Below are positions 1-44,743 of a DNA stretch of 44,743 nucleotides, piece after piece. Location of the stretch: positions 1 to 44,743 of the forward strand of contig CADCIZ010000005.1 of NCBI GenBank assembly GCA_902801685.1. Direction: 5' to 3'. The DNA comes from an uncultured Erysipelotrichaceae bacterium (lineage in GTDB: Bacteria; Bacillota_I; Bacilli_A; RF39; UBA660). The notes beneath the pieces were generated by a model, which did not search any database, had not been told where the DNA came from, and saw only the letters and a list, made by a program, of their open reading frames with translations. The translations under genes and the position numbers were made by a program. How positions within the stretch are numbered: the stretch's first letter is position 1; the number at the start of each line of letters is the position of its first letter.

Positions 1-480
1 AATAAGTTTGATGATGTTTTAACAAGAGATAATATTTTTGGACATTTTACTGCATCTGCTTTTGTCATTAATAAAGAAAGGACTAAGATGGTTGTTGTTT
101 ATCATATTATAAATGATGGTTGGGCATATCCTGGTGGACATGCTGATGGCATTGAAGATTTACTTTCTGTTGCTGTTCGTGAGGTAGAGGAAGAAACTGG
201 ACTTAAGGCAAAGGTATTAGATGAAAATATTTTTTCAATTCAATCGGCTCCGGTAAAAGGTCATGTAAAACGTGGAAAATATGTTTCTGCTCATTTGCAC
301 TTAGATTGTGTATATCTTATGGAAGCAGATGATAATATTCCACTTGTATATAGAGAAGATGAATCAAATGGAGTTAAGTGGGTTAATTTTGAAGATGCAT
401 ATGATGAGACAGTGTGTGATTTTATGAGACCAATTAATAAAAAACTAATAAAGAAGTTAAAAGGCAGGGGAAGTGTTTAG
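1..480 (+). CDS. NUDIX hydrolase, 5'-truncated by the window edge
   Basis: The reading frame is open from base 1 and contains a full Nudix box, GX5EX7REVEEETGL, beginning at GHADGIE and ending at EEETGL. This is the metal-binding signature of enzymes that cleave nucleoside diphosphates linked to another group. An internal ATG at 88 exists, but the residues before it (NIFGHFTASAFVINKER) look like the normal first strand of a Nudix fold, so the true start lies upstream of the window. The stop codon directly abuts the parC start, so the two are probably cotranscribed and translationally coupled. The substrate cannot be told from the sequence. Confidence 0.88.
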   Translation, partial: NKFDDVLTRDNIFGHFTASAFVINKERTKMVVVYHIINDGWAYPGGHADGIEDLLSVAVREVEEETGLKAKVLDENIFSIQSAPVKGHVKRGKYVSAHLHLDCVYLMEADDNIPLVYREDESNGVKWVNFEDAYDETVCDFMRPINKKLIKKLKGRGSV

Positions 481-2979
481 ATGGAAGATATATTAAAAAG
501 AATACAAGATTATGCGTTAGAAGAAATAATGGGTGATAGATTTGGTAAGTATGCCAAAGAAATTATTCAAGATAGAGCTATTCCGGATGTAAGAGATGGA
601 TTAAAACCTGTTCAAAGAAGAATTCTATATGCAATGTATAAAGCAGGAAATACGCATGAGAAAGGTTATATTAAATGTGCGGCAACAGTAGGGGACGTGC
701 TTGGTAAATTCCATCCTCATGGAGACTCTTCTGTATATGATGCGATGGTTAGAATGAGTCAGTGGTGGAAGCAGAATGAAATACTAATTGATATTCATGG
801 TAATAACGGATCTATGGATGGAGATAGTGCTGCTGCATATCGTTATACTGAGGCTAGACTTTCAAAAATTAGTAGTGAGCTATTAAAGGATTTAGAAAAA
901 GATACAGTTGCTTGGGCACCTAACTTTGATGATAGATTTCTAGAACCAACTGTCCTTCCTGCTAAGTTTCCTAATTTACTTGTCAATGGTACTAATGGAA
1001 TAAGTGCGGGATATGCAACTAATATTCCGCCACATAACTTAGGCGAGATAATAGATGCCACTATTAAAAGAATCGATAGTCCAAACTGTAGATTAGATAC
1101 AATATTAGATATTGTAAAAGGGCCTGACTTTCCAACTGGTGGTATTGTAGAAGGTAAAAAAGGAATAATCGATGCATTTACTAGTGGTCGTGGTAAAGTA
1201 ATAGTTAAAAGTAAATGTGAGTTTGTAAAAGAAAAAGGTAAAGAACAAATAATTGTTACAGAAATACCTTTTGAAGTAAATAAAGCGGCTCTTGTAAGCA
1301 AGATAGATGCCATTAGAATAGATAAGAAAATAGAAGGTATTAGTGAGGTTCGTGATGAGACTGATAGAGATGGTCTTAGAATTGCGATTGATCTAAAAAA
1401 TGGTGCCAATAAAGAGATGATCCTTAATTATTTACTTAAAAATACAGAACTTCAAGTATCATACTCTTATAATATGGTCGCAATAGTTAATCGTAGACCG
1501 ATGACATTAGGTATTCTAGAGATGCTTGATGCTTATATTGCTCATCAAAAAGAAGTAGTAAAAAGAAGAAGTGCTTTTGATCTTAGAGCCTATGAAAAAA
1601 GACTACATATAGTAGATGGATTTTTAAAGATGCTATCTATCCTTGATAAGGTAATTAAGGTAATTAGAGCAAGTAAGAATAAAAGTGATGCTAAAGATAA
1701 TTTAGTAAAAGAGTTTGATTTTACTGTAGAACAAGCAGAAGCAATAGTTACTTTACAATTATATCGTTTAACTAATACTGATGTAGTTGCCCTAGAAGAA
1801 GAAAAGGAAAAACTTGAGAAGTTTATTGCAGCATTAAAGCAAATTCTATCAGATGAAAATAAATTACATGAAGTAATGAAACATGAGTTAAGAAAAATCA
1901 AGAAAGAATATTCTCATGATAGAAAAACGGAAATTCGAGATGAGATAACTGATATTAAGATAGATACAACTGACATGATTCCTAAAGAAGACTGTATTGT
2001 TGTGGTAACACATGAAGGATATGTTAAACGTAGTTCAATAAGAAGTTATCAATCTAGTGAAGCTACTCCTACTTTAAAAGAGATGGATTATATAATAGGT
2101 TTATATGAATTAAATACTTTAGATACTGTTTTAATATTTACTGATTTAGGTAATTACTTATATATTCCAGTATATGAATTTCCTGATTTAAAATGGAAAG
2201 ACATGGGTAAACATGTAAGTAATATTGTTAAGATGAGTGCGGATGAACATGTAATAGATTGTATTCCTGTTAATGATTTTAATGCAAATAAAGTTATTAC
2301 TATGTTTAGTAAGAATGGTATGGTTAAAAGATCGTTGCTTAAAGATTTTAAAGTTAATAGATACAATAAACCATTATGTTCAATGAAATTAAAAGGTAAT
2401 GATTTAGTAGTATCAATAACGGATAAAGTAGGTAGTGAAGTATTTATTACTACACATAATGGTAATGCTTTAAGATATGATATTAATGAGATTGCCGTTG
2501 TTGGAGTCAAAGCTGCAGGGGTTAAGGCTATATCTTTAAAAGATAATGATACTGTAACTAGTGGAGATGTTTATAATGGAGAAGACTATGTCTTAGTCCT
2601 AACAGATAAAGGGACTGCTAAAAGAGTAAAAGTATCTGAATTTGAGAAAACTAGTAGAGCTAGACGAGGTATCCAGATTATAAGAGATGTTAAAACTAAT
2701 CCATATCATATTATTAATAGTTTCATTATAAATAATAAGAATAATATAGGAATTCTATTCAAAGAAGATATTGAGTATAAGAAAGTAACTGATATTCCAA
2801 TATTAGATAGATATTCAACAGGCAATAATCTTTCAAATCAAACAATAAATGGTATGTTTATAGAAAAAGACATTATTAATCCTAAAGAGATTAAAGAAGA
2901 AATAAAAGAAGTATCATTAGAGTCTATTGATGATAAAATAATGACAATTGATGATTTTCTTAAAGATTTTGAAAAATAA
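481..2979 (+). CDS. parC: DNA topoisomerase IV subunit A
   Basis: This is the DNA-cleaving subunit of a type IIA topoisomerase, which decatenates replicated chromosomes together with ParE. The 832-residue protein has the N-terminal cleavage domain with HPHGDSS at about 79-84 and the catalytic tyrosine in RYTEARL (Tyr122), then a coiled-coil arm and a six-bladed C-terminal domain. The C-terminal domain has a degenerate box (ARRGIQ) and no clear GyrA box (QRRGGKG), which favours ParC over GyrA. The ATG follows the stop of the Nudix gene without a gap, with AGGGG upstream as SD. parE is not in the window; it may lie further upstream. Confidence 0.93.
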   Translation: MEDILKRIQDYALEEIMGDRFGKYAKEIIQDRAIPDVRDGLKPVQRRILYAMYKAGNTHEKGYIKCAATVGDVLGKFHPHGDSSVYDAMVRMSQWWKQNEILIDIHGNNGSMDGDSAAAYRYTEARLSKISSELLKDLEKDTVAWAPNFDDRFLEPTVLPAKFPNLLVNGTNGISAGYATNIPPHNLGEIIDATIKRIDSPNCRLDTILDIVKGPDFPTGGIVEGKKGIIDAFTSGRGKVIVKSKCEFVKEKGKEQIIVTEIPFEVNKAALVSKIDAIRIDKKIEGISEVRDETDRDGLRIAIDLKNGANKEMILNYLLKNTELQVSYSYNMVAIVNRRPMTLGILEMLDAYIAHQKEVVKRRSAFDLRAYEKRLHIVDGFLKMLSILDKVIKVIRASKNKSDAKDNLVKEFDFTVEQAEAIVTLQLYRLTNTDVVALEEEKEKLEKFIAALKQILSDENKLHEVMKHELRKIKKEYSHDRKTEIRDEITDIKIDTTDMIPKEDCIVVVTHEGYVKRSSIRSYQSSEATPTLKEMDYIIGLYELNTLDTVLIFTDLGNYLYIPVYEFPDLKWKDMGKHVSNIVKMSADEHVIDCIPVNDFNANKVITMFSKNGMVKRSLLKDFKVNRYNKPLCSMKLKGNDLVVSITDKVGSEVFITTHNGNALRYDINEIAVVGVKAAGVKAISLKDNDTVTSGDVYNGEDYVLVLTDKGTAKRVKVSEFEKTSRARRGIQIIRDVKTNPYHIINSFIINNKNNIGILFKEDIEYKKVTDIPILDRYSTGNNLSNQTINGMFIEKDIINPKEIKEEIKEVSLESIDDKIMTIDDFLKDFEK

Positions 2980-2982
2980 GTA

Positions 2983-3011
2983 TTGCTAAAAGTAGAAATT
3001 AGTAGTATATT
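2983..3011 (+). promoter_or_regulatory. sigma-A promoter of the parC-miaB small RNA
   Basis: TTGCTA (2983-2988), a 17-base spacer, and TATATT (3006-3011). It sits directly after the parC stop. Seven bases downstream, at 3018, is the G that opens the first hairpin of the predicted RNA. Confidence 0.6.
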
Positions 3012-3017
3012 TATATT

Positions 3018-3168
3018 GTAGTATTTTTGCTGTTAGGATACTACGTCGATGAGAGTAAAGCTTTTTGTTTGTTTTTCTCAAAAACAATCACTCCTTTCTG
3101 AATAGATTGGTGCTACTGTGGGACCAAGGATAAACTAAACACTTGTAGTTTAATCCTTGGCTTTTTTA
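3018..3168 (+). ncRNA. candidate small RNA with an exposed anti-SD sequence
   Basis: This is a stand-alone unit of about 150 bases between parC and miaB with its own promoter and intrinsic terminator and no plausible ORF. It opens with a perfect 7-bp hairpin (GTAGTAT at 3018-3024 with ATACTAC), followed by a weaker TGAGA/TCTCA hairpin. Next comes an unstructured pyrimidine stretch containing CACTCCTTTC (near 3090), then the terminator stem. CACTCCTTT is an exact 9-base complement of AAAGGAGTG, the SD used by gpsB and the tadB-like gene here. By analogy with Gram-positive sRNAs that use C-rich loops to block ribosome binding, it may regulate translation. It does not match 6S, SRP, tmRNA or T-box features that I know. 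A cis-acting leader for miaB is less likely because miaB has its own promoter after the terminator. Confidence 0.55.
3123..3167 (+). terminator. intrinsic terminator of the small RNA
   Basis: CCAAGGAT pairs with ATCCTTGG, and AACTA pairs with TAGTT inside it with one bulged base. The stem is followed by CTTTTTT. Confidence 0.85.
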
Positions 3169-3197
3169 TTGTAAAAAATTATAATTTATGGTATTAT
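3169..3197 (+). promoter_or_regulatory. miaB promoter
   Basis: TTGTAA (3169-3174), a 17-base spacer, and TATTAT (3192-3197) preceded by TGG (extended -10). The predicted RNA start near 3204 rules out the upstream TTG at 3201 as the miaB start. Confidence 0.65.
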
Positions 3198-3218
3198 CTT
3201 TTGGTAGGTGGTGGTATT

Positions 3219-4622
3219 ATGTTGCCTAATTTATTAGAAGCAAAAAAAAGAACTAATAATAAAGTTAAAAATTATAAATATATTAAAGATGATAAATATA
3301 AAGAAGTAGGTAAGAATAAAACATATTATATTAAAACTTATGGTTGTCAGATGAATGTTCATGATAGTGAGAATATAAAAGCACTTCTGGAAGAGATGAG
3401 TTTTAGCGAAGTAGACAATATGGAATGTGCTGATTTAATAATACTTAATACTTGCGCGATAAGGGAAAATGCTCACAATAAGGTATTTGGTTTCTTAGGT
3501 AGAGTAAAACATTTAAAAGAAACTAAAGATGTTATTACAGGTATTTGTGGATGTATGGCACAAGAAGAAAATGTTGTAAATGAAATTAAAAATAAATATA
3601 AGTGGGTAGATATCGTATTCGGTACTCATAATATTTCTGAATTACCACGCATACTTAGTGATAGTATAAACAATAATAAACAAGAAATAGAAGTATTAAG
3701 TTGTGAAGGAGATATTATAGAAGATATCCCTGTTAAAAGAGATTCTAAGTATAAAGCATGGGTTAATATTATGTATGGTTGTGATAAGTTTTGTACTTAT
3801 TGCATAGTTCCATATACTAGAGGAAAACAAAGAAGTAGACGTCCCTTAGATATAATTAGAGAAGTTGAAAAACTAGTTAAAGATGGTTATAAAGAAGTAA
3901 CACTATTAGGGCAGAATGTAAATGCTTATGGAAAAGATTTAGAATTAAACTATTACATGGGAGATTTACTTAGGGATGTAGCTAAAACAGGAATAGCTAG
4001 AGTTAGATTTGTAACAAGTCATCCCTGGGACTTTACAGATGAAATGATTACTATTATAAAAGAATATGATAATGTTATGCCATATATCCATTTACCTTTA
4101 CAAAGTGGTTCTAATCGTATATTAAAACTAATGGGTAGAAGATATACTAAAGAGTCTTACTTAGAATTATTTAATAAATTAAAAACTATACCTAACGTGT
4201 CTATTACTACAGATATTATAGTAGGTTTTCCAGGAGAAACTGAAGAAGATTTTAAAGAAACATTAGATGTAGTTAATACTTGTAAGTATGACTCAGCATT
4301 TACATTTATATTTTCACCAAGAGAGGGTACACCAGCTGCTAAAATGAAAGATGATGTATCACTAGATACTAAAAATGATAGGTTACAAAGATTAAATGAA
4401 CTAGTTAATAAGTATGCAAATCTTAATAATCAAAAATACTTAAATAAGATAGTAGATGTATTAATAGAAGATAAGTCAAATAAAGAAGATTACTTAATGG
4501 GATATACAGATACTATGAAATTAGTCAATGTTAAATGTGATACAAAATATCTAGGTAAAATAGTTAAGGTAAAAATTACTGATGTTAAGACATGGAGCCT
4601 TGATGGAGAATTAGTCGAATAA
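3219..4622 (+). CDS. miaB: tRNA-2-methylthio-N6-dimethylallyladenosine synthase
   Basis: This radical-SAM methylthiotransferase adds the 2-methylthio group to i6A37 of tRNAs reading UNN codons. The three N-terminal [4Fe-4S] cysteines are in TYGCQMN (Cys43), NTCAIREN (Cys79) and CGCMAQE (Cys112). The radical-SAM cluster motif CDKFCTYC gives Cys188, 192 and 195, and a TRAM RNA-binding domain closes the protein. I start at ATG 3219 because GGTAGGTGGTGG (3203-3214) is a good SD and the promoter -10 is at 3192-3197. A TTG at 3201 would lie before or at the transcription start. In Bacillus miaB lies close to mutS. Here about 4.4 kb of accessory and metabolic sequence separates them. Confidence 0.95.
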   Translation: MLPNLLEAKKRTNNKVKNYKYIKDDKYKEVGKNKTYYIKTYGCQMNVHDSENIKALLEEMSFSEVDNMECADLIILNTCAIRENAHNKVFGFLGRVKHLKETKDVITGICGCMAQEENVVNEIKNKYKWVDIVFGTHNISELPRILSDSINNNKQEIEVLSCEGDIIEDIPVKRDSKYKAWVNIMYGCDKFCTYCIVPYTRGKQRSRRPLDIIREVEKLVKDGYKEVTLLGQNVNAYGKDLELNYYMGDLLRDVAKTGIARVRFVTSHPWDFTDEMITIIKEYDNVMPYIHLPLQSGSNRILKLMGRRYTKESYLELFNKLKTIPNVSITTDIIVGFPGETEEDFKETLDVVNTCKYDSAFTFIFSPREGTPAAKMKDDVSLDTKNDRLQRLNELVNKYANLNNQKYLNKIVDVLIEDKSNKEDYLMGYTDTMKLVNVKCDTKYLGKIVKVKITDVKTWSLDGELVE

Positions 4623-4639
4623 ATAATTAATAAATATAG

Positions 4640-4800
4640 GAAAACTTGCACAATGACATGCGGAATAATTGCACAACAAAATATAGAAAATTTGCACAGC
4701 AATAAATATTATTAATATATTTAGATGATGCAAAAGAAAACTTTGATACAAGATGAAGATACAGGGAGTTATATATAACAGCATTAAAAAATTAATTTGC
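4640..4800 (+). repeat. iterated TTGCACA motifs; decayed cassette promoter
   Basis: TTGCACA occurs near 4645, 4669, 4691 and 4797, with a variant TTTGCGCA near 5268. The copies at 4796 and 5267 are the -35 elements of the two antisense-RNA promoters of the cassettes. The copy near 4690 is followed after about 19 bases by TATATTTAGATGATG, which resembles the cassette layout TATTATGTATATAGATGAGG. It is therefore probably the remnant of a third copy. No coding region is visible here. Confidence 0.45.
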
Positions 4801-4825
4801 ACAAATCTAAATTATATGATATTAT
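4796..4825 (+). promoter_or_regulatory. antisense RNA promoter, cassette A
   Basis: TTTGCA (4796-4801), an 18-base spacer, and TATTAT (4820-4825) with TG upstream (extended -10). The layout is the same as in cassette B at 5267-5296. Confidence 0.6.
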
Positions 4826-4853
4826 GTATATAGATGAGGAATACTCATATAAT

Positions 4854-4892
4854 AAAAAAAGGATACGTTTGATGTGCTAATCAGACGCTTCC
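4854..4892 (-). terminator. terminator of the peptide mRNA, cassette A
   Basis: Read on the minus strand, GGAAGCGTCTGA pairs imperfectly with TCAAACGTATCC and is followed by seven T. The same DNA encodes a 5' hairpin of the opposing + strand RNA, so one inverted repeat serves both transcripts. Confidence 0.5.
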
Positions 4893-4908
4893 TCAAAATT
4901 TTTTGGGC

Positions 4909-4950
4909 GGCATCTGAGACAACATTGTTGAATCAGATGCCTTTACTTAT
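4909..4950 (+). terminator. terminator of the antisense RNA, cassette A
   Basis: GGCATCTGA (4909-4917) pairs with TCAGATGCC (4933-4941), with CAAC/GTTG stacked inside, followed by TTTACTTAT. Confidence 0.6.
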
Positions 4951-5042
4951 CTTACGATAAGTGTTATTATCAGCGATATAATTATTACTAATAATAGAAA
5001 TATAAAAGTATACAGAATTTTTTCTCTGTTAATATTCTTCAT
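4947..5042 (-). CDS. 31-residue hydrophobic peptide, candidate type I toxin A
   Basis: This small minus-strand gene starts at ATG 5042 and has a strong SD (GGAGGA, 5048-5053) five bases upstream. The peptide has a short charged head (MKNINREK), one membrane segment made almost wholly of I, L, V and F, and a final Arg. It is preceded by its own promoter (-35 TTGTAC, -10 TATAAT) and faces a convergent antisense RNA that starts on the + strand. Size, charge pattern and RNA layout fit membrane-acting type I toxins. I do not recognise the sequence as Fst, TxpA, BsrG or Ibs. It shares only general character with the peptide of cassette B. Confidence 0.62.
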   Translation of the reverse strand: MKNINREKILYTFIFLLLVIIISLIITLIVR

Positions 5043-5130
5043 ATTTGTCCTCCTATAATATCAAGATAAAGGCCAAAACCCTCTGATAATAATAGAAGGA
5101 AGCATCTGAATTTCAAACGTATCCGGTGAC

Positions 5131-5159
5131 ATTATAACACAAATGGACAAGCAGTACAA
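5131..5159 (-). promoter_or_regulatory. peptide mRNA promoter, cassette A
   Basis: On the minus strand: TTGTAC (5159-5154), a 17-base spacer, and TATAAT (5136-5131) with an upstream TGT. The predicted start at 5124 is exactly the first G of GGATACGTTTGA. The long 5' leader (about 80 bases) before the peptide is typical of type I toxin mRNAs. Confidence 0.7.
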
Positions 5160-5266
5160 TTAAATAGAGGTAAGATATTTGTAAAAGTTTAAGTAAATAT
5201 ATATATTCTTGTTATAAAAAAGACATAAACAATATTCTATCGCTTTAATTGATTTCTAAAAAGTAA

Positions 5267-5296
5267 TTTGCGCAAAACTAAATTATGTGCTATTAT
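5267..5296 (+). promoter_or_regulatory. antisense RNA promoter, cassette B
   Basis: TTTGCG (5267-5272), an 18-base spacer, and TATTAT (5291-5296) with TGC before it. It is closely conserved with cassette A through the downstream TATATAGATGAGG. Confidence 0.6.
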
Positions 5297-5321
5297 GTAT
5301 ATAGATGAGGAAACCTCATAT

Positions 5322-5362
5322 AATAAAAAAGGATACGTTTGAAGTGAGAATCAGACGTCTCC
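5322..5362 (-). terminator. terminator of the peptide mRNA, cassette B
   Basis: On the minus strand GGAGACGTCTGA pairs with TCAAACGTATCC and is followed by TTTTTT. It is the mirror of the 5' hairpin of the + strand RNA, as in cassette A. Confidence 0.5.
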
Positions 5363-5375
5363 TAACTTAAGGGGC

Positions 5376-5415
5376 ACATCTGAAATAGGCTTATTATATT
5401 TCAGATGTTTTTTTC
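5376..5415 (+). terminator. terminator of the antisense RNA, cassette B
   Basis: ACATCTGAAATA (5376-5387) pairs perfectly with TATTTCAGATGT (5397-5408) and is followed by a run of T. Confidence 0.85.
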
Positions 5416-5489
5416 TAATTCTTTGAAATTAGTATAATGATAATTAGAACTAGAATGATTACAACTAAATGTAATTCTCTCTTTGTCAT
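5415..5489 (-). CDS. 24-residue hydrophobic peptide, candidate type I toxin B
   Basis: The minus-strand ATG at 5489 is preceded by AAAGGA at nine bases. The peptide begins MTKRELHL and continues as one run of V, I and L, ending SKN. It is the same kind of short charged head plus single membrane segment as peptide A, but shorter and not clearly alignable. It lies inside an equivalent cassette, with opposing promoter, direct repeats and terminators in the same places. Being too small for gene finders, it would be missed by routine annotation. Confidence 0.6.
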   Translation of the reverse strand: MTKRELHLVVIILVLIIIILISKN

Positions 5490-5584
5490 ATTATCACATC
5501 CTTTCTTAAACCAAACCCCACTAAAGTATAAGCCAATTTTTTTAAGAAAGGACAACATCTGAAATTCAAACATATCCGAGATGT

Positions 5585-5615
5585 ATTATAACACACATTA
5601 GATGAGAGGTGCCAA
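5585..5615 (-). promoter_or_regulatory. peptide mRNA promoter, cassette B
   Basis: On the minus strand: TTGGCA (5615-5610), a 19-base spacer, and TATAAT (5590-5585) in the context TGTGTTATAAT, the same as in cassette A. The predicted start falls at GGATATG (5577). Confidence 0.6.
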
Positions 5616-5655
5616 TAATGACATGGTAAGATAGTTGTAGAAAATGATAAAATAC

Positions 5656-5685
5656 TCAACAATAGGGTTGATTTTTTTTTTTTTT
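5656..5685 (+). terminator. orphan intrinsic terminator with T14 tract
   Basis: TCAAC (5656-5660) pairs with GTTGA (5667-5671) and is followed by 14 T. No gene or promoter is evident just upstream on this strand, so it may be left from a lost cassette. From 5686 to 5840 I see only an AGGAGG followed by a four-codon ORF (ATG at 5726) and no real gene. Confidence 0.5.
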
Positions 5686-5856
5686 GTACAATGGTATTAG
5701 AAGGCAAGGAGGAGATAAATATAATAATGAGATACCACTAGTGTACATGCTAGAAAAAATATGTTCTAATTTAATTAGAGTTGATGACTACTCAATAGTA
5801 TATTTTATAGTTATTTGACATGCTATAAAATATAAGTGTGAAAGGATATGATAATA

Positions 5857-6798
5857 ATGTTAAATAATATGTCAAAGAAAAAAAGGAGAGGTTTTACTCT
5901 CATCGAATTAGTAGCAGTATTAGTTATTATGGCTATACTTGCTCTTATTGTAACTCCATTAGTTATGAACATAATTAGAAAGGCTAGAATCTCTGCAGAC
6001 AAAAGAAGTATTGATGCATATGGAAGAAGTATTGAACTAGCAATTGCTTCATATTTGCTTGATACAGGTAAATTTCCAACATCAGTAGATCAACTTACAA
6101 TTGAGTATAGTGGAAATGAAGTAGTATGTTCAACAACACAAATAAACAGTGATTCATCAGTATATCTAACTGGTTGTAAAGTAAAGAATCGTAATGTAGA
6201 AGGATATAAATATGGAAAATATGAAGCTCCAACATATGATACATATTCTATAGGTGATCATATCTCATATAATGGAGTAACTTATTATGTAATTGAAGAT
6301 AGTAGCACTACTAATGATACAGTAAAATTACTAAAAGAAACTCCATTATTAAAAACAGAGATTGAAGGATATAATATTGATGGGTTAACTGTATCTGGGT
6401 CAACATATGGAGAGATACAATATGGAAGTTCAACGGATTATGAAACATCTGCAGTAAAGAAAGTAGTAGATAAGTGGGCAGAAGGTGCAGTTAAATCTGG
6501 AGATACCGCAATTGCAAGATTGATTAGTGTTGATGAATTAACAAATAATCTAGGCTATGTATATGACGACATTAATCCAACAAACATTTTTTATGTTTCT
6601 ACTGAATCAACACCAATCTGGGTATATAATATTCTAGGTTATTGGACAATGTCACCCTTCCTAGACTCATTGTATATTTGGAGAGTTGACTATGATGGCC
6701 GTCATATACGGGAATTTGATCCTTCAATTGCTATTAGTACAGTTTGTCCTGTTCTAGAAATTTCAAAAACTGCTGAATTAACTAAAATTGCTTCATAG
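5857..6798 (+). CDS. type IV prepilin-like protein with C-terminal lectin-like domain
   Basis: The N-terminus is a classic class III signal: basic head (SKKKRR), cleavage site G|FTLIE with Glu at +5, then a 20-residue hydrophobic helix (N-methylation domain). After an alpha-helical pilin stretch, residues from about 120 on form a second domain with YSIGDHISYNGVTYYVI, ARLISVDEL and STPIWVYN..YWT, ending CPVLEIS. The same domain is found in the Tad-locus protein at 18980-19782. Its end resembles DUF6273/C-type-lectin-like domains (W..D.DG...RPV). I choose ATG 5857 because AAAGGA (5841-5846) is too close to the ATG at 5848. It needs a prepilin peptidase, which is not in this window. Codons in the last 60 residues (CCC, TTC, GGC, CGG) are richer in G and C than in the rest of the gene. 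Confidence 0.78.
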   Translation: MLNNMSKKKRRGFTLIELVAVLVIMAILALIVTPLVMNIIRKARISADKRSIDAYGRSIELAIASYLLDTGKFPTSVDQLTIEYSGNEVVCSTTQINSDSSVYLTGCKVKNRNVEGYKYGKYEAPTYDTYSIGDHISYNGVTYYVIEDSSTTNDTVKLLKETPLLKTEIEGYNIDGLTVSGSTYGEIQYGSSTDYETSAVKKVVDKWAEGAVKSGDTAIARLISVDELTNNLGYVYDDINPTNIFYVSTESTPIWVYNILGYWTMSPFLDSLYIWRVDYDGRHIREFDPSIAISTVCPVLEISKTAELTKIAS

Positions 6799-6839
6799 TT
6801 TAATATGTTAGAATAACAATAAGTATGAGTGATAACTAA

Positions 6840-6868
6840 AATAATAGACTTGTGTTCTATTATTTTTT
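6840..6868 (+). terminator. terminator after the prepilin gene
   Basis: AATAATAGA (6840-6848) pairs with TCTATTATT (6856-6864), followed by a run of T. Confidence 0.8.
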
Positions 6869-6897
6869 GTTATGCATATCTTTAATTAGGTGATTTT

Positions 6898-7953
6898 ATG
6901 CATACTATAGCTTTTCCTAAACTTGCTGACTATGATATTCCTGCAATGTATTTGTTTAGACATATTACTGATTATAAGATTATTAAACCTATTATTAATT
7001 TAAATACTATGGAGACTGGTAGTAAGCATAGTCCTGATTTTGTATGTGCGCCTTTTAAATATACGCTTGGTAGTTTGATTAATGGTCTTGAAAATGGTGC
7101 GGATATTCTTTTGCAGTTTGGTGGAGGATGCAGATATGGGTATTATGCATCATTGCAAGAAGAAATATTAAAGAATTTAGGTTATAAATTTAAGATGTAT
7201 AACTTAGTTACGGCAGGACATACAGATATAAAAAGAATATATAGGCTTATTAAGGAGATTGATCCTAGTATTAAACTTAGGAGAGTATTTAGATACGGAG
7301 TAATTGCGCTTACCATGGTTAAGTATATGGATAATATTGATGATTATATTAGAGAAAATATTGGTTTTGAGTGTGAAAGAGGATCTTTTATTAAACTAAA
7401 GAAGAAGATGTTAAATGATTTTTCTAAATGTAGAGGATTATTTCATTTAAGAAGATTATATAGAAAGTATAAGAAAGAGTTTAAGAAGATTGAGATTGAT
7501 AAACCTAAAGACTATATTAAAGTGGGATTAATTGGTGAGTTATATACTTTGATGGAAGATAATGCTAATTATGAGATTGAGTATGAACTTGCGAAACATG
7601 GTATTGCGATTAAAAGGTTTACTAATGTTACTTATTTATTACTTAAGAAAAGAAAGAAAGTTCGTAAGTATTTAAAGAAAATGAAGAATATTAAATATAG
7701 ATTGGGTGCGGATGCACTAGATAATATCTATCATACTGAATATTTATGTAAGAAAGGTTATGATGGTATTGTTCATATAAAGTCTAGTTTCTGTACTCCC
7801 GAGATTGGTGCGATGCCACTTATAAATAAAGTAGCCAAAGATTATGATGTACCTGTAATATTCTTTAGTTTTGATACTAATACATCTAAAGTAGGTGTAG
7901 AAACAAGAATAGAAGCATTTGTTGATATGCTAAAGATGAAGAAGGAAATGTAA
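6898..7953 (+). CDS. 2-hydroxyacyl-CoA dehydratase-like (DUF2229-type) protein
   Basis: The 351-residue protein resembles the D-component of 2-hydroxyacyl-CoA dehydratases and the C-terminal half of large acyl-CoA dehydratase activase-related proteins. Cysteines likely to bind a [4Fe-4S] cluster are in FVCAPFKYTLG, GGGCRYGYY and SSFCTPEIG. The start has the SD AGGTGATTT. It is followed 14 bases later by the ATP-dependent activator gene, so the two form a unit. The family context is radical/ketyl chemistry driven by ATP-dependent electron transfer. No separate catalytic alpha/beta dehydratase pair, acyl-CoA transferase or substrate enzyme is adjacent, so the substrate is unknown. Confidence 0.8.
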   Translation: MHTIAFPKLADYDIPAMYLFRHITDYKIIKPIINLNTMETGSKHSPDFVCAPFKYTLGSLINGLENGADILLQFGGGCRYGYYASLQEEILKNLGYKFKMYNLVTAGHTDIKRIYRLIKEIDPSIKLRRVFRYGVIALTMVKYMDNIDDYIRENIGFECERGSFIKLKKKMLNDFSKCRGLFHLRRLYRKYKKEFKKIEIDKPKDYIKVGLIGELYTLMEDNANYEIEYELAKHGIAIKRFTNVTYLLLKKRKKVRKYLKKMKNIKYRLGADALDNIYHTEYLCKKGYDGIVHIKSSFCTPEIGAMPLINKVAKDYDVPVIFFSFDTNTSKVGVETRIEAFVDMLKMKKEM

Positions 7954-7967
7954 GGGGAGGAATGTAA

Positions 7968-8912
7968 TTGAAGAAATGTTATTTAGGAGTAGATATAGGT
8001 TCTATTTCAACAAAGGGTGTAGTTATTGATGATAATAATAATATAATTGCGAAAGAATATATATGGACGGAAGGAAATCCTGTAGGTGCGGTAAAAAAGT
8101 TAGTTGGTATTCTAAAAAGTCAGGTAAGTGATGAATATATATTAAAGGGGATTGGTACTACAGGAAGTGCGAGAAAATTAATTGGATTGATGTTAGGTAC
8201 AGATGTTGTTAAAAATGAAATAACGGCTCATGCCGTAGGAACTACATCTCTTTATCCATCTGTTAGAACAATTCTAGAAATTGGTGGACAAGATTCTAAG
8301 ATAATAATGCTTAATAATGGAATTATTACTGATTATGCGATGAATACATTATGCGCAGCAGGAACTGGTGCTTTTTTATCTAGTCAAGCTAAAAGAATAG
8401 GTGTCGATATTAATGAGTTTGGGGATATGGCACTTGATAGTAACAATCCAGTAAAGATTGCGGCAAGATGTACTGTATTTGCCGAATCAGACTTAATTCA
8501 TAAAGCACAATCTGGTTATGAGATTAAAGATATAGTTGCAGGTCTTTGTAGAAGTATAGTATTAAACTATTTAAATAATGTTGGTAAAGGTAAAAGGATA
8601 AAAGGACCTATTATATTTCAAGGAGGAGTAAGTAAGAATAAAGGGGTAGTTAAATACTTTAAAGAAGTACTTGGTGAAGATATTATAGTTGATGAAAATA
8701 GTCATCTTTTAGGGGCACTTGGTATTGCGATTATTTCTAAAAAATATGAGAGTGATAAAGTATATAGTTTTGATGTTAGTGATATTAGTTTTATAACTAA
8801 AGGTCATGAGTGTAGTGGGTGTAGTAATAACTGTGAAGTACTAAAGATATATAAGAATGATGAAATGATAGACGCTTGGGGAAATAGATGTCCTAGAGGA
8901 GTTAATAGTTAA
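7968..8912 (+). CDS. BadF/BadG/BcrA/BcrD-type CoA-dehydratase activase
   Basis: This ASKHA-fold ATPase activates 2-hydroxyacyl-CoA dehydratase-type enzymes by ATP-driven electron transfer. Motifs: phosphate-1 loop GVDIGSISTKGVV at the N-terminus, GTTGSAR, EIGGQDSKI, and the cluster cysteines in LCAAGTGAF and ARCTVFAESD, followed by the adenosine motif FQGGVSKN. The extra C-terminal tail HECSGCSNNCEV adds three cysteines, as in activase-related proteins of Firmicutes. It starts with TTG at 7968 after the strong SD AGGGGAGG. The partner is the gene just upstream. Confidence 0.85.
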   Translation: MKKCYLGVDIGSISTKGVVIDDNNNIIAKEYIWTEGNPVGAVKKLVGILKSQVSDEYILKGIGTTGSARKLIGLMLGTDVVKNEITAHAVGTTSLYPSVRTILEIGGQDSKIIMLNNGIITDYAMNTLCAAGTGAFLSSQAKRIGVDINEFGDMALDSNNPVKIAARCTVFAESDLIHKAQSGYEIKDIVAGLCRSIVLNYLNNVGKGKRIKGPIIFQGGVSKNKGVVKYFKEVLGEDIIVDENSHLLGALGIAIISKKYESDKVYSFDVSDISFITKGHECSGCSNNCEVLKIYKNDEMIDAWGNRCPRGVNS

Positions 8913-8959
8913 AACAAAAGCAAGATGCAAATAGTAAATATGCTTGCTTTTTTTGTTTT
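8911..8959 (+). terminator. terminator after the activase gene
   Basis: AAAGCAAG (8917-8924) pairs with CTTGCTTT (8943-8950), extended by outer A/T pairs and ending in a T-rich tail. The mutS -35 lies inside the right arm. Confidence 0.75.
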
Positions 8960-8973
8960 GAAAATGCTATAAT
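8944..8973 (+). promoter_or_regulatory. mutS promoter
   Basis: TTGCTT (8944-8949), an 18-base spacer, and TATAAT (8968-8973) with TGC before it (extended -10). Confidence 0.6.
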
Positions 8974-9010
8974 TAGTAATAGATTTGTTAGATAGTTAGG
9001 GTGGTTTATA

Positions 9011-11530
9011 ATGAATTCGAAAAGTGTTGATAGAACAAAGATTACGCCTATGATGAGGCAATATTTATCTATTAAAGATGAGAATCCTGGAGTAATTATT
9101 TTATTTCGTTTGGGAGACTTTTACGAAGCATTTTTTGAGGATGCAGTACTTGTTTCTCGTGAGTTAGAACTAACGCTTACAGGAAGGTCTGCTGGCTTAG
9201 AAGAGAGAGTTCCGATGTGTGGTGTACCGCATCATGCTGTAAATGTATATATAGAAAAACTTGTTGAAAAAGGATATCGTGTTGGAATTTGTGAACAACT
9301 AGAAGATCCAAAGGAAGCAACTGGGATTGTAGAGAGAGGTCTTACTCAGATTATTAGTAAGGGTACTGTAATAGATTCAGAATCTCTTGATGAGAATGAA
9401 TTTAATTATATTGGAAATATTATGGACTTTGATTCTAATTATGGTATTTGTTATACTGATATCACAACAGGTATTATATATGTAAGCTTGCTTAATCATA
9501 ATAATGTTAATTTAGTTAGTGAAATTGTATCTTTAGGATTAAAAGAAGTTGTAGTAAATGATAAAATAGATAAAAGTATTATTAGTACTTTAAAGAATCA
9601 ATTTAAGATATCTATTACTTTTAACGAAGGAATAATAGATAATAGTGAATATGAATATATATATGAAGATATTACTGATTATAGATATATTAATACTATT
9701 AAGCATTTACTTACTTATATTACTAAAAGTAAGATGATGAATCTATCACATATGCAAAAAGCAATTATTAAAGAGAATAATAAATATTTAAAGATGGATA
9801 TTCATACTAAGAGAAATCTAGAATTAACAGAGACTTTAAGATTAAAACAAAGACAGTATTCATTACTTTGGTTACTAGATAAAACAAAGACAGCCATGGG
9901 TAGTAGGCTTTTAAAAACATATATTGAAAATCCTTTAATAGATATTGATGAAATAAATAAAAGATATGATATAGTAGAAAAATTAGAAGAAGAATTTATT
10001 CTTGCGGAAGATTTAAAAGGATTACTATATAATGTGTATGATTTAGAAAGATTAAGTGGTAGAATTGCTTTTAATAATGCGAATGGTAGGGATTTATTAC
10101 AATTAAAAACATCACTTAGTGTTTTACCAGATATTAATAATATACTTAAATCTATTAATTTTAAAACTATTGATACATTAAGTGATTTATATAAGTTAAT
10201 AGATGATTCAATATATGAAAATCCTCCCGTAGGAGTTAAAGAAGGATATTTAATTAAAGAAGGATATAATAGCGAACTTGATGAGTTAAAATCACTTCGT
10301 ACTAATGGTAAAGATTTTATAGCTAAGTTTGAAGCAGAAGAAAGAGAAAAGACTGGTATTAAAACTTTAAAAGTTGGATATAACCGAGTATTTGGTTATT
10401 ATATTGAAGTATCTAAAGGTATGAAGGATTTAGTCAAAGATGAATATGGTTATGAAAGAAAGCAGACATTAAGCAATTGTGAAAGATATATTTCTCCAAT
10501 ATTAAAAGAAAAAGAAGCGATAATATTAAATGCGGAAGAAAAAATTATTGAGTTAGAATATGAATTATTCTGCAATATTAAAAATGAGATTAAGAAGTAT
10601 ATTCCTAAACTTCAAGAGGTGGCTAAAACTATTAGTGAGATAGATGTATTGTTATCATTTTCTATTGTTTCATCTGAGAATAATTATATAAGACCAACTC
10701 TTACTGATAAACATGTTATAAATATTAAAGATAATAGACATGCAGTAGTTGAAAAAGTGTTAGAGAGTGAATATGTACCTAATGATATTATAATGAATGA
10801 AGATACTAATATTTTGCTGATTACAGGACCTAATATGGCAGGTAAGTCAACATATATGAGAGAACTTGCAATTACAGTTATTATGGCACAAATAGGTTGT
10901 TTTGTACCTGCAAGTGAAGCAACGCAAATGGTATTTGATTCAATATATACAAGAATTGGAGCTAGTGATGATTTAGTATCAGGTAAATCAACATTTATGG
11001 TAGAGATGAATGAAGCAAATAATGCGGTACAGAATGCAACAAACAAATCATTAGTATTATTTGATGAATTAGGGCGTGGTACTGCAACTTATGATGGGAT
11101 AGCTTTAGCTCAAGCAATTATAGAATATATTCATGATAATATAAATTGTAAGATGTTATTTTCTACTCATTATCATGAATTAACTGAGTTAGATAAAAAG
11201 TTAAAGTATTTAAAAAATGTTCATGTTAGTGCTTATGAAGAAGATGGCAAGATTACCTTTTTACACAAAATAAAAGATGGTAGTGTTGATAAAAGTTATG
11301 GAATACATGTAGCGCGTCTTGCAGATTTACCTTCTAAACTTATTAAAAGAGCAGATGAAATACTTACTCATTACGAATCAAAAAAAGAAAAAAAAGAGAT
11401 TGTTCAAGAATCATTAATTTTTGATACAGAACCTAGTTTAGTAGAAGAAGAGATAAAAAAACTAGATTTACTTAATATGACGCCGTTAGATGCATTAAAT
11501 ACATTATATAAATTAAAAGAAAAACTTTAA
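9011..11530 (+). CDS. mutS: DNA mismatch repair protein MutS
   Basis: MutS recognises mispaired bases and small loops and starts methyl-independent mismatch repair with MutL. The 839-residue protein is full length. The N-terminal mismatch-binding domain has the Phe-X-Glu motif in GDFYEAFFEDA. The core, lever and clamp domains follow, then the ABC-type ATPase with Walker A GPNMAGKST (about 606-614), LVSGKSTFMVEM, Walker B LVLFDELGRGT and FSTHYHEL. The C-terminus (LDLLNMTPLDALNTLYKL) matches the usual MutS end. mutL, which often follows mutS in Bacilli, is not next to it here; a prepilin gene is. Confidence 0.97.
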   Translation: MNSKSVDRTKITPMMRQYLSIKDENPGVIILFRLGDFYEAFFEDAVLVSRELELTLTGRSAGLEERVPMCGVPHHAVNVYIEKLVEKGYRVGICEQLEDPKEATGIVERGLTQIISKGTVIDSESLDENEFNYIGNIMDFDSNYGICYTDITTGIIYVSLLNHNNVNLVSEIVSLGLKEVVVNDKIDKSIISTLKNQFKISITFNEGIIDNSEYEYIYEDITDYRYINTIKHLLTYITKSKMMNLSHMQKAIIKENNKYLKMDIHTKRNLELTETLRLKQRQYSLLWLLDKTKTAMGSRLLKTYIENPLIDIDEINKRYDIVEKLEEEFILAEDLKGLLYNVYDLERLSGRIAFNNANGRDLLQLKTSLSVLPDINNILKSINFKTIDTLSDLYKLIDDSIYENPPVGVKEGYLIKEGYNSELDELKSLRTNGKDFIAKFEAEEREKTGIKTLKVGYNRVFGYYIEVSKGMKDLVKDEYGYERKQTLSNCERYISPILKEKEAIILNAEEKIIELEYELFCNIKNEIKKYIPKLQEVAKTISEIDVLLSFSIVSSENNYIRPTLTDKHVINIKDNRHAVVEKVLESEYVPNDIIMNEDTNILLITGPNMAGKSTYMRELAITVIMAQIGCFVPASEATQMVFDSIYTRIGASDDLVSGKSTFMVEMNEANNAVQNATNKSLVLFDELGRGTATYDGIALAQAIIEYIHDNINCKMLFSTHYHELTELDKKLKYLKNVHVSAYEEDGKITFLHKIKDGSVDKSYGIHVARLADLPSKLIKRADEILTHYESKKEKKEIVQESLIFDTEPSLVEEEIKKLDLLNMTPLDALNTLYKLKEKL

Positions 11531-11578
11531 AAAAAATAGTAAATGTGATATTATGTTTATAGCATAGTGAGGGATATA

Positions 11579-12481
11579 ATGAAAAAAAATGGTTTTACTT
11601 TGATAGAAATGTTATCTGTGATAGTAATTGTAAGTATAATTGCGCTAGTACTTATACCTATAGTTTCTAAAAATATAAAAGATAGTAAAGTTAATGTATA
11701 TAATAATTTAATAAACAAAATGCTTGGTGCAACAAGTGATTGGATGATTAAAAATACTGACTTGTTACCAAGTGATGGAGAGAGTATTAGTATTACTTTA
11801 GGAATGTTACAATCAGAAGGTTATATAAGTACTGATTTAAAAAATCCAAATACTGATAAATTATTTCCTGCTGATATGGTAATTAATATTAGTTATGTTA
11901 AAAGTAATAGAAATAATCCAAAACTTACTAATGGTAAGTATAAAGGAGATTATTCTATTGTAGTTGATGTTAATAGTGGCACTGAAATTAAAGATATTGA
12001 TGATGAATATACTGTAGTTGAATTAGGTGCGAGTGATAATGATGTAGATACTATAATTTATAAAGATAAAGAGAATAACGATATTACACTTAGAGAATAT
12101 AGTTTGCAATTTATAAGTAATGGATTAAATGTTGAAAAAGTTGATTCAAGTAAAGTAGGAATATATTATGTATATTATTCTAAAATAGGCGGAGATAAAA
12201 AATTTACTAGAGTATTTAATGTTGCTGATACAACACTTCCAGAAATAGTATTCCCAGAAAATGATACTGTAAGTACAAGTATTTCTTCCTTTGATTTATA
12301 CGATAATGTTGAATGCAATGATAATAGTAATATCTGTAAATTAATGATTACTGAAGGTGAGAATGAATTCTACGAGGCTTTAAGTAATAAAGAGACAGGT
12401 AACTATGTAGTTAAATATCAAGCAACTGATGGATATAATAATTCAACAACTAAGAAAAGAGTAATAGAAATTACTGAATAA
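11579..12481 (+). CDS. type IV prepilin-like protein with Ig-like C-terminal domain
   Basis: The start at ATG 11579 (SD GTGAGGGA) gives MKKNG|FTLIEML, a short basic head, prepilin peptidase site and Glu+5, followed by a hydrophobic helix. A GTG at 11567 overlaps the SD and is not preferred. The body is a pilin-like domain of about 130 residues. The last 80 residues (from TTLPEIVFPEN to the end) look like an HYR/DUF5011-type Ig-like domain with DLYDNVECNDNS and GNYVVKYQATDGYNN. The TadB-like protein at 19797 carries the same kind of domain. It is probably a minor pilin or adhesive tip subunit. It sits alone between mutS and deoD, away from the Tad operon. Confidence 0.78.
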   Translation: MKKNGFTLIEMLSVIVIVSIIALVLIPIVSKNIKDSKVNVYNNLINKMLGATSDWMIKNTDLLPSDGESISITLGMLQSEGYISTDLKNPNTDKLFPADMVINISYVKSNRNNPKLTNGKYKGDYSIVVDVNSGTEIKDIDDEYTVVELGASDNDVDTIIYKDKENNDITLREYSLQFISNGLNVEKVDSSKVGIYYVYYSKIGGDKKFTRVFNVADTTLPEIVFPENDTVSTSISSFDLYDNVECNDNSNICKLMITEGENEFYEALSNKETGNYVVKYQATDGYNNSTTKKRVIEITE

Positions 12482-12483
12482 AG

Positions 12484-12504
12484 TACGAGAAATCGTATTT
12501 TTTT
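12484..12504 (+). terminator. terminator after the Ig-tailed prepilin
   Basis: TACGA, a GAAA tetraloop, then TCGTA, followed by seven T. Confidence 0.8.
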
Positions 12505-12508
12505 CTAA

Positions 12509-12537
12509 TTTACATCTTTAATTATACATGTTATAAT
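12509..12537 (+). promoter_or_regulatory. deoD promoter
   Basis: TTTACA (12509-12514), a 17-base spacer, and TATAAT (12532-12537). Confidence 0.65.
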
Positions 12538-12559
12538 TGTCTTAGTTAGAGGAGGGTAT

Positions 12560-13261
12560 ATGACTGTACATAACGAAGCTAAAAAAGAGGATATTGCGAA
12601 AACTGTATTAATGCCAGGGGATCCAATGAGAGCAAAAATGATTGCCGAAAAGTATTTAGATGATTATAAACTTGTTAATAGTGTTAGAGGAATGTATGCT
12701 TATACAGGATTTTATAAAGGTAAGAGAATTACTGTTATGGCATCTGGTATGGGAATACCTAGTATTGGTATATATTCATATGAACTTTATAAATTTTATG
12801 ATGTAGATAATATAATTAGAGTAGGTTCATGTGGTACTTATATTAAAGATTTAAATCTATATGATGTCGTAGTTGCGTATGATGCGTATTCAGAGTCTAC
12901 TTATGCTAAAGATTTTGGTGATAATAATTCTATTATGAAATGTAGTGACAAATTATATAGTAGCTTTAAAGATATGGCAAATAAAAATAATATAAAAGTA
13001 ACAAGTGTTAGAGCGCACTCTAGTGATTCTTTTTATGCAGATATTAACATAGATGATTTAGTTAATAATAAAGGTTGTAGTGTAGTAGAAATGGAAACAT
13101 TTGGACTATATTTTAATGCTAAATATTTAAATAAAAACGCATTAGCTATATATACAGTATCTGATAATTTAATAACTAAAGAAAAAGCAACAACCGAAGA
13201 AAGGCAAAATTCATTTACAGAAATGATAGAATTAGCCTTGGATGTTGCAATAAATTTATAA
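12560..13261 (+). CDS. deoD: purine-nucleoside phosphorylase, DeoD type
   Basis: This enzyme carries out phosphorolysis of purine (deoxy)nucleosides to the base and (deoxy)ribose-1-phosphate, in nucleoside salvage. The 233-residue length and motifs are those of the hexameric DeoD family: phosphate-binding MPGDPMRA near the start, GMGIPSIGIYSYEL, RVGSCGTY, the nucleoside-binding VVEMETFGLY, and SDN near the C-terminus. The SD is GAGGAGGG. A pyrimidine-nucleoside phosphorylase is found at 41811, so both salvage branches are in the window. Confidence 0.95.
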   Translation: MTVHNEAKKEDIAKTVLMPGDPMRAKMIAEKYLDDYKLVNSVRGMYAYTGFYKGKRITVMASGMGIPSIGIYSYELYKFYDVDNIIRVGSCGTYIKDLNLYDVVVAYDAYSESTYAKDFGDNNSIMKCSDKLYSSFKDMANKNNIKVTSVRAHSSDSFYADINIDDLVNNKGCSVVEMETFGLYFNAKYLNKNALAIYTVSDNLITKEKATTEERQNSFTEMIELALDVAINL

Positions 13262-13292
13262 ATATAGTTCATACTAAGAAAAAGGAGGTAAC

Positions 13293-14573
13293 ATGAAATA
13301 CCGTAAAATAAAGACACAAGCCTATAATTTACATGTTATTAAAACCAAAAAGTTTAAAACTATTACTGTAGAGGTGTGTTTTAAAAGCAAATTAGATAAA
13401 GAAGAAATTACTTATCGTAATTTACTAATAAATACTTTATGTGAAGCATGTGATAAATATAAAACCAAAAGAGAGATGTCAATCGCAACAGAAGACTTAT
13501 ATGAATTATCTTATCAAGCAACGAATTATATATCTGGTGCTTATAATGTTATGTGTTTTGATATAACTTTTTTAAATGATAAATATACGGAGGATGGTAA
13601 TTTTGAATCATCCTTAGATTTTCTATGCGAAATTTTATTTAATCCACTTGTTGAATCTTCTTATGCATCAACTAGATTTAATAAGAATAATTTTGAACTA
13701 TCCTATAAATTACTTGAAGAAAATATTAAATGTGTCAAAGAAAATCCTACTTTATATTCTAAAATGCGTTTATTTGAAATAATGAGTCCTAATAGTATTC
13801 ACTCTTATAGAAGTTGCGGCTATATAGAAGATTTAAAGAATGTTACTGCATCAAAGCTATACAACTATTATTTAAAAATGTTAAAAACAGATATATTAGA
13901 TATATTTGTAATAGGAGATATTAGTGAACCTCGAGTTAGAAAAGCAATAACTGATAGATTTAAAATACGCACATTAAAGAAGAAGAGTGAATCACATTTT
14001 GTTAGTATGAAAAGAACTAGATTATTTCCTAAAAAAGTAGTAGAGGATATATCTTTATTACAAAGTCAGTTAGCGCTAGGATATAAATTTGATAAAACAA
14101 GTTTGTTTGAAAGAAGATATGTTTTAAATGTCTTATCTTATATACTAGGTGGAGGGCCAGACTCTAAGTTATTTAAAGATGTAAGAGAGGCAAATTCACT
14201 TTGTTACTCTATATCATCTAGAGGTGTTCCCCTTAATAATGCACTAGTCATAAGTGCGGGAATATCAGCTAAAGATTTTAAAAAAGCTGTAACTTTAATA
14301 AAGAAAAATGTTAAAAGTATTCATCAAGGGGAATTTAGTGAAGATGATATCATGAAGGCTAAAGTTACTTATATGAATTCTATTAAAGAGTTAGAAGATA
14401 ATCCACAAAATTTACTTAGTATGTATACTGGAATGGAATATTTAAAAAGTGATGATATTGATGGTAGAATTAAAAAAATAAGTAAAGTAAGTAAAAAGGA
14501 TGTAATAAAGTTGGCTTCTAAATTGCACCTAGATGTTATATACTTATTGAAAGGAGATAATAATGAAGACTAA
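13293..14573 (+). CDS. ymfF: M16-family peptidase-like protein, non-catalytic partner (YmfF type)
   Basis: The 426-residue protein has the M16/insulinase fold (VLSYILGGGPDSKLFKDVRE..LCYSI is the typical C-terminal-half motif) but lacks the zinc motif HXXEH. The same holds for the first of the two tandem M16 proteins in Bacilli (YmfF/YmfH). The gene overlaps the catalytic partner by 11 bases. In some Bacillota such pairs are listed near EF-P modification genes. What this pair cleaves is not known. The SD is AAGGAGG. Confidence 0.8.
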   Translation: MKYRKIKTQAYNLHVIKTKKFKTITVEVCFKSKLDKEEITYRNLLINTLCEACDKYKTKREMSIATEDLYELSYQATNYISGAYNVMCFDITFLNDKYTEDGNFESSLDFLCEILFNPLVESSYASTRFNKNNFELSYKLLEENIKCVKENPTLYSKMRLFEIMSPNSIHSYRSCGYIEDLKNVTASKLYNYYLKMLKTDILDIFVIGDISEPRVRKAITDRFKIRTLKKKSESHFVSMKRTRLFPKKVVEDISLLQSQLALGYKFDKTSLFERRYVLNVLSYILGGGPDSKLFKDVREANSLCYSISSRGVPLNNALVISAGISAKDFKKAVTLIKKNVKSIHQGEFSEDDIMKAKVTYMNSIKELEDNPQNLLSMYTGMEYLKSDDIDGRIKKISKVSKKDVIKLASKLHLDVIYLLKGDNNED

Positions 14574-15837
14574 TCTTGAAAAGATGGATCTTACAATGTA
14601 TTATGAAAAACTAGATAATGGTCTTGATGTTTATATTGTTCCTTTTGATAAAGTTAATAGTGTATATGTAACATTTTCAACTAAGTTTGGTTCTATTCAC
14701 GATGAATTTATTCCTTATGATAGATCAAGTATGACTAAATTTCCGTTAGGAATTGCCCACTTTTTGGAACATAAACTTTTTGAACAAAAAAATGGAGTAG
14801 ATCCTTTTACTTTCTATTCAGAACGTGGAAGTGATGCGAACGCTAATACATCTAATTTTAAAACAACTTATCTATTTAGTGGGACAAATTTTTTTGATGA
14901 AAATTTAAATTATTTACTTGATTATGTACAAGAACCTTATTTTACTGATGAGAATGTTGAAAAAGAAAAAGGAATTATTGAACAAGAAATTAGAATGTAT
15001 GAAGATAGTCCATATTATAAATTATATGATAGAATACTTTATAACACATTTAAAAATCATCCTATTAAATATCCAATTGCTGGTACTATTTCAAGCATCA
15101 AAAAAATAACTAAGAAAGACTTATATACGTGTTACTACACATTCTATCATCCATCAAATATGTTTTTAGTTATTACTGGTAATGTGGATGTTAAAGATGC
15201 ATTATCAATAATTAGATCTAATCAAGAAAATAAAGTATTTAAACCGTATAAAGAAATTAAACTAAAAGAATATGATGAACCAGATAGTGTATGTACAAAA
15301 ATTGGTTCTTGCGAGATGGCTATTGAAGTTCCTAAAGTATCAATTGGCTATAAGATTAGAAATAATACTAAATTAAGTATTAATAAGTTTAAAGCGTATA
15401 TAGGCATGTTTTTTGATATCAAGTTTGGTTCTGTATCGTTATTTAATGAGACTATAAAAAAAGATAATCTTGCTACTTTAGATATGGATATTACCTTAGT
15501 AAATACAGATAAACATGTTTTAGTAATACTAAGTAACGATACAAATAATTCTAAAGAATTAATTAATAGAATAGAGAGTGAATTAGAAGATAGAACTATA
15601 TTAGAAACTGATTTTAATAGAAAGAAAAAAGTAAAGAAGAGTTCGGTGATATATAAGAGTGATAGTATATATGCAATTAATAATAAAATAATGGCTAATA
15701 TTATTAATGAAGGTAGTGTTATTACGGATGAACATACGTATATAGATTTGCTAAATTATGAAGAAATGGTTAATACAATTAACAATATAGATTTAAATAA
15801 TAAGACTATATACAACATAAATAAGAAAAAAGATTGA
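14563..15837 (+). CDS. ymfH: M16-family zinc metallopeptidase (YmfH type)
   Basis: The 424-residue protein carries the inverted zinc motif HFLEH (in GIAHFLEHKLFEQ), followed about 75 residues later by EQEIRMYED with the third ligand Glu. It is therefore the active subunit of the pair with the upstream YmfF-like protein, with which it overlaps. It probably cleaves a peptide in or near the cell. The C-terminal half is more diverged. The secG start follows 41 bases after the stop. Confidence 0.85.
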   Translation: MKTNLEKMDLTMYYEKLDNGLDVYIVPFDKVNSVYVTFSTKFGSIHDEFIPYDRSSMTKFPLGIAHFLEHKLFEQKNGVDPFTFYSERGSDANANTSNFKTTYLFSGTNFFDENLNYLLDYVQEPYFTDENVEKEKGIIEQEIRMYEDSPYYKLYDRILYNTFKNHPIKYPIAGTISSIKKITKKDLYTCYYTFYHPSNMFLVITGNVDVKDALSIIRSNQENKVFKPYKEIKLKEYDEPDSVCTKIGSCEMAIEVPKVSIGYKIRNNTKLSINKFKAYIGMFFDIKFGSVSLFNETIKKDNLATLDMDITLVNTDKHVLVILSNDTNNSKELINRIESELEDRTILETDFNRKKKVKKSSVIYKSDSIYAINNKIMANIINEGSVITDEHTYIDLLNYEEMVNTINNIDLNNKTIYNINKKKD

Positions 15838-15878
15838 TTTATAAGGAAATTTATGATAAATTATTAAGCGGAGGAAAT

Positions 15879-16085
15879 ATGAAAACATTATTAATTATAG
15901 TATCAATATTAATTATTGCTTTAGTATTATTGCAAAGTAGTAAAGCAGAAGGTGCATCAAGTATTATAAGTGGTGGAAATGATGCATTATTTCAAAATAG
16001 AAAAGAACGTGGTGGAGAGTTATTTATAACTAGACTTACGGCAGTTCTTGGAGTAGCTTTTTTAGTGCTTTGCATAATACTATAA
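15879..16085 (+). CDS. secG: preprotein translocase subunit SecG
   Basis: This small SecYEG channel subunit has 68 residues and two membrane segments, one at each end (TLLIIVSILIIALVLLQ and TRLTAVLGVAFLVLCIIL). They flank the typical cytoplasmic loop with LLQSSKAEGASSIISGG. I use ATG 15879 because GGAGG (15870-15874) precedes it. A TTG at 15834 would overlap the ymfH stop and add a non-conserved tail. Confidence 0.9.
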   Translation: MKTLLIIVSILIIALVLLQSSKAEGASSIISGGNDALFQNRKERGGELFITRLTAVLGVAFLVLCIIL

Positions 16086-16090
16086 AATAA

Positions 16091-16122
16091 AAAAAGTTAG
16101 TACTATATACTATCTTTTTTTT
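16091..16122 (+). terminator. terminator after secG
   Basis: AAAAAG..TAGTA pairs with TACTA..CTTTTT (one internal mismatch) and continues into T9. It separates secG from the Tad operon. Confidence 0.75.
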
Positions 16123-16173
16123 TGTTTGTTTGATATAATTAATTAAGAATAAGACTAGAGATTAGGTGATTCT

Positions 16174-16521
16174 ATGAATAGAAAAGGGCAAGCATTAGTA
16201 GAATTTGTAATAATTATGCCAATATTTATATTTATTGTACTTGCTATGTTTGATATAGGTAATATAATTATTAAAAAATATGAACTAGAAAATAACTTAG
16301 ATACAATAGTTAATATGTATTTAGAAAATAAAAATGAAGAAGTAGAGTACTATGTTAAAACTATTGATTCTAAGGTTAAGTATGATGTTGGCACTACTTA
16401 TAATGTAGTAACTTTATCTAAGAAAGTAAAAGTAATAACGCCTATAGTGAGTCAAGCATTAGGTAAGTCATATGAAATTAGTGCGAAAAGGACTGTAATG
16501 ATTGATGACAAAAATGAATAA
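16174..16521 (+). CDS. TadE-like pseudopilin
   Basis: The 115-residue protein starts MNRKG|QALVEF with a prepilin-type cleavage site, Glu at +5 and a hydrophobic helix (FVIIMPIFIFIVLAMFDIG), the TadE family hallmark. The rest is a small beta-rich domain. It opens an operon of seven tightly spaced genes with tadZ-, tadA-, tadB- and tadC-like members. The role is a minor pseudopilin of a Tad pilus or related secretion system at the membrane. The SD is AGGTGATT. A TATAAT at 16134-16139 is a likely -10, with no clear -35. Confidence 0.82.
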   Translation: MNRKGQALVEFVIIMPIFIFIVLAMFDIGNIIIKKYELENNLDTIVNMYLENKNEEVEYYVKTIDSKVKYDVGTTYNVVTLSKKVKVITPIVSQALGKSYEISAKRTVMIDDKNE

Positions 16522-16891
16522 TAAAGGACAAGTACTTGTTGCGTTTATTCTAATGATACCAATAATCCTAATGCTTACGATATGCATTGTTGATGTAGGA
16601 TTACAAAGTATAGAGATTAGAAGAATTGATAATACAGTTAGAAATAGTGTTAAATATGGAATAAAGAACTTAGATAAAGAAAATACTGAAGCTACTATGA
16701 AAAGTCTTATTATGGATAATCTAAAAAATATAGATGATGCAATTATTACTGTAGATATTGATAATAATTATGCTAAAGCTACAGTTACGGTAAAATATAA
16801 AGGTCTTATTAATATTACTAATAAAACTATAAAAATAGGTTATTATGCAAGTATTAAAGATGGAAAGATAGAAATTAATAAGGAGAGATAA
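16514..16891 (+). CDS. TadE/TadF-like pseudopilin lacking Glu+5
   Basis: The protein begins MNNKG|QVLVAF, a prepilin-like head followed by the helix ILMIPIILMLTICIVDVG, with a small domain of about 90 residues. The position that is Glu+5 in the neighbouring TadE is Ala here. Glu+5 matters for N-methylation and assembly in type IV pilins, so this subunit may be a non-polymerising or TadF-like partner. The start overlaps the stop of the previous gene by eight bases. Other in-frame starts are TTG 16502 and ATG 16505, and no strong SD decides between them. Confidence 0.72.
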   Translation: MNNKGQVLVAFILMIPIILMLTICIVDVGLQSIEIRRIDNTVRNSVKYGIKNLDKENTEATMKSLIMDNLKNIDDAIITVDIDNNYAKATVTVKYKGLINITNKTIKIGYYASIKDGKIEINKER

Positions 16892-16892
16892 T

Positions 16893-17639
16893 ATGGCAGT
16901 TACTAAAGGAAAAATTATAACTATAACATCTGTTAAAGGAGGAGCTGGAAAGACTACTTTTTTACTAAGTCTTGCTAATATTTATAATAAAAATAATAAG
17001 AAAGTACTTATTATCGATAATGATTTATTCTCAGGCGATATAGAAACTATATTAAATCAAGAAAGTAAAAAAGATATATATGTATTATTTGAAGATATAA
17101 CTAATAATAATTTCTATGATATAGATGATTATATAACTAATTATTCTGAGAATATAGATTTTATATCTGCTCCTCATGATCCAAGGTATGCTTCTAAAGT
17201 TAGAGGTAATTTCTTGAATTTATTATTTAATAGAGTGTCTAGTAAGTATGATGTAATACTAGTAGATACAAATCACGTATTAAATGAAATTAATTTAGTT
17301 ACCATGGATCATAGTAATGAAATAATATATCTTATGAATAATAATAGTATGAACTTAAAAAATATGCGTACAATGATATCAATATTCTCAGATATGCGTC
17401 TTAATAATTATAAAATAATATTATATGAAGCAAGAGATAAGGGGAAAACAATATTCAATAAGTTTGATATTAAATCATTAATTAAAGATAATATAGACTA
17501 TATTATTCCAAGTGATTACTTTAATAAAGATATAGATAAGTATATTGTAGATGGTAAAATATTTGAGATGATTAATAAGTTACAAAAAGGAAAAACAGGT
17601 AGAGTATTTGAAAAAATTGCTCTCGATTTAATAAAGTAG
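16893..17639 (+). CDS. TadZ/CpaE-like MinD-ParA family ATPase
   Basis: The 248-residue P-loop ATPase has the deviant Walker A KGGAGKTT at the N-terminus, then LIIDNDLFSGD (A') and VILVDTNH (Walker B). There is no N-terminal receiver-like domain, so it is shorter than many TadZ/CpaE proteins. In Tad systems this protein places the secretion machine, often at a pole. Its position between TadE/F and TadA is the standard order, which is the main reason for calling it TadZ rather than a general MinD. Confidence 0.8.
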   Translation: MAVTKGKIITITSVKGGAGKTTFLLSLANIYNKNNKKVLIIDNDLFSGDIETILNQESKKDIYVLFEDITNNNFYDIDDYITNYSENIDFISAPHDPRYASKVRGNFLNLLFNRVSSKYDVILVDTNHVLNEINLVTMDHSNEIIYLMNNNSMNLKNMRTMISIFSDMRLNNYKIILYEARDKGKTIFNKFDIKSLIKDNIDYIIPSDYFNKDIDKYIVDGKIFEMINKLQKGKTGRVFEKIALDLIK

Positions 17640-17646
17640 GTGAAAC

Positions 17647-18969
17647 ATGAATTCTAGAAACTTTGTAGATGAATTTAATATAACTAGTAATATCGATGAG
17701 AATATGGATGTTACTGATTATGAGAGGTTTGAGAATAAAGAACTTTTAGATTTACTTAGAAGTAAAATAATACAGAATTTAATCGATGATAATATTAATA
17801 ATCAAACTGATATAGAAGCATTTATTAAAGAAGAAATTGAAAATTCTTTAAAAGGTTATGACTTAAATGTTGAAGAACGTAGTTATATCTATAATCTAAT
17901 TGAAAACGAGGTTAATGGTTATGGACCTATTACTGAACTTTTAAAAGACAATACAATTACTGAGATTATGGTTAATGGTAAAGATGAAATATATATTGAA
18001 TTAGATGGTAAAGTAGTTAAAGATGATAGTATATCATTTATAAATGATTCACATATTATAAGAACTATTCAAAGACTAATTCAACCAATCGGAAGAACTA
18101 TAGATACATCATCTCCAATGGTAGATGCCCGTCTTGCTGATGGTTCACGTTTAAATGCTGTAATTCCACCATTATCATTAAAAGGTCCAGTACTTACTAT
18201 TCGTAAGTTTAAACCAGATTTAGCTAACATTGATGATTTCTTAAGAAGTGGTGCGCTTACTAATGATATGGCATTATTCTTACAGGCATGTGTTAAAGCA
18301 AGATTAAATATTATTGTATGTGGTGGTACTGGTGGGGGTAAAACTACATTACTTAATGTACTTTCTTCATTTATTAATGATGATGAGAGGATTATCACAA
18401 TAGAAGATGCGGCTGAATTAAAATTGCATCAGAACCATGTTATTTCTCTAGAAACTAGAATGACTAATTATGAAGGAGAAGGAGAGGTAACTATTAGAGA
18501 TTTAGTTATTAACTCACTACGTATGAGACCTGATAGAATAATAGTTGGAGAAGTTCGTGGAAAAGAAGCGTTTGATATGTTACAAGCCATGAATACTGGA
18601 CATTCTGGCTCTTTAACTACAATGCATGCCAATAGTCCTGCTGATGCACTTAATAGACTTGAAACATTAGTACTTATGGCAGGAATGGAAATACCTGTTG
18701 GGGCGATAAGAGAGTATGTAGTAAATGCTATCAATATCGTTGTTAATATATCAAGACTTACTGATGGAAAAAGAAAGATTACAAGCATATGCGAAGTTAC
18801 AGGTTTTGATGGAGAAGATATTAAACTAAATGAAATATTCTCATTTGATCAAAAAGGTATTACTGATGAAGGAGAGGTATTTGGTTCATTTAAAACACAT
18901 AAAATGCCTAAGATAGTAAGTAAGATTGAATCAAAAGGAATTAAAGATATTAAAAAAATATTTGAGTAG
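17647..18969 (+). CDS. tadA: TadA/CpaF-type secretion ATPase
   Basis: This hexameric type II/IV secretion ATPase powers pilus assembly or secretion from the cytoplasmic face. The 440-residue protein has the N-terminal helical region, GYGPITELLKD..ITEIMVNG, Walker A GGTGGGKTT (about 226-234), the Asp box RIITIEDAAEL, Walker B SLRMRPDRIIVGEVRG and the His box GHSGSLTTMHAN. Its family assignment is clear. It is preceded by the TadZ-like gene at 7 bases and followed by the surface protein gene at 10 bases. Confidence 0.93.
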   Translation: MNSRNFVDEFNITSNIDENMDVTDYERFENKELLDLLRSKIIQNLIDDNINNQTDIEAFIKEEIENSLKGYDLNVEERSYIYNLIENEVNGYGPITELLKDNTITEIMVNGKDEIYIELDGKVVKDDSISFINDSHIIRTIQRLIQPIGRTIDTSSPMVDARLADGSRLNAVIPPLSLKGPVLTIRKFKPDLANIDDFLRSGALTNDMALFLQACVKARLNIIVCGGTGGGKTTLLNVLSSFINDDERIITIEDAAELKLHQNHVISLETRMTNYEGEGEVTIRDLVINSLRMRPDRIIVGEVRGKEAFDMLQAMNTGHSGSLTTMHANSPADALNRLETLVLMAGMEIPVGAIREYVVNAINIVVNISRLTDGKRKITSICEVTGFDGEDIKLNEIFSFDQKGITDEGEVFGSFKTHKMPKIVSKIESKGIKDIKKIFE

Positions 18970-18979
18970 GAGTTTAAAT

Positions 18980-19782
18980 ATGAAAAAATATTATTTATAT
19001 TAGCATTTATTATTTCTGTTGGATATATTAGTGCATATACAGAATATAAAGTAGGAGATGAAGTCACATATAACGGAATAGAATTTTATGTAATAAAAAA
19101 TAGTAGTTCAAGTGAATCAACAGTAACATTATTAAAAGTAGAGCCGTTAAGTTATTCAGAGGTACAAATATATAGTTCTGGAACGGTGGCAAGCATAGAT
19201 GATGATAATGGATATGGAGCAATGAAATATCATGTAAATAGTAATGCATATGATGATTCATATATAAAAATAACAGTAGATGCTTGGAAGGTTGCAGAAG
19301 TTCCAGAAGCACTTGAAGCAAGATTAATAACAGTAGATGAAATATTAAGTTTAGGATATGAACTTGATACAGAGGCAACATCTGAAAGTTATGTAAAAAT
19401 CGAATCTACACCAAGTTGGGTATACAACAGCGATTATTGTTATTGGACAAGTAGTTCATATGCTGATTCTACGTCTGATGTCTGGTTTATTGACAATGGT
19501 GGCATGCTTTACGGTAACAATGTTGGTATCTACTACGTTGTTCGCCCAGTTATAACACTTTCTAAAATTGCTCTTGGCAATGAAGTTGAAAGTATTGTAG
19601 ATATTAATAGCAATCATAAAAGTGAAATAAATAAAAACGATAATGAGATTAGTCAGATTAAATCAACAGTGAAAGTTGATAATACATATATGAGAAATTC
19701 AATAATTACAATAATTATAGGATTTATTATTGCAAGTGCAAGTATATTTATATTATATAAATTAAGAAATAAAGTAAAATAA
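18980..19782 (+). CDS. surface lectin-like protein of the Tad locus, frameshifted in an A6 tract after the start
   Basis: ATG 18980 has a good SD (AGGAGT), but as written it ends after seven codons. One extra A in the A6 tract (18983-18988) would give MKKILFILAFIISVGYISA, a complete signal peptide, in frame with the rest to 19782. The only in-frame start in the existing frame is GTG 19186, which would cut off half of the domain and the signal. The domain has YKVGDEVTYNGIEFYVI, ARLITVDEIL and STPSWVYN..YWTSSS, and ends VVRPVITLS. It is homologous to the C-terminus of the prepilin at 5857. A helical linker and a C-terminal membrane anchor (about 20 residues, then LRNKVK) follow. This may be phase variation by slippage, transcriptional slippage, or an error in the sequence. 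Confidence 0.72.
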
Positions 19783-19796
19783 AAAGGAGTGAGGTT

Positions 19797-21296
19797 ATGA
19801 ATGAGGTTGGAACACTTAATATAATAGAAAGTGAGCTTGCTAATAAAGATATTGTAGTTACTTATGTTCCAAATACATTTGTAACTAGTTATGAGTATAC
19901 TATATATAAAGATGATGTAGTATATAAAAATATTAGTGTTGATAATGGTGATAAATCTAATATTAAGTTAGATAAGACAGGTAATTATAAAATTAGTATT
20001 AAGGCTATTACTTTAAAGGGAGATGCTACTTATGAAACTGGTATTTATAAGATAGATAAAGAAGCTCCTACAATTGAGGTTAGTAAGTATAATTATACTA
20101 TATCTCCTGGTGAGAATATTGACGTTTTAAAAGATGTTAAGGCTACTGATAATATTGATGGAGATATAACTAAAAGTATTACAACTAATAAAGATACCTT
20201 AAATTTAAAATCATTTGGATCTAAGAAGTTAACTTATACAGTAGTAGATGCTGCAGGAAATATTGCTACTAAAGATATAACTATTAATGTTACTTATCAA
20301 GATTACCTACTTAATTTTAATCAGATTATACTAATTATTGGATTAGTGGGATTACTAATATTCTTACTTGTATTAAATAGAGTAGTAATACTAGAAAAAA
20401 GATTTGTTAAATACACAGTAAATCCTCTAAGAGATCATACTAAATCTATCTTTGATAAGATTGGAATAAAATTACAAAGTATTGCTTATCGTATTAGTGA
20501 TTCGCTTGATAGATTTGAAAGTGCAAGGAAAGGTTCTAAGAGATATCAAAAATATGTTGATGCCTTTAGTAATAATAAATATAGTGCGATAGATTTTATA
20601 TCTATGAAAATAATTACGGCATTTACATTCTTAATTGCAACCATAATAATACAAACACTTCGTTTTAGAATACTTAATATATTTGAACTAGTTATACCTA
20701 TGGTAATCGGATACTTTATATTAGATATTATATATGCATATAAGTATAATAAATATCGTAAGAAGATAGAAAAAGATTTACTACAAGCAATTATTATTAT
20801 GAATAACTGTTTTAAATCAGGTAGAAGTATCACTCAAGCAATTAATATTGTAGCAGAACAATTAGATGGAGCAATCTCTGATGAGTTTAAGAAAATGAGC
20901 TTAGAATTATCATTTGGACTAGAAATTGAAGTAGTATTTGATAGGTTTGCAAAAAGAATAAAACTAGAAGAAGCTGCATACTTAACTAGTAGTTTATCAG
21001 TATTAAATAAAACAGGTGGTAATATTATTAAAGTATTTACATCTATTGAAAAAACACTATTTAATAGACAAAAACTTAATCTTGAGTTGAAATCTCTTAC
21101 AGGTAGTTCTAGAATAATTATGTATGCTCTAACTGTTATGCCGATATTATTTGTCCTTGTAATTAGTTTTATTAATAAAGACTATTATGCACCATTATTT
21201 ACTTCTCCGCTAGGATTTATAATAATAGGTATAATACTTGTATTATACGTTACTTATATAATTGTTGTAAGAAAGATAATGAAAGTAAGGATGTGA
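19797..21296 (+). CDS. tadB: Ig-like domain fused to TadB-type membrane protein
   Basis: Residues 1 to about 165 form two beta-sandwich segments. The second is a DUF5011/HYR-type Ig-like domain (EAPTIEVSKYNYTISPGENIDVLKDVKATDNIDGD in part, ending DITINVTY). A membrane helix follows (IILIIGLVGLLIFLLVL), then a T2SSF/TadB domain with further helices and LLQAIIIMNNCFKSGRSITQAI, the usual GspF-type signature. Known TadB proteins lack the Ig part. There is no signal peptide before the Ig domain, so its side of the membrane is uncertain. The start has the SD AAAGGAGTG, the exact complement of the anti-SD of the RNA at 3018. TadC follows four bases later. Confidence 0.83.
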   Translation: MNEVGTLNIIESELANKDIVVTYVPNTFVTSYEYTIYKDDVVYKNISVDNGDKSNIKLDKTGNYKISIKAITLKGDATYETGIYKIDKEAPTIEVSKYNYTISPGENIDVLKDVKATDNIDGDITKSITTNKDTLNLKSFGSKKLTYTVVDAAGNIATKDITINVTYQDYLLNFNQIILIIGLVGLLIFLLVLNRVVILEKRFVKYTVNPLRDHTKSIFDKIGIKLQSIAYRISDSLDRFESARKGSKRYQKYVDAFSNNKYSAIDFISMKIITAFTFLIATIIIQTLRFRILNIFELVIPMVIGYFILDIIYAYKYNKYRKKIEKDLLQAIIIMNNCFKSGRSITQAINIVAEQLDGAISDEFKKMSLELSFGLEIEVVFDRFAKRIKLEEAAYLTSSLSVLNKTGGNIIKVFTSIEKTLFNRQKLNLELKSLTGSSRIIMYALTVMPILFVLVISFINKDYYAPLFTSPLGFIIIGIILVLYVTYIIVVRKIMKVRM

Positions 21297-21300
21297 TTGT

Positions 21301-21993
21301 ATGCATAATATAATGGAAAAAATTTATTTAAAAAAAGATATAGAAAATATTCAAAGAAAGATTAATATGCTTGGTAAAACTAAATGGGATGCAGTAGGGT
21401 TTATTAACTTAAGAGTATTTACTACTATTCTTTTTACACTATTCCTAATATTTGTAACTAATATTTCATATCTTTTATTACCATTACTTGTAATACTGTA
21501 TTATTTTAGTTTTTATCATATACTTATTACAAGAAAGTTAAAAATTAGAGAACAGAAATTAGATAGAGAAGCACTTTATTATTTTGAAGTATTAACACTT
21601 ACCCTTGAATCTGGTAAAAACTTACAAAATAGTTTGGAGTTAACTTGCAAAAATGTACACAGTGAACTATCAAGTGAATTTGAGCGTAGTCTAAATGAGG
21701 TTAAAGTAGGTAAATCATTAATAGAAGCATTATCAGATATGCAATCAAGAATTCCTTCTGAAAATATTAATAACATTATTATGAATATTATGCAAACTAA
21801 CTACTTTGGTAATAGTATAATAGATACTATGAATAATCAAGTAGATTACCTAAGAGAAAAACAAATATTAGATATTAAGGGTCAAATTAATAAAATACCT
21901 AATAAGATAAGTATAGTATCAGTATTATTTATAGTACCACTTATACTATTATTAGTATTAGGTCCTTATATTATTAATTTTATAGGTAGATAA
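21301..21993 (+). CDS. tadC: TadC-type inner membrane protein
   Basis: The 230-residue T2SSF-domain protein has paired N-terminal helices (LRVFTTILFTLFLIF and LLLPLLVILYYFSFYHIL), a cytoplasmic helical domain (ALYYFEVLTLTLESGKNLQNSLEL) and a C-terminal helix. It ends the operon. TadB and TadC form the membrane platform for the TadA ATPase. A short gap of about 75 bases separates it from murC, which has its own promoter. No Flp pilin or TadV peptidase follows. Confidence 0.85.
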   Translation: MHNIMEKIYLKKDIENIQRKINMLGKTKWDAVGFINLRVFTTILFTLFLIFVTNISYLLLPLLVILYYFSFYHILITRKLKIREQKLDREALYYFEVLTLTLESGKNLQNSLELTCKNVHSELSSEFERSLNEVKVGKSLIEALSDMQSRIPSENINNIIMNIMQTNYFGNSIIDTMNNQVDYLREKQILDIKGQINKIPNKISIVSVLFIVPLILLLVLGPYIINFIGR

Positions 21994-22008
21994 AAACAAT
22001 AAATGCTC

Positions 22009-22038
22009 TTGCTTATATATAGCCATATATTATATAAT
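22009..22038 (+). promoter_or_regulatory. murC promoter
   Basis: TTGCTT (22009-22014), an 18-base spacer, and TATAAT (22033-22038). Confidence 0.6.
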
Positions 22039-22067
22039 AAGTAAAAGAAAAGAAAGGAAGTAATAAT

Positions 22068-23402
22068 ATGAAATATTATTTAGCTGGAATAAAAGGGACT
22101 GGTATGAGTGCACTTGCGCTTCTACTTGATGATTTAGGTTTTGAGGTAGTAGGTTATGATGATGCAAAAGAACATAGATTTACAGAAGATAAATTAGTTG
22201 AACGTGGTATTAAGATTTACAACGAAGAGAATGATTGTATGGATAAGGATACAATTGTTGTATATTCTCCCGCTTTAAAACTTGATACTCATCCTGAATT
22301 AATAAAAGCGAAATCTATGGATTTAAAAATATATGAGTATGAAGAAATGTTAGGTAAGCTTACTAAGACATTTGATACTATATGTATATCAGGGTGTCAT
22401 GGTAAAACTACTACAACATCTATGCTTAGTCATATATATATGGATATTGATAATTGTAATTATATAATTGGTGATGGTAGAGGACATGGTACAAAAGATT
22501 CTAAAAGATTTATCTTAGAAGCATGTGAGTATAGAAGACATTTTCTTCACTATGATCCAGAATATGTAATTATTACTAATATTGATTTAGATCACACTGA
22601 TTATTATAAAGATATAGATGATATGATTAGTGCATATCAAGAATTTGCTAATAAAGCAGATAAAATGGTTATAGCATGTGGAGATGATCAATACACCCAT
22701 TCTCTAGAAGTAACACCATCAATTTATTACTATGGATTAGATGAAGATAATGATATTAAAGCTATTAATGTAGAATATAGAAATGATGGAACAGAGTTTG
22801 ATGTTATTATTGAAGATGAATTCTATGGACATTTTGATCTTCCATTATTTGGTAAGCATATGCTACTTAATGCCCTTGCAGTAATTGCGGTGTGTCATTA
22901 TGAGAGAATGAATGCTAAAGAAGTTGCTAAGTCTTTAAAAGCATTTAAAGGTGCAGAAAGAAGATTTAAAGAAGAATTTATTGGAGATGATGTAATTATT
23001 GATGATTATGCTCACCATCCAGCTGAAGTTAAAGTAACAATTAAAGCTGCAAGGCAAAAATATCCTGATAAAAAAATAATTGCTGTATTTAAACCTCATA
23101 CTTTCTCACGTGTAGAAGAATTTGCAGAACAGTTTGCTCAAAGTTTAAATCTTGCTGATAAAGCATACGTTATGGATATTAACTATGATAGAGAGGATCC
23201 TAATGATTATCCAGGTATTACTCCATATACAATAATTGATAAACTTAATAATGGCGATTATATTGAGCGAGGTCAAGCTGAAAAATTATTAGAATATGAT
23301 AATGCAGTAGTATTATTTATGAGTAGTAAAGAAATATATTTCTTAGAAGATGAATATAAGAAATTATTAGAGAAAAAAATAGACAATAAAAAAACGATAT
23401 AA
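22068..23402 (+). CDS. murC: UDP-N-acetylmuramate--L-alanine ligase
   Basis: This ATP-dependent cytoplasmic ligase adds L-Ala to UDP-MurNAc in peptidoglycan precursor synthesis. The 444-residue protein has the Rossmann-like N-domain with GIKGTGMSALALLL, the Mur ligase P-loop ISGCHGKTTTTSM, NIDLDHTDYY, and the C-terminal EEFIGDDVIIDDYAHHPAEV and PHTFSR. GIKGTGMSA and DDYAHHP separate MurC from the other Mur ligases. The SD is GAAAGGAAG. The gene is monocistronic and ends inside a bidirectional terminator. Confidence 0.93.
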   Translation: MKYYLAGIKGTGMSALALLLDDLGFEVVGYDDAKEHRFTEDKLVERGIKIYNEENDCMDKDTIVVYSPALKLDTHPELIKAKSMDLKIYEYEEMLGKLTKTFDTICISGCHGKTTTTSMLSHIYMDIDNCNYIIGDGRGHGTKDSKRFILEACEYRRHFLHYDPEYVIITNIDLDHTDYYKDIDDMISAYQEFANKADKMVIACGDDQYTHSLEVTPSIYYYGLDEDNDIKAINVEYRNDGTEFDVIIEDEFYGHFDLPLFGKHMLLNALAVIAVCHYERMNAKEVAKSLKAFKGAERRFKEEFIGDDVIIDDYAHHPAEVKVTIKAARQKYPDKKIIAVFKPHTFSRVEEFAEQFAQSLNLADKAYVMDINYDREDPNDYPGITPYTIIDKLNNGDYIERGQAEKLLEYDNAVVLFMSSKEIYFLEDEYKKLLEKKIDNKKTI

Positions 23403-23420
23403 GTAAATTTATATCGTTTT
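23391..23420. terminator. bidirectional terminator between murC and the facing membrane gene
   Basis: AAAACGATATAA and TTATATCGTTTT form a perfect 12-bp stem with a six-base loop. A-runs and T-runs on both sides serve both strands. Confidence 0.88.
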
Positions 23421-23431
23421 AGTTTGTGTTA

Positions 23432-23812
23432 TTATTTATCTTGTGGAATAAATGGTACTACAATTGCAACAATTAAACCAACTAAAATTAGAATTGCACC
23501 GATAGATACTGATACTCCAGCTAGAGATGTTCCACCTGATACTTTTGAAACATTAATAATATCATATATTGTAACTAATGCAGCAATTCCAGAAGGGATA
23601 ACACTAAATTTTTCTTTCTTTAGAAAAACTAATACACCTGCAACTATAGCCGCAATTATAACAATAATTCCATCACGTCCACCATCTATATAATTAATAG
23701 ATTGTGAGTATCCAAATACAGATACTTTGGCAAATGGCATAAAACATGCAATAATTACAAGTGCTAATCCACCAAGTGTAATCCACATACGATTTTTCTT
23801 AATGAAATCCAT
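23432..23812 (-). CDS. small four-helix membrane protein, function unknown
   Basis: This minus-strand gene starts at ATG 23812 with GGAGG about eight bases upstream; a TTG at 23815 is not preferred. The 126-residue protein has four predicted membrane segments (MWITLGGLALVIIACFMPFA; GIIVIIAAIVAGVLVFL; a short middle one; ILILVGLIVAIVVPFI). The second loop has GYSQSINYIDGGRDG. This general layout is common in small Bacillota membrane proteins, and I do not recognise a function. The opposite strand is open in part but has no SD, and its product is not plausible. Confidence 0.75.
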   Translation of the reverse strand: MDFIKKNRMWITLGGLALVIIACFMPFAKVSVFGYSQSINYIDGGRDGIIVIIAAIVAGVLVFLKKEKFSVIPSGIAALVTIYDIINVSKVSGGTSLAGVSVSIGAILILVGLIVAIVVPFIPQDK

Positions 23813-23929
23813 CAAACTAACCTCCTTTACTATCTATAGTATATAATATTTATTAAAAAAAATCTACATAATTTAATATTTTAATTTTAAATAATTCATT
23901 GTATAATAGTTATAGAAAGAAGGTAAATT

Positions 23930-26900
23930 ATGAAAATAGTTACTATGGATGGAAATGAAGCGGCAAGTTATACATCATATTTTTTTACGGAAGTGTCAGG
24001 CATATATCCAATTACACCATCAAGTCCAATGGCAGAAAATACAGAGAAACTTTCTAATAAAGGAGTTAAGAATATTTTTGGTGATACTGTAAAATTAGTA
24101 GAAATGCAGTCGGAAGCAGGAGCAGCAGGTTTTATACATGGTGCACTACAAAGTGGTGTTTTAGCAACCACATATACAGCTTCACAGGGATTGCTTCTAA
24201 TGATACCTAATATGTATAAAATAGCAGGAGAAATGTTACCAGGAGTAATCCATGTTGCTGCACGCTCTTTATCAACTCATGCCTTAAGTATCTTTGGTGA
24301 TCACTCTGATATATATGCTGCAAGAAGTACAGGATTTTGTATGCTTGCATCATCATCAGTACAAGATGCCGCAATATTATCGGCTGTTGCTCATCTATCT
24401 AGTATTAAATCATCTCTTCCCTTTATGCATTTCTTTGATGGATTTAGAACTAGTCATGAGATAAATAAAATAAAATTATTAGAGAGTGATGATTATAAAG
24501 ATTTAATAGATTATGAAGCAATAGATAAATTTAGAAAACGTAGTTTAGTAGATAATATTAAAACAGTAGGAACTAATCAGAATGATGATATATATTTTCA
24601 ATGTGTAGAAGCAAAGAATAATGATTATAATAGTGTTGCTGATATAGTAGAATACTATATGAAAGAAATAGGCAAAAAAGTTGGGATTGATTACAAGCCA
24701 TTTAATTATTATGGAAGTAAAACAGCTAAAAAAGTAATAGTTGCTATGGGCTCAGTTTGCGAAACTATAAATGAATATATTGATAAAATTGATAGTAGTG
24801 TAGGTTTAATAGAGGTACATTTATATCGTCCATTTAGTATTAAGCATTTATTTAATGTACTACCTAATAGTGTAGAGAGTATAGCAGTTCTTGATAGAAC
24901 TAAAGAACATGGTAGTATTGGTGAACCTTTATACTTAGATATAGTAACTGCCTTAAAAGATAAATCTATTAATATAGTTGGAGGTAGATATGGACTGTCT
25001 TCTAAAAACACGACGCCTTCTGATATAGCTGCAATTTATTCCATGTTAGATAATCCGATTAGTAACTTTACTGTAGGTATAATAGATGATGTTACTCACT
25101 TTTCATTAGATAAAATAGATACAGTAATTGATGATACAGAAGATATACTAATATATGGCTACGGCTCTGATGGTATGGTTAGTGCATCTAAATCATTAAT
25201 TAAATTAATAGGAGATAACACTGATAATTATGTTCAGAGCTATTTTCAATATGATTCTAAAAAATCTGGAGGAGTTACTGTATCTCATTTAAGAATAAGT
25301 GATTCTATAATTAGAAAAACATATTATGTAGATAATCCTAGTATACTTGTTATTAGCAAGGATAATTATTTAAATGATTTTAATTTAGTAAAAGATATAA
25401 AAGAAAATGGTATATGTATAATTAATACTATAAAGAATGAAGAAGAATTAAATGATTATATGAAATCTAGTATTAAAGATATACTAATTAAAAGAAATGT
25501 TAAAGTATATACAATTAATGCTTATAAAATAGCCTTCGAGGTTAATTTAAAAGATAAGATAAGTATGATTATGGAATCAAGTATTATTAGTTTAACTAAC
25601 TTTTTAGATAAAGAGACTATGTTTAAATACTTAATAGAAGATATTAGAAATAAGTTTAAAAGAAAAGGTAAAGAGGTAATAGATGCCAATATTAAAGCTA
25701 TTAGTCTAGTACCTGATTATATTAAGAAAGTTAATATTACTAATAGTAATAATGTAGATGAAGATTCTAAAAATTTTTATGAAAAAATCATGAAAAGAGA
25801 AGGTAATAGTATACCAGTATCAGAATTTATGAGTGTTCGTGATGGATCGTTTAAAAATGGCATAAGTAATTCTAATAGTAATTTAGAAATAACACCTATT
25901 TGGATTAAAGATAATTGTATTAACTGTAATCAGTGTAGTATTGTTTGTCCACATGGCGTAATTAGACCATTTGTATTAAGTGAAGAAGAGTATGAGAGTG
26001 CTCCTGATTATATTAAAGATTATGTAATTCCATCGTTAGATAAAAAAGGATATTTTGCACTAGCATTTTCATTAAATAATTGTACTGGATGTATGAGATG
26101 CGTAAATGTTTGTCCTGGTTTAAAAAATGTAAAAGCTCTTGCACCAACTAGTGATAGTATTACTAATCATTATCAAAAAGTATATGATTATTTAGAGAGT
26201 AATGTAAGTGTTAAAGAATATAATAGAAATACTCTAAAAGGTAGTCAATTTATAGATGCTAAATTTAAATATCCAGGTTCATGTCAAGGCTGTGGAGAAA
26301 CATCATATTTAAAACTACTAACACAATTATTTGACAATTTAATTATTGCAAATGCAACTGGGTGCTCGAGTATATATGGTGGGATAGTTCCTAGTATGCC
26401 TTATAATATTCCATGGGCAAGTAGCTTATTTGAAGATAATGCAGAATATGGATATGGTATGAGTGTATCTATAAATAAGATTAGAAATAGAATAAAACAT
26501 ATTATGGAAGATAATATGAATAATGAAAATAGTGAGTTATTTAAACTATGGTTAGATAACTATGATGATTATAAGACTACTAAATATGTACATGATAATT
26601 TGACTGATAATATACCTAGTGATTTAAAAGATATCAAAGAATATATTATTAAAAAATCAGTATGGTGTATTGGTGGTGATGGTTGGGCATATGATATAGG
26701 ATATGGCGGAATAGATCATGTTCTTGCAACCAATGATGATATAAATATCTTAGTTCTTGATACAGAAGTATATTCTAATACTGGAGGTCAAGCAAGTAAA
26801 TCTACTAACTTAGGTACACTTGCAGAGTTTGCTGATACTGGTAAAAAAACATATAAAAAAGATTTAGCGCGTATGTGTATGAATATACCAAATGTATATG

Positions 26901-27259
26901 TTGCTCAAGTATCTATGGCTAATCCTAATCAGGTAATACGTGCTTTAACTGAAGCAAATGCTTATAATGGACCTAGTATAGTTATTGCATATTCTGTATG
27001 TATTTCACATGGTATTAAAGGTGGTATGACTAATAGCTATGAAATAGAAAAGTTAGCTCTAGAATCAGGATACTTTCCAACATTTAGATATCATCCAGTA
27101 AATGGATATAAATTTGATAGTAAGAATATTGATTTTGATAAATATCGCACTTTTGTAGATAAACAAACTAGATTCAGTTTAATAAGTAGTAATCAAGAAT
27201 TATATGATAAATGTTTAAATCAATTAAAGGATAGATATAATTATTATAAAGAGTTATAA
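23930..27259 (+). CDS. nifJ: pyruvate:ferredoxin (flavodoxin) oxidoreductase
   Basis: This single-chain enzyme oxidises pyruvate with CoA to acetyl-CoA and CO2 and reduces ferredoxin, a mark of anaerobic metabolism. Domains in order: pyruvate-binding/TPP pyrimidine domain (SGIYPITPSSPMAE, QSEAGAAGFIHGAL), gamma-type domain, and a transketolase C-like domain. Then come two [4Fe-4S] motifs, CINCNQCSIVCPHG (about 660) and CTGCMRCVNVCPG (about 716), the proximal-cluster region CQGCGETSY, and the TPP site GDGWAYDIGYGG (about 914) with SNTGGQ. At 1109 residues it is slightly shorter than the usual 1170-1200. The gene stands alone between terminators. Confidence 0.96.
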   Translation: MKIVTMDGNEAASYTSYFFTEVSGIYPITPSSPMAENTEKLSNKGVKNIFGDTVKLVEMQSEAGAAGFIHGALQSGVLATTYTASQGLLLMIPNMYKIAGEMLPGVIHVAARSLSTHALSIFGDHSDIYAARSTGFCMLASSSVQDAAILSAVAHLSSIKSSLPFMHFFDGFRTSHEINKIKLLESDDYKDLIDYEAIDKFRKRSLVDNIKTVGTNQNDDIYFQCVEAKNNDYNSVADIVEYYMKEIGKKVGIDYKPFNYYGSKTAKKVIVAMGSVCETINEYIDKIDSSVGLIEVHLYRPFSIKHLFNVLPNSVESIAVLDRTKEHGSIGEPLYLDIVTALKDKSINIVGGRYGLSSKNTTPSDIAAIYSMLDNPISNFTVGIIDDVTHFSLDKIDTVIDDTEDILIYGYGSDGMVSASKSLIKLIGDNTDNYVQSYFQYDSKKSGGVTVSHLRISDSIIRKTYYVDNPSILVISKDNYLNDFNLVKDIKENGICIINTIKNEEELNDYMKSSIKDILIKRNVKVYTINAYKIAFEVNLKDKISMIMESSIISLTNFLDKETMFKYLIEDIRNKFKRKGKEVIDANIKAISLVPDYIKKVNITNSNNVDEDSKNFYEKIMKREGNSIPVSEFMSVRDGSFKNGISNSNSNLEITPIWIKDNCINCNQCSIVCPHGVIRPFVLSEEEYESAPDYIKDYVIPSLDKKGYFALAFSLNNCTGCMRCVNVCPGLKNVKALAPTSDSITNHYQKVYDYLESNVSVKEYNRNTLKGSQFIDAKFKYPGSCQGCGETSYLKLLTQLFDNLIIANATGCSSIYGGIVPSMPYNIPWASSLFEDNAEYGYGMSVSINKIRNRIKHIMEDNMNNENSELFKLWLDNYDDYKTTKYVHDNLTDNIPSDLKDIKEYIIKKSVWCIGGDGWAYDIGYGGIDHVLATNDDINILVLDTEVYSNTGGQASKSTNLGTLAEFADTGKKTYKKDLARMCMNIPNVYVAQVSMANPNQVIRALTEANAYNGPSIVIAYSVCISHGIKGGMTNSYEIEKLALESGYFPTFRYHPVNGYKFDSKNIDFDKYRTFVDKQTRFSLISSNQELYDKCLNQLKDRYNYYKEL

Positions 27260-27277
27260 AATGTTATTTGTAAAAGC

Positions 27278-27308
27278 CTAGTATGAAATCTGCATACTAG
27301 ATTTTTTC
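27278..27308 (+). terminator. nifJ terminator
   Basis: CTAGTATG (27278-27285) pairs with CATACTAG (27293-27300), followed by ATTTTTT. Confidence 0.88.
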
Positions 27309-27321
27309 TTTACACATTTTA

Positions 27322-27350
27322 TTGTTAAATCAATTATTTTAGTGTATAAT
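27322..27350 (+). promoter_or_regulatory. promoter of the small ORF/516-residue protein unit
   Basis: TTGTTA (27322-27327), a 17-base spacer, and TATAAT (27345-27350). Transcription should begin near 27357, just ahead of the small ORF. Confidence 0.65.
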
Positions 27351-27372
27351 TAGTTAAGAATTGAGTGATTAT

Positions 27373-27474
27373 ATGGAAGAATTAATATTACCAGGAGAGA
27401 TAGAAGAAATAGAAGTATTATATGAAATAGATAAAGAAGAGATGGATATCTCTGACTATAAGTTGGGTGATTAG
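27373..27474 (+). CDS. 33-residue acidic small protein or leader peptide
   Basis: ATG 27373 lies 16 bases after the predicted RNA start with GAGTGATT as SD. The product is rich in Glu, Ile and Asp (MEELILPGEIEEIEVLYEID..), with a methionine-containing, acidic C-terminus. Its stop codon ends one base before the ATG of the next gene, so translation is probably coupled. It may be a true small protein or only a coupling leader. No family is recognised. Confidence 0.5.
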   Translation: MEELILPGEIEEIEVLYEIDKEEMDISDYKLGD

Positions 27475-27475
27475 G

Positions 27476-29026
27476 ATGTATGATATAAATAATATATTAA
27501 ATATATTTAGTAATTATGTTAATTCTAGAACTGTTTTAGAACCACCTACTAAGGCTGAAATTATTGATAAGTTATGTACTTTGGGTGTTGATAATCCTGG
27601 TGTTGATAATACTGATAGTGTAAATAAGATTGTAAAATCTGTTATGAATAGTGTAAAGAAGTATGAAAACTATTTTACTAGTAGAAATAAAGAGGTTAAT
27701 ATTAAGTTTTTAAGTGCGATTAATGGAGGTTATCATTTAATTAATGTGTTTTTTAATGATGACTCTATTCCTGGTGTACTTGAGGGAATTAATATTATAA
27801 TACCGGTAAAGGGGGATAAGTTAATTAGTGTTATTCCGTTTATTTATAAACATTTACTAAGTAATAGAATTAGTTTTACATCTAAAATATCAATGTTTAA
27901 TAGGAGTGATAATTTAATTGTTGATGTTTATACGATGGAAGATGCAATTAGTTTAATTAATTTTTGTAATGATAAGTTTAAAACAGAGCTAGGAATGGTT
28001 AATCCTTTTATTGCTAAACTAGGTAATGTAGGCGTTTGTCGTGAACTTAATGGTCGAAGTTATAATCAAGGTGTTGCGGGATTATTAAATGAATATATTG
28101 AAGAGTGTATTTTAAAACAAAGAAAGAAAGCTTATGATGCGATTGATTTTCAAAACTTTGTGCAAGAGATGTATGAGAATGCAGATAATTATTTAGATAA
28201 GAATATGTACTACATAACTAGTGTATCTCTATATTCTATATTAACTAATGATAATATTCTAAAGTATTTAAAAACAGATATTAAACTTACATTTGATTAT
28301 GATAATTATTATAAGTACGAAGCTGTTAATATTACTGGGGCTAATGAGTATTTATATAGTGGCAAAGTAATTAATAAAGATACTGATTATATATGTTGGG
28401 TAAAACTACAAGCATTAAATTGTTTAAACAAAATATATGAAGAACAGTATCAAGTAGGTTTTACTCGTAATACTATAGTTAATCATAAGTTTACAAGTAA
28501 GTTACTTGAACAATTAGATTATATACTAAAACCAAATTCTAGTTATAATATTAAGATTAATTATAAAGACTCTGAAATTTATAAATTGCTTCCATATTTA
28601 TATGGTTATGTTGCTTATAAGTATAAATCATGTAATATAGAAGAGGTAAGAAAGTTAGTTGATGATATTAATAGAACGATGATTATTGAAAAGGGAATAC
28701 TAGATAATAAGTATTATTATTTACAAGATAATGGGAAGATTGTATCTAGTGTACCTATTATTAATATGAATGATGGTAGTGTAGTTATAGATGTAATAGA
28801 TGAATCTAGTATGATGAGTAATATTACTATTATTAGAAAAGGTAAAAAAGAAAAGTTTTTAAATGTTTATATCAAAGTAGATTATGAATTACTAAAGAGT
28901 AATCGTACTTATTATGGTAGAATTTATAGATATAAAGTAGGAAGGATGCTACTTAATGATTCTAGAAATAAAGAAGCATTGGAACTTAGAAAAAAAGATT
29001 TTTCATCTCTTTTCTTAAGTTTATAA
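27476..29026 (+). CDS. 516-residue protein of unknown function
   Basis: I start at ATG 27476 (SD GGGTGATT at 27465) rather than GTG 27467. The protein is soluble-looking, without signal peptide or membrane segments, and rich in Tyr, Asn, Asp and Ile. Visible features are an N-terminal helical part, a mixed alpha/beta middle with LIVDVYTMEDAISLINFCND and NPFIAKLGNVGVCRELNGRS, and a long C-terminal part with no known motif. No catalytic signature is clear. It follows a coupled 33-residue ORF and precedes a lipoprotein gene. Confidence 0.7.
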   Translation: MYDINNILNIFSNYVNSRTVLEPPTKAEIIDKLCTLGVDNPGVDNTDSVNKIVKSVMNSVKKYENYFTSRNKEVNIKFLSAINGGYHLINVFFNDDSIPGVLEGINIIIPVKGDKLISVIPFIYKHLLSNRISFTSKISMFNRSDNLIVDVYTMEDAISLINFCNDKFKTELGMVNPFIAKLGNVGVCRELNGRSYNQGVAGLLNEYIEECILKQRKKAYDAIDFQNFVQEMYENADNYLDKNMYYITSVSLYSILTNDNILKYLKTDIKLTFDYDNYYKYEAVNITGANEYLYSGKVINKDTDYICWVKLQALNCLNKIYEEQYQVGFTRNTIVNHKFTSKLLEQLDYILKPNSSYNIKINYKDSEIYKLLPYLYGYVAYKYKSCNIEEVRKLVDDINRTMIIEKGILDNKYYYLQDNGKIVSSVPIINMNDGSVVIDVIDESSMMSNITIIRKGKKEKFLNVYIKVDYELLKSNRTYYGRIYRYKVGRMLLNDSRNKEALELRKKDFSSLFLSL

Positions 29027-29056
29027 ATATGATAAAATTAGTTTGGAGTTGATTAT

Positions 29057-29434
29057 GTGAAGAAATTTATAATTATATTATTAATGTGTTTAGTACTATG
29101 TGGATGTGGGTGTAGTAAGAAGAAAACTACAACTAAAAAGGTAGAAGAAAGTGCGATAGGTAATGAAGATGTTAGTTATACATTAAAAATTACTTGTGGT
29201 GATAAAAGTAAAGAATCTAATGTTGTATTAAACAAAGATAAAACTGCTACATATGAATTATATGAGTGTAATAATGATACATTAGAACTTACAACAGGTA
29301 GTGGTGCTTACAAAGTAAGCGGTTCTAAAGTTACTATTACTGGTAGTTATTCTGAGATTGTTAATATTAATGTTAAGGACAGTAAAACTATTGAAGTAAG
29401 CTATAATAATATTAAGCAAACACTTTCAAAATAA
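29057..29434 (+). CDS. small predicted lipoprotein
   Basis: It starts with GTG at 29057 (SD TTGGAGTTGATT). The N-terminus is MKKFIIILLMCLVLCGCGC, a basic head and hydrophobic core ending in a lipobox-like LCGC. It would be processed by the LspA encoded at 32814. The mature part of about 105 residues is Lys- and Thr-rich and then beta-rich (SYTLKITCGDKSKESNVVL.., LTTGSGAYKVSGSKVTITGSY). It may be a small surface beta-sandwich. No enzyme motif is visible. Confidence 0.75.
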   Translation: MKKFIIILLMCLVLCGCGCSKKKTTTKKVEESAIGNEDVSYTLKITCGDKSKESNVVLNKDKTATYELYECNNDTLELTTGSGAYKVSGSKVTITGSYSEIVNINVKDSKTIEVSYNNIKQTLSK

Positions 29435-29462
29435 TAAATTTTGCGAAAAAAATAGATTTTTC

Positions 29463-29491
29463 TTGTATTATTAATCCTTTTTTGTTATAAT
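29463..29491 (+). promoter_or_regulatory. rpsU promoter
   Basis: TTGTAT (29463-29468), a 17-base spacer, and TATAAT (29486-29491). Confidence 0.7.
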
Positions 29492-29520
29492 ACTTCTAGT
29501 TCGTGAAAGGAGGGATTTTA

Positions 29521-29715
29521 ATGGATAAGGTATTAGTAAGAAATGGTGACGTTGATGGTGCACTACGTAACATGCGTCGTAAGAATGCCAGAGAAGGCCT
29601 CCTAAAAAAAGTTCGTGAGAAAAACGAAGGTTATAAAAAACCAGGAGTTAGAAGAAGAGAAAAGAAAGCTGAAGGAATTAAGAATACAAGAAAAAGAGAA
29701 AGAAATCGTTATTAA
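29521..29715 (+). CDS. rpsU: 30S ribosomal protein S21
   Basis: This small basic protein of the 30S platform helps initiation. The 64-residue product starts MDKVLVRNGDVDGALRNMRR and has a strongly basic tail (RRREKKAEG..RKRERNRY), as usual for bS21. The start at 29521 follows AAAGGAGGG at the right distance, so the GTG at 29503 is excluded. In Bacillus rpsU is next to yqeY. Here a RhuM/HAD pair separates them. Confidence 0.95.
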   Translation: MDKVLVRNGDVDGALRNMRRKNAREGLLKKVREKNEGYKKPGVRRREKKAEGIKNTRKRERNRY

Positions 29716-29726
29716 CTTTCTCTTTT
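29692..29726 (+). terminator. hairpin overlapping the rpsU end
   Basis: AAAAGAGAAAG (29692-29702) pairs perfectly with CTTTCTCTTTT (29716-29726). The T tract is inside the stem, so termination may be partial. Confidence 0.55.
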
Positions 29727-29748
29727 AAATTATTTGGGGAGGATTTTA

Positions 29749-30756
29749 GTGAATGATATTAAATCAAGAGTTCGTGACTTTCTAATATACAAGGATGATA
29801 ATAACGATATTAAAGTTGACGTTTTATTAATCAATAATGATATTTGGTTAACTCAAAATTTAATTGCGGAATTGTTTGGTGTTGCAAGAAGCACTATATC
29901 TGAACACATAAATAATATTATAAGAAGTGGTGAGTTGGATGAAAAAAGCAACGTCGGAAAAACCGACATTGCAAATTCAGATAAGCCTGTAAAGATATAT
30001 AATTTAAACATGATTATTGCAGTAGGTTATAGAGTTAATTCTAAAAGAGCAACTAATTTTAGAATTTGGTCAACAAAAGTTTTGAATGAATATATTAAAA
30101 AAGGTTTTGTAATGGATGATGAAAGATTAAAAAATCCTAACTATATTTTTGGTGAAGATTATTTTGAGGAAATGTTAGAAAGGATTAAAAATATTCGTTC
30201 TAGTGAGAGAAGGTTTTATCAGAAGATTACAGATATATATGCATCTTGTAGTGTAGATTATAACTCTGATGCGGAAATAACTAAAACGTTTTTCAAGACT
30301 GTACAAAATAAATTACATTATGCAGTAAGTGGAAATACTGCTGCAGAAATAATATATAATAGAGTTGATTCAAATAAAAAGAATTTAGGTTTAACTAATT
30401 GGAAGAGTTCTCCTAATGGGCCAATATATAAGTATGATGTTGATGTAGCTAAAAACTATTTAAATAAAAAAGAATTGAAAGATTTAAATAGAATTGTTAC
30501 TATGTACTTGGATTATGCTGAAATGCAAGCAGAAAATCATAATGTGATGACAATGCAAGATTGGATAGAAAAGCTAAATGCATTTTTAAAATTTAATGGA
30601 AGAGATATACTTCATAATGCTGGTAAGATATCACATAAAGTTGCACAAGAACTTGCATATAAAGAATATGATAAGTATAGAAAAGTTCAAGATAAAATGT
30701 ATGTATCTGATTTTGATAGATTTATTGAAGAAGTAAATTTATTAGAAAATAATTAG
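29749..30756 (+). CDS. RhuM family protein
   Basis: The gene starts at GTG 29749 with SD GGGGAGG (29735-29741). The N-terminal part is a winged-helix DNA-binding-like domain (DIWLTQNLIAELFGVARSTISEHINNI) typical of RhuM/virulence-type proteins. The conserved GYRVNSKRATNFRIWSTKVLNEYIKKGF and YFEEMLERIKNIRSSERRFYQKITDIYA follow. The function of the family is not established. Such genes are often found in mobile or defence-related settings. It lies in an insertion between rpsU and yqeY together with a HAD-like gene 12 bases downstream. Confidence 0.88.
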   Translation: MNDIKSRVRDFLIYKDDNNDIKVDVLLINNDIWLTQNLIAELFGVARSTISEHINNIIRSGELDEKSNVGKTDIANSDKPVKIYNLNMIIAVGYRVNSKRATNFRIWSTKVLNEYIKKGFVMDDERLKNPNYIFGEDYFEEMLERIKNIRSSERRFYQKITDIYASCSVDYNSDAEITKTFFKTVQNKLHYAVSGNTAAEIIYNRVDSNKKNLGLTNWKSSPNGPIYKYDVDVAKNYLNKKELKDLNRIVTMYLDYAEMQAENHNVMTMQDWIEKLNAFLKFNGRDILHNAGKISHKVAQELAYKEYDKYRKVQDKMYVSDFDRFIEEVNLLENN

Positions 30757-30768
30757 GAGTGAGATACT

Positions 30769-31266
30769 ATGAGTGAGAAAAAGAGTGAGATAAAAGATAT
30801 ATTAAATGATAAAGAAAGTGTTTTAGTGTTTGATGTAGATGGTGTTTTAGCGCTCCTTGAATTTGGATGTAATAACCATTATATTTATGATGATGAAATA
30901 TGGGATGATAAGAATAAGAATGGATATAATTTTTATAAAGAAACTTTAGTTAGTACGAAAATGCAGTCATTTTTAGCTAATAAAGATATGAAAAGAATAT
31001 ATGTAATAACTACGGTTGGCTCAAATAATGAAAGAGAGTTTAAAAGAGACTTCGTAAATAAGTATTATGGTATTTTAAAAGAAAATGTTTATTATGTTAA
31101 CAAAAATCGTGATAAAACAAGTGTACTATTAAAAATAAAAGAAAAGTATCCACAACTTAATAGTAAAAAAATAGTTATGATAGATGATACTGTTGATATA
31201 TTAAATGAAATTATGGAAAAAACGGATTTTTCTACTGCTCACATTAGTTCGTTTTTAGATATATAG
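30769..31266 (+). CDS. HAD-like hydrolase fold protein
   Basis: The 165-residue protein has the HAD motif I FDVDGVLALLEF near residue 22 with both aspartates, motif II-like VITTVGSN, Lys in the DKTSVLLKI region and motif IV MIDDTVDIL. It is short and without an obvious large cap domain, resembling small HAD phosphatases or 5'-nucleotidase-like proteins. It has an SD (AGGAGTGAG) and lies 12 bases after the RhuM gene, so it is probably cotranscribed and functionally linked. The substrate is unknown. Confidence 0.75.
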   Translation: MSEKKSEIKDILNDKESVLVFDVDGVLALLEFGCNNHYIYDDEIWDDKNKNGYNFYKETLVSTKMQSFLANKDMKRIYVITTVGSNNEREFKRDFVNKYYGILKENVYYVNKNRDKTSVLLKIKEKYPQLNSKKIVMIDDTVDILNEIMEKTDFSTAHISSFLDI

Positions 31267-31296
31267 TATAAAAAGATAAATAGGAAAGGTGATATT

Positions 31297-31737
31297 ATGA
31301 GAGATAAAATATTAAAAGATATTATAGAAGCAATGAAAAATAAAGAAAAAGAAAGATTATCAACATTAAGATTATTAAAAGGTGCTATGCAACTTGAGGA
31401 GATTAATAAAAAGGGTGAGTTAGATGATACAGAGATTATCAATCTAATTTCTAAACAGATTAAAACTCGTCGTGAATCAATAGAAGAGTTTAAGAAAGCA
31501 AATAGATTAGATTTAGCTGATAAGACTGAAAAAGAAGTAGAAATATTAAGTAGTTACATGCCTGAACAATTAAGTGAAGATGAGGTATTAAAACTAATTG
31601 AAGAAGCTTTTAATGAAGTTAAGCCAACAAGTATGAAAGATATGAAGGATATTATGGCTTATTTAAATCCTAAAATTAGTGGTAGAGCTGACAAAGGTTT
31701 TGTAAGTAAAACAATTAAAGAAAAATTAAATAAATAG
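31297..31737 (+). CDS. yqeY: GatB/YqeY domain protein
   Basis: The 146-residue helical YqeY-domain protein has the typical MKNKEKERLSTLRLLKGAMQ, TRRESIEEFKKANR, EILSSYMPEQLSEDEV and the conserved C-terminal end KISGRADKGFVSKTIKEKL. The YqeY domain is shared with the tRNA-binding tail of GatB and GlnRS. Its own role is not settled. It has AGGTGAT as SD and is followed by trpS after 8 bases. Confidence 0.92.
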   Translation: MRDKILKDIIEAMKNKEKERLSTLRLLKGAMQLEEINKKGELDDTEIINLISKQIKTRRESIEEFKKANRLDLADKTEKEVEILSSYMPEQLSEDEVLKLIEEAFNEVKPTSMKDMKDIMAYLNPKISGRADKGFVSKTIKEKLNK

Positions 31738-31745
31738 AGGTGCAT

Positions 31746-32738
31746 ATGAAAAGATTATTAACAGGATTACAACCAACGGGTGTAATTACTTTGGGTAATT
31801 ATATTGGTGCAATTAAGCAGATGGTAGAGTATCAAAATGATTATGAATCATATATATTTGTTGCTGATTTGCACTCTTTAACAGTTTTAAATGATGAAAA
31901 TAATATTAAAGAGAACACTAAAAGTCTAATTGCTTTATATTTGGCTTGTGGAATTGATCCTAAAAAGAATACAATATTTATTCAGTCGGATAATGAATAT
32001 CATACTAATTTAGCATGGATACTTGAGTGTCATACTTATTTTGGTGAATTATCACGTATGCATCAGTTTAAAGAAAAAAGTAAGAAGAACACTAATTTCT
32101 CTGCAGGTTTATTTACATATCCAGTACTAATGGCTGCAGATATTCTTCTTTATGATACTGACTTGGTTCCTGTTGGAATAGATCAAAAACAACACGTTGA
32201 AATTGCGCGTGATATTGCGATTAGATTTAATAAAAAGTATGGCGAGACATTTACTGTTCCTGATTGTTTAATAACTAAGTCTGGTACTAAGATAATGGAT
32301 TTAGTAACTCCAGATAAGAAAATGAGTAAATCAGCTGAAAATAAAAGAGGTGTCATATACTTATTAGATAGTGAGTCTGATATTAGAAAGAAAATCATGT
32401 CAGCTACTACTGATTCTGATATGTTAGTTAAGTATGATAAAGAAAATAAACCTGGTATTTCTAACTTAATTAGTATTTATTCATCACTAAAAAATGTATC
32501 TATAGAAGAAGTAGAAGAAGAGTTTAAGAATTCTAACTATGGTAATTTTAAAAGAGCAGTTGCTGATATAGTTGTAGAAGAATTAACTAAGATTCAAGAG
32601 AAGTATAACTATTATATAAATAGTGATTGTATAGACAAGATATTAGATGAGAATATTGATAAAGTAAGAAAGATTGCGAAAGATAAATATGATTTAGTAA
32701 AGGAAAGAATATCAATAGGAAGAAGTAAGAAACTGTAA
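31746..32738 (+). CDS. trpS: tryptophan--tRNA ligase
   Basis: This class I aminoacyl-tRNA synthetase charges tRNA-Trp. I start at ATG 31746 (SD AGAGGTG); the GTG at 31740 lies in the SD. Motifs: TGLQPTGVITLGNYIGA (HIGH-like region), DLHSLT, PVLMAADILLYDTDLVPVG, and KMSKS in KKMSKSAEN. The 331-residue length is usual. There is no T-box leader upstream, only the yqeY gene. Confidence 0.95.
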   Translation: MKRLLTGLQPTGVITLGNYIGAIKQMVEYQNDYESYIFVADLHSLTVLNDENNIKENTKSLIALYLACGIDPKKNTIFIQSDNEYHTNLAWILECHTYFGELSRMHQFKEKSKKNTNFSAGLFTYPVLMAADILLYDTDLVPVGIDQKQHVEIARDIAIRFNKKYGETFTVPDCLITKSGTKIMDLVTPDKKMSKSAENKRGVIYLLDSESDIRKKIMSATTDSDMLVKYDKENKPGISNLISIYSSLKNVSIEEVEEEFKNSNYGNFKRAVADIVVEELTKIQEKYNYYINSDCIDKILDENIDKVRKIAKDKYDLVKERISIGRSKKL

Positions 32739-32750
32739 AAGGTTTCTTTT
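32728..32750 (+). terminator. weak terminator at the trpS end
   Basis: AGAAAC (32728-32733) pairs with GTTTCT (32742-32747), followed by TTT and a T-rich tract. Confidence 0.42.
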
Positions 32751-32813
32751 AAAATCTCTTTTTAGTTCTTTAAATTATTTTATAATTATGTTAATATAGT
32801 TGTATGGTGATTT

Positions 32814-33272
32814 ATGAAAAGACTAGGCATATTAAGTTTTATTCTGATAATTATTGATGTTATTATTAAAGTTATAGTTGATAAGTGTATGAATATCTAT
32901 GATACTATAAAGATAATCCCTAATTTTTTTAATATTATGTATGTTAGAAATACAGGGGCTGCTTTTAGTATTATGGAAAATAGTAGAGTGTTATTTATTG
33001 TAATAGGGATAATTGCTATATATTTAATATGGAGATTTTTTATAAAAGATAAGCAGCTAAATAACTACTATATAGTAATTTATTCTATGCTTATCGCAGG
33101 TATTATAGGTAATATGATAGATAGAATATTATATGGCTATGTAATAGATTATTTATCATTTAATATATTTGGGTATTCATTTCCAATATTTAATTTAGCT
33201 GATACTTTTATAGTAGTATCAATTATAATGTTAATCATATATGAAGGTGTGGTGTTTAAATGGAAGAGATAA
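32814..33272 (+). CDS. lspA: lipoprotein signal peptidase
   Basis: This membrane aspartic peptidase cleaves lipidated prolipoproteins before the diacylglyceryl cysteine. The 152-residue protein has four membrane helices with the conserved NTGAAFSI, the catalytic Asp112 in DRILYGYVIDYL and Asp130 in FNLADTFI. It overlaps the rluD-like gene by 13 bases, the usual Bacilli pair. A substrate candidate is the lipoprotein at 29057. Confidence 0.95.
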   Translation: MKRLGILSFILIIIDVIIKVIVDKCMNIYDTIKIIPNFFNIMYVRNTGAAFSIMENSRVLFIVIGIIAIYLIWRFFIKDKQLNNYYIVIYSMLIAGIIGNMIDRILYGYVIDYLSFNIFGYSFPIFNLADTFIVVSIIMLIIYEGVVFKWKR

Positions 33273-34150
33273 TAGTAGATGAGGATTCTAAAAGGTTAGA
33301 TAGTTATCTTGCTTCGAAGATAGATGTTAGTAGAAGTAAGATTACTAAGATGATTAAAGATGGTAATATATTACTTAATGATTCTAAATGTAAAGCAAGT
33401 GATTCTATTATTGTAGGAGATAGAATTAGTTATGAAATAATGGATGAAGAATGTTTAGTAGAACCTGAGAATATTCCTCTTGATATTGTATATGAAGATG
33501 ATGATGTAATTGTCGTTAATAAACAAAATGGAATGGTAGTTCACCCAGCAGTAGGTAATAAGACTGGAACACTCGTTAATGCATTAATGTATCACAGTAA
33601 GAATTTAAGTAGTATTAACGGAGATTTTAGACCAGGAATAGTACATAGAATAGATGCTTATACTACAGGATTGTTAATGGTAGCTAAAAATGATTATGCT
33701 CATGAATTTTTACAAAAACAATTACAAGATAAGACTACAACTAGAAAATATGTCGCACTTGTTTGGGGAGTAATACCTAATGATACCGGCGTAATAGATG
33801 CCCCAATTATGCGGGATAAGTCTGATCGTAAGAAGATGGCAGTAGGTAGTACTAATAGTAAAGATGCAATTACGCATTTCAAGGTATTAGAAAGATTTAA
33901 GGATGCAACTTTAATTGAGTTAAAGTTAGAAACAGGACGTACTCATCAAATTAGAGTGCATTTATCTTACATAGGTTATCCTGTAGTTAATGATCCGGTA
34001 TATGGTAGAAGAAAATTAATAGATGATACAGGACAGTGTTTGCACGCAAAAACATTAGGTTTTATTCATCCAACAACTAAAAAATATATGGAGTTTGATA
34101 GTGAACTTCCAGAGTGTTTTACTAATATACTAAATAGGTTTAGAGGTTAA
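33260..34150 (+). CDS. RluD/RluA family pseudouridine synthase with S4 domain
   Basis: This family modifies uridines in 23S rRNA (RluD) or related RNAs. The 296-residue protein has an N-terminal S4 RNA-binding domain (KRLDSYLASKIDVSRSKITKMI) and the catalytic motif GIVHRIDAYTTGLLMVAKN with Asp132. The more usual form is HRLDKDTSG. LKTGRTHQIRVH is represented by LETGRTHQIRVHLSYIGYPVVND. It is the YlyB-type gene paired with lspA. The exact target site cannot be told. Confidence 0.92.
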   Translation: MEEIIVDEDSKRLDSYLASKIDVSRSKITKMIKDGNILLNDSKCKASDSIIVGDRISYEIMDEECLVEPENIPLDIVYEDDDVIVVNKQNGMVVHPAVGNKTGTLVNALMYHSKNLSSINGDFRPGIVHRIDAYTTGLLMVAKNDYAHEFLQKQLQDKTTTRKYVALVWGVIPNDTGVIDAPIMRDKSDRKKMAVGSTNSKDAITHFKVLERFKDATLIELKLETGRTHQIRVHLSYIGYPVVNDPVYGRRKLIDDTGQCLHAKTLGFIHPTTKKYMEFDSELPECFTNILNRFRG

Positions 34151-34151
34151 A

Positions 34152-34778
34152 ATGGATAAAGTTGTTAATTTATTAAAAACAAAGGATGTTATAATTCCTA
34201 GATTGCTTCTTAATAATTATAAAAAATTAAACTTAACCGAAGCAGAACTTATTATACTTATTTTCTTAATTAATAGTCGTGAATATAACCCTAAAATTAT
34301 TGCTGATGCTATGGATATAAAGTTACCATTATTACTTGAAATGATATCATTGCTTGAAGAAAAAGGGATTATTAAGATTGAACTTAAAAGTATTAATGGT
34401 ATCAATACTGAGATTTGTAATATGGATGGTTTATATGAAAAATTGTCTTTGATGATTATGAAGAAAGAAGATAAAAAGATAGATAAAACTATCTATGATA
34501 TATTTGAAAGTGAATTAGGTAGAACTTTGTCATCAATTGAGTATGAGTTAATAGGTGAGTGGCTTAATAATAATAGTGAGGAAATACTTAGGCTTGCTTT
34601 AAAGGAAGCTGTTTATAATGGAGTTAGTAACTTTAGATATATCGATAGAATAATTCATGAGTGGAATAAAAAAGGTATTAAAACTAGAGCAGATGTAATT
34701 AAAAATAATGAGGAGTTTAGGAAGAAAAAAGATGAAGAAAAGCAAGAATTATTTGACTATGATTGGTTAAATGAATAA
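34152..34778 (+). CDS. dnaD: DnaD domain replication protein
   Basis: The N-terminal winged helix (NLTEAELIILIFLINSREYNPKIIADAM) is followed by a DnaD/DnaB2 helical domain (YDIFESELGRTLSSIEYELIGEWL..ILRLALKEAVYNGVSNFRYIDRIIHEWNKKGI). The latter includes the family motif YIDRIIHEWNKKG. It helps in primosome formation on DNA in low-GC Bacillota. It overlaps nth by eight bases, the same order as in Bacillus (dnaD-nth). Confidence 0.92.
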   Translation: MDKVVNLLKTKDVIIPRLLLNNYKKLNLTEAELIILIFLINSREYNPKIIADAMDIKLPLLLEMISLLEEKGIIKIELKSINGINTEICNMDGLYEKLSLMIMKKEDKKIDKTIYDIFESELGRTLSSIEYELIGEWLNNNSEEILRLALKEAVYNGVSNFRYIDRIIHEWNKKGIKTRADVIKNNEEFRKKKDEEKQELFDYDWLNE

Positions 34779-35406
34779 TATAATTGATTATTTAGATGCA
34801 TTATTTCCTAATCCTCACTGTGAACTAAAATTTAATAAAGATTATGAGTTATTAATATCTGTTATGTTATCAGCTCAAACTACTGATAAACAGGTAAACA
34901 AAGTAACTGATTTTCTATATAAGAAGTATGATTCTTTAGAAAAACTAGCTAATGCTAATATAAATGACGTTATAACTATTATAAGAACACTTGGTAATTT
35001 TAATAAGAAAGCAAGTAACATTATTGAAATATCTAAAAGATTAATTAATGATACTAATGGTGTAGTTATAAATAATAGAGAGTATTTAGAAAGTTTACCT
35101 GGAGTAGGAAGAAAGACTGTAAATGTAGTCTTAGCTAATTTATATAATGAAGATGTAATTGCAGTAGATACCCATGTTGCACGTGTATCTAAAAGACTAG
35201 GGATTGCCGCGCATAATGATGATGTTTTAACTATAGAGAAAAAATTAAATAGAAAGTTTCCTAAGAATAAATTAGGTAGACTACATCATCAGTTAGTTTT
35301 ATTTGGAAGATATAATTGTAAATCTATTAATCCTAGTTGTGGTGAGTGTAAGTTAAAAGATAAATGTAAATACTATAAAAAGAATAATAAAGAGGTTAGT
35401 AAATAA
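34771..35406 (+). CDS. nth: endonuclease III
   Basis: This DNA glycosylase/AP lyase removes oxidised pyrimidines. The 211-residue protein shows the helix-hairpin-helix LPGVGRKTVNVVLANLY with the catalytic Lys in GVGRKT, followed by VDTHVARVSKRLG containing the catalytic Asp. The C-terminal [4Fe-4S] cysteines are in CKSINPSCGECKLKDKCKYY (C-x6-C-x2-C-x5-C). It overlaps dnaD and is probably cotranscribed with it. Confidence 0.95.
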   Translation: MNNIIDYLDALFPNPHCELKFNKDYELLISVMLSAQTTDKQVNKVTDFLYKKYDSLEKLANANINDVITIIRTLGNFNKKASNIIEISKRLINDTNGVVINNREYLESLPGVGRKTVNVVLANLYNEDVIAVDTHVARVSKRLGIAAHNDDVLTIEKKLNRKFPKNKLGRLHHQLVLFGRYNCKSINPSCGECKLKDKCKYYKKNNKEVSK

Positions 35407-35428
35407 TAAAATTATATGGGAGGAAAAC

Positions 35429-36055
35429 ATGTTAGAAAAATATAAAAAAATAATTGAAAAAAATATATTGAATGGTACTCAAGTAAATGATACTTATTCA
35501 ATGATTGGTAGTGGAAATGGTTATTCTTTTAAAGTAGTAGGTAATGAATTAAAAATTATAAGTAATGATAATGTTGTGTTAGAAAATATTAATGATAGTA
35601 ATATTAGTGTTTGGAAAATAGAAAATGATATTAAAAAGATTTCTATTATTATAAATAAAGTAGATAGTTTAGATGTAGTTGCAATGATTGCGATTGTAGA
35701 TTGTAATAATGATTTGGCAAATGTATCTATAAAACAGACACCTACTAATCTTTATATATCTTATGACGAAGAATCAATTGGATATGATGTAAATAGTTGT
35801 AGTGCTGATTTAATTATAAATATTATGGAAGATTATTTTAATAAAAAAGGATTATTAAATGGTAAAAGTAAAGAAGATATATTTAATTTTATTAGGATAG
35901 ATATTGATGAAATATTTACTATTCTTAATTCTAATAAGAATAATTATATTAATGATTTAGAGCACCAGTTAAATAATTTAAGTGCGAACTATGTAATGGA
36001 AAGTGAAAAAATTAAAAGAAAAATTAATACATTACATGGCTATGAAACGAATTGA
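35429..36055 (+). CDS. unknown 208-residue protein between nth and gpsB
   Basis: The SD is GGGAGGAAAA, start ATG 35429. The protein has no membrane segment or signal peptide. The middle is beta-rich (SFKVVGNELKIISNDNVVLENI, SISVWKIEND-like strands) and the end is a helical, probably coiled-coil region (NYINDLEHQLNNLSANYVMESEKIKRKINTL). No family is recognised. The gpsB promoter overlaps its stop. Its setting next to DNA repair and division genes does not prove a shared function. Confidence 0.65.
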   Translation: MLEKYKKIIEKNILNGTQVNDTYSMIGSGNGYSFKVVGNELKIISNDNVVLENINDSNISVWKIENDIKKISIIINKVDSLDVVAMIAIVDCNNDLANVSIKQTPTNLYISYDEESIGYDVNSCSADLIINIMEDYFNKKGLLNGKSKEDIFNFIRIDIDEIFTILNSNKNNYINDLEHQLNNLSANYVMESEKIKRKINTLHGYETN

Positions 36056-36080
36056 CAAATAAGTAAATATTTTATATAAT
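36052..36080 (+). promoter_or_regulatory. consensus promoter of gpsB-rnpB
   Basis: Perfect TTGACA (36052-36057), a 17-base spacer and perfect TATAAT (36075-36080). No separate promoter is evident for rnpB five bases after gpsB, so this strong promoter may feed both. Confidence 0.85.
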
Positions 36081-36118
36081 GTAGTCGTAATTAAGAAGAT
36101 TAAAAAAGGAGTGGGAAT

Positions 36119-36439
36119 ATGCCAGATAAAATTATATTAACTAGTCGTGATATATTAGAAAAAGAGTTTAAGATTGATACTCGTGGTTATTGTATGCAAG
36201 AGGTTGATAGATTTCTTGATGTAATTATTAAAGATTATGAAGAAATGAATACTATAATTAAAAATCTTGCAAAAGAAAAACAAGAACTTGTTGAGGATAA
36301 TATTGGCCTTAAACAGGAGGTACGTAATCTTCGTACGAAACTAGATGTTCTATCTGATAGTAATGGAGAAGGTAGCTCTAATGCTGATGTTTTAAGAAGA
36401 TTATCTAATCTAGAAAAATATATTTATAGTAAAGATTAA
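36119..36439 (+). CDS. gpsB: cell division protein GpsB
   Basis: This DivIVA-like adaptor links division and peptidoglycan synthesis. The 106-residue protein has the N-terminal DivIVA motif ILEKEFKIDTRGYCMQEVDRFLDVIIKDYE and a coiled coil (NLAKEKQELVEDNIGLKQEVRNLRTKL), then a short C-terminal helical domain ending LEKYIYSKD. The order gpsB-rnpB matches Bacillus. Its SD AAAGGAGTG is a perfect complement of the CACTCCTTT of the small RNA at 3018. Confidence 0.93.
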   Translation: MPDKIILTSRDILEKEFKIDTRGYCMQEVDRFLDVIIKDYEEMNTIIKNLAKEKQELVEDNIGLKQEVRNLRTKLDVLSDSNGEGSSNADVLRRLSNLEKYIYSKD

Positions 36440-36442
36440 AAA

Positions 36443-36785
36443 AATACTTTGACAAACGCTGCATACTTGTTATGTAGAGGAAAGTCCATGCTCGCACAGT
36501 CTGCGATGACTGTAGTGTTTGTGCTTAGGGAAAAAATAACCTAAGGTAGCAATTTTTTTTGTTAACGGCTTCTGATGACCTAAGTCTATGATATGGTCTA
36601 GGATATAAAAGTGCCAAAGAGACGAGCCTTTTAGAAATAAAAGGTGTGGAACGTGGTAAACCCCACAAGCGAGAAACCCAAATTTTGGTAGGGGAACTTT
36701 GATAGGGAATTGAACTGATTCAAGGATCGAAAGATAGATAAATGTTTGTCACCCAAGTGGTACAGAACATGGCTTATAAAGTATT
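36443..36785 (+). ncRNA. rnpB: RNase P RNA, type B
   Basis: This is the catalytic RNA that makes the 5' ends of tRNAs. Conserved blocks: TAGAGGAAAGTCCATGCTCG near the 5' end (P4 strand), GTGGAACGTGGTAAACCCC, the P15/L15 region CCCAAATTTTGGTAGGGGAA, and ACAGAACATGGCTTA near the 3' end. P1 is formed by TACTTT (36445-36450) and AAAGTA (36778-36783), then a T run that may serve as terminator. At about 340 bases it is shorter than the Bacillus RNA (about 400), so some peripheral helices are reduced. Confidence 0.95.
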
Positions 36786-36817
36786 TTTTTTATTGTAAGT
36801 AATAGAATAGAGGTTAT

Positions 36818-37306
36818 ATGAAAGAAATTGGAGAAAGACTTCGTGAGGCTCGTGAGGCTATGGGAATTAGTGTTGAAGAAGCTGCTGAAGATTTAAAAAT
36901 AAGACCTGCTCAATTAGAGAATATTGAAGATGGTAATAAGGAAGCATTTAAAGATGTATTTTATTTAAAATTCTTTATTCGTGATTATGCTAAATATTTA
37001 GGATTAGATTATGAAGAATTAACGGAAGAATTTAATGAATACTTATTTGATTATACATCAAGATTATCTTTAGATGATATAAAAAAAGCATCAGAAAAAA
37101 CTAAGAAAAAAGTTAAAAAAATAGCTAGTCCTTATACGTTAGAGAGAAAACAGCAAAGAAGTATTCCTGCAGGATTAATATATGCACTAATTGTTTTAGT
37201 AGTTGCAATTATTATATACTGTATTGTATTAATCGCAACAGATAAAAAAGATAATGAAGATAAAGATATTATTATGAATACGGAGGAAAAATATGAATTT
37301 GCCTAA
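36818..37306 (+). CDS. rodZ: RodZ-like cytoskeletal membrane protein
   Basis: The N-terminal Cro/C1-type HTH (IGERLREAREAMGISVEEAAEDLKIRPAQLENIEDG) matches the RodZ/YmfM type and links MreB with the membrane. A Lys-rich linker and one membrane segment (GLIYALIVLVVAIIIYCIVLIA) follow. The short 162-residue protein lacks the large extracytoplasmic beta domain of RodZ in proteobacteria. The stop overlaps the pgsA start by 14 bases; rodZ-pgsA is a standard order. Confidence 0.88.
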   Translation: MKEIGERLREAREAMGISVEEAAEDLKIRPAQLENIEDGNKEAFKDVFYLKFFIRDYAKYLGLDYEELTEEFNEYLFDYTSRLSLDDIKKASEKTKKKVKKIASPYTLERKQQRSIPAGLIYALIVLVVAIIIYCIVLIATDKKDNEDKDIIMNTEEKYEFA

Positions 37307-37886
37307 TAAATTAACTATATCAAGAATAATTATGTCGATAGCTATAATAGTATTATTACTATTTCCCTTTCAGATGGCTGGAATAGAATTTCCTCAATTA
37401 TTTATTGATGAGAAATTAGTAGTTGATTCTAAATATTTAATAGCTGGTACTTTATTTATTCTAGCAAGTCTAACAGATTTTTTAGATGGATATTTAGCTA
37501 GAAAGAATAATGAAGTTACTGATTTTGGTAAATTATTAGATGCAATTGCTGATAAGGTATTAGTTAATTCAGTATTAATTATTCTTGCCTCACAAGGTTT
37601 TATTCATCCAATTATTCCTGTTGTAATTATAGTAAGAGATAGTATAGTTAATTCTATAAAAATGATAGCTGCATCTCGTGGTAAAGTAGTCGCAGCAATC
37701 AAATCAGGAAAAGTTAAGACTGCAACTTTAATGGTAGGAATATCACTTACACTTTTCTATAATTTACCATTTGAATTATTCAACTTAAGAGTTGCTGATT
37801 TCTTATTATTCGTTGCGGCAATTCTGTCTATAATATCTGGAATTCAATATTATTTATTAAATAAGCATTTATTATTCGAAGACTAG
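37293..37886 (+). CDS. pgsA: CDP-diacylglycerol--glycerol-3-phosphate 3-phosphatidyltransferase
   Basis: This integral membrane enzyme makes phosphatidylglycerol phosphate, the first step to acidic phospholipids. The CDP-alcohol phosphotransferase motif is intact: Asp62, Asp65-Gly66, Ala69-Arg70, Gly79, Asp83, Asp87 (within TDFLDGYLARKNNEVTDFGK and the following LLDAIAD). There are several membrane segments. The gene overlaps rodZ. The stop is followed by a weak hairpin (AAGA/TCTT) with a run of T that may terminate. Confidence 0.94.
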   Translation: MNLPNKLTISRIIMSIAIIVLLLFPFQMAGIEFPQLFIDEKLVVDSKYLIAGTLFILASLTDFLDGYLARKNNEVTDFGKLLDAIADKVLVNSVLIILASQGFIHPIIPVVIIVRDSIVNSIKMIAASRGKVVAAIKSGKVKTATLMVGISLTLFYNLPFELFNLRVADFLLFVAAILSIISGIQYYLLNKHLLFED

Positions 37887-37928
37887 TTCTTTTTTTTTTT
37901 TATATACATATAATTTACTGGTGATACT

Positions 37929-38483
37929 ATGGATAAAGAGGCAATAAAAAAAACAGTATTTAATTTTATATTTAAAACATTAATAGTTACAGTAATAACT
38001 TTAGTATTATTAATAATTATGAAGACTAATGTTAAATTTAAGACTATGTATTATAAATATGTATATGATACTAATATAACATTTACCAAGTTTAATAATT
38101 TATATAATAAATATTTTAAAGATTTAAATATCAAAGATATAGTTAATAAAGATAAGACTAAAACAGTATCTGGTGAAAAAATTAGTTATAGTAAACAAGA
38201 TAAATACAAAGATGGAGTAAAACTTACTGTAAGTAATAATTATAGTGTACCTATAATAGAGAGTGGTATCATAGTATATATAGGTAATAAAGATGATTAT
38301 AATAACTCAGTTATTGTTCAACAGATAAATGGTATTGATCTTCTTTATGGTAATATAGAAAATACAAATTATAAATTATATGATTATGTTAAAAAAGGAG
38401 ATATTCTAGGTACAAGTAATAAGTATTTATACTTAGTATTTAAGAAAGATGGAAAAGTATTAGATTATGAAAAATATCTTTAA
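37929..38483 (+). CDS. spoIVFA: SpoIVFA-like membrane protein with degenerate M23/LytM domain
   Basis: The N-terminal membrane helix (TLIVTVITLVLLIIM) is followed by an extracytoplasmic region and a C-terminal LytM-like fold (PIIESGIIVYIGNKDDYNNSVIVQQINGIDLLYGNI..YDYVKKGDILG). The zinc-binding His residues are missing, as in SpoIVFA, the regulator of SpoIVFB. The 16-base overlap with a SpoIVFB-like gene supports this call. If sporulation is lost, the pair may serve another regulated proteolysis task. Confidence 0.72.
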   Translation: MDKEAIKKTVFNFIFKTLIVTVITLVLLIIMKTNVKFKTMYYKYVYDTNITFTKFNNLYNKYFKDLNIKDIVNKDKTKTVSGEKISYSKQDKYKDGVKLTVSNNYSVPIIESGIIVYIGNKDDYNNSVIVQQINGIDLLYGNIENTNYKLYDYVKKGDILGTSNKYLYLVFKKDGKVLDYEKYL

Positions 38484-39183
38484 GATACATCCATTAACTT
38501 ATATAACTGCATTAATATTTGTATTAATCGGTTATTTTAATTTCTATTTAAGTTTTATGTTAGTATTGTTAATTCATGAATTAGGTCATATTATAATGGC
38601 TTTAGTATTTAGATGGCATATAAAAAAAATAGTAGTTTTACCATTAGGGCTACTATTAAAGTTTGAAGATAATTTAAATAAACCATTAATAGAAGAATTT
38701 GTTATCTCTATATCAGGTATTATATTTCAGTTAGTATTTATAATACTAATTCATAATAATTATTTAGTATTATCTAGTAATATTATTCTAATATTTAACA
38801 TGTTACCGATATATCCATTAGATGGTTCTAAAGTAATAAATATATTAATAAACATAATAACTAACTTTAAAACTAGTTATTTTTTAACACTCCTAATATC
38901 ATTTATTGCACTAATTCTATTAATATGCTTATCTATAATTAATAAATCATTAATTCTTATATTATCTTTTATACCACTATTGATTAATTTAATAGATTTA
39001 ATTATCAATAAAGATAACGTTTTTATAAAGTTTCTACTTGAAAGATATATATATAACTTTAAATTTAAAAAGTATAAGTATATAAATGATATAAAGTATA
39101 TGAAAAGAGATTATCATCATTACTTAATTAGTGGTAAAAATATAATAGAAGAAAAAGAGTATTTAAAAGAATATTTTAATTAA
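38467..39183 (+). CDS. spoIVFB: SpoIVFB-like M50 site-2 protease
   Basis: This intramembrane zinc metalloprotease is probably related to SpoIVFB, which frees sigma-K from its pro-form. The zinc motif HELGH is at 37-41, and the third ligand is Asp119 in PLDGSKV. Several membrane helices surround them, and the C-terminal tail is Lys- and Tyr-rich. The 238-residue length is a little below SpoIVFB of Bacillus and no clear CBS domain follows. It is coupled to the SpoIVFA-like gene. Confidence 0.82.
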   Translation: MKNIFKIHPLTYITALIFVLIGYFNFYLSFMLVLLIHELGHIIMALVFRWHIKKIVVLPLGLLLKFEDNLNKPLIEEFVISISGIIFQLVFIILIHNNYLVLSSNIILIFNMLPIYPLDGSKVINILINIITNFKTSYFLTLLISFIALILLICLSIINKSLILILSFIPLLINLIDLIINKDNVFIKFLLERYIYNFKFKKYKYINDIKYMKRDYHHYLISGKNIIEEKEYLKEYFN

Positions 39184-39235
39184 TTCTAAGTTCTTTTTTT
39201 ATACCTTTTTAATATATTTAATTAGGAGGTTATAT

Positions 39236-39496
39236 ATGGAAACACTTAAAGTAGGGACTAAATCAAACCCTAATTCAGTTGCAGGAGCTTTAGCTAATGT
39301 TATACGTGAAAAAGGAATTGTTGAAATACAAGCAATAGGAGCAGGGGCATTGAATCAAGCAATTAAATCTATTGCGATTGCGCGTGGCTTTGTTGCTCCA
39401 AGTGGTAAAAATCTTGTTTGCATTCCAGCATTTACTGATATAACTATTGATGGTGAGGAGCGTACTGCCATTAAATTAATTGTTGAGACCAAATAG
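39236..39496 (+). CDS. spoVS: stage V sporulation protein S
   Basis: The 86-residue protein is highly conserved: METLKVGTKSNPNSVAGALA and EIQAIGAGALNQAIKSIAIARGF are typical SpoVS stretches. SpoVS affects sporulation and septation in Bacillus and is also found in non-spore-formers, with an Alba-like nucleic-acid binding fold. The SD AGGAGG is strong. It follows the spoIVF-like pair closely and ends in its own terminator. Confidence 0.94.
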   Translation: METLKVGTKSNPNSVAGALANVIREKGIVEIQAIGAGALNQAIKSIAIARGFVAPSGKNLVCIPAFTDITIDGEERTAIKLIVETK

Positions 39497-39505
39497 GTCT
39501 TTTTA
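39486..39505 (+). terminator. terminator overlapping the spoVS stop
   Basis: AGACC, AAATA loop, GGTCT, then TTTT. The stem overlaps the last codons of spoVS. Confidence 0.7.
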
Positions 39506-39555
39506 TTTTAATTAATATTTGCTATAATATGCAGTATCTAATGGAGGTTTTGGAT

Positions 39556-40899
39556 ATGCAAGAGGTGAATGAGAGTTTTAGTTATACAACACTTTTCTTA
39601 CTTAAACTAAACTTATTATTTGGTGATAAAAGAGAAATATCTTTAATAGAAGCTTTAGAAGGTAGACGAGTACTTGAGTGGAATATTAGAGAAGAAGGTA
39701 TTTGCTTTGAAGAAATTGATGAGCAAGAAGAATTTATGAAGTTTTTGGAAGAATGTAGTGACTTAGTTTATTATAAAAATGGTAATATCATTTTAAATGA
39801 AGATATTACTGTTCATAATATAGATGAGGCTATTGCTGAAATAAAACCAGAAAGATATTTAGATTACAATACTAGTGTATTTAAGTATTTAGGTATTACT
39901 AAACCAATTGATTTTATAAATAAGTACTATGGATTTGAGAGGACAATTGAAACTCTTTATATGAATAATACTAATGGAATACATAATAATGCACTTGATA
40001 GTTTGTTTAAAGAAAGAGATGAAATGCTAGGTGATATTAAACAGTTAGATGAAGATTATCAAGATATGATTACTTCATTACAAGATGAGTTTTATGATAA
40101 TTTGGAAGATGATTATATCTTGTTTCCAATTAATGCAACAAGATATGAAAAAAGTGATCATTTTGATGAGAATACTGATATTATTAATTTACTAACTAGT
40201 CCTTCACAATATGCGATTTTTACAGATTATCCTCTTTTTAGAACTAAAGTAAAATTTGATTTTTATAATATTATTGATAGTTTAGCAGAAGATGAGATAA
40301 ATGATGTTAGTGATTATGAGTTTGATGCAACAGAAGATTACTATGATTCTAATGTAGATTCTAGTATTCTTAATGAAGATGAATATGAAGAATATGATGA
40401 TATTAATTACAATATAACTAATATTAGTGATGAATTTGAAGATGGATTAGGAGTATCTGTAAATTTATCTAGAAAAGATACAATATTTGTTCTTGAGTAT
40501 ATAAGAATACTTGAAAACATGAAGGATAGATATGAAAATGTATCTGATGATATTAATAATCTAATTAATAGATTAAAATACATAATTGATAATGATTCAA
40601 TTAAACTATATAAAAAGAATTTAGAAGAGTTGGATTGTATAATAGAAGAATATAAGAAGTTAGATGATTTAGATTATCTAAGAATTGCTGATGAAGTAAT
40701 GTATTTTATTAACGAGATATTTAATACTTATTATGATAGATTCTTTTTAAGAAAGATTTTATTTATAAAGGCATATTATAATTTAACTAATGATTCTGAG
40801 ATAATTAATTATATAAATGAATATAAAAGTAGTAGATTATATAATCATGTTTATAAAATTGTTACTGGAGAAGAACCAAGTAAGAGAAAGGTCAAATAA
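39556..40899 (+). CDS. 447-residue acidic protein, function unknown
   Basis: A TATAAT at 39523-39528 (with TGC before it) and a GGAGG at 39543-39547 support ATG 39556; an ATG at 39529 would lie on the promoter. The protein is rich in Asp, Glu, Tyr and Asn. A central low-complexity acidic section of about 60 residues is seen around EDEYEEYDDINYN. The part after it is helical (IRILENMKDRYENVSDDINNL..), and no signal or membrane segment is found. No known domain is recognised. It precedes sufU but has its own promoter. Confidence 0.68.
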   Translation: MQEVNESFSYTTLFLLKLNLLFGDKREISLIEALEGRRVLEWNIREEGICFEEIDEQEEFMKFLEECSDLVYYKNGNIILNEDITVHNIDEAIAEIKPERYLDYNTSVFKYLGITKPIDFINKYYGFERTIETLYMNNTNGIHNNALDSLFKERDEMLGDIKQLDEDYQDMITSLQDEFYDNLEDDYILFPINATRYEKSDHFDENTDIINLLTSPSQYAIFTDYPLFRTKVKFDFYNIIDSLAEDEINDVSDYEFDATEDYYDSNVDSSILNEDEYEEYDDINYNITNISDEFEDGLGVSVNLSRKDTIFVLEYIRILENMKDRYENVSDDINNLINRLKYIIDNDSIKLYKKNLEELDCIIEEYKKLDDLDYLRIADEVMYFINEIFNTYYDRFFLRKILFIKAYYNLTNDSEIINYINEYKSSRLYNHVYKIVTGEEPSKRKVK

Positions 40900-40904
40900 T
40901 TCGA

Positions 40905-40933
40905 TTGTATTTTTAAAAAAATTATAATATAAT
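40905..40933 (+). promoter_or_regulatory. sufU promoter
   Basis: TTGTAT (40905-40910), a 17-base spacer, and TATAAT (40928-40933). Confidence 0.65.
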
Positions 40934-40953
40934 TAGGTCGTAAAGGTGATTTT

Positions 40954-41385
40954 ATGGATAGTAATTTAAAAAGAACAATTATTTTGGAACACTATCAAAA
41001 TCCTAAAAATAAAGGATTAATTAATGATGATAGTTATACACATATTAATATGAATAATGAATCTTGTATTGATGAAATTAATTTAATGGTTAAAATAGAA
41101 GATGATAAAATTAAAGATATAAGATTTGATGGTGAAGCGTGTGCGATATGTACTTCTGCAACATCAGTTATGATTTCAACTTTAATTGGAAAAAGTGTTA
41201 GTGATGCAAAAGAGATTTTAAGAAACTATGAATATATGATAGATGAAAAAGAATATAATGAAGAAATATTAGAAGAAGCAAGTATTTATAGTGATATTGC
41301 AAAACAACCAAATAGAAAAAAGTGTGCTTTATTAGCATGGTGGGGAATTAAGAAAGTTATTGGTGATGATAATGAAAAAATATGA
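40954..41385 (+). CDS. sufU: SufU/IscU-like Fe-S assembly protein
   Basis: The 143-residue protein has the three SufU cysteines and the Asp ligand: NESCIDEI (Cys38, Asp40), GEACAICTSAT (Cys63) and KKCALLAWWG (Cys124). SufU is a zinc-dependent sulphur acceptor that takes persulphide from SufS for the SUF system. It is isolated here: sufCDSB are not adjacent. It overlaps by 14 bases a gene of unknown function. Confidence 0.88.
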   Translation: MDSNLKRTIILEHYQNPKNKGLINDDSYTHINMNNESCIDEINLMVKIEDDKIKDIRFDGEACAICTSATSVMISTLIGKSVSDAKEILRNYEYMIDEKEYNEEILEEASIYSDIAKQPNRKKCALLAWWGIKKVIGDDNEKI

Positions 41386-41800
41386 TATCTGTTGGTTACA
41401 AATTTGTCCATTTGATAGATTAGAAGGTGGAATACTAAAACCTAATAGAGATGATTATCCATATCGTTTATGTGTATTAGATAGAGAGTCTTCAATTGCA
41501 ATAGATGTTAAAGATGAGGTTTCGTATGAATATATTCGTACAAGCACAGTATATTTTTTAAATCAAGAAGCTAAAAAGGTTGAAAAAGATAAAAGATATG
41601 CCATTATGGAAATTAACTTGTATATGAAAGGTATTGAAAAAGAAGATTATATTCGTGCTAATAAGATTATAAATAAATTAAATGCTGGTAAAGAATTTAT
41701 AGATGGTAATAGTATTAGTAATGAAGAATATCTTAAAAATATTAATAATGAGAACAATAAAGTAATATTAAAGAAAAGAAAATGGAATAAAAAGAAATAG
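41372..41800 (+). CDS. unknown 142-residue protein coupled to sufU
   Basis: ATG 41372 has the SD GGTGATG inside the sufU 3' end; the upstream start codons are less well placed. The sequence begins MKKYDICWLQICPFDRLEGGILKPNRDDYPYRLCVLD in part and ends in a Lys-rich tail. Cysteines at residues 7, 11 and 28 could bind metal, but no known motif is met. No membrane segment. The overlap suggests coexpression with SufU; the function is unknown. Confidence 0.68.
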   Translation: MKKYDICWLQICPFDRLEGGILKPNRDDYPYRLCVLDRESSIAIDVKDEVSYEYIRTSTVYFLNQEAKKVEKDKRYAIMEINLYMKGIEKEDYIRANKIINKLNAGKEFIDGNSISNEEYLKNINNENNKVILKKRKWNKKK

Positions 41801-41810
41801 GGGAATTATT

Positions 41811-43094
41811 ATGAATATAAAGGAAATAATAAATAAAAAAAGGCTAGGGTGTGAACTTGATAGGAATGAGATAAGTTATGTCATTGATGGTTATGTGAAA
41901 GGCATTATTCCTGATTATCAGATGAGTGCGCTTTTAATGGCTATATGTACTCGTGGCATGACTTTTTTTGAAACTTTAAATTTAACTGATTCTATGCTTC
42001 ATAGTGGAGATATCCTAGATTTATCTAGCATTGATGGAATAGTTGTTGATAAACATTCAACAGGTGGAATAGGTGATAAAGTAACACTTATACTTGCTCC
42101 GCTTCTTGCATCTTTAGATATTAAGGTGGCAAAGATGAGTGGTAGAGGTCTAGGTTATACAGGCGGTACTATTGATAAGTTAGAAAGTATTCCTAATTTC
42201 AATGTTAATTTAACTGAGCAAGAGTTTATAGATGAAGTAAATAGTATTGGTATGGCTATTACAAGTCCAACTACTAAAATTGATGTTGCCGATAAGAAAA
42301 TATATAGTTTGAGGGATGCAACTTCAACAGTAGAATCTATTCCTTTAATTGCATCCAGTATTATGTCTAAGAAACTTGCAAGTAATGCTGATATTATAGT
42401 AATAGATGTTAAAGTTGGAACTGGTGCATTAATTAAAAATAAAAAAGATGCAATTAAGTTATCACATTATTTAATGGATATAGGATCTCATTACAATAAA
42501 AAAGTATTCTGTATCCTTACTAATATGAACCAACCACTAGGATATAACATTGGTAATAAACTAGAAGTAATAGAGGCTATGGATGCATTACAAGGTAATG
42601 GTTGTAAAGATTTAATGGAAGTAGTATATTCTATTGCTAGTATCATAATAAGTGAAGTTAGAAATATTAGTTTAGATGAAGCATGTAATTTATCTATTGC
42701 TAATATAAATAATGGTTCTGCATATAATAAGTTTAAAGAGTTTGTAAGTAGTCAAAATGGAGATATTAATAATATTAAAACAAATAGTAAAGTAGTTACT
42801 GTATTTAGTAATAAAACTGGCTATATAAATGAAATAGATGCAGAAAAAATAGGTAAACTTACTTTAGAACTTGGTGCAGGTAGAATAAGTAAAGAAGATA
42901 CAATAGATTATGATGTTGGTATATCTTTAAATAAAAAAGTCGGAGACTATGTTAAAGAGGGAGATATACTTGCAAGAATTTATTATAATGATAAAGAGAT
43001 TGATATAAATACTTTTAGAGGATGTTTTAAATATTCACAAGAAAAAAATAAAGTTGATACTATATATGGTATGATAAAATGTAAAGATATGTAA
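41811..43094 (+). CDS. pdp: pyrimidine-nucleoside phosphorylase
   Basis: This enzyme splits uridine, thymidine or deoxyuridine with phosphate to base and (deoxy)ribose-1-phosphate. The 427-residue protein shows KHSTGGIGDKVTLILAPLLA (phosphate-binding), MSGRGLGYTGGTIDKLESIP (the family signature), SLRDATSTVESIPLIASSIMSKKLA and VKVGTGA, as well as the C-terminal all-beta domain (GISLNKKVGDYVKEGDIL). The 11-base spacing after the previous gene suggests one operon with sufU. The purine counterpart is at 12560. Confidence 0.94.
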   Translation: MNIKEIINKKRLGCELDRNEISYVIDGYVKGIIPDYQMSALLMAICTRGMTFFETLNLTDSMLHSGDILDLSSIDGIVVDKHSTGGIGDKVTLILAPLLASLDIKVAKMSGRGLGYTGGTIDKLESIPNFNVNLTEQEFIDEVNSIGMAITSPTTKIDVADKKIYSLRDATSTVESIPLIASSIMSKKLASNADIIVIDVKVGTGALIKNKKDAIKLSHYLMDIGSHYNKKVFCILTNMNQPLGYNIGNKLEVIEAMDALQGNGCKDLMEVVYSIASIIISEVRNISLDEACNLSIANINNGSAYNKFKEFVSSQNGDINNIKTNSKVVTVFSNKTGYINEIDAEKIGKLTLELGAGRISKEDTIDYDVGISLNKKVGDYVKEGDILARIYYNDKEIDINTFRGCFKYSQEKNKVDTIYGMIKCKDM

Positions 43095-43112
43095 AGTTTT
43101 TACATTTTACTT
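43089..43112 (+). terminator. terminator overlapping the pdp stop
   Basis: ATGTAAA (43089-43095) pairs with TTTACAT (43099-43105) across a three-base loop, followed by TTTACTT. Termination may be partial. Confidence 0.5.
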
Positions 43113-43160
43113 GATTAAATTATTTAATTGTTTTATTCTTATAATAGATAGGAGGTTATT

Positions 43161-43361
43161 ATGATATATCCATCAATAGATAAATTATTAAATCAAGTTG
43201 GATCTAAATATTTACTAGTTAATGTAGTATCTAAAAGAGTAAAAGAAATGAAAAAGAAAAAATACTTTCAAATGAATGAAAAAGATTATAAATCTAGTAA
43301 AGAAATAGGTAAAGCATTAGAAGAAATATCTAAAGGACTTATTAAAATTAATCAAGAATAA
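43161..43361 (+). CDS. rpoZ: DNA-directed RNA polymerase omega subunit
   Basis: The 66-residue protein has the omega pattern: MIYPSIDKLLNQVGSKYLLVN (normally ..L...SKY.LV...AKRAR), here VVSKRVKEM, then the C-terminal KEIGKALEEISKGLIKI (the conserved K.V..A.EEI..G.I). It helps RNA polymerase assembly. The SD AGGAGGTT is strong. gmk, which often precedes rpoZ, is missing here. Confidence 0.88.
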   Translation: MIYPSIDKLLNQVGSKYLLVNVVSKRVKEMKKKKYFQMNEKDYKSSKEIGKALEEISKGLIKINQE

Positions 43362-43373
43362 AATAGAGGTGTT

Positions 43374-44237
43374 ATGAAAAAAATAAAGGAGTTTATAAAA
43401 ACTTTAGTTGATATTATAATGCTTCCACAAATGATGCACTTACCAGGTAGTTTAGCCTTTTTTATAATACTATCAATATTTCCAATATTAATGTTAATAG
43501 GTATTGTTGCATCATACTTTTCTGTTTCCATTGAAGGTATAACAAGTACAATATCTGCCGCATTACCAAGTGGAGTAGAGAAGTTATTACTACCTTATAT
43601 TCAAGCAGGAGCATTTCCAAGAAATATTTTAATATCAACTATATTTGCTTTTATTTTAGCTAGTAATGGTACACATGCATTAATACTTGCTAGTAATTCT
43701 TTATATGATATAAAGAATTCTAGTTATTTAAGAAGAAGAATAAAAGCATTATTTTTAATCTTATTATTAATAGTATTATTTATATTTATGATATCCTTTT
43801 TAACTTATGGAAATCAATTATTTACATATATATTAAAATCAGTTTCCTATGGACCAGTAAATGAAGTACTATATTATTTCTTTGCCTTTATAAAATGGCC
43901 GATTGCTATGTTTATAATATATCTAGCAATGAAATTAATATATGTACTATCTCCGGATGGAAAGATATATAGTTCTACAACATCAATAGGAGCACTATTT
44001 TCAACAATAGGATTTACAGTTGCAACTGCAATATTCTCATTTTATATAAATAATTTTAGTACATACGATATTTATTATGGTTCTATCGCAACTATTGTAA
44101 CACTAATGATTTGGATATATATATTATCATTTATTCTAGTAATTGGTATTGCAATAAATGTAAGAAACTATAATAATTATAAAATAAAAAATATGAATAA
44201 TATTTTAAAAAAGAATAATAATATAAGTGTACTATAA
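43374..44237 (+). CDS. YihY/BrkB family membrane protein
   Basis: The 287-residue integral membrane protein has six or so membrane segments. The family features are MHLPGSLAFFIILSIFPILMLIG (in place of ..A.Y...S..P), a middle ASNGTHALILASNSLYDI, and VLSPDGKIYSSTTSIGALFSTIGF followed by a helix and YGSIATIVTLMIWIYILSFILVIG. These proteins are often called RNase BN-like in error; the transport or envelope role is not settled. It lies 12 bases after rpoZ. Confidence 0.9.
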   Translation: MKKIKEFIKTLVDIIMLPQMMHLPGSLAFFIILSIFPILMLIGIVASYFSVSIEGITSTISAALPSGVEKLLLPYIQAGAFPRNILISTIFAFILASNGTHALILASNSLYDIKNSSYLRRRIKALFLILLLIVLFIFMISFLTYGNQLFTYILKSVSYGPVNEVLYYFFAFIKWPIAMFIIYLAMKLIYVLSPDGKIYSSTTSIGALFSTIGFTVATAIFSFYINNFSTYDIYYGSIATIVTLMIWIYILSFILVIGIAINVRNYNNYKIKNMNNILKKNNNISVL

Positions 44238-44244
44238 TTACCGA

Positions 44245-44366
44245 TAGTACTAATACAGACTACATTAGTACCGAATGGTTTCTAGTGAACAGGTAAGTAT
44301 TACATAAAAGGTAATGATAGTTGATACGCTCAACTATGAGTCAAGAGTTATTCTTGGCTTTTTTAG
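44245..44366 (+). ncRNA. structured RNA candidate after the YihY gene
   Basis: A TATAAT (44233-44238) overlaps the YihY gene's last codons. Seven bases after it the segment begins with GTACTAAT/ATTAGTAC (44247-44254 with 44264-44271, nine-base loop), then ATTAC/GTAAT (44299-44303 with 44311-44315), then ATAGTTGA/TCAACTAT (44317-44324 with 44330-44337), and the terminator. No convincing -35 is present, so it might also be a 3' UTR. No known riboswitch or ribozyme class is recognised. Confidence 0.45.
44340..44364 (+). terminator. terminator of the YihY unit or RNA candidate
   Basis: GTCAAGA, GTTAT loop, TCTTGGC, then TTTTTT. Confidence 0.82.
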
Positions 44367-44384
44367 TTAAAAAGTACTAATAAG

Positions 44385-44434
44385 AAAAAGGACTTTTCAA
44401 AATTAAGTAATTAATTTTTGAATAGCCCTTTTAT
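44385..44434. terminator. bidirectional terminator of the minus-strand nuclease-like gene
   Basis: AAAAAGG and CCCTTTT enclose a long, slightly imperfect stem with TTCAAAATTAA and TTAATTTTTGAA. A and T runs lie on both sides. Confidence 0.75.
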
Positions 44435-44439
44435 TATTC

Positions 44440-44743
44440 TTATTTTACACTACATTCTTTAGAACTTATTGCAATTGCATATCTATAAATATTAGTAATA
44501 CCAGAATCTTTTAATTCTTCTTCATATTTTTTACTATTTATTTGTTCTAATGCTTTAAGTGCAATTGCATCTAACTTTTTATCTCCTACTTTTAATTCAA
44601 TAATCATACCGACACTATTATCTGTAGCTTTAATCATTAAATCGAATCTTCCTAAACCTGATTCTCTATTAGATCTAACAATAAACCTCTTATTGTTTAA
44701 AAATTCGGAAAATAATCCAAGTAAGTATCCATGATAGAATGAT
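44440..44743 (-). CDS. AAA-ATPase-like/PD-(D/E)XK (DUF1703) protein, C-terminal part
   Basis: The frame is open to the window edge and only the last 100 residues or so are seen. It begins SFYHGYLLGLF and has NRESGLGRFDLMI, IIELKVG and ALEQINSKKYEEEL, then YRYAIAISSKECSV. This is the PD-(D/E)XK nuclease-like C-terminal domain (PDDEXK_9) seen in the widespread AAA-ATPase-like DUF1703 proteins: Asp in GRFDLM, Glu-x-Lys in IIELK. The N-terminal AAA part would lie beyond the window. The role of the family is unproven. The first ATG in the window (44637) is internal. Confidence 0.82.
   Translation of the reverse strand, partial: SFYHGYLLGLFSEFLNNKRFIVRSNRESGLGRFDLMIKATDNSVGMIIELKVGDKKLDAIALKALEQINSKKYEEELKDSGITNIYRYAIAISSKECSVK

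Follow-up and report, generated by a model that had tools for sequence, protein, structure and literature searches.

A probable chromosomal type I toxin-antitoxin family, apparently undescribed, from uncultured gut Bacilli

The window analyzed here is the whole 44,743-nucleotide stretch of contig CADCIZ010000005.1 from an uncultured Erysipelotrichaceae bacterium. With a probability that we put at roughly 0.86, its positions 4797 to 5159 (cassette A) hold a type I toxin-antitoxin unit of the chromosome, one member of a large and apparently undescribed family. A 31-amino acid single-pass membrane peptide encoded on the minus strand is the presumed toxin, and a predicted RNA read convergently from the plus strand is its presumed antitoxin. 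Comparison among the related cassettes shows promoters, RNA structures, two separate RNA pairings and purifying selection on the reading frames, as well as co-occurrence of toxin and antitoxin. The assignment of these two roles, proposed in a first-pass annotation that covered one or two cassettes, is thus supported by the conserved frame, by the pairing, and by antitoxin genes that outlast a broken toxin gene.

Results

Genetic Organization of Cassette A

Inspection of the sequence revealed two facing promoters, one for the plus-strand RNA and the other for the minus-strand mRNA (Table 1). Both have a 17-nt spacer, had been recognized in the first-pass annotation, and are conserved in relatives. 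In 139 aligned cassettes, the −35 region, the A-tract and the −10 region linked to the antitoxin promoter are all conserved; an A is found at positions −6 to −1 before the second hairpin (hp2) in 92-100% of them. The −10 region of the toxin promoter is present at the same spacing as an exact TATAAT in 111 of 138 relatives and conforms to TANNAT in 131 of the 138.

Table 1. Predicted features of cassettes A and B (positions refer to the window).
Feature	Position	Strand	Basis
Antitoxin RNA promoter, TTGCAC-17 nt-TATTAT	4797..4825 (TTGCAC 4797-4802; TATTAT 4820-4825)	+	sequence; conserved in aligned cassettes
Toxin mRNA promoter, TTGTAC-17 nt-TATAAT	5131..5159 (TTGTAC 5159-5154; TATAAT 5136-5131)	-	sequence; relatives
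Predicted antitoxin RNA, ~115 nt	4832..4948	+	R1 covariance model match, fold
Antitoxin RNA 5' hairpin (hp1)	4834..4848	+	predicted fold
A-tract; on the minus strand, U-tract of the toxin mRNA terminator	4854..4860	+	139 cassettes
Antitoxin RNA second hairpin (hp2, arms a and b')	4861..4892	+	covariation; near-identical to toxin leader
Antitoxin RNA terminator hairpin and T-rich tail	4909..4949 (hairpin 4909-4941)	+	sequence, covariation, fold; 5' arm GCATCTGA complementary to toxin leader
Predicted toxin mRNA, ~270 nt	4854..5126	-	fold with 5'-3' pairing
Likely toxin mRNA terminator, reverse complement of hp2 plus U-tract	4893 down to ~4854	-	
Toxin ORF, 31 aa, MKNINREKILYTFIFLLLVIIISLIITLIVR	4947..5042	-	ORF call, protein-level conservation
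Shine-Dalgarno sequence AGGAGG, 6 nt before ATG	5049..5054	-	sequence; predicted pairing with upstream CCUUC
Toxin leader: arm a GGATACGTTTGA, arm b TCAGATGCTTCC	5098..5124	-	repeat and pairing tests
Direct repeat GCATCTGA	4910-4917 and 5102-5109		
Outer inverted repeat, 12/12 match	4861-4872 / 5113-5124		
Cassette B, second complete unit	5267..5582		antisense RNA 5301-5415 (+); toxin ORF 5489-5415 (-) MTKRELHLVVIILVLIIIILISKN; leader arm a 5577-5566 (-)

The antitoxin RNA is matched at G000:C5:4830-4947 (89.6 bits) by R1, a covariance model that we built from 61 antisense RNAs. Its predicted fold (z = −7.1), like those of the toxin mRNAs of cassette A (z = −10.4) and cassette B (z = −6.9), is better than all of 200 shuffles. 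The mirrored 5' hairpins proposed earlier were only partly borne out: the leader hairpin does have a match, but this is the second hairpin of the plus-strand RNA, which follows a separate hp1.

An intrinsic terminator had also been assigned to each RNA. That of the plus-strand RNA was found; the minus-strand RNA likely ends at the reverse complement of hp2 and the U-tract behind it, and with a terminator at this position the toxin mRNA would span the whole antisense gene except for its 5' hairpin. The stem of the antisense terminator lies within the toxin mRNA and has no U-tract in the toxin direction, while a conserved U-tract follows the hp2 complement; both 3' ends are predicted ones. A simple consensus terminator scan of cassette A flagged neither terminator; the one of the plus-strand RNA escaped it since its tail reads only TTTACTT and its loop structure falls outside the scanner's pattern. 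Upstream of the cassette (window positions 4640-4720), there are several TTGCAC-containing stretches that resemble degenerate promoters or cassette remnants.

Size and Distribution of the Cassette Family

A DNA search located 12 matching sites in the host genome and gave matches for 44 of the 98 relatives, almost all from the same family. We pooled these with 113 stretches from GTDB genomes (MAGs from rabbit, goat, sheep and other guts, labeled Bacilli, Tenericutes or Erysipelotrichaceae) and thereby obtained 211 distinct cassettes. The host, a small gut bacterium, possesses 11 antisense-RNA matches, at least 10 of which (cassette B among them) are accompanied by a toxin-like ORF; the copy at C2:50993-51110 consists of an antisense RNA without such an ORF. 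Within the host's family, model R1 finds matches in 171 of 243 genomes and in 109 of 148 genera; outside this family it finds one in ~217 genomes of the class, the same single genome being recovered in the class- and phylum-wide samples. This sole outside match (G413:C32; L231 2247-2363), in class-mate f5, has a complete MKKRIFVIKVL-type toxin and reflects either horizontal transfer or MAG contamination. There are up to at least 15 antisense-RNA matches per genome, in genomes mostly of 1-1.7 Mb. Genomes G045 and G188 carry many toxins with low-scoring antisense RNAs, which suggests additional, more divergent sub-families to which model R1 is insufficiently sensitive.

Searches for mobile carriers were negative: one representative toxin peptide had no match among plasmids, the cassette DNA had none among phage records, a 26-base cassette pattern had none in viral contigs, and the nine viral-contig matches to a 19-base pattern were not convincing by the covariance model. 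The first-pass annotation had called the unit undescribed-looking, and searches of Pfam, NCBIfam and PHROGs with the peptides and a search of Rfam indeed gave no match; sRNA_1300 (Rfam, E 0.44) was a weak match at chance level and was rejected.

Genomic Surroundings

Cassettes A and B are positioned between a radical-SAM methylthiotransferase gene (3201-4622) and a prepilin-like gene (5848-6798; N_methyl). At the same site, relative G004 has a cassette plus the prepilin-like gene; in relative G005 the two flanking genes are 45 bp apart, and neither a cassette nor the prepilin gene is present. Since the site is occupied in one relative and empty in the other, cassettes are gained and lost over time. 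The prepilin-like gene with its N_methyl motif sits in a variable island, found next to a cassette in G004 and missing along with the cassettes in G005; the idea that cassettes travel with it holds here and at a few other sites but not generally. A survey of neighboring genes across the cassettes uncovered no common partner gene and no transposase pattern; the neighbors, identified by eye from the sequences, form a varied set, with tRNA synthetases and SmpB-like genes among them. Elsewhere in the window (36444-36781) lies an RNase P RNA of class B, the class expected in Bacilli.

Covariation and Pairing Between the Two RNAs

The hairpins of the antisense RNA covary, in that 10 of their 13 predicted pairs have changed in a compensatory manner; hp1 stands outside this formal count, MAFFT having misaligned the 5' hairpin in alignment A1, though both of its arms show base changes. 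G.U pairs are frequent in these hairpins where A.C combinations are rare, which argues that selection acts on the plus-strand RNA.

The two arms of the toxin leader were then compared separately with their counterparts. Within one cassette, leader arm a and its antisense counterpart agree at 9.9 of 12 positions vs. 7.7 in mismatched cassettes (18 types; permutation p = 5e-5, although relatedness of the sequences makes this and the other permutation and binomial p-values overstate independence). Identity of these arms makes the 5' end of the mRNA complementary to its own 3' end. Hence, the outer inverted repeat, viewed earlier as an extra feature of the cassette, is present as described and likely allows the mRNA to pair its two ends. 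Closure of at least 10 pairs was predicted for 39 of 41 diverse mRNAs, and the predicted folds contain a mean of 22.8 such pairs vs. 3.8 when the leader is shuffled.

The direct repeat noted in the first-pass annotation as making the two RNAs complementary is present as well, and the pairing of leader arm b with the antisense RNA, at the 5' arm of its terminator, tracks across sequence types (score 15.1 vs. 11.2 for mismatched cassettes; p = 5e-5): a GGTGA leader is accompanied by TCACC in some types, and a GGTGC leader by GCACC in others. Differences between leader and partner keep rather than break G.U-tolerant pairing in ratios of 64:18, 99:21, and 44:10, counts that ignore relatedness. Global leader:antisense duplex energy gave the true pair a slight edge, with a cassette's own antisense RNA ranking top in just 2 of 40 cases. 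This signal is weak because cassettes of the same type pair with each other, and the arm-specific tests were used for this reason. For the host's GGATAC-type cassettes, pairing with one another's antisense RNAs is predicted, while the strongest predicted pairing of the C58 type is with itself (the leaders of the C3 copies were mislocated).

In the predicted mRNA folds, the Shine-Dalgarno sequence is held in a local stem by an upstream CCUUC. It is not overlapped by the antisense RNA, so that the way in which this RNA would block translation is not obvious from the sequence. Repression probably proceeds through duplex-dependent decay or through holding of the leader, and this is the least certain step of the mechanism.

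Protein-Level Selection and Decay of the Toxin Gene

The 31-residue membrane peptide and its strong Shine-Dalgarno sequence were found as originally annotated. A hydrophobic ORF of 17-45 amino acids led by a Shine-Dalgarno sequence is present on the opposite strand at the expected place in 156 of the 211 cassettes. In the comparison with control positions, the count was 151 of 211 true sites against none on the same strand, 2 in 203 further downstream, and 0.2% among shuffles. The 119 distinct toxin peptides collected typically take the forms MTKRE-xx-(I/L/F/V)-rich-K/R, MKNINREK..., MKKRIFIIKVL...IKK, MNKKDFLI... or MELLVL...IK.K. In the MELLVL-type cassettes L073, L071, and L019, the start of the toxin ORF is overlapped by a short upstream ORF with its own Shine-Dalgarno sequence, MHINIITGGLCWNY or a variant of it; such an overlapping ORF occurs in 4 of 9 ME-type cassettes vs. 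1 of 147 others.

Codon conservation and covariation in related genomes had been proposed as a check on the first reading, and the former was found alongside the latter. Pairwise Nei-Gojobori dN/dS values, calculated from non-independent pairs, lie between 0.14 and 0.24 in seven of the nine length classes (0.19 in the largest, with 85 ORFs of 25 aa) and 0.43 and 0.51 in two; the 31-aa class of cassette A (6 ORFs) stands at ~0.5. The ORF barely overlaps the antisense RNA, and this signal is therefore no by-product of RNA conservation.

A toxin-side search combined with a scan of the flanks revealed ~3 intact MTKRE-type toxins in ~75-80 without a recognizable antisense RNA, which is mostly located ~205-213 nt from the start codon of this toxin type (nhmmer). 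After manual inspection, the exceptions were L313 and L319, in which the antisense RNA is missing, and L310, in which the terminator remains while the promoter and the second hairpin are lost. Conversely, no intact toxin accompanies 55 of the 211 antisense RNAs, and in many such cases a broken frame is still visible (e.g., '...TKREISLFI...' minus the start codon). Retention of the antisense RNA next to a broken toxin, and rarely the reverse, is the asymmetry that decay of a toxin-antitoxin unit predicts. Broken frames between preserved flanks, which the first-pass annotation had named as a finding that would refute its proposal, affect a minority of the copies, and decaying units of this kind would be expected to show them.

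A conserved hydrophobic peptide need not be toxic. The cassettes could instead encode a small, non-toxic membrane peptide under antisense control that, for instance, modulates a transporter, and their chromosomal position beside varied housekeeping genes and the purifying selection would be in keeping with this. The many divergent paralogues per genome, the tandem copies and the patchy occupancy of sites fit a toxin-antitoxin unit better, and the RNA is retained where the peptide is broken. We consider a non-toxic role improbable and regard the peptide as a presumed toxin.

Comparison with Known Type I Systems

The Fst and Ldr peptides are characterized by a transmembrane helix, a Trp at its end, and a charged C-terminal tail. 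None of the 119 toxin peptides contains a Trp, and no Pfam Fst (E up to 10) or NCBIfam Fst match was obtained, in agreement with the earlier remark that the peptide is unlike Fst. The logic of the cassette nevertheless resembles that of Fst/par (pAD1 RNA I-RNA II), as had been proposed, in its convergent, conserved promoters for mRNA and antisense RNA, in a direct repeat read both ways that pairs with the leader, in leader:antisense complementarity that tracks across sequence types, in the 3' overlap, in a Shine-Dalgarno sequence held in a 5' stem-loop, and in a membrane peptide of about 30 amino acids. If the cassette were a diverged Fst/par locus in the strict sense, with an Fst-type toxin, RNA I and RNA II, these features would be accommodated, since par is described with convergent promoters, repeats transcribed in both directions, a 3' overlap, and a hairpin sequestering the Shine-Dalgarno sequence (PMC7472228). 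Against it stand the unrelated peptide, which lacks Trp, P-x-x-x-G and a long charged tail, the lack of a match to the Rfam Fst antitoxin RNA, and the apparently separate terminators of the two RNAs in place of one shared bidirectional terminator. Unlike in Fst/par, the leader of the cassette mRNA has a second predicted partner in the 3' end of the same molecule, the terminator stem doubles as the repeat, and the antitoxin has ~115 nt vs. the ~40 nt given for pAD1. We regard membership in Fst/par as improbable too, slightly more so than a non-toxic peptide. A dispersed selfish repeat with hairpins for DNA mobility and an incidental ORF, as the multiple copies, the inverted repeats and the site empty in one relative might suggest, is very improbable in view of dN/dS values of ~0.2, the conservation of Shine-Dalgarno sequence and promoters, a strand-specific tolerance of G.U that denotes selection on RNA, and neighbors devoid of a transposase pattern.

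The type I toxin-antitoxin reading finds further parallels elsewhere. IsoA is antisense to the 5' region of its toxin mRNA. In hok/sok, the 3' end of the mRNA folds back onto the 5' end as a dormancy device, and the mok ORF overlaps hok. In the Bacillus subtilis systems txpA/RatA, bsrG/SR4, and yonT/SR6, the antitoxin RNA overlaps the 3' end of the toxin mRNA, and we know of no leader repeat common to both RNAs in any of them. The cassettes share this 3' overlap, for which SR6 of yonT/SR6 is a documented example (PMC5848175). With AapA/IsoA of Helicobacter, whose AapA mRNA has a long-distance 5'-3' closure and hairpins sequestering the Shine-Dalgarno sequence (PMC6733600), they have in common the chromosomal location, several copies per genome, and the predicted 5'-3' closure of the toxin mRNA; they differ in an unrelated peptide and in an antisense gene located opposite the 3' end of the toxin mRNA, whose RNA would contact the leader by way of a repeat. 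Like hok/sok, they have a predicted fold-back closure, and the upstream ORF of the MELLVL sub-group overlaps the toxin start in the manner of mok-hok, but the peptide family and the antisense position are different and the lineage is Gram-positive.

Discussion

The mechanism that we propose joins the repeat logic of Fst/par with the long-distance lock of AapA and hok. While the toxin mRNA is transcribed, its Shine-Dalgarno sequence would be masked in the local hairpin. In the finished mRNA, the leader (arms a-b) would lock onto the reverse complement of hp2 at the mRNA's own 3' end and thereby render the molecule dormant. Loss or trimming of this 3' end would free the leader, after which the mRNA could be translated. 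The antitoxin would pair with ~80-90 nt of the mRNA 3' region and, by means of its terminator arm, with leader arm b. As it carries both the 3' complement and the leader-complementary arm, it could hold the mRNA even after 3' trimming; an mRNA held in this way would be marked for duplex-specific cleavage, in which we infer a role for RNase III, or kept untranslated.

The kind of system, a type I toxin-antitoxin unit, is already known; the peptides and the RNAs apparently form new families, and the way in which the controls are combined is apparently new too, as none of the three was found in the libraries and openly accessible literature searched. On balance, we favor the description of a new type I family with hundreds of copies in one uncultured family of gut Bacilli, in which a single module serves as antitoxin hairpin, as toxin mRNA terminator and as 3' lock on a copied leader, and in which several orthogonal types exist per genome.

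Type I systems are mostly recognized through similarity to a few known families, and their apparently narrow range has been attributed to search bias (PMC12390103). The present family was missed by Pfam, NCBIfam, PHROGs, and Rfam, yet it is found in most sampled genomes of a gut lineage. It combines two control devices, repeat-mediated antisense pairing and mRNA fold-back, that are described elsewhere in separate systems, and it supplies more than 200 naturally occurring versions of a single regulatory RNA pair, a number sufficient for deriving pairing rules. It also raises the question why reduced genomes retain so many of these units.

What the first reader, a model, noticed from the sequence alone, without database searches (positions are those of the whole stretch)
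5267..5615. Cassette B: a second tandem copy with compensatory changes
Every element of cassette A recurs in the same order, with a different 24-residue peptide. The direct repeat changed in both positions (GCATCTGA became ACATCTGAAAT in both copies), and the first hairpin changed in both arms (ATGAG/CTCAT became ATGAGG/CCTCAT). Coordinated change is evidence for selected RNA pairing. The peptide body is much more diverged than the RNA frame, which suggests that specificity and peptide evolve together.
Basis: partly seen in the sequence, partly recalled or inferred. Interest (0 to 1): 0.85.

Follow-up and report, generated by a model that had tools for sequence, protein, structure and literature searches.

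The report
Par-like RNA-controlled toxin gene family
The sequence holds one of about ten copies of a compact gene pair, a tiny membrane peptide (probably toxic) and an overlapping antisense RNA that should silence it, belonging to a previously unclassified family that is widespread in one group of uncultured gut bacteria and reuses a single RNA stem sequence at three places.

Summary
Cassette B (5267-5615) is real and is a full second copy of cassette A. It is best read as a type I toxin-antitoxin (TA) locus with the layout of the enterococcal par locus: convergent promoters, shared terminator, repeat in the toxin leader, and a sequestered Shine-Dalgarno. Its peptide and RNA match no known family. 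The family has about 10 copies in this genome, occurs in all 7 genomes of the genus and in 62 of 117 genomes of the family, and was found in none of the genomes sampled from elsewhere in the phylum. The direct-repeat co-change is confirmed and generalises: antitoxin hairpin 2, the terminator and the toxin 5' hairpin carry one stem sequence that switches together. The stated hairpin-1 change between A and B is wrong, because its 5' arm ATGAGG is the same in both; across the family that hairpin does covary. The peptide is under purifying selection (dN/dS 0.17). Pairing to the toxin leader shows no own-over-foreign preference; only the terminator overlap does. A and B are an old pair whose antitoxin 5' halves stay alike within a genome, which suggests gene conversion. 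Transcription and toxicity are untested.

The parts
5268..5296 (+). Cassette B antitoxin-RNA promoter: TTGCGC (5268-5273), extended -10 TGCTATTAT (-10 hexamer 5291-5296)
   Evidence: sequence; an extended -10 motif (TGnTA...) is found in 102 of 126 cassettes
5305..5319 (+). Cassette B antitoxin hairpin 1, ATGAGG-AAA-CCTCAT, at the 5' end of the RNA
   Evidence: family hairpin: stems of 4 bp or more in 149 of 170 cassettes, GAAA loop in 92, stems vary compensatorily (CAAG/CTTG, GAAG/CTTC, AAGC/GCTT, TGAG/CTCA)
5331..5362 (+). Cassette B antitoxin hairpin 2, GGATACGTTTGA...TCAGACGTCTCC
   Evidence: fold; covariation above phylogenetic null; G-U wobbles on the plus strand
5376..5415 (.). Cassette B shared bidirectional terminator, ACATCTGAAAT (5376-5386) / ATTTCAGATGT (5398-5408) and T-run; ends both RNAs
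   Evidence: sequence; 96% of cells paired and 8 of 8 pairs with double changes in 127 sequences; phylogenetic null
5415..5489 (-). Cassette B toxin ORF, MTKRELHLVVIILVLIIIILISKN (24 aa)
   Evidence: the commonest (25-aa) class of the peptide family has dN/dS 0.166; no match in Pfam, NCBIfam or PHROGs
5500..5551 (-). Cassette B Shine-Dalgarno stem: GAAAGG (5505-5500) inside TTTAAGAAAGG paired with CCTTTCTTAAA (5551-5541)
   Evidence: folds; family: pairing probability of the SD hexamer 0.88 against 0.59 with shuffled upstream sequence
5555..5577 (-). Cassette B toxin-mRNA 5' hairpin (called UH here): GGATATGTTTGA / TCAGATGT; the plus-strand direct repeat ACATCTGAAAT is 5555-5565
   Evidence: sequence; co-variation with terminator and hairpin 2; G-U wobbles on the minus strand
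5585..5590 (-). Cassette B toxin promoter -10 TATAAT (plus strand ATTATA); -35 weak or undefined
   Evidence: across the family TATAAT is exact in 76% of cassettes against 3.4% of shuffles, mostly 6-8 nt upstream of GGATA
4797..4825 (+). Cassette A antitoxin promoter (TTGCAC 4797-4802, TATTAT 4820-4825)
   Evidence: 89% identical to B
4834..4848 (+). Cassette A hairpin 1 (ATGAG...CTCAT); the 5' arm ATGAGG is the same as in B
4861..4892 (+). Cassette A hairpin 2, GGATACGTTTGA...TCAGACGCTTCC
4910..4946 (.). Cassette A shared terminator, GCATCTGA / TCAGATGC
4947..5042 (-). Cassette A toxin ORF, MKNINREKILYTFIFLLLVIIISLIITLIVR (31 aa)
   Evidence: orthologue next to the B-type cassette in G001
5102..5124 (-). 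Cassette A toxin-mRNA 5' hairpin, GGATACGTTTGA / TCAGATGC

Best explanation
A chromosomal type I toxin-antitoxin locus, one of about ten paralogues. The minus-strand mRNA starts at GGATA..., folds its first ~30 nt into a hairpin, then hides its Shine-Dalgarno in a second stem, encodes a 24-aa hydrophobic peptide with a basic N-terminus (probably a membrane-acting toxin), and ends in a terminator. A convergent plus-strand RNA of about 110 nt (three hairpins, the last being the same terminator read from the other side) is the antisense antitoxin. The two RNAs are fully complementary over the terminator region, which I propose gives first contact and partner specificity. They are also complementary between the toxin 5' hairpin and antitoxin hairpin 2 or the terminator 5' arm, because all three stems carry one sequence. 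The same identity lets the mRNA's 5' hairpin pair with its own 3' terminator arms (the predicted optimum for B), a closed inactive form. Antitoxin binding would keep the leader closed and/or expose the duplex to cleavage. Shown by sequence: layout, promoter motifs, structured antitoxin RNA, co-varying stems, selected ORF, SD sequestration (predicted). Inferred: transcription, toxicity, repression and the order of steps.
For: Convergent promoters: toxin TATAAT exact in 76% of cassettes against 3.4% shuffled; antitoxin extended -10 in 102 of 126. Structured antitoxin RNA: covariation score 0.101 against null mean 0.011, maximum 0.036 of 400; pair counts far above shuffles and slides. Opposite-strand G-U preference: hairpin 2 80% on the plus strand, leader hairpin 74% on the minus strand. 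Terminator/leader coupling: 105 of 131, 0 of 1500 null sets; stem families TCAGATG, TTAGGTG, TTGAGTG recur at both sites (that search was biased to similar matches). ORF: dN/dS 0.166. SD hidden: 0.88 against 0.59. 5'-3' closure in B with pairing probability about 0.95. Own against foreign terminator duplexes -74.7 against -28.9 kcal/mol. Copies kept at the same sites in different species. Par description: PMC7472228.
Against: No transcript, toxicity or binding data exist here. Leader-level pairing has no preference for the own partner. Long-range 5'-3' closure is the predicted optimum for B but not for A. The link of terminator 5' arm to leader alone is weak (P=0.04); the leader follows the 3' arm better, so mRNA self-pairing may matter more than antitoxin pairing. 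About 13% of antitoxin copies lack a recognisable toxin, including one in this genome.
Confidence: 0.82

Rival explanations
1. The stems look coordinated because quasi-palindrome template switching or gene conversion copies one arm into another, not because RNA pairing is selected. The cassette would then be a repeat-rich remnant or a miniature mobile element.
For: Within-genome homogenisation is visible: A and B promoter plus hairpin 1 are 97% identical in G001 against 82-88% between orthologues. All stems share one sequence, as arm copying would produce. Copies lie at many sites.
Against: Wobbles are G-U and not A-C, and on opposite strands for the two hairpins; arm copying is strand-blind. 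The ORF is under purifying selection. Promoters are conserved. Copies keep the same neighbours between species (dihydrouridine synthase and lysyl-tRNA synthetase flanks in L003 and L026; gene names read from the sequence).
Confidence: 0.1
2. The pair is real, but the peptide is not a toxin: it is a small regulatory membrane protein whose level is set by the antisense RNA.
For: Known small membrane proteins also have one hydrophobic helix; there is no toxicity test; the copies are fixed in the chromosome at stable sites.
Against: Tight double repression (hidden SD plus full-length antisense), many paralogues, short hydrophobic peptides with charged ends: all typical of type I toxins (PMC7472228).
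Confidence: 0.15
3. Direct member of the Fst/Ldr (par) family.
For: Every par layout feature checked is present: convergent promoters, shared terminator, direct repeats, SD-sequestering stem, 5'-end helix.
Against: None of 105 peptides has the tryptophan or PXXXG signature; no Fst or fstAT match. In par the direct repeats are separate from the terminator; here the terminator arm itself is the repeat.
Confidence: 0.05

Closest known systems
par of plasmid pAD1 and chromosomal par_EF0409 (Fst/Ldr family, type I TA)
   Same: Convergent toxin and antitoxin RNAs, shared bidirectional terminator, direct repeat giving a second pairing site at the toxin leader, stem hiding the SD, helix at the extreme 5' end of the toxin mRNA; small single-helix peptide (PMC7472228).
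   Different: Peptide lacks the Fst signature (no W, no PXXXG). The terminator arm itself is the direct repeat. The antitoxin is longer (about 110 nt with three hairpins, against about 40 nt) and has a second copy of the stem in hairpin 2. No match to Rfam fstAT.
txpA/RatA, bsrG/SR4, bsrE/SR5 (Bacillus type I TAs; from memory)
   Same: Convergent genes overlapping at their 3' ends, chromosomal, small hydrophobic toxin, RNA antitoxin, long-range pairing in toxin mRNA.
   Different: Toxins are longer (about 30-60 aa) and belong to other families; no repeat shared between terminator and leader is known to me.
hok/sok (from memory)
   Same: Toxin mRNA with 5'-3' closed inactive fold; antisense RNA to the leader.
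   Different: Sok lies in the 5' leader and is not convergent at a shared terminator; Hok is unrelated.

Membership tests
Type I toxin-antitoxin (general) | Small hydrophobic ORF that is really translated (coding selection) | tested here: met
   64 peptides of 25 aa: pN 0.112, pS 0.468, dN/dS 0.166; frame-shifted control not run
Type I toxin-antitoxin (general) | Antisense RNA overlapping or pairing with the toxin mRNA | tested here: met
   sequence overlap at the shared terminator; promoter motifs and covarying structure; transcription itself not tested
Type I toxin-antitoxin (general) | Peptide toxic when free, relieved by the RNA | not testable with these tools
   needs an expression experiment
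par (Fst/Ldr) | Convergent promoters with bidirectional terminator | tested here: met
par (Fst/Ldr) | Direct repeats that give a second complementary region at the toxin leader | tested here: met
   GCATCTGA / ACATCTGA(AAT) at 4910+5102 and 5376+5555; family coupling
par (Fst/Ldr) | Intramolecular stem hiding the SD and helix at the 5' end of the toxin RNA | tested here: met
   predicted only:
par (Fst/Ldr) | Toxin signature: W between helix and charged C-terminus, P/D/S/TXXXG motif | tested here: not met
   0 of 105 peptides with W, 0 with PXXXG; D/S/TXXXG not counted apart, but only 3 of 105 contain any G
par (Fst/Ldr) | Match to Rfam fstAT (RF01797) | tested here: inconclusive
   none in the cassettes even at E<=5; genome search also empty, but its control genomes did not ring either
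Known type I toxin families in Pfam/NCBIfam (Fst, Hol_Tox/TxpA, Hok, Ldr) | Profile match | tested here: not met
   30 members scanned; best is one member to HokA at E=0.12; short peptides limit sensitivity

The most novel reading that the evidence does not exclude
One exchangeable stem sequence, repeated in antitoxin hairpin 2, the terminator and the toxin 5' hairpin, works as a shared code: the toxin mRNA closes on itself 5' to 3', any antitoxin of the genome can invade the leader, and only the terminator loop sets the partner. About ten paralogues would then form a partly cross-regulated network, with orphan antitoxins as added buffers, kept in step by gene conversion of the antitoxin 5' half.
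Probability: 0.3. Interest if true: 0.7.

Novelty: new variant of a known kind. Interest (0 to 1): 0.55.

Why it matters
Most known type I toxin-antitoxin loci come from cultured bacteria and were found by similarity to a few toxins. This family, in 62 of 117 genomes of one uncultured gut lineage with small genomes, is not in the Pfam, NCBIfam, PHROGs or Rfam libraries searched. It shows the par layout with an unrelated peptide, which suggests that the layout can arise or persist independently of the toxin. Its natural variation (several stem classes, many paralogues per genome, orphan antitoxins) makes RNA pairing rules and cross-talk between paralogous antisense systems directly testable.

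Tried and rejected
Rfam at gathering and E<=5: nothing. Pfam, NCBIfam, PHROGs and PDB profiles of the peptides: only chance-level matches. Mobile carriage: no match to the hairpin-2 pattern in viral contigs, none in plasmids, one 28-base chance match in phages. An unrestricted covariation screen over all column pairs gave no pair with E clearly below 0.1, because relatedness is strong; I therefore moved to targeted tests with a phylogenetic null. Leader-level own/foreign specificity: no signal. Possible association with prepilin-like genes: about 23 copies in this genome, and only 1 of 36 wider loci has such a neighbour, so not a general rule. My first hairpin-1 alignment was out of register and was redone loop-anchored. 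A literature search for this family found no description of it in the open-access library.

Full report
WHAT WAS CLAIMED AND WHAT IS THERE. The window contains two tandem cassettes, A (about 4787-5140) and B (about 5258-5615). The repeat finder pairs 73 nt of their left ends at 90% identity and their hairpin 2 at 87%. Each holds, on the plus strand, a promoter with extended -10, a short hairpin, an A-tract, a second hairpin and a terminator. On the minus strand each holds a promoter, a 5' hairpin, a stem around the Shine-Dalgarno (SD), a short hydrophobic ORF and the same terminator. The peptides are MKNINREKILYTFIFLLLVIIISLIITLIVR (A, 31 aa) and MTKRELHLVVIILVLIIIILISKN (B, 24 aa).

CORRECTIONS TO THE FINDING. 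The direct-repeat change is real: GCATCTGA to ACATCTGA at terminator 5' arm and leader, with the terminator 3' arm changing too. The claimed two-arm change in hairpin 1 is not: ATGAGG stands in both cassettes and only the 3' side differs. The high identity is confined to antitoxin promoter, hairpin 1, hairpin 2 (85-89%) and the leader hairpin (77%); terminator, SD leader and toxin promoter are 55-60%, like the ORF at 58%.

A FAMILY, NOT A PAIR. BLAST of B and a covariance model (R1) find about ten copies in the 1.31-Mb genome and copies in all 7 genomes of the genus. A pattern scan of named genomes gave at least 116 stretches, nearly all in records titled as uncultured gut Bacilli, Erysipelotrichaceae or Tenericutes. 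Across 392 genomes of the phylum, 8 rang, all in the window's family; inside the family 62 of 117 genomes rang, with up to nine copies each. None in plasmids or viral contigs, and only a chance match in phages. The members used were selected by their hairpin-2 sequence, so hairpin-2 conservation in that set is partly built in; the 40 divergent cassettes L183-L222 came from the model instead.

IS THE ORF REAL? Among 64 peptides of 25 aa, pN is 0.112 and pS 0.468, dN/dS 0.166. Peptides are 21-32 aa, 71% hydrophobic, nearly all with a basic-acidic N-terminal motif (TKRE, NKKD, NREK) and usually a basic last residue. They match nothing in Pfam, NCBIfam, PHROGs or the PDB. So the peptide is conserved, not free to drift; A and B types differ because they are old lineages.

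IS THE RNA STRUCTURE REAL? On 127 antitoxin RNAs, 84.8% of cells pair, with 206 double changes against 49 in shuffles, and sliding the partner destroys the signal (the alignment was fitted to the model and the rows are related). With a phylogenetic null on hairpin 2 and the terminator (113 sequences, 19 pairs), the covariation score is 0.101 against a mean of 0.011 and a maximum of 0.036. Hairpin 1, aligned on its loop, has a GAAA tetraloop in 92 of 149 and varies compensatorily; the search there required at least 4 pairs. Wobbles give an independent test: in hairpin 2 they are G-U rather than A-C on the plus strand (122 to 30), in the toxin 5' hairpin on the minus strand (173 to 61). That is what two oppositely transcribed RNAs under selection predict, and strand-blind arm copying does not. 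Counts are not independent across relatives.

ONE STEM, THREE PLACES. Hairpin 2 (ACRTTTGA/TCARAYGT), the terminator (xCATCTGA/TCAGATGx) and the toxin 5' hairpin (AYRTTTGA/TCAGATGx) carry one sequence. The outermost base, not used for the search, equals the terminator 3'-arm base in 105 of 131 cassettes (null 63.5 +/- 20, 0 of 1500); against the 5' arm it is 83 of 131, P=0.04. The base one step further out still tracks the 3' side and not the 5' side. This favours pairing of the toxin leader with the toxin mRNA's own terminator (complement of the plus-strand 3' arm) at least as much as with the antitoxin. ViennaRNA puts B's full mRNA in exactly that 5'-3' closed form (pairing probability about 0.95), whereas A prefers two local hairpins.

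SPECIFICITY. Antitoxin-to-leader duplex energies show no own-partner advantage in G000 or G001 (P 0.58 and 0.38). Over the terminator region the own duplex is far stronger (-74.7 against -28.9 kcal/mol on average; A on B -31.9), trivially because it is the same DNA read from both sides. So cross-protection between A and B through the repeats is possible but weak, and discrimination should lie in the terminator loop.

HOW A AND B ARE RELATED. G001 (RUG12438; its contig 1 length matches the named record of L045) has the same A-type, B-type, prepilin-gene order, so the pair is older than the species split. ORF and terminator follow orthology (84/82% and 92/92%), while promoter plus hairpin 1 are as alike or more alike between A and B within a genome (89% in G000, 97% in G001) as between orthologues (88/82%). 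I read this as gene conversion of the antitoxin 5' half; a formal test was not run. ORF distances correlate with hairpin 2, leader and terminator more than with promoter plus hairpin 1.

MECHANISM. Shown: layout, promoter motifs, structures under selection, coding ORF, predicted SD sequestration (0.88 against 0.59). Inferred: both RNAs are made; the peptide is a membrane toxin; the antitoxin first pairs at the terminator loop and then with the leader; the bound mRNA is silent or cleaved. The layout is that described for par_pAD1 (PMC7472228). It works like par; it is not shown to be a member, because the Fst toxin signature was tested and not met.

VERDICT. A new lineage-specific family of type I TA loci with par-like wiring, and an unusual reuse of one stem.

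Noticed in passing
L011 (G000:C2), model match at G000:C2:50992-51112 (-): Orphan antitoxin: full antitoxin RNA and terminator directly followed by an unrelated gene, next to an intact cassette (C2:51376). About 17 of 128 cassettes look like this.
   Followed up: partly
window 5848-6798 and about 23 paralogues in G000: Large family of prepilin-like proteins (N_methyl domain) with variable C-terminal parts, scattered over a 1.3-Mb genome; one directly follows cassette B, one follows the C14 cassette.
   Followed up: partly
L018 (G3_C18c) and L021 (G6_C7): In two divergent cassettes the sequestered SD starts a leader ORF that overlaps the presumed toxin ORF, reminiscent of mok/hok.
   Followed up: no
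L018 around 2100-2480 (G3_C18b): An antitoxin RNA without its toxin lies next to a gene that looks like a Phd/YefM-type type II antitoxin (by eye from the translation).
   Followed up: no
L008 and L031 (G0_C32, G4_C10): Hairpin 1 carries an extra insertion of about 14 nt between its arms in both species.
   Followed up: no
L040 and L148: Cassettes whose terminator stem (AACTCAAC..., GAGTCTAAC...) no longer matches hairpin 2: possible partial switches of the stem code.
   Followed up: no
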